In this document: positions 1 through 35,111 of the stretch, piece after piece
How the letters are laid out: the number at the start of each line of letters is the position of its first letter
Numbering within the stretch: position 1 is the stretch's first letter
Virus record (IMG/VR): IMGVR_UViG_3300034682_000265
Coordinates: 1-35,111 of that record
DNA length: 35,111 nt
DNA from: a virus
Direction: 5' to 3' (one strand)
Notes under the pieces: model-generated
The model's input: only the letters and a program-made list of their open reading frames with translations
The model's database searches: none
What the model was told of the DNA's origin: nothing
Position numbers and translations under genes: made by a program

Positions 1-46
1 GGAACAGGAGCCTTTAGGCTAAATAAGGTCAAGAGGGGAATAATAC

Positions 47-87
47 AAAAAAAGCCCCTTGGCTGACCATAGTTATGACGGGCTTTT
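47..87 (-). terminator. Terminator-like hairpin left of the attP region
   Basis: AAAAGCCC (50-57) pairs with GGGCTTTT (80-87) across a 22-base loop. Read leftward, the stem is followed by a run of seven T (47-53), as expected of an intrinsic terminator for leftward (int-strand) transcripts. The long loop lowers confidence. Confidence 0.4.
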
Positions 88-240
88 CTCCCTGCAAATC
101 ATTTTGTTATATGGATAAAGCCACAAACCAGATGCAACAGGATTGAGACAAGCGTCGTTTGTTCTAGTTTGTTGGCATATGGAAGGATAAAGCATTCATG
201 AACGTGGCATGCTACCTGCCGACGCTCAAAAATGAGCAAC

Positions 241-266
241 AAAAAAGGAGGCCTGAGCCCCCTTTT
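241..266. terminator. Bidirectional terminator-like hairpin downstream of int
   Basis: AAAAGGAGGC (243-252) and GCCCCCTTTT (257-266) form a 10-bp stem with one mismatch and a 4-base loop (CTGA). There is an A-tract on one side and a T-tract on the other, so it can act on either strand. It lies about 110 bp past the int stop codon and probably ends the int transcript. Confidence 0.6.
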
Positions 267-297
267 CATGTCTAATGAAAACAACAACATAGATAAA

Positions 298-310
298 TAT
301 CAATGCGTTA
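298..310 (+). promoter_or_regulatory. IHF-binding consensus
   Basis: TATCAATGCGTTA matches WATCAANNNNTTR at every defined position and is preceded by an A-rich stretch (279-297). IHF sites are standard parts of P2, HP1 and lambda attP. The match is direct; a role in integration is inferred from its position 68 bp from the int stop codon. Confidence 0.5.
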
Positions 311-377
311 CGAGTGACAAGAGGGTACATCAAAAGCCCCGTGACGACCCTGTTTGGGACAATTTGTGGACACTTCA

Positions 378-1364
378 TCATGCGACAGGTAGCGGGTTTT
401 CCAGCGGGTTGAAGCGCACCGCATCGCTCAGATAGTCCGGTGCAAAGTGGGCATAGGTCATCGTTTGCTGGATGTTGTGATGGCCCAGAATTTTTTGCAG
501 CGCAAGGATGTTGCCCCCGGACATCATGAAGTGTGATGCAAACGTGTGCCGGAACACATGCACCGCCTGCCCTGCTGGCAGATCCGGCGCCACGGTCTTG
601 AGAACGTCACGCACCAGCAAATAGTCGAGGTCACGGAACAGCGGACCCCGGTTCACCCCGTTTGTTATCTCCTGACACAGCTCGGCCGAGATCGGCACGG
701 TGCGGTTCTTGCCATTCTTTGTGTTGATGTAGGTCACCCGGCTGGCCAGCACATCTTCACGGCGCAGATTGGCTGCTTCACTCCAACGCGCTCCCGTGGC
801 CAGACAGAGTTTGACCACTTTCAGGTTATCCCCAGATAGCGCAGCTAGAACGTCGCCGATCTCTTCCTGGGTCAGGTAGCCCATCGACCGCTCAACCAGT
901 TTGACCTTCTTCATCTCTTTGAGCGGGTGCTCGTGGTGGTAGTGACCGAGATCGGTGAGCACTGAGAAGACCCCGCCCAGCATCTCCTGCTCGCGGTTCA
1001 CAGTCTTGGGTTGTCGGCCGGCATGCAGTCGCTGCGCCCGATACTCGGAGAACAGAGCCCGGGTCACTTGTCTCGCCAACGGGTGGCGCAACGCGGCATC
1101 GATATTGTGGAGTTTCTTTCGTACCTCCCCCCCTGCTTTCAGGGTCTGGCCATGGTAGCGCCACCAGAGTTCGATCAGCTCGGATAGCGGCCGGTTATCT
1201 GCCGGGCGATCCACCCACTCTTTATTATGCTCGGTGGCGATCACCCAACGCTCGAACTGCTGGGCTTCGGACTTGGTCTTGAAGCGCTTGCGGATCCGCT
1301 TGCCTTCCCTCCCCTGCGGGCGGATATCGACCAGGTACCCTTCAGGCGTGGACTTGATACTCAT
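378..1364 (-). CDS. int: Tyrosine recombinase integrase
   Basis: Site-specific recombinase that integrates and, with Cox, excises the phage. The 328-residue protein has an N-terminal arm-binding/core-binding part and a C-terminal catalytic domain. Visible catalytic residues are Arg193 (in TGARWSEAANL), a probable beta-hairpin Lys near 219, His269-x-x-Arg272 (HVFRHT), His295 (LGHH) and the Tyr304 nucleophile (MTYAHF). The ATG start at 1364 has a strong AAGGAGG (about 1368-1374) and overlaps, as ATGA, the stop of a 27-codon leader ORF. A LexA box lies about 95 bp upstream, so transcription is probably SOS-controlled. It sits between the putative attP and the KAP gene, as in HP1/K139-type phages. 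Confidence 0.95.
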   Translation of the reverse strand: MSIKSTPEGYLVDIRPQGREGKRIRKRFKTKSEAQQFERWVIATEHNKEWVDRPADNRPLSELIELWWRYHGQTLKAGGEVRKKLHNIDAALRHPLARQVTRALFSEYRAQRLHAGRQPKTVNREQEMLGGVFSVLTDLGHYHHEHPLKEMKKVKLVERSMGYLTQEEIGDVLAALSGDNLKVVKLCLATGARWSEAANLRREDVLASRVTYINTKNGKNRTVPISAELCQEITNGVNRGPLFRDLDYLLVRDVLKTVAPDLPAGQAVHVFRHTFASHFMMSGGNILALQKILGHHNIQQTMTYAHFAPDYLSDAVRFNPLENPLPVA

Positions 1365-1444
1365 CGCCCCTCCTTATATAGAAAGGCGCTCACCCACCCA
1401 CACATCGGTACAGCTCCCAACTTCTGTACTGTCACTGTTATCAT
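1361..1444 (-). CDS. Short leader ORF overlapping the int start
   Basis: This 27-codon ORF starts with ATG at 1444, right behind an AAGGAGG sequence, and its TGA overlaps the int ATG (ATGA). The spacing from AAGGAGG to the ATG is only one base, which is short; a GTG at codon 4 has better spacing. The predicted peptide begins MITVTVQKLGAV and has no recognisable domain. It lies between the LexA box (1460-1475) and int, so any transcript from that promoter must carry it. The likely role is translational coupling to int rather than a functional peptide. Coding status is inferred from the ribosome site and the exact overlap. Confidence 0.4.
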   Translation of the reverse strand: MITVTVQKLGAVPMCGWVSAFLYKEGR

Positions 1445-1459
1445 ACCTCCTTCAAAATA

Positions 1460-1475
1460 CTGTTGTTTTATACAG
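1460..1475 (-). promoter_or_regulatory. LexA (SOS) box upstream of int
   Basis: CTGTTGTTTTATACAG is a perfect CTGT-N8-ACAG with an AT-rich centre; flanking bases (TA...TG) also resemble the enterobacterial SOS box. Read on the int strand it contains TATAAA, a good -10 hexamer, so LexA binding would occlude the promoter. It is 16 bp before the leader ATG and about 95 bp before int. Confidence 0.75.
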
Positions 1476-1828
1476 TGTTTTTCGGAAAATATCAGTGTTT
1501 GACTGAGTCTGCCATATACATAGGAGAGCCGTAATTTGGGCCACTTGAAAGATCGACGCCTTACTCACTTGCGGATGATGGACGTATTGATGGTGGTGGG
1601 TGGGCCTGACAGGGTGACAGTTTGCTGAGTTCTGCAGGATCGTATCGGCAACGGGCGTCATCAATGACCCTGCCCTCTAAGCAGGGGTTTGCCCTTGTCG
1701 GTAAAGTGCTTACGGGGTCCTAATGGCCCTAGGATATGCTTCAATCCGCCACACCTTGGCATTGACGTCATCGAATTTGCGAAAAGTTCTTTTTAACTTT
1801 CTTACTGTATTATCAAATTGGTTATCCT
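1476..1828. other. Intergenic region between the KAP gene and the int promoter
   Basis: About 350 bp with no credible gene. A small hairpin, CCCTGC (1668-1673) with GCAGGG (1681-1686) and a 7-base loop followed by GTTT, may be a weak terminator. The rest would hold the upstream part of the LexA-controlled int promoter. I see nothing else. Confidence 0.4.
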
Positions 1829-3355
1829 CTAATCCAGTGAAGCCGCAAGCTCTACTAAATCCCGATAAACTCTTTTATCTATCCGACGCATCTGTTCATT
1901 TAGATATTCAAATTTTAGCAGTGGTATATGAGTCTCCTCATTACGAAGCGACATGCCATCTTCGTTAAACATCTGTCGAATCTCTGCTTTAAATTCAGAT
2001 AGATTTATTCCATGCGTTGTGATCCTTGCTCCACTCTCACTTTCGAATACATCACTGGTATATAAAAAAATGGATTCAAAATATTTCTCTAAAGGACATG
2101 TCAAAATTTCAGACTCACTATCAACCATAGCACTAAATTTTAATTTAGAATGAAAGTAGCCTTTCCCCTTAAATAAGTCAATGTAATTCCCAACACTTAC
2201 CGAACCAACTGACATATTATAAATTTCAGTATCTCTAACCCTGAGGCAGTGAAGTATAGTGAGATAAATCAAATCTATTTTCGCACCTGGCTTCAAATTC
2301 AAAAGTGAAGCGACGATTCTATTCACGATTTGAATGGCCAACCTTGGTGATAGATTAAAAGACTCTAAAACATTAATTACATTTTCTATGTGCTTGTGAT
2401 GTGCAGGCCAAAGTATAATTTGGTGTTTTTCATAACAATCTCTAAACACGCTTGTGTTACAGTGCGACTCAATCAACGTTTTAAGAGGAGCTTCACGTAA
2501 ACTAAAACGAGAATCGAAAAATCTGGTTAAATATGTTTGCGCATCAAAACCATTGCCATAAACCACTTTAATTGCATGTTGAAGCTGTTCTGTATCTGTT
2601 GCGATAACAAAAAACACTCCAGGAATATCAAAGATATGCTTGACTGTTTCAAGCATTTCTACCGCATAGCTAGGGCGACAACGGTCCAGCTCATCAATAA
2701 TGACCACTGTGGGTTTTCCATCAAGAGAGCCTTGCCCTGATACCGCACCAATCCACCCAGTGATATCATTCTTCAGTGCCTTAATCGATGCACTCTTTTT
2801 TTCATGAGATGAAATCAAAAACTTAGCCATATTGGCTGCCGCATCCCCAACATCTTTGCTGATATCTGCGGAAACTGGTTCCAGCAATGATGTAATTTCG
2901 TTAATATCTTTCCCTAGATATTTTTTGGCTGCCGCACCAACCAATAATGGTCCCATAGCCTTTAACAGTGACCAACCGTTTTCCATCCCCTTTGATAATG
3001 CTGAGGTTTCTGGTTTGTCAGTAAGACCTCGCAACGTGGCAATGATTGCTGATATTACAGTCATAAATGGATCATCAGAGTGATCGCTCTTCCATGCATC
3101 TATATAAATGACTGGATGATGTTTCTCAAGGTCATACTTTAAACGCTTTAAGAAATAGGTCTTACCTGTGCCCCAACCGGAATTTAGGTTTAACACATAG
3201 GGTTTATCTTTATTCTGACCTAACAAGTACCCTGCCAAAAACCTAGCGTATTTTTCCCTACCTAGCTGGTCTTCACGAAAATGCTCATCATCGATATCTA
3301 CAGGACTGGACCAATCAATTTGCATACCGCTAGTTACATCGAGTTGTTTAGCCAT
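1829..3355 (-). CDS. KAP family P-loop NTPase (putative exclusion/defence cargo)
   Basis: A 508-residue KAP NTPase. The Walker A motif GWGTGKT lies at about residues 60-66 and Walker B VVIIDELDR at about 217-225, followed by CRPSY, the typical KAP signature. A weakly hydrophobic segment (about 130-147) sits between them, where KAP proteins often carry membrane insertions. The family includes F-plasmid PifA, which excludes phage T7, and several defence-associated NTPases. I chose ATG 3355, which has AAGGA about 8 bases upstream, over an upstream GTG at 3385 that lacks one. Base composition is clearly more AT-rich than the late genes, suggesting acquired cargo. It lies 74 bp downstream of the BRCT gene on the same strand, so the two are probably co-transcribed. 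The exclusion role is inference from family and location. Confidence 0.85.
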   Translation of the reverse strand: MAKQLDVTSGMQIDWSSPVDIDDEHFREDQLGREKYARFLAGYLLGQNKDKPYVLNLNSGWGTGKTYFLKRLKYDLEKHHPVIYIDAWKSDHSDDPFMTVISAIIATLRGLTDKPETSALSKGMENGWSLLKAMGPLLVGAAAKKYLGKDINEITSLLEPVSADISKDVGDAAANMAKFLISSHEKKSASIKALKNDITGWIGAVSGQGSLDGKPTVVIIDELDRCRPSYAVEMLETVKHIFDIPGVFFVIATDTEQLQHAIKVVYGNGFDAQTYLTRFFDSRFSLREAPLKTLIESHCNTSVFRDCYEKHQIILWPAHHKHIENVINVLESFNLSPRLAIQIVNRIVASLLNLKPGAKIDLIYLTILHCLRVRDTEIYNMSVGSVSVGNYIDLFKGKGYFHSKLKFSAMVDSESEILTCPLEKYFESIFLYTSDVFESESGARITTHGINLSEFKAEIRQMFNEDGMSLRNEETHIPLLKFEYLNEQMRRIDKRVYRDLVELAASLD

Positions 3356-3429
3356 TATAGTACATCCTTGACCTAGAATATTCACATATCACCAAGTGAA
3401 CTTATCAAACATGGATTCGTGTTAAAGCC

Positions 3430-4314
3430 TTATATCGGCTCTGAAGCAACCCTTACCCAGTCTTCTTCATTGATGATCTGAATAACCTGCCCTTTTTCCT
3501 TCGCTTTAATTACGGCTTCAATCTTGCGGCCATGGCTGGTGAACATCCAATCGCGGCTGGCCAGGCTGCCAACAATCAGCACATCGAGATGCGTAGTAAC
3601 CCCCTTCACAGGGGAGGCACCAAGCAGCTTGGCTTGCTGCTCTAAATTGTGACGGGTATCGGAGAGAAACTTTCCTGTGAAGCAGACTGTCTTGCCTCGA
3701 AGACTCATCACATTGCCATCGGCAAAGAACTCGGTCGCCATCCCAGCCGCAAGACCTGATTCTGTGAAGCGCTGCCCGGAAATCTGTTTCACCAGTTCCA
3801 GCAGATCTTCGCGCTCGTCTTCGGTGATTTCGCCATCTGCCAAAATATCGTTGAGACGGTTGAACAGCAGGCTACCCGGCCATGAGGCCAACAGGTCACG
3901 ATGCTTGAGCAGCAGCGCTCTAAGAGCATGCACCTCTTGTTCCACGATGTTGCTGTCGGCACTGATGCCTTGCAGGAAGCCGAGCAACATATTGACCAAC
4001 GCATCCATGTTGTCGTGCTCAATCTCGTTGTACTGCAGCACATCATTGAGCAGGTTCAACAGGTCTTCTTTCTCATCGGCTGTGATGATCCCATCTTTGA
4101 GAACGTCGTGGATGAGATCTTGAATATCGAGGAAATCACCATCTTTTTTGAACTCGGAATCCGATTTCAACCAAGTGGCCATAAAGAGAACTTCTGTGTC
4201 GTTAAGACGCTGATCGGCAGTGAGGCCGCTCAAGATACCGTGAAGGCTGATCAGTGCTTTTTGCTTATTGCGCTTGTAACCAAATGACATTGGCACATCA
4301 TTGAACTCTGACAT
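3430..4314 (-). CDS. TerB-like/BRCT-domain protein
   Basis: A 294-residue protein whose C-terminal region (about 203-290) is a BRCT domain of the DNA-ligase type: LRGKTVCFTGKF, then an LGASPVKGVTTHLDVLIVG-like core and a final W near 286. The N-terminal 180 residues are acidic and helical, with two similar segments, DGIITADEKEDLL (about 74-86) and DGEITEDEREDLL (about 160-172), reminiscent of TerB-like folds. The start ATG at 4314 has AGGGAG upstream. It precedes the KAP NTPase gene in the interval between cI and int, so the pair forms a two-gene unit likely expressed in the lysogen. Its function is unknown; BRCT domains bind DNA ends or phosphoproteins, so a sensor role is possible but unproven. 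Confidence 0.8.
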   Translation of the reverse strand: MSEFNDVPMSFGYKRNKQKALISLHGILSGLTADQRLNDTEVLFMATWLKSDSEFKKDGDFLDIQDLIHDVLKDGIITADEKEDLLNLLNDVLQYNEIEHDNMDALVNMLLGFLQGISADSNIVEQEVHALRALLLKHRDLLASWPGSLLFNRLNDILADGEITEDEREDLLELVKQISGQRFTESGLAAGMATEFFADGNVMSLRGKTVCFTGKFLSDTRHNLEQQAKLLGASPVKGVTTHLDVLIVGSLASRDWMFTSHGRKIEAVIKAKEKGQVIQIINEEDWVRVASEPI

Positions 4315-4401
4315 GTTTTCTCCCTAAAACGTCTCTGCCGCTCAAGCATGTCGTCCATTGTTATGTGGGTCTGGGCGTGGCTATAAGCTGGCAACGGATA
4401 T

Positions 4402-4429
4402 AAAAACAGGGCGCATTAGCGCCCTGTTT
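4402..4429 (-). terminator. Intrinsic terminator of the repressor gene
   Basis: AAACAGGGCGC (4404-4414) and GCGCCCTGTTT (4419-4429) form a perfect 11-bp stem with a 4-base loop (ATTA). Read leftward, the stem ends in TTTTTATA. The repressor's TAA stop (4416-4418) lies inside the loop. Confidence 0.85.
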
Positions 4430-5114
4430 GTCTTTTTCTGTATGACCTGTGTTCTACCATCACGCCGATGATCTGGATGTGTTGTCGGTCGGAATGCATG
4501 GTGGGGTAATCGTCATTGAGAGGGACCAGCTCAAACACCTCTTGTCCGCTCTCGTCGATGCCGCGGGGCCGGTACTTCTTGAAGGTGGCCTCTTCGCTGC
4601 CGTTCTTGGCCACGACGAAATCCCCTGGTTGGGGCGCTTCGTCGGGATCAACGATGATGAGGTCGCCTTCCTTAAAGAAGGGTTCCATCGACTGCCCACG
4701 CAACCAGAGGCCGAAACCACAAGGGCCAACATCCACCCCCGCCGTCACATACTCAACGTTGCCATCAAAAGCGGTGGCCTGTTCACACATCTCGTGCCAG
4801 TGGCCGGCCTGAACATAGCTCAGCACAGGCACGCGCGTACCTTGCGGGATCACGGCAGGTTCGACGTTGTGATATCCAGGCATCACTTCTGGTGCAGGCT
4901 GTGCCCTCGCCTCCCCGTCTCCAGTCAAAAGCCAGTCAACAGTGACCCCCAGCGCTGCCGCTAAATCATTGAGATAGCGACCCTTTGGCTGGTTAAGTCC
5001 CGACTCCCACTTGCTAACAGACGCATGGGAAATACCAACACGTCGGGCAAGCTCAGCCTTACTCATTTTCTGTGCCTGCCGGCTGGCAGTTATGCGGTCA
5101 TTGATCGTTTCCAT
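4416..5114 (-). CDS. CI-like repressor with LexA-type S24 autoprotease
   Basis: Maintains lysogeny by repressing the early promoter. The 232-residue protein has an N-terminal helix-turn-helix (about 17-38, recognition segment GISHASVSKW) and a C-terminal S24 peptidase. The predicted self-cleavage site is Ala103-Gly104 (YVQAGHW), with catalytic Ser142 (RGQSMEP) and Lys179 (EATFKKY). Known members of this class cleave themselves on contact with activated RecA. This differs from P2's own C repressor, which lacks a protease domain, and resembles repressors of inducible phages. The gene is divergent from the Cro-like gene across four operator-like repeats, and its stop codon lies in the loop of its own terminator. 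Confidence 0.93.
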   Translation of the reverse strand: METINDRITASRQAQKMSKAELARRVGISHASVSKWESGLNQPKGRYLNDLAAALGVTVDWLLTGDGEARAQPAPEVMPGYHNVEPAVIPQGTRVPVLSYVQAGHWHEMCEQATAFDGNVEYVTAGVDVGPCGFGLWLRGQSMEPFFKEGDLIIVDPDEAPQPGDFVVAKNGSEEATFKKYRPRGIDESGQEVFELVPLNDDYPTMHSDRQHIQIIGVMVEHRSYRKRQTGR

Positions 5115-5117
5115 GAA

Positions 5118-5216
5118 ACCTAAGTTACCACTCCAAAATCACACTTAAGTATCAAACTCTCTTGACTCCCGTTTATTACATAAGTTACGCTTCGGTCATT
5201 GATGATCCTTAAGTTA
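5118..5216. promoter_or_regulatory. Divergent early control region with four operator-like repeats
   Basis: Four related 10-mers lie between the repressor and Cro-like genes: ACCTAAGTTA (5118-5127), ACTTAAGTAT (5143-5152), ACATAAGTTA (5178-5187) and CCTTAAGTTA (5207-5216). The shared core is TAAGT, and the second copy contains the perfect palindrome ACTTAAGT. A rightward -35 candidate, TTGACT (5163-5168), has a poor -10 (TACGCT) 17 bases on, overlapping copy three; a TATATT lies at 5215-5220. Repressor and Cro-like protein share the recognition segment GISHA(S/A)VSKW, so both probably bind these sites. Confidence 0.65.
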
Positions 5217-5234
5217 TATTTTGTGAGGTCGAGA

Positions 5235-5432
5235 ATGCAGAAACATGACGTCTTAGAACACTTCGGCAGTATCACTGCCATTGCCAGGGCTATTGGGATC
5301 TCTCACGCCGCTGTCAGCAAGTGGGACGAAACCATCCCCCAAGGCCGCGCCTACCAGATCGAGGTGCTGACCGGCGGCAAATTGAAAGCCGGCGCGCACA
5401 GCACCCCGCAACAACCCACCCCCTGTGTTTGA
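5235..5432 (+). CDS. Cro-like helix-turn-helix regulator
   Basis: A 65-residue DNA-binding protein of the small Cro (YdaS/DicC-like) type. The helix-turn-helix covers about residues 12-31, with recognition segment GISHAAVSKW nearly identical to that of the divergent repressor. The expected role is to repress the repressor promoter and favour lytic growth. I use the ATG at 5235, which follows a GAGG sequence (5225-5228); an earlier in-frame ATG at 5199 lies within the operator/promoter region and has no ribosome site. The tail after residue 50 is Pro/Gln-rich and probably disordered. It is the first gene of the rightward early operon. Confidence 0.85.
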   Translation: MQKHDVLEHFGSITAIARAIGISHAAVSKWDETIPQGRAYQIEVLTGGKLKAGAHSTPQQPTPCV

Positions 5433-5453
5433 ACCCCCTGAGAAGGATTCATC

Positions 5454-5723
5454 ATGGTTACTCGAACCAAACCCATCCGTATCCCCAGCGATGTGAGCCA
5501 GTTGCCGCTTGATTACCCCTTTGGCAATCGCGTCAGCGAAAGCCTGGAGGAGTACGCCAAGCGTCAGGGCTTAACGATTGGGGCCGTTAAAAAGCGCGCC
5601 GACCGCGGCCAGTTGCCCATCTTGCAAGACGGCCCGGGCGCGCCTCGCGAGGTTAACCTTTACGCCCTGTTCCTGCAGGCCCGTTATCAGGCCGAGCGCT
5701 ACGTCACCATGACGCTCGCGTGA
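5454..5723 (+). CDS. Cox-like excisionase/regulator
   Basis: An 89-residue protein with a helix-turn-helix-like segment, YAKRQGLTIGAVKKRADRG followed by QLPI (about residues 34-56), which resembles P2 Cox (FAKLIGKSTGAVRRMIDKGKLPV). In P2, Cox directs Int to excision and represses the repressor promoter. Length (P2 Cox is 91 residues) and position in the early operon agree. It starts at ATG 5454 with GAAGGA upstream and lies 21 bp after the Cro-like gene. The Cox assignment rests on remembered family similarity; a generic MerR-like regulator is the alternative. Confidence 0.65.
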   Translation: MVTRTKPIRIPSDVSQLPLDYPFGNRVSESLEEYAKRQGLTIGAVKKRADRGQLPILQDGPGAPREVNLYALFLQARYQAERYVTMTLA

Positions 5724-5760
5724 ACCTGCCAACACCATAACGGGTCAAGGAGACGTTCGC

Positions 5761-6270
5761 ATGTTTACCGAATACGCCAGCAAACATCCGCACTGGATAA
5801 GCGCCTGCCAACGCTTTGCCGCCAGTCACAACATGGCCGAGATCGCCCAGCGGGTAGGCATGAATCCGCAGCTCCTGCGCAACAAGTTAAACCCCGATCA
5901 GCCCCACGAACTGACGGTGGCCGAGCTGATTGCCATCACCCAGGCGAGTGAGGGCGATGAAACTCTGTTCGATGGCGCCCTGTTTGGCTGTGGCTTGACG
6001 GCCGTTGCCATCCCCCAGGCAGAACGGGCCCCTTCCCTGCCCCATCAGGCCATCGATCTGAACGCCAAGATTGCCAGCATTGGCCAACGCGCGCTGGAGC
6101 TGACCGACCGCGGCCGGATCACCCGCTCGGAGCGCAACACCCTGGTGAGCGTGGCCACCTCGGCAATGGGATCGCTCGCCATCTTGATCCACGACATCGA
6201 GGCCCGCTTTCAGGCGGTGCCCGCCCTGGCCTGCGCATCAGACATCCTGATGCAGGCCGCGACCATGTGA
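5761..6270 (+). CDS. CII-like regulatory protein (phage CP76 family)
   Basis: A 169-residue protein resembling the phage CP76/CII regulators of P2-like phages such as 186. The N-terminal helix-turn-helix is within about residues 20-42 (HNMAEIAQRVGMNPQLLRNKL), followed by PDQPHELTVAELIAI, a hallmark of the family. The C-terminal half is helical. In phage 186, CII activates establishment of the repressor; a similar role is inferred here. The ATG has AAGGAG eight bases upstream. It lies 37 bp after the Cox-like gene in the same early operon. Confidence 0.8.
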   Translation: MFTEYASKHPHWISACQRFAASHNMAEIAQRVGMNPQLLRNKLNPDQPHELTVAELIAITQASEGDETLFDGALFGCGLTAVAIPQAERAPSLPHQAIDLNAKIASIGQRALELTDRGRITRSERNTLVSVATSAMGSLAILIHDIEARFQAVPALACASDILMQAATM

Positions 6271-6283
6271 AGGGGAAACCACC

Positions 6284-6736
6284 ATGCAACGCATTGAACA
6301 TGAACAACGCAATTTGGCGGGCCTGACGCCCACCGAACAGCTCGCCATGAATACCGCCGGCTGCCTGCTGTTGCGCGAGCTGTTCAGCAAGACACGCTCA
6401 AGTCTGGATAACGACTGGCTGGCACTGAGCCAGACCAAGAAAGCGGCCATCTGTGCCATTGCCCGCCAGCCACGGGGCGAACTGATGACCGCCACCCTGT
6501 CAGCCCTGCCCCATGCACAGCGTGAGGCGATCAGGCTGGCGGTGATCGCGCTGGAGTATCAGAAAGCCTTTCACGGCGGTTGTGACAGCAAAGTCTGGCA
6601 TCCGGCACTGAACACCAGATCCATCGGAGATATCGAGAGGGAGAAGAAAGAGAGAGCGGCAAAGCTTCGCTTGAAGCGCGCCGTGCTGGCGGCAAGCCAG
6701 ATGACCGGGCAAGGCCCGCGCCCTATCGGGCAGTAA
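6284..6736 (+). CDS. Hypothetical early protein
   Basis: A 150-residue protein with no domain I recognise. It is mainly helical by composition, with a Lys/Arg-rich C-terminal third (EREKKERAAKLRLKRAV, about 118-134) that could bind nucleic acid or form a coiled coil. It follows the CII-like gene after 13 bp, with AAGGGG upstream of the ATG, so it belongs to the early operon. A nested hairpin follows its stop codon. Confidence 0.75.
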   Translation: MQRIEHEQRNLAGLTPTEQLAMNTAGCLLLRELFSKTRSSLDNDWLALSQTKKAAICAIARQPRGELMTATLSALPHAQREAIRLAVIALEYQKAFHGGCDSKVWHPALNTRSIGDIEREKKERAAKLRLKRAVLAASQMTGQGPRPIGQ

Positions 6737-6739
6737 AAA

Positions 6740-6772
6740 GCCCGCATAACGGAGCGGCAACTCCAAGCGGGC
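6740..6772 (+). other. Nested hairpin between early genes
   Basis: GCCCGC (6740-6745) pairs with GCGGGC (6767-6772), and inside it GGAG (6751-6754) pairs with CTCC (6761-6764). There is no T-tract after it, so it is more likely an RNA stability or attenuation element than a full terminator. It immediately follows a stop codon and precedes a small ORF. Confidence 0.5.
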
Positions 6773-6801
6773 CTCTATCAACAACGTATGAGGAAGTCGA
6801 C

Positions 6802-6990
6802 ATGGCAACTTTAGCGATCCCCTGCGCCCTGCGCAACCTTCGCATCCAGCAACGCAAGCTGACGGGCCGCTATGGCACCCGTCTTAGCCAACACCCTGAC
6901 GGGATTGCGCTTATGGAACGCACCACCGCACTGGCTTGGGCTTCTCTGTTCAGCCGCATCAATCCCTGCACTCTTTCACAAGGAGCCTGA
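6802..6990 (+). CDS. Small hypothetical early protein
   Basis: A 62-residue ORF starting at ATG 6802 with GAGGAAG about 6-12 bases upstream. No recognisable domain; the N-terminal half is basic. It lies two bases before the following XRE-type gene and after a hairpin, so it fits the early operon. Support is limited to the ribosome site, spacing and strand. Confidence 0.5.
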   Translation: MATLAIPCALRNLRIQQRKLTGRYGTRLSQHPDGIALMERTTALAWASLFSRINPCTLSQGA

Positions 6991-6992
6991 CC

Positions 6993-7253
6993 ATGCACAC
7001 CCAACCAACCCAGATCAACCTGCTCAACCACCATGCGGCCAAGCGCCTGCGCCAGTTGCGGGAGCAGTTGAAACTGAGCCGCCCCAAGTTTGCCGATCAG
7101 CTCGGTATTCCAGCCACCACGCTCAAGAACTATGAGCTGGGATACCGCGAGATCGGCGGCGGTCTGTTCCTGCTGATCGCCAATCACCCGGATCTGAAAC
7201 ACCACTGCGATTGGCTGCTGACTGGCATCGCCACGCCGGAGGTGCAGGCATGA
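6993..7253 (+). CDS. XRE-type helix-turn-helix protein
   Basis: An 86-residue DNA-binding protein. The helix-turn-helix lies at about residues 16-45: RLRQLREQLKLSRPKFADQL, then IPATTLKNYELGYREIG. The ending HCDWLLTG is also typical of phage repressor-like HTH proteins. I chose ATG 6993, which has AAGGAG at 6979-6984, over an upstream in-frame ATG at 6936 without a ribosome site. It is the third small DNA-binding protein of the early operon, after the Cro-like and Cox-like genes; its target is unknown. Its stop overlaps the next gene's ATG (ATGA). Confidence 0.8.
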   Translation: MHTQPTQINLLNHHAAKRLRQLREQLKLSRPKFADQLGIPATTLKNYELGYREIGGGLFLLIANHPDLKHHCDWLLTGIATPEVQA

Positions 7254-7441
7254 GCCGAATCTTTCATCCCATATCGGAACAGGAAGCACTGGCCCGGGCG
7301 GCAGAGCTGCCCCTTAACCTCGCCAGATTAACCCGTGTGCGTTTGCGCGGGTCGGAAGGGCGCAACCTGCGTGCCCAGGGCAAAACCAGCCAAGGCTGGC
7401 ACCAGCTCTTTGTCACCTTGAACCGGAGGGCCTGCCCATGA
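7250..7441 (+). CDS. Small hypothetical protein, coupled early gene
   Basis: A 63-residue ORF whose ATG overlaps the preceding stop (ATGA at 7250) and whose own stop overlaps the next gene's ATG at 7438. This tight coupling on both sides is the main support. The sequence is basic (RVRLRGSEGRNLRAQGKTSQGW) without a recognised domain. Confidence 0.65.
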   Translation: MSRIFHPISEQEALARAAELPLNLARLTRVRLRGSEGRNLRAQGKTSQGWHQLFVTLNRRACP

Positions 7442-7893
7442 GCGACGCCATCAAGATTGCCCGTCAGGCCCCCAAGCTCGTCGAAGGGCTGCTGGCCGAC
7501 ATGTTCGCAGCCAATGCCGAAGATAACCGCATCGCCCTGGGCGGGATTTACTCCGGCCAGCAATACATCCAGCTCCAACTGGTCGCCACCTGCAATCCGG
7601 CCGCCCTGCTGGATGACGACAGCGGTGAGGACGATGACGAAGAGGGGCCAGCCATGGCCCCGACTCATGGCCCGCTGGTCACTCACTGGCTGGCAGCCCG
7701 CGCCGAGTTTATCGCCGCCGGTGGTGAAGCCCGGGGGGATAGAGACATCGCCCGGGAGCTGCTGGCACTCGGGGCCGTGCGATCCGTCTATTGGCTGGCG
7801 TTGGGTCAGGGTGAAACCGCCCTGGCCCGGGAGATTGGCGACTGGTGGCGCGAGTGCGCCCCGCTGCACGGACAAGGTGAGGTGATCCAGTGA
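7438..7893 (+). CDS. Hypothetical acidic early protein
   Basis: A 151-residue protein with a strongly acidic central loop (LLDDDSGEDDDEEGP, about residues 60-74) between two helical parts. I recognise no family. It overlaps its neighbours by 4 bp at each end, in the coupled run leading to the replication gene. The acidic segment could mimic DNA or contact a host replication factor, but this is only a possibility. Confidence 0.7.
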   Translation: MSDAIKIARQAPKLVEGLLADMFAANAEDNRIALGGIYSGQQYIQLQLVATCNPAALLDDDSGEDDDEEGPAMAPTHGPLVTHWLAARAEFIAAGGEARGDRDIARELLALGAVRSVYWLALGQGETALAREIGDWWRECAPLHGQGEVIQ

Positions 7894-8147
7894 CCCATCA
7901 CCTGCAACAGGAGCTGACCAGCCTGATGCACCGCTGGCAAGAGACCTATCGGGAAGACGCAGCGCGGCTGCGTCTTTATCAACGGGAGCTGGCCAATGCG
8001 CGCAGGCTGCCTGCCCGACCCCGGGCCAGTATCACGCTACTGCTGCGCCAGTGTGCGGCAGCCCGCCGCATGAAAGCCCATGCGCAGCAGCGCATCCAGG
8101 GCTGCCAATCCCGCATCAGCTTTTTATCTGGTACCGCCATCCAATGA
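7890..8147 (+). CDS. Small helical hypothetical protein
   Basis: An 85-residue ORF with GTG start at 7890 overlapping the previous stop, and a stop overlapping the ATG of the replication gene. It is rich in Arg, Gln and Ala and looks entirely helical, possibly a coiled coil. No family recognised. Coupling on both sides suggests a real gene expressed with the replication initiator. Confidence 0.6.
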   Translation: MTHHLQQELTSLMHRWQETYREDAARLRLYQRELANARRLPARPRASITLLLRQCAAARRMKAHAQQRIQGCQSRISFLSGTAIQ

Positions 8148-10411
8148 GTCGAACAACCACCCGGCTGCCGCTGTCGAAAAGGACACTGCGGCAGCGCATC
8201 GATACCCTTTCCAATGCTCTGCCCGGCGTCAATCTTGACGCCGCTTTCGTTGGCGTACCCGGCCAATCTGATCTGGCGTGGGCCGTGCAAGTTCTCGATG
8301 GTCTCTCCCCCCAGCTCAGCCAGACCCTGTTCAAGCAATACGTGCGACGCCGCAAAGATGGCAGCACCCGCCATGCCCGCAATGGCAACATCTGGCTTCG
8401 TGAGCGAACGAAGCTGGTGCGCGGCCTTATCCAGGCCCTGCCAGTGGACCCGCAGGCCCTGCGCGATGAAGAGAGCCGCAAGCGGGTGGCGCATCAGTTC
8501 GCCAACCAGACGGCCGCCATCTGGCACAACATCGAGCAGGGCATCAAAGCCGGCGATGAGCCGGATCTGCTGCTGACATGGGAAGCCATCCGCCAGCCTG
8601 CCGACCAGTGGGGCTTTATAGGGGAGTTGCCCGAATTCAAAACCGAGGAGGTGCGTGATAACTGGATCCTGAGCGTGATGGTGCGCCTGCTCTCTGCCAA
8701 GTGGTGGGAAAAACGCATCAACCGCACCTGGGACAGACTGCAGGAGCACATCAACATCGTGCTCGGCAAGGTGCGCAAGGGGGTGTCGGCGTATGTGTCG
8801 AACGCCACCATGAAGGTAGTGCGTGAGCGCAAGCGGGCCATGATGCGCTGGTTGGCCGAGTCGGAGGTAATGAACACCCAGCATGACCTGGTGATCTCGA
8901 TGAAGGATTGCTGGGAGGCCAGCAACGCCAACCCGGTGAACCGCCGCAATGAGATGATGGTGCGGATGCGCGGCTTTGAAGATTACGCCGAAGAGCAAGG
9001 GCATGTGGGGGTCTTCTTCACCTGGACGGCACCTTCCCGCTTTCATGCCTGGACACAGAAACACGACGGCAAGACCGTCGAGAACAAGCGCTATGAAGGG
9101 GCAACGCCGCGGGAAACCTGCGCTTATCTGGCCAAGCTATGGAGCCTGACCCGGGCCGCCCTCAAGCGGGCCGATGCCCCCGTCTACGGCTTTCGGGTGT
9201 GCGAACCACATCACGACGGTACCCCGCACTGGCACATGCTGCTCTTTATGCGCCCTGCCAACAAATGGCGGGTAATCAGCACCCTGCAACGCTATGCCCT
9301 CACCGATGATCATCAGGAGCTGGTGCGCGAGATCCAGGGGCGCCCGCCCTTCACCGACATCAAACCCCGCTTTGACTGGAAGGAGATAGACCCGGCCAAA
9401 GGGGACGCCACCGGCTACATCGCCGCCTATATAGCCAAGAACATCGACGGTGAGCATGTGGATGGTGATCAGGAGTCTGACACCCCGGCTGATCAAGGTG
9501 CCCAGCATGCATGTGCCTGGGCCAGTTGGTGGGGGATCCGCACCTTCCAGCAAATTGGCGGCGCCCCTGTCGGGGTGTGGCGCGAGCTGCGCCGCATCAG
9601 CAACGCCAAGAAGCATGGCGATCTGGTGGGCCCCCCCAAGCCGGTGTTGCAAGACCCACGCTTTGAGGCCGCCCGCTTTGCCGCTGATAACGGCATCTTC
9701 CGCTGCTACCTGCAGGCCATGGGCGGCGCCCTGGCGACCCGCGCCGAACACCCCATCAAATTGGCCCACCTCATCGAGGAGCAAGCCAACGCTTATGGCG
9801 AAGACATCAAACGCCTGATGGGCCTGCACACCGCCCGCCTGGGTGTACGCACCCGTTTGACAGGGTGGGAAGTAGTGCCCGCCGGTACCTTCGAGGCCAC
9901 CAAGGCCGCCGAGGGTTCGGCTTGGGGGGTTGGGGTTAAGACGGGCGACAGCCCGGCACCTTGGAGCTCTGACAATAACTGTACGCAGCCGGATCCTGAG
10001 GCGTTCGCGGATCAGTTGATGGCAGAGCAATGGGGTTTATCTCCCTTCTCCATCGGGCGTTTGCGGGCAGGTGCCAGCGTGACTGCGGACGGCTACACCC
10101 TCCGGCTGGAGAACGGCCAGGTGCAGTCGGGCCGAGCGCTCCCGAGCGAGCCGGACTGGGTGCCAGAGGGCCCGTCGCCAGCCGAGTCAAACCAGCCGGA
10201 TGAGTACGCGGTACCGGCAGGCGATCAGGACTGGCCGATGCTGGTTGAACTGTGCGGCAAGGTTTACCAGGCACAGGGCCACGCCGGGGCGCACCGCTGG
10301 ATAGAGATGCTGCCGCAGCCCTATCAGTCAGAGATGTGGCGCGTACTGGAAGCGCTGGATGCGCCGGAGTGGATGCAGAAACAGGACGACTACAGCGAGG
10401 AGTGGGCATGA
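8144..10411 (+). CDS. A: Replication initiator protein A (HUH endonuclease)
   Basis: Rolling-circle replication initiator of the P2 gpA family. It nicks the phage origin, becomes joined to the 5' end through tyrosine, and needs host Rep helicase in P2. The 755-residue product has the metal-binding motif His362-Trp-His364 (in HDGTPHWHMLLF) and the paired tyrosines Tyr425 and Tyr429 (GYIAAYIAKNIDG), matching the Y-x3-Y arrangement of P2 A. I chose the ATG at 8144, coupled to the preceding gene; an in-frame ATG at 8051 would overlap it almost entirely. In P2 the origin lies inside A; I could not pinpoint a nick site here. The C-terminal 150 residues look variable and disordered. Confidence 0.93.
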   Translation: MSRTTTRLPLSKRTLRQRIDTLSNALPGVNLDAAFVGVPGQSDLAWAVQVLDGLSPQLSQTLFKQYVRRRKDGSTRHARNGNIWLRERTKLVRGLIQALPVDPQALRDEESRKRVAHQFANQTAAIWHNIEQGIKAGDEPDLLLTWEAIRQPADQWGFIGELPEFKTEEVRDNWILSVMVRLLSAKWWEKRINRTWDRLQEHINIVLGKVRKGVSAYVSNATMKVVRERKRAMMRWLAESEVMNTQHDLVISMKDCWEASNANPVNRRNEMMVRMRGFEDYAEEQGHVGVFFTWTAPSRFHAWTQKHDGKTVENKRYEGATPRETCAYLAKLWSLTRAALKRADAPVYGFRVCEPHHDGTPHWHMLLFMRPANKWRVISTLQRYALTDDHQELVREIQGRPPFTDIKPRFDWKEIDPAKGDATGYIAAYIAKNIDGEHVDGDQESDTPADQGAQHACAWASWWGIRTFQQIGGAPVGVWRELRRISNAKKHGDLVGPPKPVLQDPRFEAARFAADNGIFRCYLQAMGGALATRAEHPIKLAHLIEEQANAYGEDIKRLMGLHTARLGVRTRLTGWEVVPAGTFEATKAAEGSAWGVGVKTGDSPAPWSSDNNCTQPDPEAFADQLMAEQWGLSPFSIGRLRAGASVTADGYTLRLENGQVQSGRALPSEPDWVPEGPSPAESNQPDEYAVPAGDQDWPMLVELCGKVYQAQGHAGAHRWIEMLPQPYQSEMWRVLEALDAPEWMQKQDDYSEEWA

Positions 10412-10911
10412 ACATGAGTAGCAAACAGACCGTCAGCCGCGAAGAGTACCGCCGCCTGGATAATCGGGTGACCTGCATTCTCCAGCAGCGCTGGCCAGCC
10501 AACGAGATCAGCCAGTGGGTGGGGATGCTCAAGGGAAAGCAGCAGGACGTGGCCTGCGCCATCCTGCGCCGTCGCCATCTACGCCCATCGCTGCTGGCCC
10601 TGCCGGCCCTCGCCGCCGAGGTGCCGAACCCGTTTCAGGCCAAGTCCAGCCGCCCCACCGTGCCGGTACTCACAACAGATGGCCGCTCTGTTGGCCGCCG
10701 CCATATCGTGGACGGGCTCACCCCTGTGGCCATCGACCAGAGCGGCACCATCCGGTGCGCCGTCACTGGCCGCACCCTCTGGATAGCACCGGGTAGCCCG
10801 ACCGACCGCGCCAACCCTGGCGCCGCCGAACGCCTCAACCCGACATACCGGCCGGCACTACACCAAGTAGTGGCTGACCACCGTCAACATGTTGAAGACT
10901 TCGCAAAATAA
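10408..10911 (+). CDS. Hypothetical protein downstream of gene A
   Basis: A 167-residue protein that starts at ATG 10408, overlapping the stop of A (ATGA), so it is translationally coupled to replication. A longer frame exists upstream but would lie wholly inside A. The N-terminal half is basic and helical (REEYRRLDNRVTCILQQRW); no domain recognised. It is the last gene of the early operon, followed by a terminator at 11049-11080. Confidence 0.7.
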   Translation: MNMSSKQTVSREEYRRLDNRVTCILQQRWPANEISQWVGMLKGKQQDVACAILRRRHLRPSLLALPALAAEVPNPFQAKSSRPTVPVLTTDGRSVGRRHIVDGLTPVAIDQSGTIRCAVTGRTLWIAPGSPTDRANPGAAERLNPTYRPALHQVVADHRQHVEDFAK

Positions 10912-11048
10912 CTTTCAATAATCACAGCTCTTCGGCTGCAGGAATGGCCACCATAAATCCCGCCCCTGATCTTCACTTTCGTCTCATCAGTCAGTATCTT
11001 GGCCAGTTTCACTAGGTGCTACAGGTCGCTTCAATCACAGTTCTGACT

Positions 11049-11080
11049 AGCTCACAAAAATGAAGTTTGGCTGAGCTTTT
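11049..11080 (+). terminator. Terminator of the early/replication operon
   Basis: AGCTCA (11049-11054) pairs with TGAGCT (11072-11077), continued inside by CAAA with TTTG, and is followed by TTTT. It lies 138 bp after the last early gene and before the AT-rich membrane cassette, separating the two. Confidence 0.65.
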
Positions 11081-11092
11081 CATTGCTATTGC

Positions 11093-11121
11093 TTGGGTGT
11101 ATTTTGACTCAGTGACATAAA
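11093..11121 (+). promoter_or_regulatory. Candidate promoter of the membrane-protein cassette
   Basis: TTGGGT (11093-11098), a 17-base spacer, then CATAAA (11116-11121). The hexamers are moderate matches to sigma-70 consensus. TGACTC (11105-11110) and GAGTCA (11124-11129) form an inverted repeat across the -10, a possible operator. The flanking terminator implies a separate promoter here. Confidence 0.4.
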
Positions 11122-11191
11122 TAGAGTCAGCATAGGGTGTCACACATATCTAATCGCTGTTCCACACATCCGTAAGAAGGAGAACCGTTCT

Positions 11192-12004
11192 GTGGCGAAT
11201 TTTTTAAGGGATATAAGAATAACTAATCTAACTGTCACGGAGCAGCTCTTGGCATCTATTAACGATTTTTTGGAAGAACGTTGTCTTTCAGTAAATAAAT
11301 TAATTGATCAAAGTGAATTACCATCTGAACAAAAAACAGATCAGCGACTAGCTTTATCTTATATAATAAGATTTGACAATAGAGGTTACAAACTATTTGA
11401 CCCTGATGAAGCGATGAGATATTACCAACAAGCCTCAGTGGTTGAAAGGCTTTTGATCACATCAAGCTCATTTCTAAGTGAACGTACTAGTAGACAATAT
11501 GGAACTTACTTTGAAGTTAGACTGGATGCTGGAGATCCCAATGCTTGTTATATCCAAGTGTCCGCCGATGATAGAGACTCTGTTGACGCAGTTTATAATG
11601 GATTAACAGAGATATTGTTAAAGCACAAAAACAAGAACGGTTGGGTTAGGAATACTTGGACGCAACTATTAGTTCAAGTGATTGGTGTCGCAGTAGGTTT
11701 CGTTCTTAGTCTACTTTCTGCTATTGAAATATCTCCCTATCTCAAAGTTGAAAATGCTTTCTTTATTACTTTCATTTTCTCCTTCCTAATATTTTCAAAT
11801 ACTTGGGGATATTTAAATCAACAGATTTTATGGCTACTAAATTATGCATTTCCAAATGTACGTTTTGTTCGACAAAAGAGAAACACTACTCACTGGTTGA
11901 TTCAGGCAGTTGTCGGAGGAGTTCTCGTGGCAGCTTTTCTATTCGCATTTAATCAAATCATGAATTGGGTAGGAAATATAATGGGTGCTTTTATCTCATT
12001 ATAG
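11192..12004 (+). CDS. AT-rich membrane protein, cargo gene 1
   Basis: A 270-residue protein: about 155 soluble N-terminal residues, then three likely membrane segments (near residues 161-181, 190-208 and 236-258). No family recognised. It starts with GTG at 11192 after AAGGAG (11176-11181). The DNA is distinctly AT-rich against the GC-rich genes either side, and uses codons unlike theirs, which suggests recent acquisition. It sits between the replication operon and the late activator, close to where P2 carries tin and old, both of which block other phages. A defence or exclusion role is inferred only from place, composition and membrane location. Confidence 0.8.
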   Translation: MANFLRDIRITNLTVTEQLLASINDFLEERCLSVNKLIDQSELPSEQKTDQRLALSYIIRFDNRGYKLFDPDEAMRYYQQASVVERLLITSSSFLSERTSRQYGTYFEVRLDAGDPNACYIQVSADDRDSVDAVYNGLTEILLKHKNKNGWVRNTWTQLLVQVIGVAVGFVLSLLSAIEISPYLKVENAFFITFIFSFLIFSNTWGYLNQQILWLLNYAFPNVRFVRQKRNTTHWLIQAVVGGVLVAAFLFAFNQIMNWVGNIMGAFISL

Positions 12005-12027
12005 ATAACACATATAAAATGGTAACG

Positions 12028-12053
12028 AGGCGCAAAAAAAGTGCCGCCTTTTA
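12028..12053 (+). terminator. Terminator-like hairpin between the two cargo genes
   Basis: AGGCG (12028-12032) pairs with CGCCT (12045-12049), followed by TTTTA. It lies 24 bp after the first cargo gene. It may only partly terminate, setting the ratio of the two products. Confidence 0.5.
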
Positions 12054-12083
12054 TTAGGCATAATTATATATCGGAGATGTAGT

Positions 12084-12860
12084 TTGAATTTAGGAAAACA
12101 AGATGGGATTAACGCTCAGATGATTACGAGACCCATACAGCTTTTGGCGGCATGGCTTGTAGGGCTAATTTTCGTAAACGGTACTTTTTTGATAACCGCT
12201 CAAGCTTTCAATTCAATAGAATGGCTCGCTGCAACCTTGGTAATAGCATCAGTTATCAATGTCCCTATTTTTTTATTCTCATTGTTTTTATTGCAAACAA
12301 AATTCAGGCCAGAAATACAGGAGGACCATTATTACAGCCAATATATCAAGGACAAACTTGGTCGTGATATGACTAGTAAATCAATAAGTTTGGCAAAAAA
12401 TAACATTACAGAAACCGTAGTAGATAGCGTTGAAGTAGATAACGTTATAACTGACTCTTTGTGGTCTCAAGTAAAAATACTTTTCAACCCTCACTTAAAT
12501 ATTTCTGATAAAGTTCGTGCTGAACTTGATAAGAATGGCATACCTATATCAGAAGAATTTGGAAGCAAGAGTTGGATTCCTGAATTTGTAGTTTCGATTG
12601 GTCGATATCTGACCTATGAACAAATATCAGTGATTCTAGATAGTATTAAAAGCATACCTGATATTCACGTGTCATTTTCAAATGATGATGATGAGATATA
12701 TGAATGGGATCGCACAGTATTGATAGGCTCATATTTCTATGATGTTGATAGAAAGTCGTATCCTATATCAAAGGCATTGGAATTACTGGAAACATCTGGT
12801 GGTAATGTAAAGGCATTTTATCAAAAGCTATTTGATCGCCAGCGTGATGAAGATACATAA
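12084..12860 (+). CDS. AT-rich membrane protein, cargo gene 2
   Basis: A 258-residue protein with two likely membrane segments near the N-terminus (about residues 19-39 and 48-70), then a soluble cytoplasmic-type domain of about 185 residues. No recognised domain. I use the TTG at 12084, which has GGAG seven bases upstream; an in-frame ATG at 12120 lacks a ribosome site and would cut closer to the first membrane segment. Composition is AT-rich like gene 1, and both are oriented alike with an 80-bp gap that contains a hairpin. Probably one acquired unit; function unknown. Confidence 0.75.
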   Translation: MNLGKQDGINAQMITRPIQLLAAWLVGLIFVNGTFLITAQAFNSIEWLAATLVIASVINVPIFLFSLFLLQTKFRPEIQEDHYYSQYIKDKLGRDMTSKSISLAKNNITETVVDSVEVDNVITDSLWSQVKILFNPHLNISDKVRAELDKNGIPISEEFGSKSWIPEFVVSIGRYLTYEQISVILDSIKSIPDIHVSFSNDDDEIYEWDRTVLIGSYFYDVDRKSYPISKALELLETSGGNVKAFYQKLFDRQRDEDT

Positions 12861-12920
12861 TCCGCGAATGCACGTGGAACTAATTTCTACCACGCTTCAA
12901 TGTTGCTCGATGCTAAACCA

Positions 12921-12946
12921 ACTAGGGACGCTATTGCGCCCCTAGT
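12921..12946. terminator. Hairpin terminating ogr and cargo transcripts
   Basis: ACTAGGG (12921-12927) pairs with CCCTAGT (12940-12946), extended inside by CGC with GCG around a TATT loop. It lies between convergent genes. The stop codon of the Ogr-like gene (12931-12933) is within it. T-tracts on either side are weak. Confidence 0.6.
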
Positions 12947-13182
12947 CCTTTCAATACCAATTGCCGCCCCTCCGGCGTGAGCGCCTCCATCAAGCTGATC
13001 ACTAGTTGGTTCGTGGTCTTGGCCGAGGGGCTTAGGGTGTGGGCGAACGACAAGGTGGCCACCCAGCTGTGGCCACACTCTGCATCGGTGCACTGGCAGT
13101 AGAGATCCGAGACATCATCGCTCAGTCGGTTGGTCTTGGTAATGCGGCCCCGTTGGCCACACACTTTGCAATAAACCCGCAT
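12931..13182 (-). CDS. ogr: Ogr/Delta-type zinc-finger late transcription activator
   Basis: Activates late promoters by contacting RNA polymerase alpha in P2 and its relatives. The 83-residue protein has the exact family zinc motif C-X2-C-X22-C-X4-C: Cys5, Cys8, Cys31 and Cys36. I use ATG 13182, preceded by AAGGGGG; an in-frame ATG at 13203 has no ribosome site. Upstream lies a perfect LexA box (13233-13248), so expression is probably induced by the SOS response. In P2 ogr lies at the far end of the tail operon beside attP; here it is next to portal gene Q, on the same strand. Its targets are probably the divergent P and O promoters. Confidence 0.9.
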   Translation of the reverse strand: MRVYCKVCGQRGRITKTNRLSDDVSDLYCQCTDAECGHSWVATLSFAHTLSPSAKTTNQLVISLMEALTPEGRQLVLKGLGAQ

Positions 13183-13232
13183 TACGCCCCCTTTTCTATC
13201 CAAATCAACAGCCTATCTTGCCACAGAAAACA

Positions 13233-13248
13233 CTGTTTGTTTATACAG
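13233..13248 (-). promoter_or_regulatory. LexA (SOS) box upstream of the Ogr-like gene
   Basis: CTGTTTGTTTATACAG is a perfect CTGT-N8-ACAG with AT-rich centre. On the minus strand it includes TATAAA, usable as a -10. It covers the TAA stop of portal gene Q (13241-13243) and ends about 50 bp before the Ogr start, so Q and ogr can be uncoupled: Q read-through plus a separate SOS promoter. Confidence 0.75.
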
Positions 13249-14257
13249 TTGAACCGGTATTCTCCCGAAAATCGACCCAAAGGGATCGAGGGAGTCCAGT
13301 GCTGTTGACGGCGTCCTGGATAAGCTCGCACAACGGCAGCACCTCGTTGCGGGCATAGGTGGCATCGTACTTCTCGGGATCCCCGAGCCCTCCCCCGCCA
13401 TTGGTCGGAATGATGCCCGCCAACGCCGCCGGAAAACGGTGAGAAGTCAGTACGTCCTGGGCGGTGATCCCCTTGATTGCCGCAAACTCGTCCTTGGTGG
13501 CGATGTCCCCCACCGGAATAAGCTTGATGCCATCGGGCTTGCCGTCCGGGATGTTGACGAACATGGAGCGAAAGTTCCCTACCCCCTTGCTGCTGGCGAT
13601 CATCTCTTTCATCTCTTCCTCGGTATCGTCGTCCATGTTCGGGTCGGTGGCATAGAAGATGAACCCCATGTGGGCGCCATTGAGGAAGTATTTGCGCCGA
13701 AACAGGGTGGCGTCCTGGTTAAGCAGGGCCGACTGCAGACCCCCTAGGTAATCGGGCATGCCATAGACCTGCTGCTCGGGGTCGTACTGAGCCAGCCAGA
13801 TCACATCCTCCGGGCGGTAAATCAGGTTCGGCTTGCCCTGCTGCAGGTAGACAAAGCAGCCATCCTCGCGCCGGCGCAGGTAGACGCTCGAGAGCGGGTG
13901 CAGCCCCACCACCTGGCCAAAGCCGTTTCGCAATTTGAGCAGGCCCGCATCCCCAAACTGCAGGTAGTTGTGCACGAACGCCGTGATGGTGGCGCGCTGG
14001 TTGGTGAAGCGCCCCGCCACCATGTTGCGGCGCGCCATCAGGATGGCCCCGTGGTGGGCGTTGGCCCTCGCCACCTTAGCCAGGCCCTTGCGCTCGATAG
14101 GCGGCTGGTAATACTCGCCGTAGGGGTTGTAGAACACCCCAGTGTAATCGGTCATCCAAGCCGTGGGGTCGATGGCCTCTGGCATGCTGAAGGCCACTGC
14201 GCTGCGGTTGGGTGAGGCGACCGCGTGGGCCGGTTGTTGTTTCTGTCGCTTGGTCAT
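13241..14257 (-). CDS. Q: Portal protein (P2 gpQ-like)
   Basis: Forms the dodecameric portal at the capsid vertex through which DNA enters and leaves. The 338-residue length matches P2 gpQ (344). The core YLQFGDAGLLKLRNGFGQ and the stretch around LYRPEDVIWL/YGMPDYLGGLQSALL are typical of the PBSX-type portal family. The ATG at 14257 overlaps the P stop, so P and Q are coupled on the minus strand, divergent from the rest of the late genes. The 3' end overlaps the LexA box that precedes ogr. Confidence 0.93.
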   Translation of the reverse strand: MTKRQKQQPAHAVASPNRSAVAFSMPEAIDPTAWMTDYTGVFYNPYGEYYQPPIERKGLAKVARANAHHGAILMARRNMVAGRFTNQRATITAFVHNYLQFGDAGLLKLRNGFGQVVGLHPLSSVYLRRREDGCFVYLQQGKPNLIYRPEDVIWLAQYDPEQQVYGMPDYLGGLQSALLNQDATLFRRKYFLNGAHMGFIFYATDPNMDDDTEEEMKEMIASSKGVGNFRSMFVNIPDGKPDGIKLIPVGDIATKDEFAAIKGITAQDVLTSHRFPAALAGIIPTNGGGGLGDPEKYDATYARNEVLPLCELIQDAVNSTGLPRSLWVDFRENTGSTV

Positions 14258-16068
14258 GCTGCCTTCTTCTCCTGGCTAGTTGCCCAGGTGGATTTGCGTT
14301 TGCGTTGGGTATCAAGAGGTTCGTTCGCCACGGCGTGGGCAATGGCAAAGAACACATCGGCGTGTCCAGTCACGTTGTCGCGCGCCGCGCGGAACGTCAT
14401 CTGGCCGCCGCCGGTGGTGCTGCGCTTGATGGCGAGGAAGGCGAGCGGGATGTCCCGATCCGAGCTGTCCCACTCGATGCGGTTCGCCTCCACCACGTCG
14501 ATCATCTTGAGGACCAGCCGCGACTTGCTCTCGATGCTGTAGTTGATGGGGTGGCACACCCCTTTGAACACCGGTTTCAAGAGGTCAAATACCCCGGCGC
14601 CGATGCCGGAGACGTCAACACCGAGGTACGTGACCCGGAATTTCTTGGCGATGCGCTCGATCTCCTGCGCCTGGAACTGGAAGTTGAGCCCGCGCCAGTA
14701 GTGCTTTTCCAGCACCCGGAAGCGCTCGCCGGCGACGGTGGGCGGGGCGATCACCACCAGGGTGGCGTTGTCGCGGGTGCGGCTCGGGTCATAGCCCAGC
14801 CACACCTCCCGCCGGCCGAACGGATCAGGCCGCCCTGGCTTGTAGTCCTCCCACCGGGTGGGGTCCACCCCTGCCCGCTCCATGTCCTGAAACTTGAACA
14901 CCGACAGGGCATCGTCGATAAACCGGCACATGTAGAGGCGGTCGAACACCTCCTCCGGGTACTCGTCCTTGAGCTCCTCGATGTCGATGAGGTGGCAACC
15001 GAGGCAAATGGCGTCCTCGATGGTGATCACGTAACGCCATTGCCTGTCCGGACAGACGCGGCCACCGTCGCGCAGCTCATCTTCGCCCGGGAAGTCGATG
15101 GCCACCCGGCTCGGGCGCTGTCCCTTCCAGCGATCCCCGGTCCAGAAGCGGTACGCCTCGTGCACCTTGCTCGACGGGGTCGAGAAGTAGGTCTTGCGCC
15201 AGTGGCTCTGGGTCGCCATGGCACTGGCCACGTCCGAGAGCTTCTCGAAGTTGGGGATCCAGAAATATTCATCGATGTAGACGTTGCCGGAGCGGGATTG
15301 GGCGCTGTTGGAGTTGGTAGAGCAGAAATGGAGCTCAGCACCGTTCGACAGCACGATGGGGTTGCCGGTCAGGGTGACGCCGAGGAAGGTCTGGGCAATC
15401 TTGCAGATGTAGGAGCGGAACACCTCCGCCTGGGCCCGGGTGGCGGACAGGAAAATCTGGTTGCCGCCGGTCAGAATGGCATCCTCCAGAGCCTCGCCGG
15501 CGAAGTAGTAGGTCATGCCGATCTGGCGGGACTTCAAGATGTTGCGGGTGCGCGGCAGCGCCGGGTCGTTCTTGGCCTCCCGCACCCGCAACTGATAGCC
15601 AAACAGGGTGCCCAGCCACTCGGTGAAGTCGGCCTCGGTCAGGTGGCCGATCTCGTTCTTGGCCTTCTTGCCGCCCTTGCGACTGCCGCCTGCCTGGCGG
15701 CTTTGCTCACGCTTTCCACGGCTGGGCCCGGGTTCATGCCCTTGCTCACGCAGGATCTTGATGGCCTGCTCGCGCTCGGCCCACTTGAGCGCCTTCTCTT
15801 TGAGGCTGACATGGTGGCCGATAAGTCGGTCCAGCTCCTCCTGCTCGCCCGGGGTTTTCTTCTCCCGATGCAGCAACACCTGCACACGGCGATTGATGGC
15901 ATCCTCCACTGCCTCTTCGGTCAGCAAGTCGCGCCAGCCGAGCTTTTCGGCCCAGTAGTAGATGATGCGACAGGAGTTGAGCCCCAGTTCGTCCTTGATC
16001 TCCTGGGGTGTCCATCGTTTAAGGTAGAGTCCCTTCGCCGCATTGCGGATCTCTTCGGGGTACGCCAC
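14254..16068 (-). CDS. P: Terminase large subunit, ATPase/nuclease (P2 gpP-like)
   Basis: Motor that drives DNA into the procapsid. The 604-residue protein has an N-terminal helix-turn-helix (about 18-42), the P2-type Walker A variant KSRQIGMTY (179-187), Walker B NVYIDEYF (262-269) and probable RNase-H-like nuclease acidic residues Asp427 (GYDPSRTRDN), Asp485 (GVDVSG) and Asp571 (GHADVFFA). It starts with GTG at 16068, with GGAGG four bases upstream. It works with small subunit M, encoded on the other strand. A 16-bp palindrome lies just upstream at 16087-16102. Confidence 0.95.
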   Translation of the reverse strand: MAYPEEIRNAAKGLYLKRWTPQEIKDELGLNSCRIIYYWAEKLGWRDLLTEEAVEDAINRRVQVLLHREKKTPGEQEELDRLIGHHVSLKEKALKWAEREQAIKILREQGHEPGPSRGKREQSRQAGGSRKGGKKAKNEIGHLTEADFTEWLGTLFGYQLRVREAKNDPALPRTRNILKSRQIGMTYYFAGEALEDAILTGGNQIFLSATRAQAEVFRSYICKIAQTFLGVTLTGNPIVLSNGAELHFCSTNSNSAQSRSGNVYIDEYFWIPNFEKLSDVASAMATQSHWRKTYFSTPSSKVHEAYRFWTGDRWKGQRPSRVAIDFPGEDELRDGGRVCPDRQWRYVITIEDAICLGCHLIDIEELKDEYPEEVFDRLYMCRFIDDALSVFKFQDMERAGVDPTRWEDYKPGRPDPFGRREVWLGYDPSRTRDNATLVVIAPPTVAGERFRVLEKHYWRGLNFQFQAQEIERIAKKFRVTYLGVDVSGIGAGVFDLLKPVFKGVCHPINYSIESKSRLVLKMIDVVEANRIEWDSSDRDIPLAFLAIKRSTTGGGQMTFRAARDNVTGHADVFFAIAHAVANEPLDTQRKRKSTWATSQEKKAA

Positions 16069-16086
16069 GGCGCCTCCATCCGGTGA

Positions 16087-16102
16087 ATGATGGCGCCATC
16101 AT
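16087..16102. promoter_or_regulatory. Perfect 16-bp palindrome at the P promoter
   Basis: ATGATGGCGCCATCAT is a perfect palindrome 18 bp before the P start codon. It overlaps a candidate leftward -10, TATGAT (16103-16098 on the minus strand). A dimeric regulator site is a likely reading; an RNA hairpin in the P leader is another. Confidence 0.5.
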
Positions 16103-16145
16103 AGCCAGCCCCCTCCCCCCACTTATCCCACTGATGTTCTTAGCA

Positions 16146-16171
16146 ATTCGGATTTCCTGCTGGATCCGAAT
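16146..16171. promoter_or_regulatory. Dyad in the divergent P/O late-promoter region
   Basis: ATTCGGAT (16146-16153) and ATCCGAAT (16164-16171) are perfect 8-bp inverted repeats around 10 bases. The centre is 90 bp from the P start and 85 bp from the O start. Candidate -10 elements (TATGAT leftward, GATAGC at 16211-16216 rightward) put both start points about 66 bp from the centre. P2 Ogr sites lie near -55, so this is the best candidate for the activator's site. Confidence 0.5.
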
Positions 16172-16243
16172 CCCGCCGAACACCATAGCGTGAAACCCCC
16201 TTGCCGACCCGATAGCCTGAGCCCGCATCACTTGGGAGCAGGC

Positions 16244-17116
16244 ATGAACGAATCAACCTTGAGAACTGGCTGGGTCTGTATCGCCACCGAAGGCAAAGCG
16301 GTGGACGGGCGGGATATTACCCGCGACTGGCTCACCGACATGGCCGAGACCTACGACCCGACCTATTACACCGCCGTCATCTGGCCCGATCACGATCGCT
16401 GGTCCAGCTATGGCACCGTGCAGGCCCTCAAGACCGAAGAGGTGGATGGCAAGCTCAAGCTGTTCGCCATCCTCTGCCCGAATCGGGATCTCATCTACTA
16501 CAACCAGAGCGGCCAGTATCAGTTCTGCTCCATCGAGCCCTTCGAGAACTTCGCCGATCTGGGCCGCACCTACCTGCTGGGCCTCGGCGTCACCGATGAA
16601 CCGGCCAGCATCGGAACCACCCATCTCAAGTTCAGCAACAGCAACAAGGGGCAGGCCGTTGGCACCAGCGAGCCGCTGGACCTCTCCACCTTCAAGCTGC
16701 CCAAGCACGAAAAAGCCGATGGCCTGATCGCCAAGTTTTTCAGCTTTCTGGCCAGCCACGGCGAGCAAGCCCCCCAACCGACCTCCAGCCAACCCGAGGA
16801 TGAGGAAATGACCAAAGAACAGTTCGATCAGATGCTGGGGGCCCTCAATGGCCTTGGCAGCAAGATCGATGGCTTCAGCGCCAAGCTGGACGCCAAGCCC
16901 ACCCCCGAGCAACCCGCTCCCACGACCACCGAGCCCGACAAGGTAAAAGAGAACTCCGGCATCAGCCCCGAGCAGTTCAGCAAGCTGGAGCAGACCCTGG
17001 CCAGCCTGACCGACAAGTTCGGCGAGCTGAACACCAAGATCGACCAGTTCTCTGTCGAGAAGCCGGGCCAGCGCCCGGGCGCCCTCGGCGGTGACGATAC
17101 CCCTGCAGTCTATTAA
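16244..17116 (+). CDS. O: Capsid scaffold/maturation protease (P2 gpO-like)
   Basis: Internal scaffold and serine protease for procapsid assembly. In the 290-residue product the probable catalytic triad is Asp21 (VDGRD), His50 (WPDHDRW) and Ser96 (YQFCSIEP), corresponding to Asp19, His48 and Ser107 in P2. The C-terminal half is rich in Glu, Pro and Lys with coiled-coil character, as expected of the scaffolding domain. The ATG at 16244 follows GGGAG. It is the first gene of the rightward late operon and lies directly before the major capsid gene. Confidence 0.92.
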   Translation: MNESTLRTGWVCIATEGKAVDGRDITRDWLTDMAETYDPTYYTAVIWPDHDRWSSYGTVQALKTEEVDGKLKLFAILCPNRDLIYYNQSGQYQFCSIEPFENFADLGRTYLLGLGVTDEPASIGTTHLKFSNSNKGQAVGTSEPLDLSTFKLPKHEKADGLIAKFFSFLASHGEQAPQPTSSQPEDEEMTKEQFDQMLGALNGLGSKIDGFSAKLDAKPTPEQPAPTTTEPDKVKENSGISPEQFSKLEQTLASLTDKFGELNTKIDQFSVEKPGQRPGALGGDDTPAVY

Positions 17117-17125
17117 GGAGCGACC

Positions 17126-18175
17126 GTGAGCCAGACCCTTACCGTCCAGGCCATGCAGCGCCTGGAGCAATACAGCAATGCCCTGGCCAAGGCCTACGGA
17201 ATCCCCGTCAACGCCCTAGCCAAGCAGTTCAGTGTCACCGGCCCGGTGGAAACCGGTCTGCGCGCCGCCCTGCTCGCCTCCGTCGAGTTCCTCGGCCTCA
17301 TCACCTGTATGGATGTGGACCAGATCAAGGGTCAGGTGGTCCAGGTCGGCATCGGCAAGCTGTTCACCGGCCGCAAGAAGAACGGCCGCTTCAACGGCAA
17401 GATCGGCGTCGATGGCAACACCTACGAGCTGACCGAGACTGACTCCTGCGCCTCGCTGGACTGGGCGACCCTGTGCGTCTGGGCCAACGCCGGCAGCGAG
17501 GGCGAGTTCCTGCGCCTGGTGGGCGATTTCATCAACAAGGCGTTTGCCCTGGACATGCTGCGGGTCGGCTGGAACGGCGTGGAAGCGGCTGCCGATACCG
17601 ATCCCGCCGAACACCCGCTGGGTGAAGACGTCAACAAGGGCTGGCACCAGATCGCCCGCGAGTGGAACGACGGCAGCCAGATCATCAAGGCCGAGGCTGG
17701 CAAGAAGATCTACTTCGACCCGGACGGCAAGGGGGATTACAAGACCCTGGACGAAATGGCCTCGGACCTCATCAACACCACCATCGATCCCCTGTTCCGC
17801 CAGGACCCGCGTCTGGTGGTGCTGGTCGGTACCGACCTCATCGCTGCCGCCCAGGCCAAGCTCTACAGCGAGGCCACCAAGCCGAGCGAGCAGATCGCTG
17901 CCCAGAAGCTGGCCGAGTCCATCGCCGGGCGCCGCGCCTACATCCCGCCCTTCTTCCCGGGCAAGCGGATGGTGGTCACCACCCTGGACAACCTGCACAT
18001 CTACACCCAGCGCGGCACCCGCAAGCGCAAGGCGGACGATAACCAGGATCGCAAGTGCTTCGATAACCAGTACTGGCGCATGGAAGGCTATGCCCTCGGC
18101 GAGCACCTGGCCTATGGCGGCTTTGAAGAGGCCGACATCGAGATCGGTGCCGCACCGGCAGCCCCAGAGGCCTAA
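17126..18175 (+). CDS. N: Major capsid protein (P2 gpN-like)
   Basis: HK97-fold shell protein. The 349-residue length is close to P2 gpN (357). The typical start (MSQTLTVQAMQRLEQYSNALAK) and central segment with RDPRLVVLVGTDLIA-like sequence are as in the family. It starts at GTG 17126 with AAGGAG upstream, nine bp after O. The N-terminus is probably trimmed by the O protease, as in P2; the cut site is not obvious here. Confidence 0.95.
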   Translation: MSQTLTVQAMQRLEQYSNALAKAYGIPVNALAKQFSVTGPVETGLRAALLASVEFLGLITCMDVDQIKGQVVQVGIGKLFTGRKKNGRFNGKIGVDGNTYELTETDSCASLDWATLCVWANAGSEGEFLRLVGDFINKAFALDMLRVGWNGVEAAADTDPAEHPLGEDVNKGWHQIAREWNDGSQIIKAEAGKKIYFDPDGKGDYKTLDEMASDLINTTIDPLFRQDPRLVVLVGTDLIAAAQAKLYSEATKPSEQIAAQKLAESIAGRRAYIPPFFPGKRMVVTTLDNLHIYTQRGTRKRKADDNQDRKCFDNQYWRMEGYALGEHLAYGGFEEADIEIGAAPAAPEA

Positions 18176-18178
18176 GCC

Positions 18179-18904
18179 ATGAGCTCACCCGGTCAACGCC
18201 ACAAGCAGCGCGTGCACGCCGTGCAGGGGGCCCAGCAGGCCGCTAGCTCAGGCGTCGCCACCGGCGCGGTGGCCGACAGCCTGCACCTGCAGCTGATTGC
18301 CCTGGAGCAGGACATGGTCCGGCTGCGCAAGCTGGCCCGCATCGGCGACCGGGTGAACATGAAACGCGACGAATTGATGCCCAAGTACCGCCCCTATGTG
18401 GAGCGCTATCTGGCTGCCGTCAGCGAGTCCGGCCAGCCCTATCAGAACGATCTGTTCCAACGCCTCATCATCTGGGCCTTCGATGTCGGCGACTTCGACG
18501 CCGGTATCGCCTGGGCGGACCTCGCCATCGCCCAGGGCCAACGCACCCCGGCCAACATCAAGCGCGACTGGGCCCACTTCGTGGCCGACACCGTGCTGGA
18601 GTGGGCCGAGAAGCAGGCGGCCGAGGGGCATGCCGTCGAGCCCTGGTTCTCCCGGGTATTCGACAAGGTGCGCAATGACTGGCGCCTCAATGAACGGCTG
18701 ACCGCCAAGTGGTTCAAGGCCGCGGGTTGCCTGCTGCTGCGGGGCCACGACGGCCAGCCCCGCCCGAGCGCCGTGGGGGATAGCGCCACCCTGGAGCAGG
18801 CCGATCACTGGCTGGCCCAGGCCGACAAGCTGCACAGCAAGGTGGGCGTCGGCACCTTGCGCCAAAAGATTGCCATGCGCCTGCGGGCGCTCAATCCCGA
18901 ATAA
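18179..18904 (+). CDS. M: Terminase small/endonuclease subunit (P2 gpM-like)
   Basis: The subunit that in P2 provides cos recognition and cleavage with gpP. The 241-residue product matches P2 gpM in length (247) and in its basic start (SSPGQRHKQRVHAVQ) and helical body (IWAFDVGDFDAGIAWADLAIAQGQ). It follows N after three bases. It is encoded on the opposite strand to P, the normal P2 arrangement. Confidence 0.9.
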   Translation: MSSPGQRHKQRVHAVQGAQQAASSGVATGAVADSLHLQLIALEQDMVRLRKLARIGDRVNMKRDELMPKYRPYVERYLAAVSESGQPYQNDLFQRLIIWAFDVGDFDAGIAWADLAIAQGQRTPANIKRDWAHFVADTVLEWAEKQAAEGHAVEPWFSRVFDKVRNDWRLNERLTAKWFKAAGCLLLRGHDGQPRPSAVGDSATLEQADHWLAQADKLHSKVGVGTLRQKIAMRLRALNPE

Positions 18905-18917
18905 CGAACCGACTCTC

Positions 18918-18939
18918 CGCGCCGTCGCACCCCGGCGCG
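18918..18939 (+). other. Hairpin between head and completion genes
   Basis: CGCGCC (18918-18923) pairs with GGCGCG (18934-18939) over a 10-base loop in the 116-bp gap between M and L. No T-tract follows, so it may be an RNA processing or stability element. Confidence 0.35.
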
Positions 18940-19020
18940 AATGCCATGAGCAGCCTCTGGCTAACTCAGCGGCAATTGCGTGGCAACAGGGGTGCACCCA
19001 TTCAACCAGCGAGGCAAGCC

Positions 19021-19494
19021 ATGTTTGCAGGCAAGGACATCGACTACAGCGCCGCCACTATCCGCAATGACGGGTTCTGGCCGGATGTGGCCGTCGCCGA
19101 CTTCGAGCGACGCCGTGCCCTGCCTGCCGATCTGAACCAGCAGACCACAGGCGCCGCCTTGCTGGCCGCCGTCTCTGAAATCAACCTGCAGCTCGCCAGC
19201 CACCAGGCCGCCCTGCAGGGCAAGGGTTATGCCAGTGCCGCCGCCGTACCGGGTCCGAGCCTTGACGATGGCGCTGACTCCGGCAGAAACGCCCTGACCG
19301 AACAGTACCTGGCCGCCGTCTTCGCACGGGCCAAGGCGGCCTTGCTGCCGGAGTTCGCCAGCGTCACCGAGCGGGCCACCGCCAACAACCAGGTGGAGCG
19401 CTCCCCGGACCAGCGCGCCCAGTTACTGGCCGAGAGCCAGCAACTGGTGCGCAGCATCAAGGGCAAGCACCGGGCGGGAGTGTCGCTGATATGA
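19021..19494 (+). CDS. L: Head completion/stabilisation protein (P2 gpL-like)
   Basis: Completes the DNA-filled head so that tails can join. The 157-residue product has the family start FAGKDIDYSAATIRNDGFWPDV and the middle AALLAAVSEINLQLA, consistent with P2 gpL (169). I chose the ATG at 19021, which gives this family N-terminus; an in-frame ATG at 18946 adds 25 unrelated residues. Its stop overlaps the ATG of the next gene (ATGA). Confidence 0.88.
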   Translation: MFAGKDIDYSAATIRNDGFWPDVAVADFERRRALPADLNQQTTGAALLAAVSEINLQLASHQAALQGKGYASAAAVPGPSLDDGADSGRNALTEQYLAAVFARAKAALLPEFASVTERATANNQVERSPDQRAQLLAESQQLVRSIKGKHRAGVSLI

Positions 19495-20015
19495 GCGCCG
19501 CCATGAACGAGCAGCAGGCCCAGGGCTACTTCCTGCAGGCACTCCACGCCGAGTTGTTGCGGGTGCTGCCGGCCAAGTGCCACAAGCGCCTGGATAGCTG
19601 GATGGAGAACGGCACCATCAAGCTCGAACCCAGGAACATGGGGCCCACCGGGGTGGACGTGGCCTGGCTCACCTATCAGGCGGTGTTCACCATCGAGCAA
19701 CTGCCGTTTCGCGAGCTCGACCCGGCCATTCTGCTGGCGGCCGTCGCCGCCTGGGTGCAGGAGCACGACGAGGTGCGCGGGCAGCTCGACCTGCCCGATC
19801 CCGAATACGCCGTCACCCCGAACGACGAGCAGACCGCCGATCTCGAGATCCAGCTCCCCTTCGCCGAGCCGCTGCGGCTTATCGAGCACCCGCAAGGGCC
19901 CATCAACTGGCTCGGCAAGCGCTGGAACGTGGTTCCCTACGACATCTGGGTGGCCGAGCAGATCGACCTGAACGTGGGTGATACCGGCGCTCACCCGGTG
20001 GGTGGCCTCTCATGA
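19491..20015 (+). CDS. R: Tail completion protein (P2 gpR-like)
   Basis: A 174-residue protein in the position and size range of P2 gpR, which with gpS finishes the tail's head-proximal end. It has a basic N-terminal helix, then a compact domain with ILLAAVAAWVQEHDEVR and DLEIQLPFAEPLRL. It is coupled at both ends by 4-bp overlaps. The R assignment rests mainly on synteny with S and on general sequence character. Confidence 0.7.
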   Translation: MSAAMNEQQAQGYFLQALHAELLRVLPAKCHKRLDSWMENGTIKLEPRNMGPTGVDVAWLTYQAVFTIEQLPFRELDPAILLAAVAAWVQEHDEVRGQLDLPDPEYAVTPNDEQTADLEIQLPFAEPLRLIEHPQGPINWLGKRWNVVPYDIWVAEQIDLNVGDTGAHPVGGLS

Positions 20016-20698
20016 TCACCATCACCCTGGACACCCGTCGCGGCAAAGACCAGCTCAACCTGCTGGCCTTGCCGCCCAAGCAGCGCAAGCGCCTGGTATG
20101 GCGCGCCGCCAACGAGATGAAGAAGCTGGCGGCCCGTCACGTGCGCCAGCAGCAAGACCCCAATGGCGATGCCTGGGCCCCTCGCAAGCGGGGCAAACGC
20201 AAGATGTTGCGCGGCCTGCCCAAGTTGCTGGTGATCCACGAGCCGCGCCAGGACGTGGCCGAGGTTGGGTTCAAGAAAGGCACCATGAGCGCCCACGCCG
20301 GGGTCATCGCCAACACCCACCAGAAGGGGCACACCTACAAGGTGACGGCCGCCAGTCGCCGGCGCATCGCCCCCAGTGAAGGCGGCAAGCAGAAGCAGGC
20401 CACCAAGGCCCAGGCCCGCAAGTTGCGGGAGCTCGGGTTCAAGCGCCCCGGTCAGAGCAAGCGCTCATACCGCTCGGCCTCGCTCGGCTGGATAACCGGC
20501 CACCTCAACTACGCCCAGGCGGGGTTGCTCATCAAGAAGCTCAAGGACGAACCGGCGGCCGATAGCTGGGAAATCCATCTGCCGGCGCGCCCGTTCCTGG
20601 GCGCCAATGCCAGGCAGCGGCAACAGGCCTTCGCCCGCGCCCTGCAGAGCATCGATTACGGCTGGGACGTCAACAAGCAAGACATGAAGGGGAAATAA
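20012..20698 (+). CDS. S: Virion morphogenesis/tail completion protein (P2 gpS-like)
   Basis: A 228-residue very basic protein. The segment QQQDPNGDAWAPRKRGKRKMLRGL and the later ARPFLGANARQRQ are hallmarks of the phage virion morphogenesis (tail S) family, which cap or join the tail to the head. It is longer than P2 gpS (150), with an insertion of about 60 basic residues (about 105-160). Four-base overlap with R supports coupling. Confidence 0.88.
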   Translation: MITITLDTRRGKDQLNLLALPPKQRKRLVWRAANEMKKLAARHVRQQQDPNGDAWAPRKRGKRKMLRGLPKLLVIHEPRQDVAEVGFKKGTMSAHAGVIANTHQKGHTYKVTAASRRRIAPSEGGKQKQATKAQARKLRELGFKRPGQSKRSYRSASLGWITGHLNYAQAGLLIKKLKDEPAADSWEIHLPARPFLGANARQRQQAFARALQSIDYGWDVNKQDMKGK

Positions 20699-20702
20699 CG
20701 GC

Positions 20703-21815
20703 ATGTGGCCTTACGTACAGATCAACAACTTGAACCAGATGCAGGGGCCGGTGACCGAGGTCGAGCGCCACCTGCTGTTCATCGGCAGCGCCGCCAGCAA
20801 CACCGGCAAGCTGCTCTCCCTCAACACCCAATCCGACTTCGATCAGCTGCTCGGGGCCGCGGACAGCGAGCTCAAGGCCAACCTGCTGGCCGCCCGCGAT
20901 AACGCCGGCCAGAACTGGTCGGCGGCGGCCTATGTGCTGCCCACCGACAAGCCCTGGCTGGACGCGGCCCGCGACGCCCAGCAGACCCAGTCGTTTGAAG
21001 GGGTCGTGGTGCTCGGGCAGGAGTGGGACCAGGCGGGCATCAACGCCGCCCACGCCCTCAACCAGGAACTGATCGCCAAATGGGGGCGCTGGCAGTTCAT
21101 GCTGCTGGCCGTACCGGCCATCGCCGACGAACAGGACTGGTCCACCTACGAGGCCGAGCTGGCCACCCTGCAGGACGGCATCGCTGCGAGCTCAGTCTCC
21201 CTGATCCCGCAGCTTTGGCCGACCCTGGCCGGCGTCTATGCGGGCCGCCTGTGCAACCGGGCGGTGAGCATCGCCGACAGCCCCTGCCGGGTGAAGACCG
21301 GCGCCCTGGTGGGCCTTGGCAACAAGCCGGTGGACAAGGACGGGATCCCGCTGCCACTGGCCACCCTGCAGACCCTGGAGCAGAACCGTTACTCGGTGCC
21401 GATGTGGTACCCGGACTATGACGGGATCTACTGGGCCGATGGCCGCACCCTGGACGCCGAGGGTGGCGACTACCAGGTGATCGAGAACCTGCGCATTGCC
21501 TACAAGGTGGCGCGCCGGATGCGCCTGCGCGCCATCGCCCGCATCGGGGATCGCTCGTTCAACTCCACCCCAGGCAGCACCGCCGCCGCCATCACCTACT
21601 TCGGCAAGGATCTGCGGGAGATGGCCAAGGCCGCCACCATCAACGGCCAGCCGTTCCCGGGCGACATCGCCTCCCCCCAGGATGGCGATATCCGCATTCA
21701 GTGGGTCGCCAAGAACCTGGTCTCGGTGTTTGTGGTGGTGCGCACCGTGGACTGCCCCAAGGGGATCACCGTCAACATCATGCTCGATTTGAGCCTCAAC
21801 AATGGGGAGGGCTAA
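20703..21815 (+). CDS. FI: Contractile tail sheath (DUF2586 type)
   Basis: Forms the contractile sheath around the tail tube. The 370-residue product resembles the DUF2586 sheath of HP1/K139/phiO18P rather than P2's longer gpFI. Diagnostic stretches include VERHLLFIGSAASNTGKLLSL near the N-terminus and NGEG at the extreme C-terminus, after IQWVAKNLVSVFVVVRTVDCPKGITVNIMLDL. The tube gene follows after three bases. Confidence 0.88.
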   Translation: MWPYVQINNLNQMQGPVTEVERHLLFIGSAASNTGKLLSLNTQSDFDQLLGAADSELKANLLAARDNAGQNWSAAAYVLPTDKPWLDAARDAQQTQSFEGVVVLGQEWDQAGINAAHALNQELIAKWGRWQFMLLAVPAIADEQDWSTYEAELATLQDGIAASSVSLIPQLWPTLAGVYAGRLCNRAVSIADSPCRVKTGALVGLGNKPVDKDGIPLPLATLQTLEQNRYSVPMWYPDYDGIYWADGRTLDAEGGDYQVIENLRIAYKVARRMRLRAIARIGDRSFNSTPGSTAAAITYFGKDLREMAKAATINGQPFPGDIASPQDGDIRIQWVAKNLVSVFVVVRTVDCPKGITVNIMLDLSLNNGEG

Positions 21816-21818
21816 CCC

Positions 21819-22274
21819 ATGACCCGTCGTATCTCCGGTGCCAGCTTTGACACCACCCTCCTGGGGGCCATGGTCCACGTCGAAAAGGCCAGCCTCTCCA
21901 TCACCGACAACAGCGCCGTGGCGCAAACCCGGGGGATCCCGGATGGCTTCGTCGATGGCGATGTCGCCGCCGAGCTGGAGTTCGAGCTCGATACCAAGAA
22001 CTTCTCGCAGTTGGCCGACGCCGCCAAACGGGCGGGGAGCTGGCGCGGAATGGAGCCGGACGATGTGCTGTTCTACGCCGACACAGGCACCGAGACCATG
22101 AAGGTGGAGGCCTTCGGGGTGAAGCTGCTGGTCTCCGACCTGCTCGACATCGATCCCAAGGGGGGCAGCAAGAGCGTGCACAAGGTGAAAGGCTTTGTGA
22201 CCTCCCCCGACTTCGTTCACCTCAACGGCGTGCCTTACCTCTCCAAGGAAGACACCCGCCACCTGCTGGGTTAA
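21819..22274 (+). CDS. FII: Tail tube protein (DUF2597 type)
   Basis: Inner tail tube subunit. The 151-residue product has the features of DUF2597 tube proteins of HP1-like phages: an N-terminal ISGASFDTTLLGAMVHVEKA, a central ELEFELDTKNFSQLADAAK, and a C-terminal GFVTSPDFVHLNGVPYL. It follows the sheath gene directly, the usual order. Confidence 0.88.
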   Translation: MTRRISGASFDTTLLGAMVHVEKASLSITDNSAVAQTRGIPDGFVDGDVAAELEFELDTKNFSQLADAAKRAGSWRGMEPDDVLFYADTGTETMKVEAFGVKLLVSDLLDIDPKGGSKSVHKVKGFVTSPDFVHLNGVPYLSKEDTRHLLG

Positions 22275-22283
22275 GGGGGAAGC

Positions 22284-22493
22284 TTGGACGACATCGATCG
22301 CGCCAACCATCACGCCGCCCGCATGCTGGCGGTCCAACTCGCCAACCAGGTGGGCAAGGGGCATTACCAGGGGGAGAGCCTGCACCAGTGCGAAGAGTGC
22401 GACGACGACATCCCCGAGGGACGCCGCCGCCACGTACCCGGGGTGCGCCTGTGCGTCCCCTGCCAGACCCGCCTTGAGAGGCTGGGCCGCTAA
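22284..22493 (+). CDS. TraR/DksA-type C4 zinc-finger protein
   Basis: A 69-residue protein with Cys36-X2-Cys39-X17-Cys57-X2-Cys60, the TraR/DksA zinc-finger pattern. TraR binds the RNA polymerase secondary channel and mimics DksA with ppGpp. Start is TTG 22284 with AAGGGGG 7-8 bases upstream. Small TraR-like genes are common next to lysis genes in P2-like phages; they may tune host or late transcription, though their role there is not established. Confidence 0.85.
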   Translation: MDDIDRANHHAARMLAVQLANQVGKGHYQGESLHQCEECDDDIPEGRRRHVPGVRLCVPCQTRLERLGR

Positions 22494-22507
22494 TCAGAGC
22501 AACGGAC

Positions 22508-22843
22508 ATGAACCACATGCCTCATAAAGACCCGACCCTCGCCACCGCCCTGCTGGCCTGGCTGATGGACAACTGGCCCGCCGTCTATGGGGCACTGCTG
22601 GCGCTGGCCATCGCCTTCCTGCGCATCACCTACGCCGGTGGGCGGGGTCGCCGCCGGCTGATCGAATCCCTGCTGTGCGGCCTCATTACCCTGGCGGCCG
22701 CCACCGGTACCCACCTGCTCGGGATCCCCCAGGAGGCCACCCCCTTTCTGGGCGGCGTGGTGGGGCTGCTTGGGATCGACATCATCCGCGACCGGGCGGC
22801 CCTGATGTTTAGCAAGAAGGAGGACAACAATGCCGCGCAGTGA
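22508..22843 (+). CDS. Holin
   Basis: A 111-residue membrane protein that would permeabilise the inner membrane at lysis. Three hydrophobic segments are visible: about residues 23-40 (VYGALLALAIAFLRI), 52-72 (LIESLLCGLITLAAATGTHLL) and 78-93 (TPFLGGVVGLLGIDII). The C-terminus is charged (RDRAALMFSKKEDN). It fits the lambda-type holin superfamily III. It overlaps the endolysin gene by 14 bp. Confidence 0.82.
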   Translation: MNHMPHKDPTLATALLAWLMDNWPAVYGALLALAIAFLRITYAGGRGRRRLIESLLCGLITLAAATGTHLLGIPQEATPFLGGVVGLLGIDIIRDRAALMFSKKEDNNAAQ

Positions 22844-23291
22844 TTGCCATCCCCAGATGGCCGCCTTTCTCGACCTGCTCGCCTATGCCGAGGGCACCAA
22901 GGGGCTGGGCGACGACGGTTACAACAAGCTGGTCAACCCGGCCGGGTTCTTCCAGGACTACCGCGAACACCCCGATGTGTTGGTGCGGGTCAACCCGACC
23001 CTGCACAGCACCGCCGCCGGGCGCTATCAGTTCCTGTCCCGCCACTGGCGCCACTACCAGGCGGCGCTCGGCCTGCCGGACTTTGGCCCCGTCTCCCAGG
23101 ACACCTGGGCCATCCAGCTTATCCGTGAGCGCAAGGCACTGGATGACGTGATCAAGGGTCGCATTCCACAGGCGATCAGCAAGTGCGCCAACATCTGGGC
23201 CAGCCTACCCGGCGCCGGCTACGGCCAGCGCGAGCACAAGCTGGCGGATCTGCTGGCCAAGTTCACCGAGTTTGGCGGGGTGCTGGCATGA
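22830..23291 (+). CDS. Endolysin, lambda R-type lytic transglycosylase
   Basis: Degrades peptidoglycan without hydrolysis, as lambda R does. The 153-residue protein has catalytic Glu21 in LAYAEGT and the conserved blocks STAAGRYQFLSRHW, and SKCANIWASLPGAGYGQ near the C-terminus, the last almost identical to lambda R. There is no signal peptide, so release depends on the holin. ATG 22830 has AAGGAGG nine bases upstream. It differs from P2's endolysin (gpK) in sequence group details; the lambda-like type is common in Vibrio and Aeromonas P2-like phages. Confidence 0.93.
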   Translation: MPRSDCHPQMAAFLDLLAYAEGTKGLGDDGYNKLVNPAGFFQDYREHPDVLVRVNPTLHSTAAGRYQFLSRHWRHYQAALGLPDFGPVSQDTWAIQLIRERKALDDVIKGRIPQAISKCANIWASLPGAGYGQREHKLADLLAKFTEFGGVLA

Positions 23292-23722
23292 GCACGCTCA
23301 TCCGGTTGTTGCCGACCCTGATCGGGTTGGTGATCGGCTGCTTGCTGTTTGCTCAGGGGGAGCGGCTCACCCAGCGCACCCGGGAGCTCGCCACCGCCAA
23401 CGAGACCATTGCCACCCTGCGAGAGGCCAACGACCAGATGGCCAGTGTGCTCAAGACGCTGCGACAAGAAGACAGCGCCCTGCGCCAACTGCTCGCCCAC
23501 CAGAACGCGGCCTTGGCCGAACTCGACAACCAGAACAGGAAGACCGCCGATGACCTGCAACAAGCCCTGGCCACGCCGCCGGCGGGCCGCCCGGATTGCG
23601 CTCGCGAGCCTTTGCCTGGCGGCGCTCTGCGCCTGCTCCAGCCAGCCGTTGAGCGTGGTGCAAACCCGGGTGGTCAAGCGGCTACCGCCGCCGGGACTGG
23701 TGCCCCACTGCCCGGAGCCTGA
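23288..23722 (+). CDS. Inner-membrane spanin (Rz/LysB-like)
   Basis: A 144-residue i-spanin: an N-terminal membrane anchor (about residues 4-23, LIRLLPTLIGLVIGCLLFAQ), then a long periplasmic coiled coil (about 24-95) rich in Glu, Gln, Leu and Ala. It pairs with Rz1 to fuse inner and outer membranes at the end of lysis. The ATG overlaps the endolysin stop (ATGA). The last 45 residues are Pro/Gly-rich and encoded by the DNA that also encodes Rz1 in another frame. Confidence 0.85.
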   Translation: MSTLIRLLPTLIGLVIGCLLFAQGERLTQRTRELATANETIATLREANDQMASVLKTLRQEDSALRQLLAHQNAALAELDNQNRKTADDLQQALATPPAGRPDCAREPLPGGALRLLQPAVERGANPGGQAATAAGTGAPLPGA

Positions 23723-23849
23723 TTTCACGGGGAGCACCTACGGCGATGCCGTGCGGTTTATCCCCACCCTGCAGACGGCGCTGCGCCGCTGCCAAACCCA
23801 GATCACCACCCTGAACAACTGGATTACCCAAGAGGAAAACACCCCATGA
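23550..23849 (+). CDS. Outer-membrane lipoprotein spanin (Rz1/LysC-like), nested
   Basis: A 99-residue lipoprotein beginning inside the Rz gene in another frame. It starts MTCNKPWPRRRRAAR, then a hydrophobic signal (about 16-28) and a lipobox Leu26-Cys27-Ala28-Cys29. The mature part has VVKRLPPPGLVPHCPEP, the proline-rich segment typical of Rz1. Unlike lambda Rz1, it runs about 125 bp past the end of Rz. Its stop overlaps the ATG of gene E. ATG 23550 is inferred from the signal peptide; the listed longer frame upstream has no signal. Confidence 0.85.
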   Translation: MTCNKPWPRRRRAARIALASLCLAALCACSSQPLSVVQTRVVKRLPPPGLVPHCPEPDFTGSTYGDAVRFIPTLQTALRRCQTQITTLNNWITQEENTP

Positions 23850-24109
23850 GCACACCGATCATCACCCTCGACGTCGCCGGCAAAGAGCTGAAGTTCGCCC
23901 CCACCATGGTGGCCTACAACGGCTTCATCAACGACATGATGCCGAGCGACAAGGTGGCGCCGGCCCACAACTACCTCAAGAAGATCGTCTGCCAGGAGAG
24001 CAAGGCCGCGCTGGACGAGTTGCTCAAGCGCCCGGGCGCCGCCCTGCAGTTGGCGGGCGCCATTAACGAGCAGTTCGCCCCCACCCTGGAGATCACCGTA
24101 AAAAACTGA
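23846..24109 (+). CDS. E: Tail assembly chaperone E
   Basis: An 87-residue chaperone for tape-measure and tube assembly, equivalent to P2 gpE. The family segment MVAYNGFINDMMPSDKVAPAHNYL is clear. It ends ...ITVKN followed by TGA. The last sense codons form A AAA AAC (24100-24106), a canonical -1 slippery heptamer, so a fraction of ribosomes should continue into the E' frame. The ATG overlaps the Rz1 stop. Confidence 0.88.
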   Translation: MSTPIITLDVAGKELKFAPTMVAYNGFINDMMPSDKVAPAHNYLKKIVCQESKAALDELLKRPGAALQLAGAINEQFAPTLEITVKN

Positions 24110-24294
24110 CCGCGCGCGCCGAGGCCATCGAGCGCAATCCCCTGGAGCAGGTGCTGGCACTACGGCGCTACTACCTGCCCCATGAAGAGGACGACCTCGA
24201 CAGCCTGGCTCGCGCCATCTGGTTAGACAAACAGCACCGAGAGTCCAACGCCACCGCCGTGGCCGAGGGCATTGCCAAAGCACTGAACGGGTAA
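24106..24294 (+). CDS. E': E' extension made by -1 frameshift from gene E
   Basis: An open frame of 62 codons with no good start of its own, entered by -1 slippage at A AAA AAC (24100-24106) just before the E stop. The fusion would be 149 residues. The extension begins LTARAEAIERNPLEQVLALR and ends IAKALNG; the LALRRYYLPHEEDDLDSLA core resembles E' extensions of P2-like phages. P2 E/E' uses T TTT TTG in the same place. Tape measure T begins seven bases after it. Confidence 0.82.
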   Translation: MTARAEAIERNPLEQVLALRRYYLPHEEDDLDSLARAIWLDKQHRESNATAVAEGIAKALNG

Positions 24295-24300
24295 AGACTG

Positions 24301-26223
24301 ATGGCCTGGATGGAAAAATTGATGATGCAGGTGGCCCTGGTTGACCAGGTCACCAAGCCCCTTGCTGGCATCAATGCCCAGATGGACAAGGTCAGCAAGG
24401 CGGGCCGCCAGGGCTGGAGCAACATGGCCATGGGGGCCACCACCCTGGCCGCCGGCGGGCTGGCGGTGCAGGCGGCACTCGGCCCCGCCATCGAGATGGA
24501 CCGGGCCCTCTCCGAGGTGGCCTCCCTCGATGTGCAAAAGGACGTGCTCGGCGCGCTTGGCCAGGAAGCCCTCAAGCTGTCCGTGCAGTATGGCAACTCG
24601 GCCACCGAGATTGTCCGCTCCTCCTACGACATCCAATCAGCCATCGCCGGACTGGAGGGCAACGAGCTGCCCGCCTTCACTCGCGCATCCACTACCTTGG
24701 CCAAGGCCACCAAGGCCGACACCGCCACCATCACCAACTACATGGGCACCATGTACGGCATCTTCGAGCAGCAGGCCAAGCAGATGGGCAAGGCCAACTG
24801 GGTGGAAGATGTCGCAGGCAAAACGGCGCTGGCGGTGCAACTGTTCAAGACCACCGGCCAGGGCATGGCCGATGCCTTTGGGGCCATCGGGGCCAACGCC
24901 ACGGCGGCCGGGGTGTCGATGGACGAGCAGTTCGCCGTGCTGGGTCAACTGCAGGCCACCATGGGTGGCGGCGAGGCCGGGACCAAGTTCAAGGCGTTCC
25001 TGGCCGGGGTGGGCAGTGCCCAGAAGGCGCTCGGCATGAAGTTCACCGATGCGGCGGGCAACATGCTGCCGGTGCTCACCATCCTCGACAAACTCAAGGC
25101 GCGCTATGGCGAGACCCTGAGCGTGGCCGAAGGGGACGAGCTCAAGAAGGCGTTTGGCTCGGATGAGGCGGTGGCCATGGTCAAACTTCTGATGACCAAC
25201 ACCAAGGCCCTTTCCACCAACATCAACGCCCTGGGCAACACCCACGGCATGGGCAAGGCCGAGCAGATGGCTGCCTCAATGACCGACCAGTGGGAACGGG
25301 TGACGCAAGGATGGTTCGCTATCCGGGCCGCCGCCTTTGGGGTGGTGCTGCCGGCCATCAACAAGGTGGTGGGGGTCTTTGCCGACGGCGCCGACACAGT
25401 GCTGCGCTGGACCCACCTCTTCCCGAACCTCACCCGAGCGGTGAGCTATGCCCTGCTGGCCATCGTGGGCCTCGGCATGGTGACCGGTGCCTGGCTGCTG
25501 GTCGCTGGCGTGGCCAAGCTGGCCACCCTGGGGCTCGGCATTGCCTGGTCGCTCCTGATCGCCCCGCTCAACCTGCTCAAGGCTGGGCTGGTTGCCTTTC
25601 GCGCCATCCTGCTGGCCGTCAACATCATGATGGCCGCGAACCCGGCCGTGCTGCTGGCCTATGTGGTCGGCGGGCTGCTCGTCGGGGCTATTGGGCTGGC
25701 TATCTACTACTGAGACGACCTCAAGAAGACCCTGGCGGATTGGGGCGTTTTTGAGGCAGTCCAGGCGATGATCGACGGAGCCGCCGCTGGCTGGGACAGC
25801 TTCATGCAGCTACTCGGCAACCTGAGCCCCTTCCAGTTGCTGGGTCGGGCGGTGGACTGGCTGATCGAGAAGCTCAACCTGATCCCGGGGGTCAATATCG
25901 AGCTCGGCGGCATGCCGGACCTGCAGATGCCTGCGCTCACCCCGCTGACCCTCCCGCTCATGCCGGGGACGGTCAGCGCCCCCATGGCGGCAGAGCAGCA
26001 CCAGGCCTCGATCACCGCCCCCCTCGCCCGCTACCGCCAGCCGGAGCAGAGCAAGGTACCGGCCGGCGGGTTGGGCCAGCAGCTGATCCAGGCCAACGCG
26101 GCCGCGAGCGCTGCCAACCAGAAGCCCGCCAAGTCCCTGCATATCGGCGAGGTGCACATCACTAACCAGAACCCCATGACCCCGGAGCAGCTGGCCGAAA
26201 ACGCCTGGCTGGAGACCAAGTGA
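24301..26223 (+). pseudogene. T: Tail tape measure gene interrupted by an in-frame TGA
   Basis: Sets tail length. The first 470 codons run to TGA at 25711-25713; the same frame then continues for 169 codons to a stop at 26221-26223, with a sequence that is clearly coding. Around the break the translation is AIGLAIYY-stop-DDLKKTLADWG, and the stop is probably a former TGG (Trp) changed in one base. The intact product would be 640 residues. The N-terminal part has the phage tape-measure minor tail domain (DRALSEVASLD...SYDIQSAIAGL), with hydrophobic segments from about 380 to 468. The lost 169 residues include the C-terminal end that contacts the baseplate. Read-through, a suppressor host or a sequencing error could rescue it. 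Confidence 0.85.
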
Positions 26224-26546
26224 TGAACGAACCCAAGTACATCGACATCCTGGTGGTGAACGGCGCCTGGCAGCTCGATGCCGGCGGCCAACCCCGCACC
26301 ACCCAGGACCGCCACAGCATCGGCCAGGACATCAAGCACCGCATCATGGAATCCGGCCTCGCCCGCAAGCTCATCGGCGAGCGCAGCCCGACCCTGCGCA
26401 GCGACGTGATGACCGAGATTGAGCTGCTGGTTGAAGACGACGAGCGGCTGGTGCCCGGCACCATCTTCATCAGCGAAGAGGCCCCCGACCGGGTGCTGGT
26501 CACTGCCCGCACCTATGAATTCGGCGAACTGGAGGTAACCCTGTGA
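26223..26546 (+). CDS. Baseplate protein, DUF2590/gp25-like
   Basis: A 107-residue protein in the position of P2 gpW, a baseplate wedge component. Segments YIDILVVNGAWQLDAGG and DRHSIGQDIKHRIMESGLARKL...TEIELLVEDDERLVPGT match DUF2590 of HP1-like phages. The ATG at 26223 overlaps the tape-measure stop (TGATG). Confidence 0.8.
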   Translation: MNEPKYIDILVVNGAWQLDAGGQPRTTQDRHSIGQDIKHRIMESGLARKLIGERSPTLRSDVMTEIELLVEDDERLVPGTIFISEEAPDRVLVTARTYEFGELEVTL

Positions 26547-27730
26547 ACCTGCGCCCGACTGTGGACTTTATGGCCCTGCTGGCCGAGGCCGGCGTGCCGA
26601 CCACCGAGGCGGCCATGGAGACCGAGCTCAAAAAGGAAGTGGTGGCCGCCGGCTCCCTCATCACCAACGACAGCGACGTGAGCCCCTTCTGGCGGCTGGT
26701 GCGCGGCGTGGTCATCACCCCGGCCCTCTGGCTTATCCGCACCCTGCTGGCGGGCCACGTGCTGCCCAACACCTTCGCGGCCACCGCCACCGATGCCTAT
26801 CTCGACCTCAAGGCCTGGGATGTGGATCTCACCCGCAAGGCGGCCCAGAAGACCCGAGGCCTGGTCAACTTCGTGAAAGCCAACCCGAGCGACGCCGTCA
26901 CCATCCCGGCCGACATCTGGGTCACCACCGAGCGCATCAACGGCACCATCTATCGCCTGCGCCCCCTGCAGGCGGTGGTGAGCCCGGCAGGGGAAGCGGT
27001 GGCCCGGGTGGTGTGCGAGGCCGAGCTCGCCGGCGCGGCCTGGAACCTGGCCCCGGGCTATTACAACCTGCTGAGCGAACCGGTGACCGGCATCATCTCG
27101 GCCCGTAACGATGACAAGGAGTGGATCACCACCCAGGGCAGCGACGTCGAGAGCAACGATGCGCTCGGCCTGCGCATCCAGAACCAGTTTTCGGCGGTGG
27201 GACGCTACCACATCGACGCGATTTACCGCTCCATGCTGGCGAGCGTCGCGGGGATCCGCGCCGATCACATCTTCTTCGAGCACGACGCCCCGCGGGGGCC
27301 CGGTACCGCCAACGCTTACATTCTGCTGGAGGTGGGGGCCACCCCGGCCAGCCTCATCAACCAGCTCAACGACTACGTGGGCCGCCAGGGCAACCATGGC
27401 CATGGGGATGACCTGTTCGTGATGGCCATGCCCGAGACCCAGCACAGCCTTACCCTGGCGCTCTGGCCGCAAGCCAACCTCAGCGACGAGCAAAAGGCCG
27501 CGCTCAAAGCCGGCGCCGAGAACCTGGTCAGGGCGGCGTTTCGCCAGTCCGCAGACTTCCCCGCCGTCACCCGCACCTGGCCACGCTCGCGCTTCTCGCT
27601 CTCCCAGCTTGGCCGCGAGCTGCACAGCCAGTTCCCGCAGCTCCAGAGCCTGCGCTTTGGCGAGAGTGACATCGTCGCAGGGCTGGCCATCCCACGATTG
27701 AAAACGCTGACGGTGACCCTGCATGACTGA
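26543..27730 (+). CDS. J: Baseplate wedge protein J
   Basis: A 395-residue baseplate J family protein, forming the wedge ring outside the hub. Typical features are the N-terminal helix-rich part and the repeat of GSDVESNDALGLRIQNQFSAVG followed by ASVAGIRADHIFF and the beta-rich C-terminus. It starts with GTG 26543, overlapping the preceding stop. Longer than P2 gpJ (302), as in HP1-like phages. Confidence 0.88.
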   Translation: MNLRPTVDFMALLAEAGVPTTEAAMETELKKEVVAAGSLITNDSDVSPFWRLVRGVVITPALWLIRTLLAGHVLPNTFAATATDAYLDLKAWDVDLTRKAAQKTRGLVNFVKANPSDAVTIPADIWVTTERINGTIYRLRPLQAVVSPAGEAVARVVCEAELAGAAWNLAPGYYNLLSEPVTGIISARNDDKEWITTQGSDVESNDALGLRIQNQFSAVGRYHIDAIYRSMLASVAGIRADHIFFEHDAPRGPGTANAYILLEVGATPASLINQLNDYVGRQGNHGHGDDLFVMAMPETQHSLTLALWPQANLSDEQKAALKAGAENLVRAAFRQSADFPAVTRTWPRSRFSLSQLGRELHSQFPQLQSLRFGESDIVAGLAIPRLKTLTVTLHD

Positions 27731-28325
27731 CCCGACCTTCCTTGAGCATGAGCGGCAGGCGCCAGTGCTACCCGATGCCAGCGCCCCCTGGTGGGAAGAC
27801 GGCTACACCATCAGCCCGGCCCATTCCGAGCCGGGGTTCCTGGCCAAGGGCATCAACGCCTTCTGGCAACGGCTCAAGGGCTGGTTGTTGCTGCCGCTGG
27901 CCCAGCAAGACCCGCTGACCTGTTCGGAGTCCTTGTTGGCCCTGCTCGCCTGGGAGCGGGACATCGCGCGCTTCAACGGCGAACCGCTGCCGCTCTTTCG
28001 CAAGCGGGTCAAATTCGCCTTTGTGAACGCCCGGGACGCCGGCGAGGTCGCCGGCTTTAAGCGTATCTTCGAGCGCCTTGGCATCGGCTGGTGCGACATC
28101 CACGAACGCCAGGCCGGCACGCCTTGGGACGTCATCACCATCGAGGTGACCGACAGCACCATCGCCAGCAATCAGCAGTTGATGGAAACCCTCATCCAAC
28201 ACTATGGCCGCACCTGCCGCCGCTACCGCTTCCAGGTGGTTTACCCGGTCACCGCCGCCCTGCGCCCCGGTCGCATCGACATGAACCAGCAGGTGTTCGG
28301 CGCATCACTCAAGAGGACCCCATGA
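27723..28325 (+). CDS. I: Baseplate/tail protein I
   Basis: A 200-residue protein of the P2 gpI family, linking wedge protein J to the tail fibre. The N-terminal PTFLEHERQAPVLPDASAPWWEDG and the central LPLFRKRVKFAFVNARDAGEVAGFKRIFERLG are characteristic. It overlaps J by eight bases and the fibre gene by four. Confidence 0.85.
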   Translation: MTDPTFLEHERQAPVLPDASAPWWEDGYTISPAHSEPGFLAKGINAFWQRLKGWLLLPLAQQDPLTCSESLLALLAWERDIARFNGEPLPLFRKRVKFAFVNARDAGEVAGFKRIFERLGIGWCDIHERQAGTPWDVITIEVTDSTIASNQQLMETLIQHYGRTCRRYRFQVVYPVTAALRPGRIDMNQQVFGASLKRTP

Positions 28326-30358
28326 GCCAGATCATTACCAACGCTTTCGCCAGCTACCTGCAGGCGAGCCTCGCCAACCAGACGCCGGTGGTGCTCGATG
28401 AGTTCGTGCTGGCCAACATCCCGGGCCTGGATCCGAACAAACCGATAAGCCCGGATCTTGGCTTGCCACCGGCGGGCCAGATTGTGCACCGCCACGCGGT
28501 GGACCAGCGCGGTCGCATCAACAACGACTCGGTGGCCTACACCATCGTGATGGACACCACGGTCGGCGATTTCAGCTTCAATGCCCTGTACCTCATCAAC
28601 AAGGCCAGCGGCATGGTGGGGATGATTGTGCACAAGGGGCTGGAGACCAAACTCAAGACCAATGAAGCCACCGGCCAGATCGGCAACAGCCTGGTCAAGT
28701 CCATGCTGATGGAGTACGACCGGGCAAGCGAGGCCACCGCCACTCACGTGGACGCCAGCACCTGGCAGATTGACTATGCCGCCCGCCTGCGCGGGATGGA
28801 CGACGATCTGCGCCTGCAGGCCCTGCAGTTCTTCGGGCCGGCCACCTTCTACGGCGACGGCTTCAAGCTGGTAAACGAGGCTGGTGTCTACAAGGTGCAG
28901 CCCGGGGTGGCCTATGTGGGCGGCCTGCGCGCCCAGCTCGACGAGGTCAGGAAAATCACCGCCGGCGCCAAGCCGGTGGGGCTCTGGCTCGACATCTACC
29001 GGGCGGGCTCTTTGCTCAATGCCTGGGTGAATCACTTCACCCTCACCCTGAGCGTGCCGGCCCTTGCCGACTATGTGGACAGCAACGGCAATCAGCACCA
29101 TGTGGCCAAGGTCGCCATCATCAACAGCGACGGCAGCGTCACCGACCTGCGCCGCAAGCGCACCATCGAGCTCTCCGGGGATGTGACTGGCAAAGGGATC
29201 CTTGAGGATGCCCAGGGCGTCACCATTGCGGTGGAGGTCAAGGACAACAGCCACGGCCATCTGATGGAGAACGTGTCCGGGTTAACGCAAGCGCTGGCCA
29301 GCAAGCTCGATGTCAGCGGCTACAAAGCCCGCCGCGACATGTTGAATAACAACGGGGCGACGTTCGGCTACACGGCCAACAAAGACTTGGATAGCTGTTT
29401 GGCCGGTGACTTCGGGCTCTACGAGAAAAAGACCTGTCCAAATTCACCGCCGACAGCAAACCCCTATTTCTACTGTGAGACCAAACGCATCTATGCGTAC
29501 CAGGCCTTGCTCCAAGTCGCATGGCCTTACGACGGGGGTGGCGTGCTGGCCATGCGTAACTACAGCATAAACTCCTCAAGCTGGAGCCCGTGGCGCGAGG
29601 TCTTCGACACCGGACATCAGCCGACCATCCAGGAAGTCGCGGGCCTGCAGCAAGCCCTGAACGGCCTTTCGCCCACGTCCCACTCGCACCCGGGTTCCTG
29701 GCTCAACCCCATCAACCTGGGAACCGAAGACCTCGACACCCTGAAAGAACCCAAGGTGTATGCCCAGCATGCCAACGCCAACACCTCGGCCGCACGCCAC
29801 TACCCGGAGAACAGCGCGGGGGCGCTCATCGTCAGCGCTGGCGCCGGCCCCCAGCAGACCTACCTGGTCTACAACTCCAGCCGGGTCTGGCGCCGGGCGC
29901 AGTACAGTACCGGCGCCTGGACACCCTGGACACGGGATTACAACACCGGCAACAAGCCCACGCTGGCCGAGCTCGGCGCGGCTGCAGCGAGCCATTCTCA
30001 TCCTTGGTCCCAACTGACCGGGATCCCGGCCTACGCATCGCGCTGGCCCAGTTGGGCAGAGGTCACCGGCAAGCCCGGCACCATGCCGCCGTCTGCCCAT
30101 ACCCACACCGCAGCACAGGGCAACGCTGATGTGGTGGCCGGGGGCGTCGGGCAAATCGGAACTTATGGCTTTTTCTTCACCAAGGCCGCCGGTGCCTATG
30201 CCCCTGGCCGCACCCTGCCCGGCAGCAGTTTGCGCTGGTCATCTACTGACATGCACGAATCTGACACCGGCGGCGGGAGTCCTGCAGGCACGTGGAAACT
30301 GATGGGCTATTACGCAAACAACGCTTGGACCAAATCACTTTGGATAAGGATTGCCTGA
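28322..30358 (+). CDS. H: Tail fibre protein H
   Basis: Receptor-binding fibre of 678 residues. The first 150 residues (SQIITNAFASYLQASLANQTPVVLDEFVLANIPG...) match the conserved P2-type fibre N-terminal domain that docks to gpI. The middle holds short repeats with the AxxxSH(S/P) pattern (SPTSHSHPG, AAASHSHPW, PPSAHTHTA), common in fibre shafts. The tip, after about residue 590, is Gly/Ser-rich and likely variable in host range. I place the start at ATG 28322, coupled to gpI; the longer frame upstream lies inside gpI. Confidence 0.92.
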   Translation: MSQIITNAFASYLQASLANQTPVVLDEFVLANIPGLDPNKPISPDLGLPPAGQIVHRHAVDQRGRINNDSVAYTIVMDTTVGDFSFNALYLINKASGMVGMIVHKGLETKLKTNEATGQIGNSLVKSMLMEYDRASEATATHVDASTWQIDYAARLRGMDDDLRLQALQFFGPATFYGDGFKLVNEAGVYKVQPGVAYVGGLRAQLDEVRKITAGAKPVGLWLDIYRAGSLLNAWVNHFTLTLSVPALADYVDSNGNQHHVAKVAIINSDGSVTDLRRKRTIELSGDVTGKGILEDAQGVTIAVEVKDNSHGHLMENVSGLTQALASKLDVSGYKARRDMLNNNGATFGYTANKDLDSCLAGDFGLYEKKTCPNSPPTANPYFYCETKRIYAYQALLQVAWPYDGGGVLAMRNYSINSSSWSPWREVFDTGHQPTIQEVAGLQQALNGLSPTSHSHPGSWLNPINLGTEDLDTLKEPKVYAQHANANTSAARHYPENSAGALIVSAGAGPQQTYLVYNSSRVWRRAQYSTGAWTPWTRDYNTGNKPTLAELGAAAASHSHPWSQLTGIPAYASRWPSWAEVTGKPGTMPPSAHTHTAAQGNADVVAGGVGQIGTYGFFFTKAAGAYAPGRTLPGSSLRWSSTDMHESDTGGGSPAGTWKLMGYYANNAWTKSLWIRIA

Positions 30359-30783
30359 TGGAGATCATCACCGCCAAAAACGTCATCGCCTACACCGGCC
30401 AACCGGACGCCCTGGACATGGAGGTGGCTTTTGCGCACCTGCCCGGCCAGTTCGTCACCTTTACCGCCCGCAAGGACGACTCTGCCGAGCACGGGCGCGA
30501 GCTCTATGTGCGCGCCATGTTTGGCGAGTTCGGCGAGATCCGCACGTTGGCCCAGCCCGAGGACCTGCCGAGCGAAGCCGAGCAGCAGAGCAAATTGGAT
30601 GCCCTGCAGGCCGAGGTCGCCCTGCACATCGCCCCTCTGCAGGACGCCAAAGAACTGGAGCTGGCCACCCCGCAAGAGTTGGCCAAGCTGGAAGCCCTGC
30701 AACGCTATCGCATCGCCCTGATGCGCCTGCCACAAGGCGAGGGCTGGCCAACATCGGTCACTTGGCCGGAGATCCCCCAATGA
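30358..30783 (+). CDS. G: Tail fibre assembly chaperone
   Basis: A 141-residue protein directly after the fibre gene (TGATG overlap). The C-terminal half, with LQAEVALHIAPLQDAKELELATPQELAKLEALQRYRIALMRL and a closing WPTSVTWPEIPQ, is the signature of phage tail-fibre assembly proteins. It helps fold or attach the fibre. Confidence 0.88.
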   Translation: MEIITAKNVIAYTGQPDALDMEVAFAHLPGQFVTFTARKDDSAEHGRELYVRAMFGEFGEIRTLAQPEDLPSEAEQQSKLDALQAEVALHIAPLQDAKELELATPQELAKLEALQRYRIALMRLPQGEGWPTSVTWPEIPQ

Positions 30784-31661
30784 GCTGGGCCCAGGGGGCG
30801 CTGTGCTGGCCCGCCAGTGCTGACACCCTGCACACCCGCGCCCGGGAGGTGCTGGGGCAGCTTCCGGCGAGCCAGGCGAGCGCCATGGGCAAACTGCAGG
30901 GGCTGGCTGCTCGGGCCCAGTATCGGCGCCACCCGCTTAGCGAGGTGGCCGAGAGTTTGGCCGGTCTTCGGGCCGAGCTCGACCGGTTGCTGGTGCATGG
31001 CCACAGCCTCGCCGTTACCCCCTATCAGCACGGAGTGGGACAACAACAGGGCAACCAGCATCATCTGTCCGCCCCCAACGCGGTGGCAGCCCTGGCCGCC
31101 AAGCTGCAGGATGGCGCCGACCCACGTCTGCCCAGCGGGCAGCAGCATGCCCTCGCCTGGCTGGTGACCGGCAACAGCGCCGAAGACCTGGCCCGGCAGT
31201 TGGCGCTCCTCTGCACCCTGCTGCCGCTGCCAGAGTGGTGCGCCACCCTGCGCCGCCTCACGGCCAGTAACGACGCCATGCACCAGCCCACCGCCGCCAG
31301 GGTGCCGCGCTGGCGCGCCGGTGAGCCCCTTTGCTGGGCCCCGCTGCGCCCTGCCAGGGCAGCCGTTGGTGCTGAGCTGGCGCAACTGGAGAGCCTCGCC
31401 CGGGATAGCCAGAACCCCATCGACAAGCTGCAAGAGCTCGCCGTGCGCCGTAGCGCCCGCCTCGATGAACTGGCCACCGCCCTGACCGAGCTTGGCAAGC
31501 TGTCCGGCACGCTCTGGCACTGGCAAGGCCAAGGAGATGTGGCAAGCCTCGCCACCCAGCTCGGACAGAGCACGCCCCCCGACCACAGCATGAGCATGAC
31601 GGTCGGTGCCCTGCTGCTCTCCCCTTCCCCGCTCACCTTCTGGCAGGAGTTGACCCCATGA
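30780..31661 (+). CDS. Hypothetical late tail-associated protein
   Basis: A 293-residue protein overlapping its neighbours by four bases at each end. It is helical and rich in Ala, Leu and Gln, ending in LLSPSPLTFWQELTP. I recognise no domain. HP1-like phages have a gene of similar size here, between fibre chaperone and baseplate complex proteins. A chaperone or structural role in the baseplate is likely from position. The start is the ATG at 30780; the frame is open further upstream but inside the chaperone gene. Confidence 0.8.
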   Translation: MSWAQGALCWPASADTLHTRAREVLGQLPASQASAMGKLQGLAARAQYRRHPLSEVAESLAGLRAELDRLLVHGHSLAVTPYQHGVGQQQGNQHHLSAPNAVAALAAKLQDGADPRLPSGQQHALAWLVTGNSAEDLARQLALLCTLLPLPEWCATLRRLTASNDAMHQPTAARVPRWRAGEPLCWAPLRPARAAVGAELAQLESLARDSQNPIDKLQELAVRRSARLDELATALTELGKLSGTLWHWQGQGDVASLATQLGQSTPPDHSMSMTVGALLLSPSPLTFWQELTP

Positions 31662-32206
31662 GCCAAGCCATGCTGACCCTGGATGGCGAACCCATCATCA
31701 TGAAGTCGATGCGGGTGTCCGCATCGATGCAGTTTCAGGACAAGGACCAGAGCGGCCAGACCAGCTCGACCAGCAGCGCCGAGCAGGGCGCCAAGGGCAA
31801 GGAGCTCGATGTCTCGGGCCTCATTCCGTTCAAGGAGGAGCGCATGCTGAGCCGGCTGTTTGAGCTGGCCGACGCCAAGGGCAACGGCGGCAAGCGCCAC
31901 ATCTACCGGGTAGGGTCGCTCCTGGCCAAGTCGGTGAAAGTACGCCAGGCGAGGTTCGCCGGGCGCATCACCGCCAGCGAACAGGAGGGGCTGCTGGCCT
32001 GGCAAGTGCAATTCACCTTGAAGGAGTTCAACTCGGTACCGGAGAAACGCGAGCAGCGCCTGCCCAAGCAAGCCCCGACCGTGGGCCAGGGCACTGCCAA
32101 TACCAGCGCCGCCAAGCCCGGCGGCAAAGAAGCGGGGGATGAAGCACAGGACCTCAGCAGCTTCGAGCGCTACGTGCTCCAACCGATGGATGACATGCTG
32201 GCATGA
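31658..32206 (+). CDS. Baseplate complex protein
   Basis: A 182-residue protein of beta-rich character: AMLTLDGEPIIMKSMRVSASMQFQDKDQSGQTSST, then KGKELDVSGLIPFKEERMLSRLFELADAK. The pattern matches the N-terminal domain of phage DNA-circularisation/LysM-type baseplate proteins. It is coupled to the hub-spike gene by a four-base overlap. In this branch of P2-like phages it takes the place of part of the P2 U/D/X set. Family assignment moderate. Confidence 0.7.
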   Translation: MSQAMLTLDGEPIIMKSMRVSASMQFQDKDQSGQTSSTSSAEQGAKGKELDVSGLIPFKEERMLSRLFELADAKGNGGKRHIYRVGSLLAKSVKVRQARFAGRITASEQEGLLAWQVQFTLKEFNSVPEKREQRLPKQAPTVGQGTANTSAAKPGGKEAGDEAQDLSSFERYVLQPMDDMLA

Positions 32207-33816
32207 AACTGACGACCTCACTGACCCTTGCCGGCCAACCGGTGCACCTCATCGACCATGACCTGGTGCTGGACCTCAATGCTGGCGGCCGCGCCGCCCT
32301 CACCATCGAGGGCACCGCCAGCAAGGGGCAGACCTTCACCCTGGACACTGGCTATAACGGCGACCTGCGCCGCTGGTTCACTGGCTACGTGTACGATGTG
32401 CACCCCGCCGCCAACGGTGCCAGCAAGCTGCTGTGTCGGGAGCTCGCCGGAGCCCTGGGATCCCGCCTCCCCGTCAGCCAGCAGCATGCCACCCTGCGCG
32501 GCCTGCTGGCCTGGCTGACCGACCGCTGCGGGCTCACCTTCCTGCTGCCCCGGGGGGCGGACTATACCGACCGACCGATCCCGAACTTCACCAGCGCCGG
32601 CACCGGCTATCAGTTGCTCGATAACGCCGGACGCGCCTTCGAAGTACCGGACTTTGTCTGGTACCAGCAACCGGATGGCGCCATCTACGTGGGGAGCCAC
32701 GCCCATAGCCGCTGGCATGACAAGGAGGTGACGCTCGATCCCGCCTGGTCAGGTCGCCAGGCGGGCGACACCCTCACCCTGTCGCCGGTGCCGGCCATCC
32801 GCCCCGGGGCCATCATCAGCGGCAAGCGGGTAATGCGGGTACGCCTCAAGGGCGATGAGATGACCCTGACCACGGTGACACCCGGCAAACCGGTGAAGTC
32901 GCCGGAGCGGCGCAAGATGGAGGGCGAGTTCCCGGAGTTGGCGGACAAGATGCACCTGCCCAAGTTCGGGCGGGTCGAGGCGGTGAGCGATCAGGCCACT
33001 GCCGGCCAGCTCAATGATCCCTTTCGCCCGCGCTACGCGGTGGATGTGCAGCTGCTGGATGAGGATGGCCAGCCGGACAAGGCAGCCCCGCTGTATCGGG
33101 CGGTGCCGCTGCCGGTGCTGTTCGGCGGGCAGGAGCAGGGCCTGCTGCAGTTCCCCATCGAGGGGACCCTGGTTGAGCTGGGGTTCGCCTTCGGCCGGGC
33201 CGACCGGCCCTTTATCCGCACCGTGCTCGGCAGCGGCTGGGCCTTGCCCGACATCACCCCGGGCGAGCAACTGCAGCAACAACGGGCCGAGGTGTTCAAC
33301 CGCATCGATACCGTGGGGAACCTCTGCCGCCACACCGACCGCCACCTGCACGACCAGGCCCTGCAGATGCAGCATCAAAGCGATGACTACCTGGGGGACC
33401 ATGGTCAGCATCGGCTGCAGGTGGCGCAGCACAGCGTCGAAGAGGTGGGCGGGTTCAAGCTCATCGAGGCGCTAGGGGCCATCGAGCTGCTGGCCGGCGA
33501 CGATCTCACTTTGGGGTGCCTGGGCAATCTGAGCCAGTCCACGGCCGGAGATCTGGTCGAGGTGGTGGGACAATTGCGCCGATCCGTTGCCGGCGAGCTG
33601 CAACACCTGGAAGCGCCCCGCTCCTGGGTGGGGACAGATAGCGTGAACATCTTCCGGCTGCTGCTGAAACTGATGAACGTGGTGGAACAACTGGCCGCCG
33701 CCACGGCTGGCCATACCCACGGCAGCGGACCCGCACCAGGGAACAGTGCAGCCATGACGGAACATGGCCAACAAGCCAAGCAACTGGCCAGCTCCCTCTC
33801 CCCCATCATCGAGTAA
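32203..33816 (+). CDS. Baseplate hub-spike protein
   Basis: A 537-residue protein that joins a gp27-like hub (about residues 1-270) with an OB-fold/spike part similar to gpV-type puncturing proteins (after about 270). A His504-Thr-His506 motif near the C-terminus (AGHTHGSGPAPGN) resembles the HxH iron-binding tip of P2 gpV and phi92 gp138. In P2, hub D and spike V are separate genes; here one polypeptide appears to do both. It is the last gene of the late operon, followed 11 bp later by a strong terminator. Confidence 0.8.
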   Translation: MKLTTSLTLAGQPVHLIDHDLVLDLNAGGRAALTIEGTASKGQTFTLDTGYNGDLRRWFTGYVYDVHPAANGASKLLCRELAGALGSRLPVSQQHATLRGLLAWLTDRCGLTFLLPRGADYTDRPIPNFTSAGTGYQLLDNAGRAFEVPDFVWYQQPDGAIYVGSHAHSRWHDKEVTLDPAWSGRQAGDTLTLSPVPAIRPGAIISGKRVMRVRLKGDEMTLTTVTPGKPVKSPERRKMEGEFPELADKMHLPKFGRVEAVSDQATAGQLNDPFRPRYAVDVQLLDEDGQPDKAAPLYRAVPLPVLFGGQEQGLLQFPIEGTLVELGFAFGRADRPFIRTVLGSGWALPDITPGEQLQQQRAEVFNRIDTVGNLCRHTDRHLHDQALQMQHQSDDYLGDHGQHRLQVAQHSVEEVGGFKLIEALGAIELLAGDDLTLGCLGNLSQSTAGDLVEVVGQLRRSVAGELQHLEAPRSWVGTDSVNIFRLLLKLMNVVEQLAAATAGHTHGSGPAPGNSAAMTEHGQQAKQLASSLSPIIE

Positions 33817-33827
33817 CTCGTCAAGCG

Positions 33828-33858
33828 AAGAAGGCCCCACAATGTGGGGCCTTCTTCT
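33828..33858 (+). terminator. Terminator of the late tail operon
   Basis: AAGAAGGCCCCAC (33828-33840) and GTGGGGCCTTCTT (33844-33856) make a perfect 13-bp stem with a 3-base loop. The T-rich stem arm supplies the U-tract. It lies 11 bp after the hub-spike stop codon. Confidence 0.88.
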
Positions 33859-33860
33859 TG

Positions 33861-34383
33861 TCTGCCTGACAGCGCCTGAGCATGGCCAGGGAAGGGCGCC
33901 GCATGAAGAGGCACCATCGGGCAGCGCTGCATCATACGTGAAGCCTATGCACGCTCACAGCCCCCCTAGCACACCACGGAATAGCCCACGGCGGCGTCTG
34001 CGCCACGGAATCCGCGCTCATCCGCTCCCGCCTGCGGGGTTCATCAAGAAAAATTTTTGCAAAAGTGGATTACCGCAAAACCATAGGGCCAGACCGCGCC
34101 ACATCAAGGATCCACAGAGCGTTGAGGATCTGCAAAGAAGGATCTTTTTTGCAGCGATTTACAGTTTGGATGAGAGCTATTTAACAACGATGAGGCCATA
34201 ACTCTTTGAATATATTTGATTAATCTAATTTTTCGTGACTATTTGAATGAACGGGCAGGATCTGTAGCCTTACTTCTAAATGACAAAAAGCCTCTTATTT
34301 TCATATTGTTAAGTGATAGCTACTATGTTTTGGAAACTGAACGGTTGCAAACTCGCGCCATACATCCCAACCGCTCACACACA
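33861..34383. other. Non-coding right-end region
   Basis: About 520 bp without a convincing gene. The GC-rich first part has a direct repeat CCACGGAAT (33975-33983 and 34004-34012) around a GGCG-TCTG-CGCC hairpin (33994-34005), and a small CCCGC-CT-GCGGG hairpin at 34028-34039. The part after 34040 is AT-rich. A TTG-initiated 86-codon frame (34216-34476) has no clear ribosome site. I considered this a candidate cos region but prefer the window ends. Confidence 0.4.
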
Positions 34384-34411
34384 TTTTCATCCGTCGTAGG
34401 AACGGTACAAT
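34384..34411 (+). promoter_or_regulatory. Candidate promoter of the right-end membrane gene
   Basis: TTTTCA (34384-34389), a 16-base spacer and TACAAT (34406-34411) resemble a sigma-70 promoter. The predicted start point, near 34418, is about 35 bases before the ATG at 34454. It lies beyond the late terminator, so expression would be independent of the late operon. Confidence 0.5.
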
Positions 34412-34453
34412 ATTGGACATGTTTGAAGCTCGCAATGTCTTACGTAGGGACAC

Positions 34454-35035
34454 ATGAAGAAGAGAAAAGAGATTAACTGGGAACGCTGGCACTGGTTAAG
34501 ACAACACCTCAAACGGGTGCGAAAAACACCAGAACCAGAAGAACCTCAATCTGAGATATCCAAATTCCTAACTATCATTTTCGCCGCGATCCCATTAATA
34601 ACTGGTGGCATCTACCTAATCGGAATGGCTTATCATTTTGGTGAGTGTTCTGCTCATGGACTAGACATCATTGAATTCCCATGGCCTGCAGATGTCACCC
34701 TAGCGATGGGATTCCTACAACTACTCAACTCAATTAAAGAGTATGTGGGGCCCATAACACTAGGGGCCATTAGCCTAGTGACAATCTTCATTTGTTTGCT
34801 CTTCAGCCCTGGGCTCCGGTTAGGATGGGCATGGTTCTGTCACCGTCAGTTTTCTAAGTCACCAAATAAACTCCGGCATTTTTTCCGGAGAGGAGCCCGT
34901 GTACCGCCCCACCGACTCTTCTTCTTGTTAATCTGGGTAAAAATTTTCTACGACAGATTTGCCATTCTGCTGATTCCACCTTTACTAGGGAAGGTGCGAA
35001 TAAGCAGGTCATTTCTTCCCAAGCTGACTCGCTGA
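34454..35035 (+). CDS. AT-rich membrane protein at the right end (putative moron)
   Basis: A 193-residue protein with a very basic N-terminus (KKRKEINWERWHWLRQHLKR), likely membrane segments at about residues 41-60, 78-91 and 97-120, and a basic C-terminal region with a further hydrophobic stretch (about 152-176). No family recognised. The start has AGGGA close upstream. It has its own promoter and lies outside the late operon, so it may be expressed from the lysogen. Composition is AT-rich, unlike the tail genes. A surface-modifying or exclusion role is possible but unsupported by sequence. Confidence 0.7.
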   Translation: MKKRKEINWERWHWLRQHLKRVRKTPEPEEPQSEISKFLTIIFAAIPLITGGIYLIGMAYHFGECSAHGLDIIEFPWPADVTLAMGFLQLLNSIKEYVGPITLGAISLVTIFICLLFSPGLRLGWAWFCHRQFSKSPNKLRHFFRRGARVPPHRLFFLLIWVKIFYDRFAILLIPPLLGKVRISRSFLPKLTR

Positions 35036-35086
35036 TTAAAATTTCGCGGATCTGGGCCGATTTTTTTCCCGCAAACACATCGAATC

Positions 35087-35111
35087 AGCCTATTTAGGCT
35101 ATTTTTTCCGC
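35087..35111. other. Right window end with AGCCTA/TAGGCT dyad (possible cos half)
   Basis: AGCCTA (35087-35092) and TAGGCT (35095-35100) form a dyad, 11 bases before the window end. The left end has AGCCT-TT-AGGCT at 9-20, eight bases in. Joined, the ends read TTCCGC|GGAA. The dyad could also be a terminator, since it is followed by TTTTTT. Confidence 0.4.

Follow-up and report, generated by a model that had tools for sequence, protein, structure and literature searches.

The locus analyzed in this work raises the question whether a P2-family phage may keep its integrase gene directly under the host LexA repressor, and what part is played by the short open reading frame (ORF) lying between the predicted LexA box and the integrase start. 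The window, i.e., the whole stretch of DNA analyzed, is a virus record of 35,111 bases representing a P2-family phage of the phiO18P/K139 type, whose host is probably an Aeromonas.

Genome organization and classification of the phage

The following lysogeny-related features were distinguished:

378-1364, minus strand: int, P2-family tyrosine integrase of 328 aa (domain and homology matches)
4416-5114, minus strand: cI, lambda-like repressor with an S24 self-cleavage domain (VQAG cleavage motif aligned with lambda CI)
5113-5223, no strand assigned: likely CI/Cro operators, TAAGTTA/CTTAAG repeats that are not LexA-like

The integrase contains Int_N and Phage_integrase domains and is 48.9% identical to P2 Int; with the P2-type virion gene set present in the window genome and phiO18P/K139-type Ogr neighbors, it was classified as an integrase of the P2 family (Peduoviridae). 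Genes encoding Cro, a Cox-like protein and CII are located on the strand opposite to int and cI; the replication protein gene, and then the Ogr/Delta, portal and terminase genes, follow. Alignment of the window CI with lambda CI revealed the VQAG (Ala-Gly) motif as well as the regions of the catalytic Ser and Lys, and the destruction of this repressor during the SOS response is therefore expected.

Two intervals carry additional genes. Between cI and int (1829-4314) there are a KAP P-loop NTPase gene and a gene with a weak BRCT match, which differ among relatives and are likely accessory or defence cargo, and the interval between rep and ogr (11192-12860) holds two genes without a Pfam match, probably also accessory cargo. 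No attL/attR end repeats of at least 10 nt were found between positions 1-378 and the final 1.1 kb of the window.

A LexA box over the integrase promoter

Upstream of int, the following elements were recognized:

1460-1475, minus strand: LexA box CTGTATAAAACAACAG (CTGTTGTTTTATACAG on the plus strand) over the int -10 (sequence, matrix score, relatives)
1467-1495, minus strand: proposed int promoter, -35 CTGATA (1495-1490), 17-bp spacer, -10 TATAAA (1472-1467) (sequence; columns conserved in alignment A1)
1446-1452, minus strand: ribosome-binding site (RBS) of the leader, AAGGAGG (sequence and alignment A1)
1494-1502, minus strand: element TCAAACACT (TTAAACACT in relatives) adjoining the -35 (AAACA columns invariant in A1)

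An earlier note on this DNA had reported a perfect CTGT-N8-ACAG box with an embedded TATAAA on the int strand, 16 bp before the leader. The exact box can indeed be read from the sequence at 1460-1475, as can every other element named in that note, and the distance between it and the leader ATG (1444-1442) is 15 bp. The int and ogr promoters are predictions, assigned by eye and by conservation; a consensus promoter scan gave no match at the int or the ogr site, because it demands T at the last position of the -10 and 9/12 matches. The int box contains the proposed -10, while the box of ogr, described below, covers the -35 region (by inspection). The TTAAACACT-like element is conserved in both integrase lineages discussed in this work (also in L349 of the second one). 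It might be read as a counterpart of the P2 Cox box, which is similar; a single copy of the element occurs near int in the window.

For scoring, a LexA matrix was derived from the sequences of 20 LexA sites of E. coli given in PMC3009722. The int box reaches 16.5 bits and the ogr box 21.2 bits, E. coli LexA sites themselves scoring 12.5-23.8 bits with this E. coli matrix, and both boxes thus fit the gammaproteobacterial type of LexA operator. Judging from 500 first-order Markov shuffles of the window, 0.012 matches of at least 16.46 bits are expected per window. The perfect CTGT-N8-ACAG pattern alone is weak evidence, as two copies are present in the window, whereas base frequencies predict about 0.5 per 35 kb. 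The same operator type is present in the presumed host genus: in four Aeromonas genomes, the lexA promoter has two boxes in tandem, CTGTATATACTGCCAG being combined with either CTGTATAAAAAGACAG or CTGTATAAAAAAACAG, and the box of an Aeromonas dinI-like gene, CTGTATAAAATTACAG, is an identical 16-mer to the int box of L029.

Conservation of the box and its linkage to the immunity module

The comparison set comprised 27 viral loci encoding a relative of the window Int, 15 with the box-leader module and 12 without it. A perfect CTGT-N8-ACAG was found 119-130 nt before int in 14 of the 15 module-bearing relatives, and the remaining one (L005) has a single mismatch in the box arms. The earlier note's proposal would have failed had the box been absent from all close relatives; it is kept in every module-bearing one. 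In alignment A1 (16 sequences), the box arms are invariant or nearly so, with a mean column identity of 75%. Among the box cores of the relatives are those of two experimentally supported SOS sites of E. coli, polB CTGTATAAAACCACAG and yebG CTGTATAAAATCACAG. In the 12 box-less loci, Int is 72-95% identical, the upstream DNA is unrelated and no box is present.

All 15 module-bearing relatives encode, along with Cro, a CI that is related to the S24 CI of the window along the entire protein (67-99.6% identity), whereas an S24 CI accompanies only one (L024) of the 12 box-less int loci; in the two box-less loci whose repressors were examined (L014 and L017), a short HTH protein without S24 takes its place. 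The association is strong (Fisher p = 9e-7), with the reservation that the test ignores kinship and the relatives are not independent. It follows that the box goes with the immunity module and not with the int coding sequence. At the same time, phiO18P and L024 have an S24 CI and no int box, therefore an S24 CI is not sufficient for the presence of the box.

A pattern search for the full box-plus-leader motif among genomes of 37 Aeromonas species found only a single copy, in A. piscicola, which indicates that the module is phage-borne and patchy. The box plus RBS was detected in at least 119 stretches in a scan of viral contigs.

The leader ORF and its probable coupling to int

Two features were defined between the box and int:

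1361-1444, minus strand: leader ORF, 27 codons from ATG 1444 or 24 from GTG 1435 (frame open in 16/16 A1 sequences)
1365-1388, minus strand: RNA hairpin CGCCUUUCU/GGAGGGGCG sequestering the int Shine-Dalgarno sequence (SD) AAGGAGG 1375-1369 (-13.2 kcal/mol, z -2.9)

As the earlier note had described, the 27-codon leader is preceded by AAGGAGG and its TGA (1363-1361) overlaps the int ATG (1364-1362) as ATGA. This overlap is tight in most A1 sequences, and in L011 the leader continues into int. The one-base gap between AAGGAGG and ATG, regarded as odd in that note, does exist and is odd, yet it is peculiar to the window, as an insertion moved the ATG to one base from GGAGG; in relatives the leader starts 3-4 nt from GGAGG with ATG or, in single cases, TTG or GTG. 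A GTG two codons downstream, conserved in most sequences and located in the window at 1435-1433 (9-10 nt from the SD), may be the start used instead of ATG 1444. Both candidate starts in the window have a suboptimal SD spacing.

The leader frame has no stops in any of the 16 sequences; of the two remaining frames, counted in a set of 12 sequences, one is interrupted by 32 stops and the other by 12. All leader indels are multiples of three (window -9, L010 +12, L018 +3). The hairpin pairs 1388-1380 with 1373-1365 (9 bp). Similar hairpins were predicted in most module-bearing relatives (z from -1.3 to -2.7), those of L005, L023 and L025 being weak, and none was found at the corresponding place in box-less relatives. 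Support from covariation is slight, because the paired bases belong to the leader coding sequence as well and include the SD.

A stop/start overlap combined with an occluded downstream SD is the usual anatomy of translational coupling, and both are present here. Coupling of int translation to the leader, as put forward in the earlier note, is thus likely, judging from the always-open frame, the indels in multiples of three and the hairpin over the int SD.

A second lineage of integrases and a likely origin for the leader

The Aeromonas prophages L349 and L350 encode an integrase only 43% identical (aa) to the window Int, whose gene is preceded by CTGTATATAATSACAG and GGAGG, starts with its own ATG and has no leader. 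Their CI proteins are of the same type as the window CI (79-86% identity; 68-86% for the prophages of this lineage taken together). The same arrangement was observed in the three closest viral relatives of this second integrase (L358-L360), L358 having one mismatch in the arms. Among more distant P2-like integrases, those of L361, L401 and L411 have strong LexA-like boxes 41-52 nt upstream; no upstream box was present in most of the 80 int relatives compared in this survey. The direct control of int by LexA suggested in the earlier note is therefore backed by comparison, namely by conservation and by recurrence of the box on a second, distant integrase lineage.

The boxes in the P2-like prophages L401 (4952-4967, 20.2 bits) and L411 (4949-4964, 22.4 bits) are located 49-52 nt before int, and the repressors of both were judged by inspection to be 186-like and not of the S24 type. 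SOS control of int would thus not be confined to phages with an S24 CI.

The region from the box through the RBS, ATG and first four codons of the second int is homologous to the stretch from the box to the leader start in the window clade (CTGTATATAATCACAGTGGTTTGATGGAGGGATTATGGCAGTAAGA vs CTGTATAAAACCACAGTGTTTTGATGGAGGGTGATGACAGTGAGA; in the L350-L022 comparison, the local score is 57 and the highest shuffle score 26), i.e., the promoters of the two lineages share common ancestry. Since in the second lineage the homologous box, RBS and start stand directly on int, the leader resembles a remnant 5' end left by an integrase gene that was displaced, although the direction of change is our reading of the comparison. 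In the simplest history, the window clade would have kept the promoter, RBS and first codons, the int body would have been exchanged by recombination, and the stub would survive as the leader. The leader would then exemplify an exchange of integrases in which the upstream promoter, RBS and start codon are retained.

A second LexA box upstream of the late activator gene

A second perfect box, scoring higher than that of int and overlooked in the earlier note, was identified in the window:

13233-13248, minus strand: LexA box CTGTATAAACAAACAG, located before ogr and overlapping the stop codon of the portal gene (perfect, 21.2 bits)
12931-13203, minus strand: ogr, Ogr/Delta-like zinc-finger activator of late genes (PF04606, phrog_603)

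The true start of ogr is probably ATG 13182, and the box lies about 50 bp before it. CTG-N10-CAG is present in all 80 closest ogr loci, none of which deviates from CTGT-N8-ACAG by more than one base, and 50 of the 54 K139 Ogr-type loci have a site of at least 14 bits, mostly 63-66 nt before the start codon. The ogr box was found in phiO18P, A051, P05B, K139, PV94 (one mismatch), ValB1MD-2, L9-1, SMHB1 (one mismatch), yong1, ZF14, Pseudoalteromonas ACA2 and Pasteurella F108, and was absent from ESSI-2, ESSI2_ev015, SI7, Yersinia vB_YenM_324, the Pseudomonas phages phi3 and UFJF_PfPro, and Burkholderia Menos. It is also present in phages with a box-less int and non-S24 repressors, e.g., L014 (contig L090) and L009 (contig L087). 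The ogr box is both stronger and more widely conserved than the int box, occurring in P2-like phages of Aeromonas and Vibrio as well as in some of Pasteurella and Pseudoalteromonas. The available parts of two papers that discuss Ogr and its odd position (PMC10612066, PMC8537503) mention no LexA site, and a full-text literature search, with many subscription papers outside its scope, revealed no precedent for a LexA box on ogr. This site is the more surprising part of the finding.

Two further LexA-like matches were recorded. In K139 (L115:13532-13547), a strong box CTGTATATTAATACAG of 22.4 bits is located at the promoter annotated for orf12, which encodes an 81-aa protein without a Pfam match; since the K139 CI lacks an S24 domain, the SOS trigger of that phage could be orf12. 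In the window, a third matrix match CTGGTTAGACAAACAG (24219-24234, 17.4 bits) lies just before the tape-measure gene. It was set aside as a LexA operator, being probably a chance match, and its identical presence in phiO18P is uninformative, because the surrounding segment is 98% identical over 208 bp.

Comparison with known LexA-controlled systems

Integron integrase genes (intI) are LexA targets (PMC3323433, PMC3108266) and, as in the window, a tyrosine recombinase gene stands there directly behind a LexA box, being switched by SOS in the case of intI. Unlike intI, the window gene encodes a phage excision/integration enzyme and is accompanied by a leader, and the phage additionally has a CI that can be cleaved and a late activator gene with a LexA box. 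The promoter of an XerD-type phage integrase from a human gut metagenome was bound in vitro by B. subtilis LexA in EMSA (PMC3998124); that system differs in the LexA protein and the phage group, and the available part of the report describes no leader, ogr or immunity linkage. Given this in vitro precedent, LexA control of a phage int is not wholly new. For a P2-family int with a LexA promoter, or its modular exchange, no example was found in the literature (many subscription papers being outside the search scope).

Within P2-family phages, LexA controls tum of coliphage 186 and of the P2-like DuoHS (PMC7708051, PMC12055606). There, host LexA directly triggers induction, as proposed for the window phage, although it does so through an antirepressor, whereas the window phage has a self-cleaving CI and predicted LexA boxes on int and ogr. 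Host LexA also represses phage genes in GIL01 (PMC4551915) and controls rstA/rstR of CTXphi (as cited in the available part of PMC3323433); in these cases replication or lysogeny promoters are concerned, in contrast to the int and late activator of the window. With K139 and phiO18P the window shares the phage group, the gene order with ogr between portal and rep, and the ogr LexA box. In both, int is located at the end of the cI-side cluster without a LexA-matrix match in front of it, and the K139 CI has a non-S24 Phage_CI_C domain, unlike the window CI.

The proposed SOS circuit and alternative explanations

The explanation that accounts best for the whole, with a probability of roughly 0.8, combines a LexA-repressed int, cleavage of CI, a coupled relic leader and ogr behind a second box. 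Host LexA very likely sits directly on the int and ogr promoters. In the lysogen, LexA bound over the -10 would keep int off and would also hold ogr off, with CI holding off the early operon. Upon DNA damage, activated RecA would cause removal of LexA and cleavage of the S24 CI at the same time, so that Int for excision would be made when the early lytic genes come on. Ribosomes translating the leader would open the hairpin over the int SD, yielding Int by translational coupling; Int and Cox would excise the prophage, replication would start and Ogr would turn on the late promoters. SOS induction of int and ogr is in this sense a prediction.

LexA control might be real and serve mainly to silence int in the lysogen, preventing stray excision or re-integration, while excision at induction is driven mostly by Cox and the loss of CI and, during infection, int expression from the incoming DNA precedes the binding of LexA to it. 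This is possible, if clearly less probable than the circuit above. The int gene is located outside the early operon, with its own promoter and strand, and since the box covers the -10, leakage should be low; silencing alone, however, does not explain why the box is linked to CI of the RecA-cleavable type and not to CI in general.

Another alternative, which we regard as unlikely, is that the leader encodes a functional small peptide, e.g., an SOS-induced membrane peptide or a recombination factor. Its frame is open in all 16 sequences and pN/pS of 0.62 points to a weak purifying trend, but pairwise differences are spread almost equally over the three codon positions (314/307/357), amino acids are weakly conserved, the C-terminal conservation coincides with the int SD and the second int lineage does without a leader. 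The strong conservation expected of a TisB-like SOS toxin is thus missing, with no codon-position bias and no counterpart in the sister lineage. The reading of the leader as a conserved peptide was rejected on the grounds of this weak constraint; a peptide function is not likely, and what selection seems to maintain is not a peptide but translation that continues as far as the int start.

It is improbable that the int box is an operator for the phage's own CI or Cro. Its travelling with the S24 CI module would fit such a role, but in the CI/Cro control region (5113-5223) there are TAAGTTA/CTTAAG repeats without any LexA-matrix match, the same type of box stands on ogr in phages with unrelated repressors, and the box matches host lexA and dinI operators. 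A chance or hitch-hiking match without regulatory role, conceivable as every 65 kb or so should contain one perfect CTGTN8ACAG, is least credible of all in view of the matrix score, the conservation, the recurrence on a second int lineage and the host operator match.

The circuit of LexA-controlled int and ogr may be extended to a broader proposal, to which we would give even odds: Ogr would be a direct LexA target in P2-like phages of Aeromonas, Vibrio, Pasteurella and Pseudoalteromonas, single-stranded DNA from rolling-circle replication would activate RecA and thereby ogr during infection and, in phages with an S24 CI, int-mediated excision would be LexA-gated as well. If so, host LexA would act as a second phage repressor gating late transcription and coupling the late genes to replication. 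P2-type phages are usually sorted into non-inducible ones (P2), those inducible through an antirepressor (186) and those induced by CI cleavage; here, a single damage signal would act at three points, namely on induction, on excision and on late expression. As the ogr box extends across phages of several host families, the tie between replication and late transcription in P2-like phages, a long-standing question, would become directly testable.

What the first reader, a model, noticed from the sequence alone, without database searches (positions are those of the whole stretch)
1829..4314. KAP NTPase plus TerB-like/BRCT pair as a candidate exclusion system
The two genes form an operon in the lysogenic interval between repressor and int, a common site for cargo. 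KAP NTPases include PifA, which blocks T7. A BRCT partner is unusual and could sense DNA ends or ligase-like states made by an invading phage. I do not know this pair as a named system.
Basis: inference. Interest (0 to 1): 0.7.

Follow-up and report, generated by a model that had tools for sequence, protein, structure and literature searches.

The report
Swappable defence-candidate ATPase in prophage
A P2-like temperate phage of Aeromonas type carries, in a slot already known to hold anti-phage cargo, a swappable KAP-family ATPase gene that probably helps the host cell exclude other phages, next to an unrelated core phage gene with a DNA-end-binding (BRCT) domain, so the two are neighbours and not a conserved two-gene system.

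Summary
Both genes are real: KAP NTPase 1829-3385(-), likely start ATG 3355 (Pfam 5.9e-48), and BRCT protein 3430-4314(-). Order: cI, BRCT, KAP, int, in a P2-like phage related to Vibrio phage K139. Comparative data split the pair. In five close relatives the BRCT gene stays after cI (60-99% identity) but the gene before int differs each time. DNA similarity stops at the BRCT stop codon and resumes near 1475-1524, so KAP lies in an exchanged AT-rich cassette (40% G+C versus 62%). In K139 this slot holds glo, annotated as involved in phage exclusion. Among 79 KAP clusters and 30 BRCT-family clusters no locus has both. KAP recurs without this BRCT gene: 29 viral loci (24 clusters) have it directly upstream of int. 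Rousset et al. 2022 already described this cI-int interval as a defence hotspot. KAP best matches PADLOC candidate PDC-S20; its model resembles the RADAR ATPase RdrA. Best reading: single-gene exclusion/defence ATPase as hotspot cargo, beside an independent cI-linked BRCT gene with a conserved predicted 5'-phosphate pocket. Defence activity is inferred, not shown.

The parts
1829..3355 (-). KAP-family P-loop NTPase gene (508 aa from ATG 3355; ORF open to GTG 3385); Walker A about residues 60-66, Walker B about 216-225; no transmembrane segment by hydropathy (max 19-residue mean 1.33)
1525..3429 (.). Exchanged cassette that carries the KAP gene; G+C 40% against 62% for the remaining phage
   Evidence: DNA similarity to L006, L007 and L011 ends at 3431-3452 and resumes at 1381-1524; composition
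3430..4314 (-). BRCT protein gene (294 aa; helical N-terminal two thirds, BRCT about 204-294), homologue of phage K139 Orf2 (51% identity); core, cI-linked gene of this phage group
4404..4429 (.). Perfect 11-bp inverted repeat with T-rich tails overlapping the cI stop codon; likely terminator or attenuator between cI and the BRCT gene, kept in 5 of 7 relatives compared
   Evidence: RNA fold -20.6 kcal/mol
4416..5114 (-). CI-type repressor (HTH plus S24 peptidase domain)
378..1364 (-). Tyrosine integrase, downstream border of the slot

Best explanation
The KAP gene is a single-gene cargo (moron) in the published cI-int defence hotspot of K139-related P2-like prophages. It is expressed from the prophage and most likely excludes or aborts infection by other phages. 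The AAA+/KAP domain is expected to form an ATP-dependent ring like RdrA or QatA, and the divergent C-terminal region to recognise a phage-made signal or carry the effector surface. The neighbouring BRCT protein is a separate component of the phage's lysogeny region; its domain is predicted to bind 5'-phosphorylated DNA ends or nicks, and its job (switch or damage sensing, or an exclusion role of its own) is independent of KAP. Shown here: gene identities, the exchanged cassette, KAP recurrence at int without this BRCT gene, and active-site conservation. Inferred: expression, defence activity, ring assembly, abortive outcome, and DNA-end binding.
For: KAP domain with invariant catalytic residues. 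Best PADLOC match PDC-S20 E=1.7e-87, ahead of PifA 8.6e-26 and QatA 2.2e-14. Cassette borders and composition. The slot holds different genes in L006, L007, L009, L010, L011 and glo ('involved in phage exclusion') in K139. Other relatives' slots hold an HNH nuclease and other cargo. Rousset 2022 names this interval as a hotspot with RM, Septu and PARIS among hotspot contents. 29 viral loci in 24 clusters have KAP directly before int, mostly straight after cI. No overlap between 79 KAP and 30 BRCT clusters. The predicted model is nearest RdrA of RADAR (Z 15-18 against about 13 for ORC/Cdc6). QatA, a KAP protein, binds DNA and forms 7-8-mers (PMC13279940). BRCT family: T213, G214, R221, K264 invariant in 28 sequences.
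Against: No phage-challenge data exist for this gene or, in what I could read, for PDC-S20. The KAP C-terminal region (387-487) was modelled with pLDDT under 50, so sensor and effector are unknown. PADLOC PDC models are candidates, not validated systems. The other cargo of the closest relatives (L006, L007, L009, L010) matches no PADLOC model, so the slot is not proven to be defence only. KAP relatives are also common on plasmids, where roles other than defence are possible. The BASEL authors note that PifA affects very few phages and may have another main role (PMC8594841).
Confidence: 0.66

Rival explanations
1. KAP and the BRCT protein act as one two-gene exclusion system: BRCT senses DNA ends of an invading phage and KAP is the effector.
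For: Adjacent, same strand, 74 nt apart; BRCT pocket residues invariant. In 4 of 29 int-adjacent KAP loci (L110, L111, L112, L144) a different small BRCT protein lies between cI and KAP.
Against: 0 of 79 KAP clusters and 0 of 30 BRCT clusters hold the other gene. The closest relatives keep BRCT and swap KAP. Most int-adjacent KAP genes follow cI directly with no BRCT. G+C differs between the two genes (0.386 against 0.499).
Confidence: 0.08
2. Conserved sensor with swappable effectors: the constant BRCT protein signals to whichever gene occupies the variable slot behind it.
For: BRCT is constant and the next gene differs in every relative of the K139/Aeromonas group read.
Against: In many P2-like loci BRCT is followed directly by int with no cargo; in lambdoid-type loci it stands tail-to-tail with cI; KAP lives without it elsewhere.
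Confidence: 0.07
3. KAP is a regulator or maintenance factor of the prophage (affects lysogeny, induction or excision) and not a defence gene.
For: Position between cI and int; an authors' remark that PifA and RexAB may have other main roles (PMC8594841).
Against: Close relatives of the phage do without it; its best models are defence candidates; relatives are also plasmid-borne.
Confidence: 0.15

Closest known systems
PDC-S20 (PADLOC phage defence candidate, KAP NTPase)
   Same: Best NTPase-domain match (1.7e-87, residues 31-393 of 518); KAP homologues at int in other P2-like phages match it equally well
   Different: C-terminal quarter not matched; PDC-S20 is itself only a candidate
PifA of plasmid F (T7 exclusion)
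   Same: KAP NTPase domain, about 22-24% identity to plasmid PifA-type proteins
   Different: Only positions 13-344 of the 720-position PifA model match; no pifC; shorter; no evidence for T7 specificity
RdrA of RADAR
   Same: Nearest solved fold by structure comparison, Z 15-18
   Different: 14-16% identity; no RdrB deaminase in the cassette; about 300 residues shorter
QatA of qatABCD
   Same: KAP NTPase; weak HMM match
   Different: 51.6 bits against an NCBIfam cut-off of 600; no QatB, QatC or QatD neighbours
K139 cI-orf2-glo-int region; hotspot of Rousset et al. 2022
   Same: Same gene order, same BRCT family (51% identity), same variable slot
   Different: The slot holds KAP instead of glo

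Membership tests
KAP P-loop NTPases (PF07693) | Profile match above gathering score with intact Walker A and B | tested here: met
   164 bits against a cut-off of 20; catalytic residues invariant in 36 homologues
PDC-S20 | Best match to the PDC-S20 model over the NTPase region | tested here: met
   1.7e-87, 31-393 against model 10-357/464; PADLOC's own coverage rules were not applied
PifA | Full-length PifA match and pifC-pifA context | tested here: not met
   Only model positions 13-344 of 720 match; neighbours are BRCT and int
QatABCD | QatA score above cut-off with QatB-D neighbours | tested here: not met
   51.6 against 600 bits; neighbours are int and BRCT
RADAR | RdrA with an adjacent RdrB adenosine deaminase | tested here: not met
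   The cassette holds only the KAP gene; its neighbours are int and BRCT; fold similarity only
cI-int defence hotspot of K139-related phages | Variable genes between CI and integrase of a K139-like P2-type phage | tested here: met
   Synteny with K139, swapped content in relatives, published description, P2-type structural and Rep genes in the window
Anti-phage defence system | Protection in a phage challenge | not testable with these tools
KAP+BRCT two-gene system | Recurrence of the pair in unrelated loci | tested here: not met
   0 of 79 and 0 of 30 clusters overlap; 4 loci have a BRCT of another family
DNA-end-binding BRCT class (LigA, Rfc1) | BRCT fold with T-G...R...K 5'-phosphate pocket | tested here: met
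   Fold match to LigA and Rfc1; T213, G214, R221 align with TG...R of Rfc1 and are invariant, as is K264. Which RFC1 residues form the pocket is from memory (work of Kobayashi et al.); the 5'-phosphate preference of the isolated BRCT is in PMC9293009
DNA-end-binding BRCT class (LigA, Rfc1) | Measured binding to 5'-phosphorylated DNA ends | not testable with these tools
   Needs a binding assay

The most novel reading that the evidence does not exclude
The helical/BRCT protein is a phage-made sensor of 5'-phosphorylated DNA ends tied to the CI switch in many temperate phages, and in K139-type phages it also activates whichever exclusion gene occupies the slot behind it, here a ring-forming KAP ATPase.
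Probability: 0.07. Interest if true: 0.75.

Novelty: new member of a known kind. Interest (0 to 1): 0.3.

Why it matters
It adds a KAP NTPase to the contents of a known prophage defence hotspot and shows that PDC-S20-type KAP genes recur directly upstream of int in at least 24 clusters of P2-like phage loci. That is a natural set for testing single-gene KAP defence, and the conserved cI-linked BRCT family (149 relatives reported in viral contigs) is an untested phage DNA-end-binding candidate.

Tried and rejected
The pair as a conserved unit: rejected by co-occurrence. KAP as PifA, QatA or RADAR proper: rejected by coverage, cut-off and neighbours. Membrane-anchored KAP: no segment reaches transmembrane hydropathy. 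Single-sequence pattern searches for KAP gave nothing in viral contigs and one distant hit in genomes; the profile search was needed. The genome search by genus is not possible for a virus record. A text search for PDC-S20 found no paper. Nesper 1999 on the K139 control region is not held, so the role of Orf2 could not be read. The helical part of the BRCT protein was not searched alone for a fold.

Full report
What is there. The window is a virus record of 35,111 bases with P2-type genes: nicking Rep protein, portal, terminase, scaffold, major capsid, sheath, baseplate. On the minus strand the order is cI (4416-5114), BRCT protein (3430-4314), KAP NTPase (1829-3385, likely start ATG 3355), int (378-1364). 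The KAP assignment is strong (PF07693, 5.9e-48). The BRCT domain is below Pfam's cut-off by 0.1 bit but is confirmed by PHROG_3989 (1.7e-90), LigA models, and a predicted model (mean pLDDT 79) whose residues 203-294 match the BRCT of LigA (Z 11.3) and of Rfc1 (Z about 10).

What the relatives say. K139 has cI, orf2 (BRCT, 51% identical), glo (annotated as involved in phage exclusion), int. In IMG/VR contigs L006, L007, L009, L010 and L011 the BRCT gene follows cI at 60-99% identity, but the slot before int holds a 452-aa membrane/coiled protein, a 286-aa membrane protein, a three-gene set with a STAS-like member, a 232-aa protein and a 415-aa BRCT-containing protein respectively. Window DNA aligns to L006, L007 and L011 up to 3431-3452 (the BRCT stop) and again from 1381-1524 towards int; between lies an AT-rich segment (40% G+C against 62% for the phage). 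So KAP is part of an exchanged cassette whose one edge is the end of the BRCT gene.

Does the pair recur? Profile searches found 149 BRCT-family and 262 KAP relatives in viral contigs; the best 80 of each were read. With the loci from plasmids, phages and one genome these make 30 BRCT clusters and 79 KAP clusters at 90% identity, with no locus in common. A limit: only the flanks held (a median of about 11.6 kb per KAP locus) and the best 80 were tested. KAP lies directly before int in 29 loci (24 clusters), usually straight after a CI-type gene. Four of these (L110, L111, L112, L144) have a small BRCT protein between cI and KAP, but of another family. The BRCT family occurs as cI-BRCT-int without cargo, as in L078, or tail-to-tail with cI in lambdoid-type loci such as L025.

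What is known. Rousset et al. [quoted passage not shown] cholerae phage K139 and Aeromonas phage PhiO18P, and list RM, Septu and PARIS among the contents of this and a second hotspot. The site of this finding is therefore known. BRCT and PifA do not occur in that paper's main text and 'KAP' only as part of an author name; its supplementary tables were not open to me. KAP matches PADLOC's PDC-S20 (1.7e-87), then PifA (8.6e-26, NTPase part only) and QatA (2.2e-14).

Mechanism. The predicted KAP model (mean pLDDT 71; residues 387-487 unreliable) is nearest RdrA of RADAR (Z 15-18; ORC/Cdc6 about 13). RdrA forms heptameric rings (PMC9994260) and QatA binds DNA and forms 7-8-mers (PMC13279940). No membrane segment is predicted. 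I infer an ATP-dependent ring ATPase that responds to a phage signal through its divergent C-terminal region. Which phages, which trigger and which outcome are unknown. A 2026 preprint on Roseobacter prophages also mentions BRCT-domain proteins in exchangeable lysis-lysogeny modules and associates them with DNA-damage sensing (PMC13345283).

Verdict. Observation confirmed; pair interpretation not supported; cargo/exclusion interpretation of KAP supported by context but untested. New member of a known kind, in a known place.

Noticed in passing
window 4404-4429; same place in L006, L007, L009, L010, L011: Perfect 11-bp hairpin with T-rich tail overlapping the cI stop codon, kept in 5 of 7 relatives compared (diverged in L019, absent in L008): probable terminator or attenuator inside the supposed lysogenic operon.
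   Followed up: partly
L008 5362-5982, L011 6949-8196, L092 4701-5879, L110-L112, L144 5319-5801: A second class of small BRCT proteins (in L092 with a WYL-like part) also sits between cI and int in P2-like phages, sometimes next to KAP.
   Followed up: partly
L024-L087 (for example L025 5965-6885 and 6868-7554): BRCT-family gene tail-to-tail with a CI-type repressor in many lambdoid-type prophage contigs; function unknown, not paired with KAP.
   Followed up: partly
window 4416-5114 against L007 5129-5899 and L009 5237-5899: The CI repressors share a nearly identical C-terminal half but have quite different N-terminal HTH halves, as if immunity specificity had been swapped by recombination within the gene.
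   Followed up: no
L018 (Vibrio furnissii record NZ_CP035695.1) 509-6200: A 16.7 kb record listed as a plasmid holds cI, hypothetical genes, DUF2971, KAP, int in the phage order, so it may be a prophage piece or phage-plasmid.
   Followed up: partly

Follow-up and report, generated by a model that had tools for sequence, protein, structure and literature searches.

A conserved LexA-type box at the promoter of the late activator gene ogr suggests SOS control in a group of P2-like phages

Introduction

In the usual account of prophage induction the phage repressor is lost, either through CI cleavage or by means of a LexA-controlled antirepressor. The locus analysed here raises the question of whether the host SOS repressor may instead be placed on the gene for the late transcription activator itself. 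The window, by which we mean the whole stretch of 35,111 bp that was analysed, is a virus record of an Aeromonas P2-like phage related to phiO18P, for which an initial annotation had proposed that a LexA box in front of ogr would make the late activator an SOS gene.

Results

The source phage and its late activator

The Q-ogr region of the window is 84% identical to that of phiO18P (Bielevirus, Peduoviridae), and the genome is colinear and P2-like, with the order int, morons, cI, cox/cII-like genes, replication gene A, further morons, a leftward P-Q-ogr block and a rightward block from O onward, gene O being assigned from its position and from comparison with phiO18P. The genes relevant here are the following:

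378..1364, minus strand: int, tyrosine integrase (PF00589/PF24624)
4416..5114, minus strand: cI, prophage repressor of the self-cleaving type with HTH and Peptidase_S24 domains (PF01381 and PF00717; phrog_4)
12931..13182, minus strand: ogr, late transcription activator of 83 aa with an Ogr/Delta zinc finger (PF04606, Ogr_Delta, E=7.5e-14; phrog_603)
13241..14257, minus strand: Q, portal protein, whose stop codon lies inside the ogr box (PF04860)
14254..16068, minus strand: P, terminase large subunit (PF03237/PF17289)

P, Q and ogr share one orientation, ogr coming directly after the other two, and the Ogr cysteines C5, C8, C31 and C36, as befits an Ogr/Delta zinc finger, are unchanged across 19 relatives. 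As the repressor combines an HTH with a Peptidase_S24 domain, RecA-dependent cleavage of CI is probable, although it is inferred from these domains only.

Two further regions deserve mention. A KAP-family P-loop NTPase and a BRCT-like protein (1829-3385 and 3430-4314) are inserted between int and cI and could be moron or defence genes, and the ORF that adjoins ogr (12084-12860, 258 aa) is an AT-rich moron without any match in Pfam or PHROGs.

A LexA-type box overlaps the end of Q and precedes ogr

The box had been placed at 13233-13248, overlapping the stop codon of Q and 50 bp before the start of ogr, and all three claims held. The 16-mer CTGTTTGTTTATACAG is found exactly at that position and, read on the ogr strand from 13248 to 13233, gives CTGTATAAACAAACAG, a canonical LexA-type box. 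The stop codon of Q (TAA, 13243-13241) falls within it, and the gap to the ogr ATG (13182) is exactly 50 bp. The description of the box as perfect held only in part, since it is true of the CTGT-N8-ACAG ends, whereas the centre departs at three positions from the full consensus CTGTATATATATACAG. Seven of the eight central positions are A/T, making the site a palindrome with an AT-rich centre. The elements of the putative promoter are:

13233..13248, minus strand: LexA-type operator of the ogr promoter, CTGTATAAACAAACAG, supported by sequence match, rank and conservation; LexA binding is inferred
13238..13243, minus strand: candidate -35, TAAACA (4/6), inside the ogr box, inferred from the 17-nt spacing
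13215..13220, minus strand: candidate -10, CAAGAT, extended by a preceding TGG; its position is kept in relatives as CATAAT, TAAGAT or TATAAT

Exact CTGT-N8-ACAG sites occur only twice in the window, at ogr and upstream of int (1460-1475), and the chance expectation for a match to the full consensus with three mismatches or fewer is 0.01. In a LexA-likeness index referenced to E. coli LexA boxes, the two best values in the window were those of the ogr box (3.9, rank one) and the int box (5.8, rank two), well ahead of a third site at 10.4.

The box is conserved across divergent P2-like phages

Among 80 related ogr loci of the Aeromonas type (viral contigs with an Ogr identity of 60-96%), a box of the form CTGT-N8-(A/C/T)CAG was present in every one, 62-73 nt upstream of the ATG; 52 of these boxes were perfect, 27 ended in CCAG and one in TCAG. 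CCAG ends also occur in genuine E. coli boxes, such as those of uvrB and uvrD. With the Ogr of K139 as query, the box was found in 51/54 Vibrio loci, as a rule 63-66 nt upstream of the start codon, and with that of C5a in 50/51 Pseudoalteromonas loci, mostly at 41-46 nt, where it reads CTGTATATAATNACAG and contains the -10 TATAAT. Pasteurella phage F108 has a perfect box (CTGTATAAAATCACAG), and that of HP2 is degenerate, with two mismatches, the HP1 sequence being identical to it.

When each group was thinned to representatives with less than 85% identity in the upstream region, the box counts were 19/19 for Aeromonas, 19/22 for Vibrio and 24/26 for Pseudoalteromonas, compared with a shuffle expectation of 0.04-0.06 per group. 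Of 120-nt segments drawn at random from these loci, 2-7% contained a box. A scan of 1.42 Mb of Aeromonas loci recovered the box at ogr in 78/80, with only 18 AT-rich boxes elsewhere, and in the Vibrio set the box columns averaged 1.83 bits, versus 0.56 in the upstream flank and 1.13 in the downstream flank. A chance match is ruled out by this conservation across divergent representatives.

Coding constraint from the C-terminus of Q was also considered and rejected. Only the first half of the box contributes to the C-terminal codons of Q, the second half lying beyond its stop codon; this codon can be TAA, TAG or TGA while the box around it is retained; and in K139, which has an extra gene (orf14) between Q and ogr, the box is still kept. 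The wiring inferred from these boxes would therefore not be peculiar to the phage of the window but common to a large group of P2-like phages.

The box was absent from some groups and loci. It was found in none of 13 Pseudomonas representatives (<85% upstream identity), nor at the loci of the enteric phages SI7, ESSI-2 and YenM_324, of Burkholderia phages KS5 and KS14, or at 186 B. A few relatives lack it (L148, L284, L285 and L289) and in another (L198) it is degraded; in L148 and in L284/L285 different sequences precede a good -10. In L148 (position 9954) another palindrome, AACTTAATGAGTT, stands immediately before the TATAAT of the ogr promoter, and it could be a swapped repressor operator. 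In an Aeromonas dhakensis prophage remnant (L168:9100-10249), the box has been lost at the point where ogr joins host enoyl-CoA hydratase DNA.

Position of the box in the putative ogr promoter

In the window, the layout TAAACA-17-CAAGAT puts the candidate -35 in the box, whereas in the C5a phages the box covers the -10 instead. A -10-like element lies 7-12 nt past the box at a near-constant spacing typical of each lineage, in Aeromonas as CAAGAT, CAAAAT or CATAAT preceded by TGG, as TAAGAT or as TATAAT, and in Vibrio mostly as TATGAT. The listing of sigma-70 promoters gave no match at the ogr promoter, and because the promoter is weak by consensus, the transcription start of ogr is only inferred.

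The box matches those of host SOS genes

In order to compare the phage boxes with those of likely hosts, 13 Aeromonadaceae lexA genes were inspected. Each has two boxes, the proximal one being CTGTATAAAAAGACAG or CTGTATAAAAAAACAG in nearly all, and many phage ogr boxes match CTGTATAAAAAAACAG letter for letter. Boxes of this type are also present at 11 Aeromonadaceae recA genes, so that the phage box matches those of lexA and recA in the likely host. Moreover, ten sister Aeromonas prophages (L085, L088, L092, L098, L109, L111, L112, L131, L132 and L135) carry a UmuD-like gene with an S24 domain 1.1-2.9 kb from ogr, and in all ten a box of this type lies close upstream of that gene. These boxed umuD-like genes serve as an internal positive control for the box type.

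Neither CI nor Ogr is a likely owner of the site

The box could alternatively be an operator of the phage's own CI, as at pB of 186, where CI represses the homologous gene B; in addition, the repressor of the window is LexA-like in its C-terminal half. Against this, loci with identical ogr upstream sequences and boxes, for example L091 and L105, encode CI proteins with unrelated DNA-binding domains. The cI-cro region of the window contains TAAGTT/AACTTA repeats and no CTGT-N8-ACAG, that of phiO18P is entirely different from it, and no exact box exists in the window beyond those of int and ogr. We consider this explanation very unlikely.

A second possibility is that the box is an autoregulatory site of Ogr or is bound by some other regulator of the phage. 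P2 ogr has been described as autoregulated (PMC8537503), and P2-type Ogr sites are also dyads, of the form TGT-N12-ACA near -55. However, the spacing in the box is N8 and not N12, the box lies over the -35 (over the -10 in the C5a phages) and not at -55, TGT-N12-ACA is no more frequent than expected by chance, and boxes of this type also occur at umuD and host lexA. A different dyad is conserved at the late promoters and is not present at ogr:

16147..16170, no strand assigned: perfect dyad TTCGGAT-N10-ATCCGAA between the divergent genes P and O, with arms invariant and spacer variable in relatives

The invariant arms and variable spacer were seen in the window and in phiO18P, A051, P05B, L142 and L151. 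This dyad, unlike the TGT-N12-ACA of P2, is probably the Ogr site of the late promoters, a prediction for which there are no data on Ogr binding or activation, and as it is the sole copy in the window, it is likely to be a single divergent control point for late transcription. Ownership of the ogr box by Ogr or another phage regulator is thus also very improbable. Both alternatives are disfavoured because the box stays constant while the repressor changes and because it differs from the late-promoter dyad.

A second box upstream of int

The other exact box of the window precedes the integrase gene:

1460..1475, minus strand: LexA-type box CTGTATAAAACAACAG upstream of int, exact CTGT-N8-ACAG, second-ranked in the window
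1440..1445, minus strand: candidate -10 of int, TATGAT, 14 nt past the box

It is kept in 15 of 27 related int loci (L452-L478), 119-130 nt upstream of int, with 14 perfect copies and one with a single mismatch, the other 12 loci having unrelated upstream DNA. Because of this conservation SOS control of the P2-like int is likely too, again as an inference from sequence alone.

Read-through from the late operon

The most serious objection is that the box is a genuine LexA site of little effect, ogr being transcribed by read-through from P-Q or from a leaky promoter, and induction depending on CI cleavage alone. In its favour, P, Q and ogr all run leftward, the Q-ogr interval yielded no terminator, CI carries an S24 domain, and phage A051 grows lytically with its box intact. 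However, the P-Q promoter should itself need Ogr, so that something must start the loop. In addition, retention of the box in the divergent representatives of the three groups, while the stop codon and the box centre change, points to steady selection, and K139 keeps the box despite the intervening orf14. We therefore regard this alternative as unlikely. Nevertheless, as ogr lies directly downstream of P and Q without a detected terminator, read-through from the late operon probably adds to its expression and, once Ogr is made, would provide positive feedback.

A051 keeps the ogr box and is reported to form plaques stably without inducer (PMC11292799), indicating that any LexA repression is overcome, bypassed or incomplete in lytic growth.

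As a separate observation, the cI of this 'virulent' phage (L002:10893-11749) looks full length, its start having been annotated too far downstream, so that something else may account for the loss of lysogeny reported for it.

Discussion

Proposed regulation of ogr

LexA control of ogr is favoured by the deep conservation of the box, its identity with lexA boxes, its placement in the putative promoter and the exclusion of CI and Ogr as its likely owners. Our preferred reading, to which we assign a probability of about 0.83, is that LexA represses a dedicated ogr promoter, and that of int, beside a self-cleaving CI. The boxes, their conservation, their placement in candidate promoters, the match to host LexA boxes and the gene identities are read from the sequence; LexA binding, repression, the damage response, the transcription start, the action of Ogr at the dyad and the feedback are inferred.

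In a lysogen, host LexA bound over the -35/spacer region would keep the late activator off. Upon DNA damage, RecA would promote cleavage of LexA and ogr would be transcribed, after which Ogr would switch on the late genes, probably via the divergent P/O dyad, and, as ogr lies behind the co-oriented genes P and Q, could in turn influence its own expression. At the same time, RecA would trigger cleavage of the S24-type CI, freeing the early genes, and through the second box int would also respond to damage. The proposal of the initial annotation that the late activator is an SOS gene is thus supported by sequence evidence, without binding or transcription data, and is refined in two respects: because the prophage repressor is itself of the self-cleaving S24 type, LexA at ogr would be a second, parallel SOS input, and read-through from P-Q probably contributes to ogr expression.

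A bolder version can be advanced only tentatively, as we hold it more likely to fail than to stand. It states that in a broad P2-like branch on Aeromonas, Vibrio, Pseudoalteromonas and Pasteurella host LexA, and not the phage repressor, directly gates the late programme, that damage could bypass CI in starting the virion and lysis genes, and that SOS raised by replication could release the late genes in lytic infection. As part of this version, the two promoter layouts would suggest repeated origin or rebuilding of the wiring.

Comparison with known systems

Phage 186 (Eganvirus) resembles the window in being P2-like, in having an Ogr-type late activator with its own promoter, repressed in the lysogen, and in carrying a LexA box (CTGTATGTTTATACAG before tum). 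In 186, however, LexA acts at p95, the promoter of the antirepressor gene tum, and two CI sites repress pB of B, whereas in the window the LexA box is on the late activator itself, in the slot held by CI in 186, and CI is of the S24 type. The earlier statement that LexA in 186 controls tum and not the late activator, so that the window differs, was borne out by the 186 GenBank record. No tum-like antirepressor was found behind a LexA box in the window, whose two boxes precede int and ogr, and none of 10 proteins scanned against PHROGs matched Tum/DinI, small ORFs being only partly covered.

The nearest functional precedent is the tectivirus GIL01 of Bacillus thuringiensis, in which host LexA directly represses phage promoters and, with gp7, represses the late promoter P3, which also needs the phage activator gp6 (PMC6182141). 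GIL01 is an unrelated phage in which LexA plus gp7 is the lysogenic repressor, without a dedicated phage repressor, whereas in the window LexA would act beside CI and on an activator gene. CTXphi of Vibrio cholerae also combines a LexA site in a prophage promoter with a phage repressor, RstR (PMC3323433), but it is filamentous, and the genes under control are rstA/rstR, which provide replication and repressor functions, and not a late activator gene. P2 ogr encodes a homologous activator and has its own promoter, but it adjoins int/attP and is described as autoregulated, and P2 itself reportedly lacks SOS inducibility. Regarding int, integron integrases and a LexA-bound phage integrase likewise represent tyrosine recombinase genes under LexA (PMC3998124); those bound sites came from integrons and a gut metagenome, whereas in the window a single prophage has boxes at both int and ogr.

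No report of LexA at ogr was found in the open-access literature searched, most subscription papers being outside its scope. Passages on the C5a-like ACA phages, Smhb1 and A051 treat ogr, SOS or regulation and leave a LexA site at ogr unmentioned.

Biological meaning

Here the host SOS repressor appears to be placed directly on the switch gene for particle production and lysis, as well as on int. It is likely, although inferred, that the damage alarm of the host unlocks the late programme directly, beyond the phage's own repressor, and LexA acting in parallel to a self-cleaving CI would constitute a testable two-input design. The wiring seems to be present in the well-known phages K139, phiO18P, C5a and F108. 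It bears on the coupling of late transcription to DNA replication in P2-like phages, and on the question of why damage may still lead to particle formation or lysis in cells whose prophages are defective or silent.
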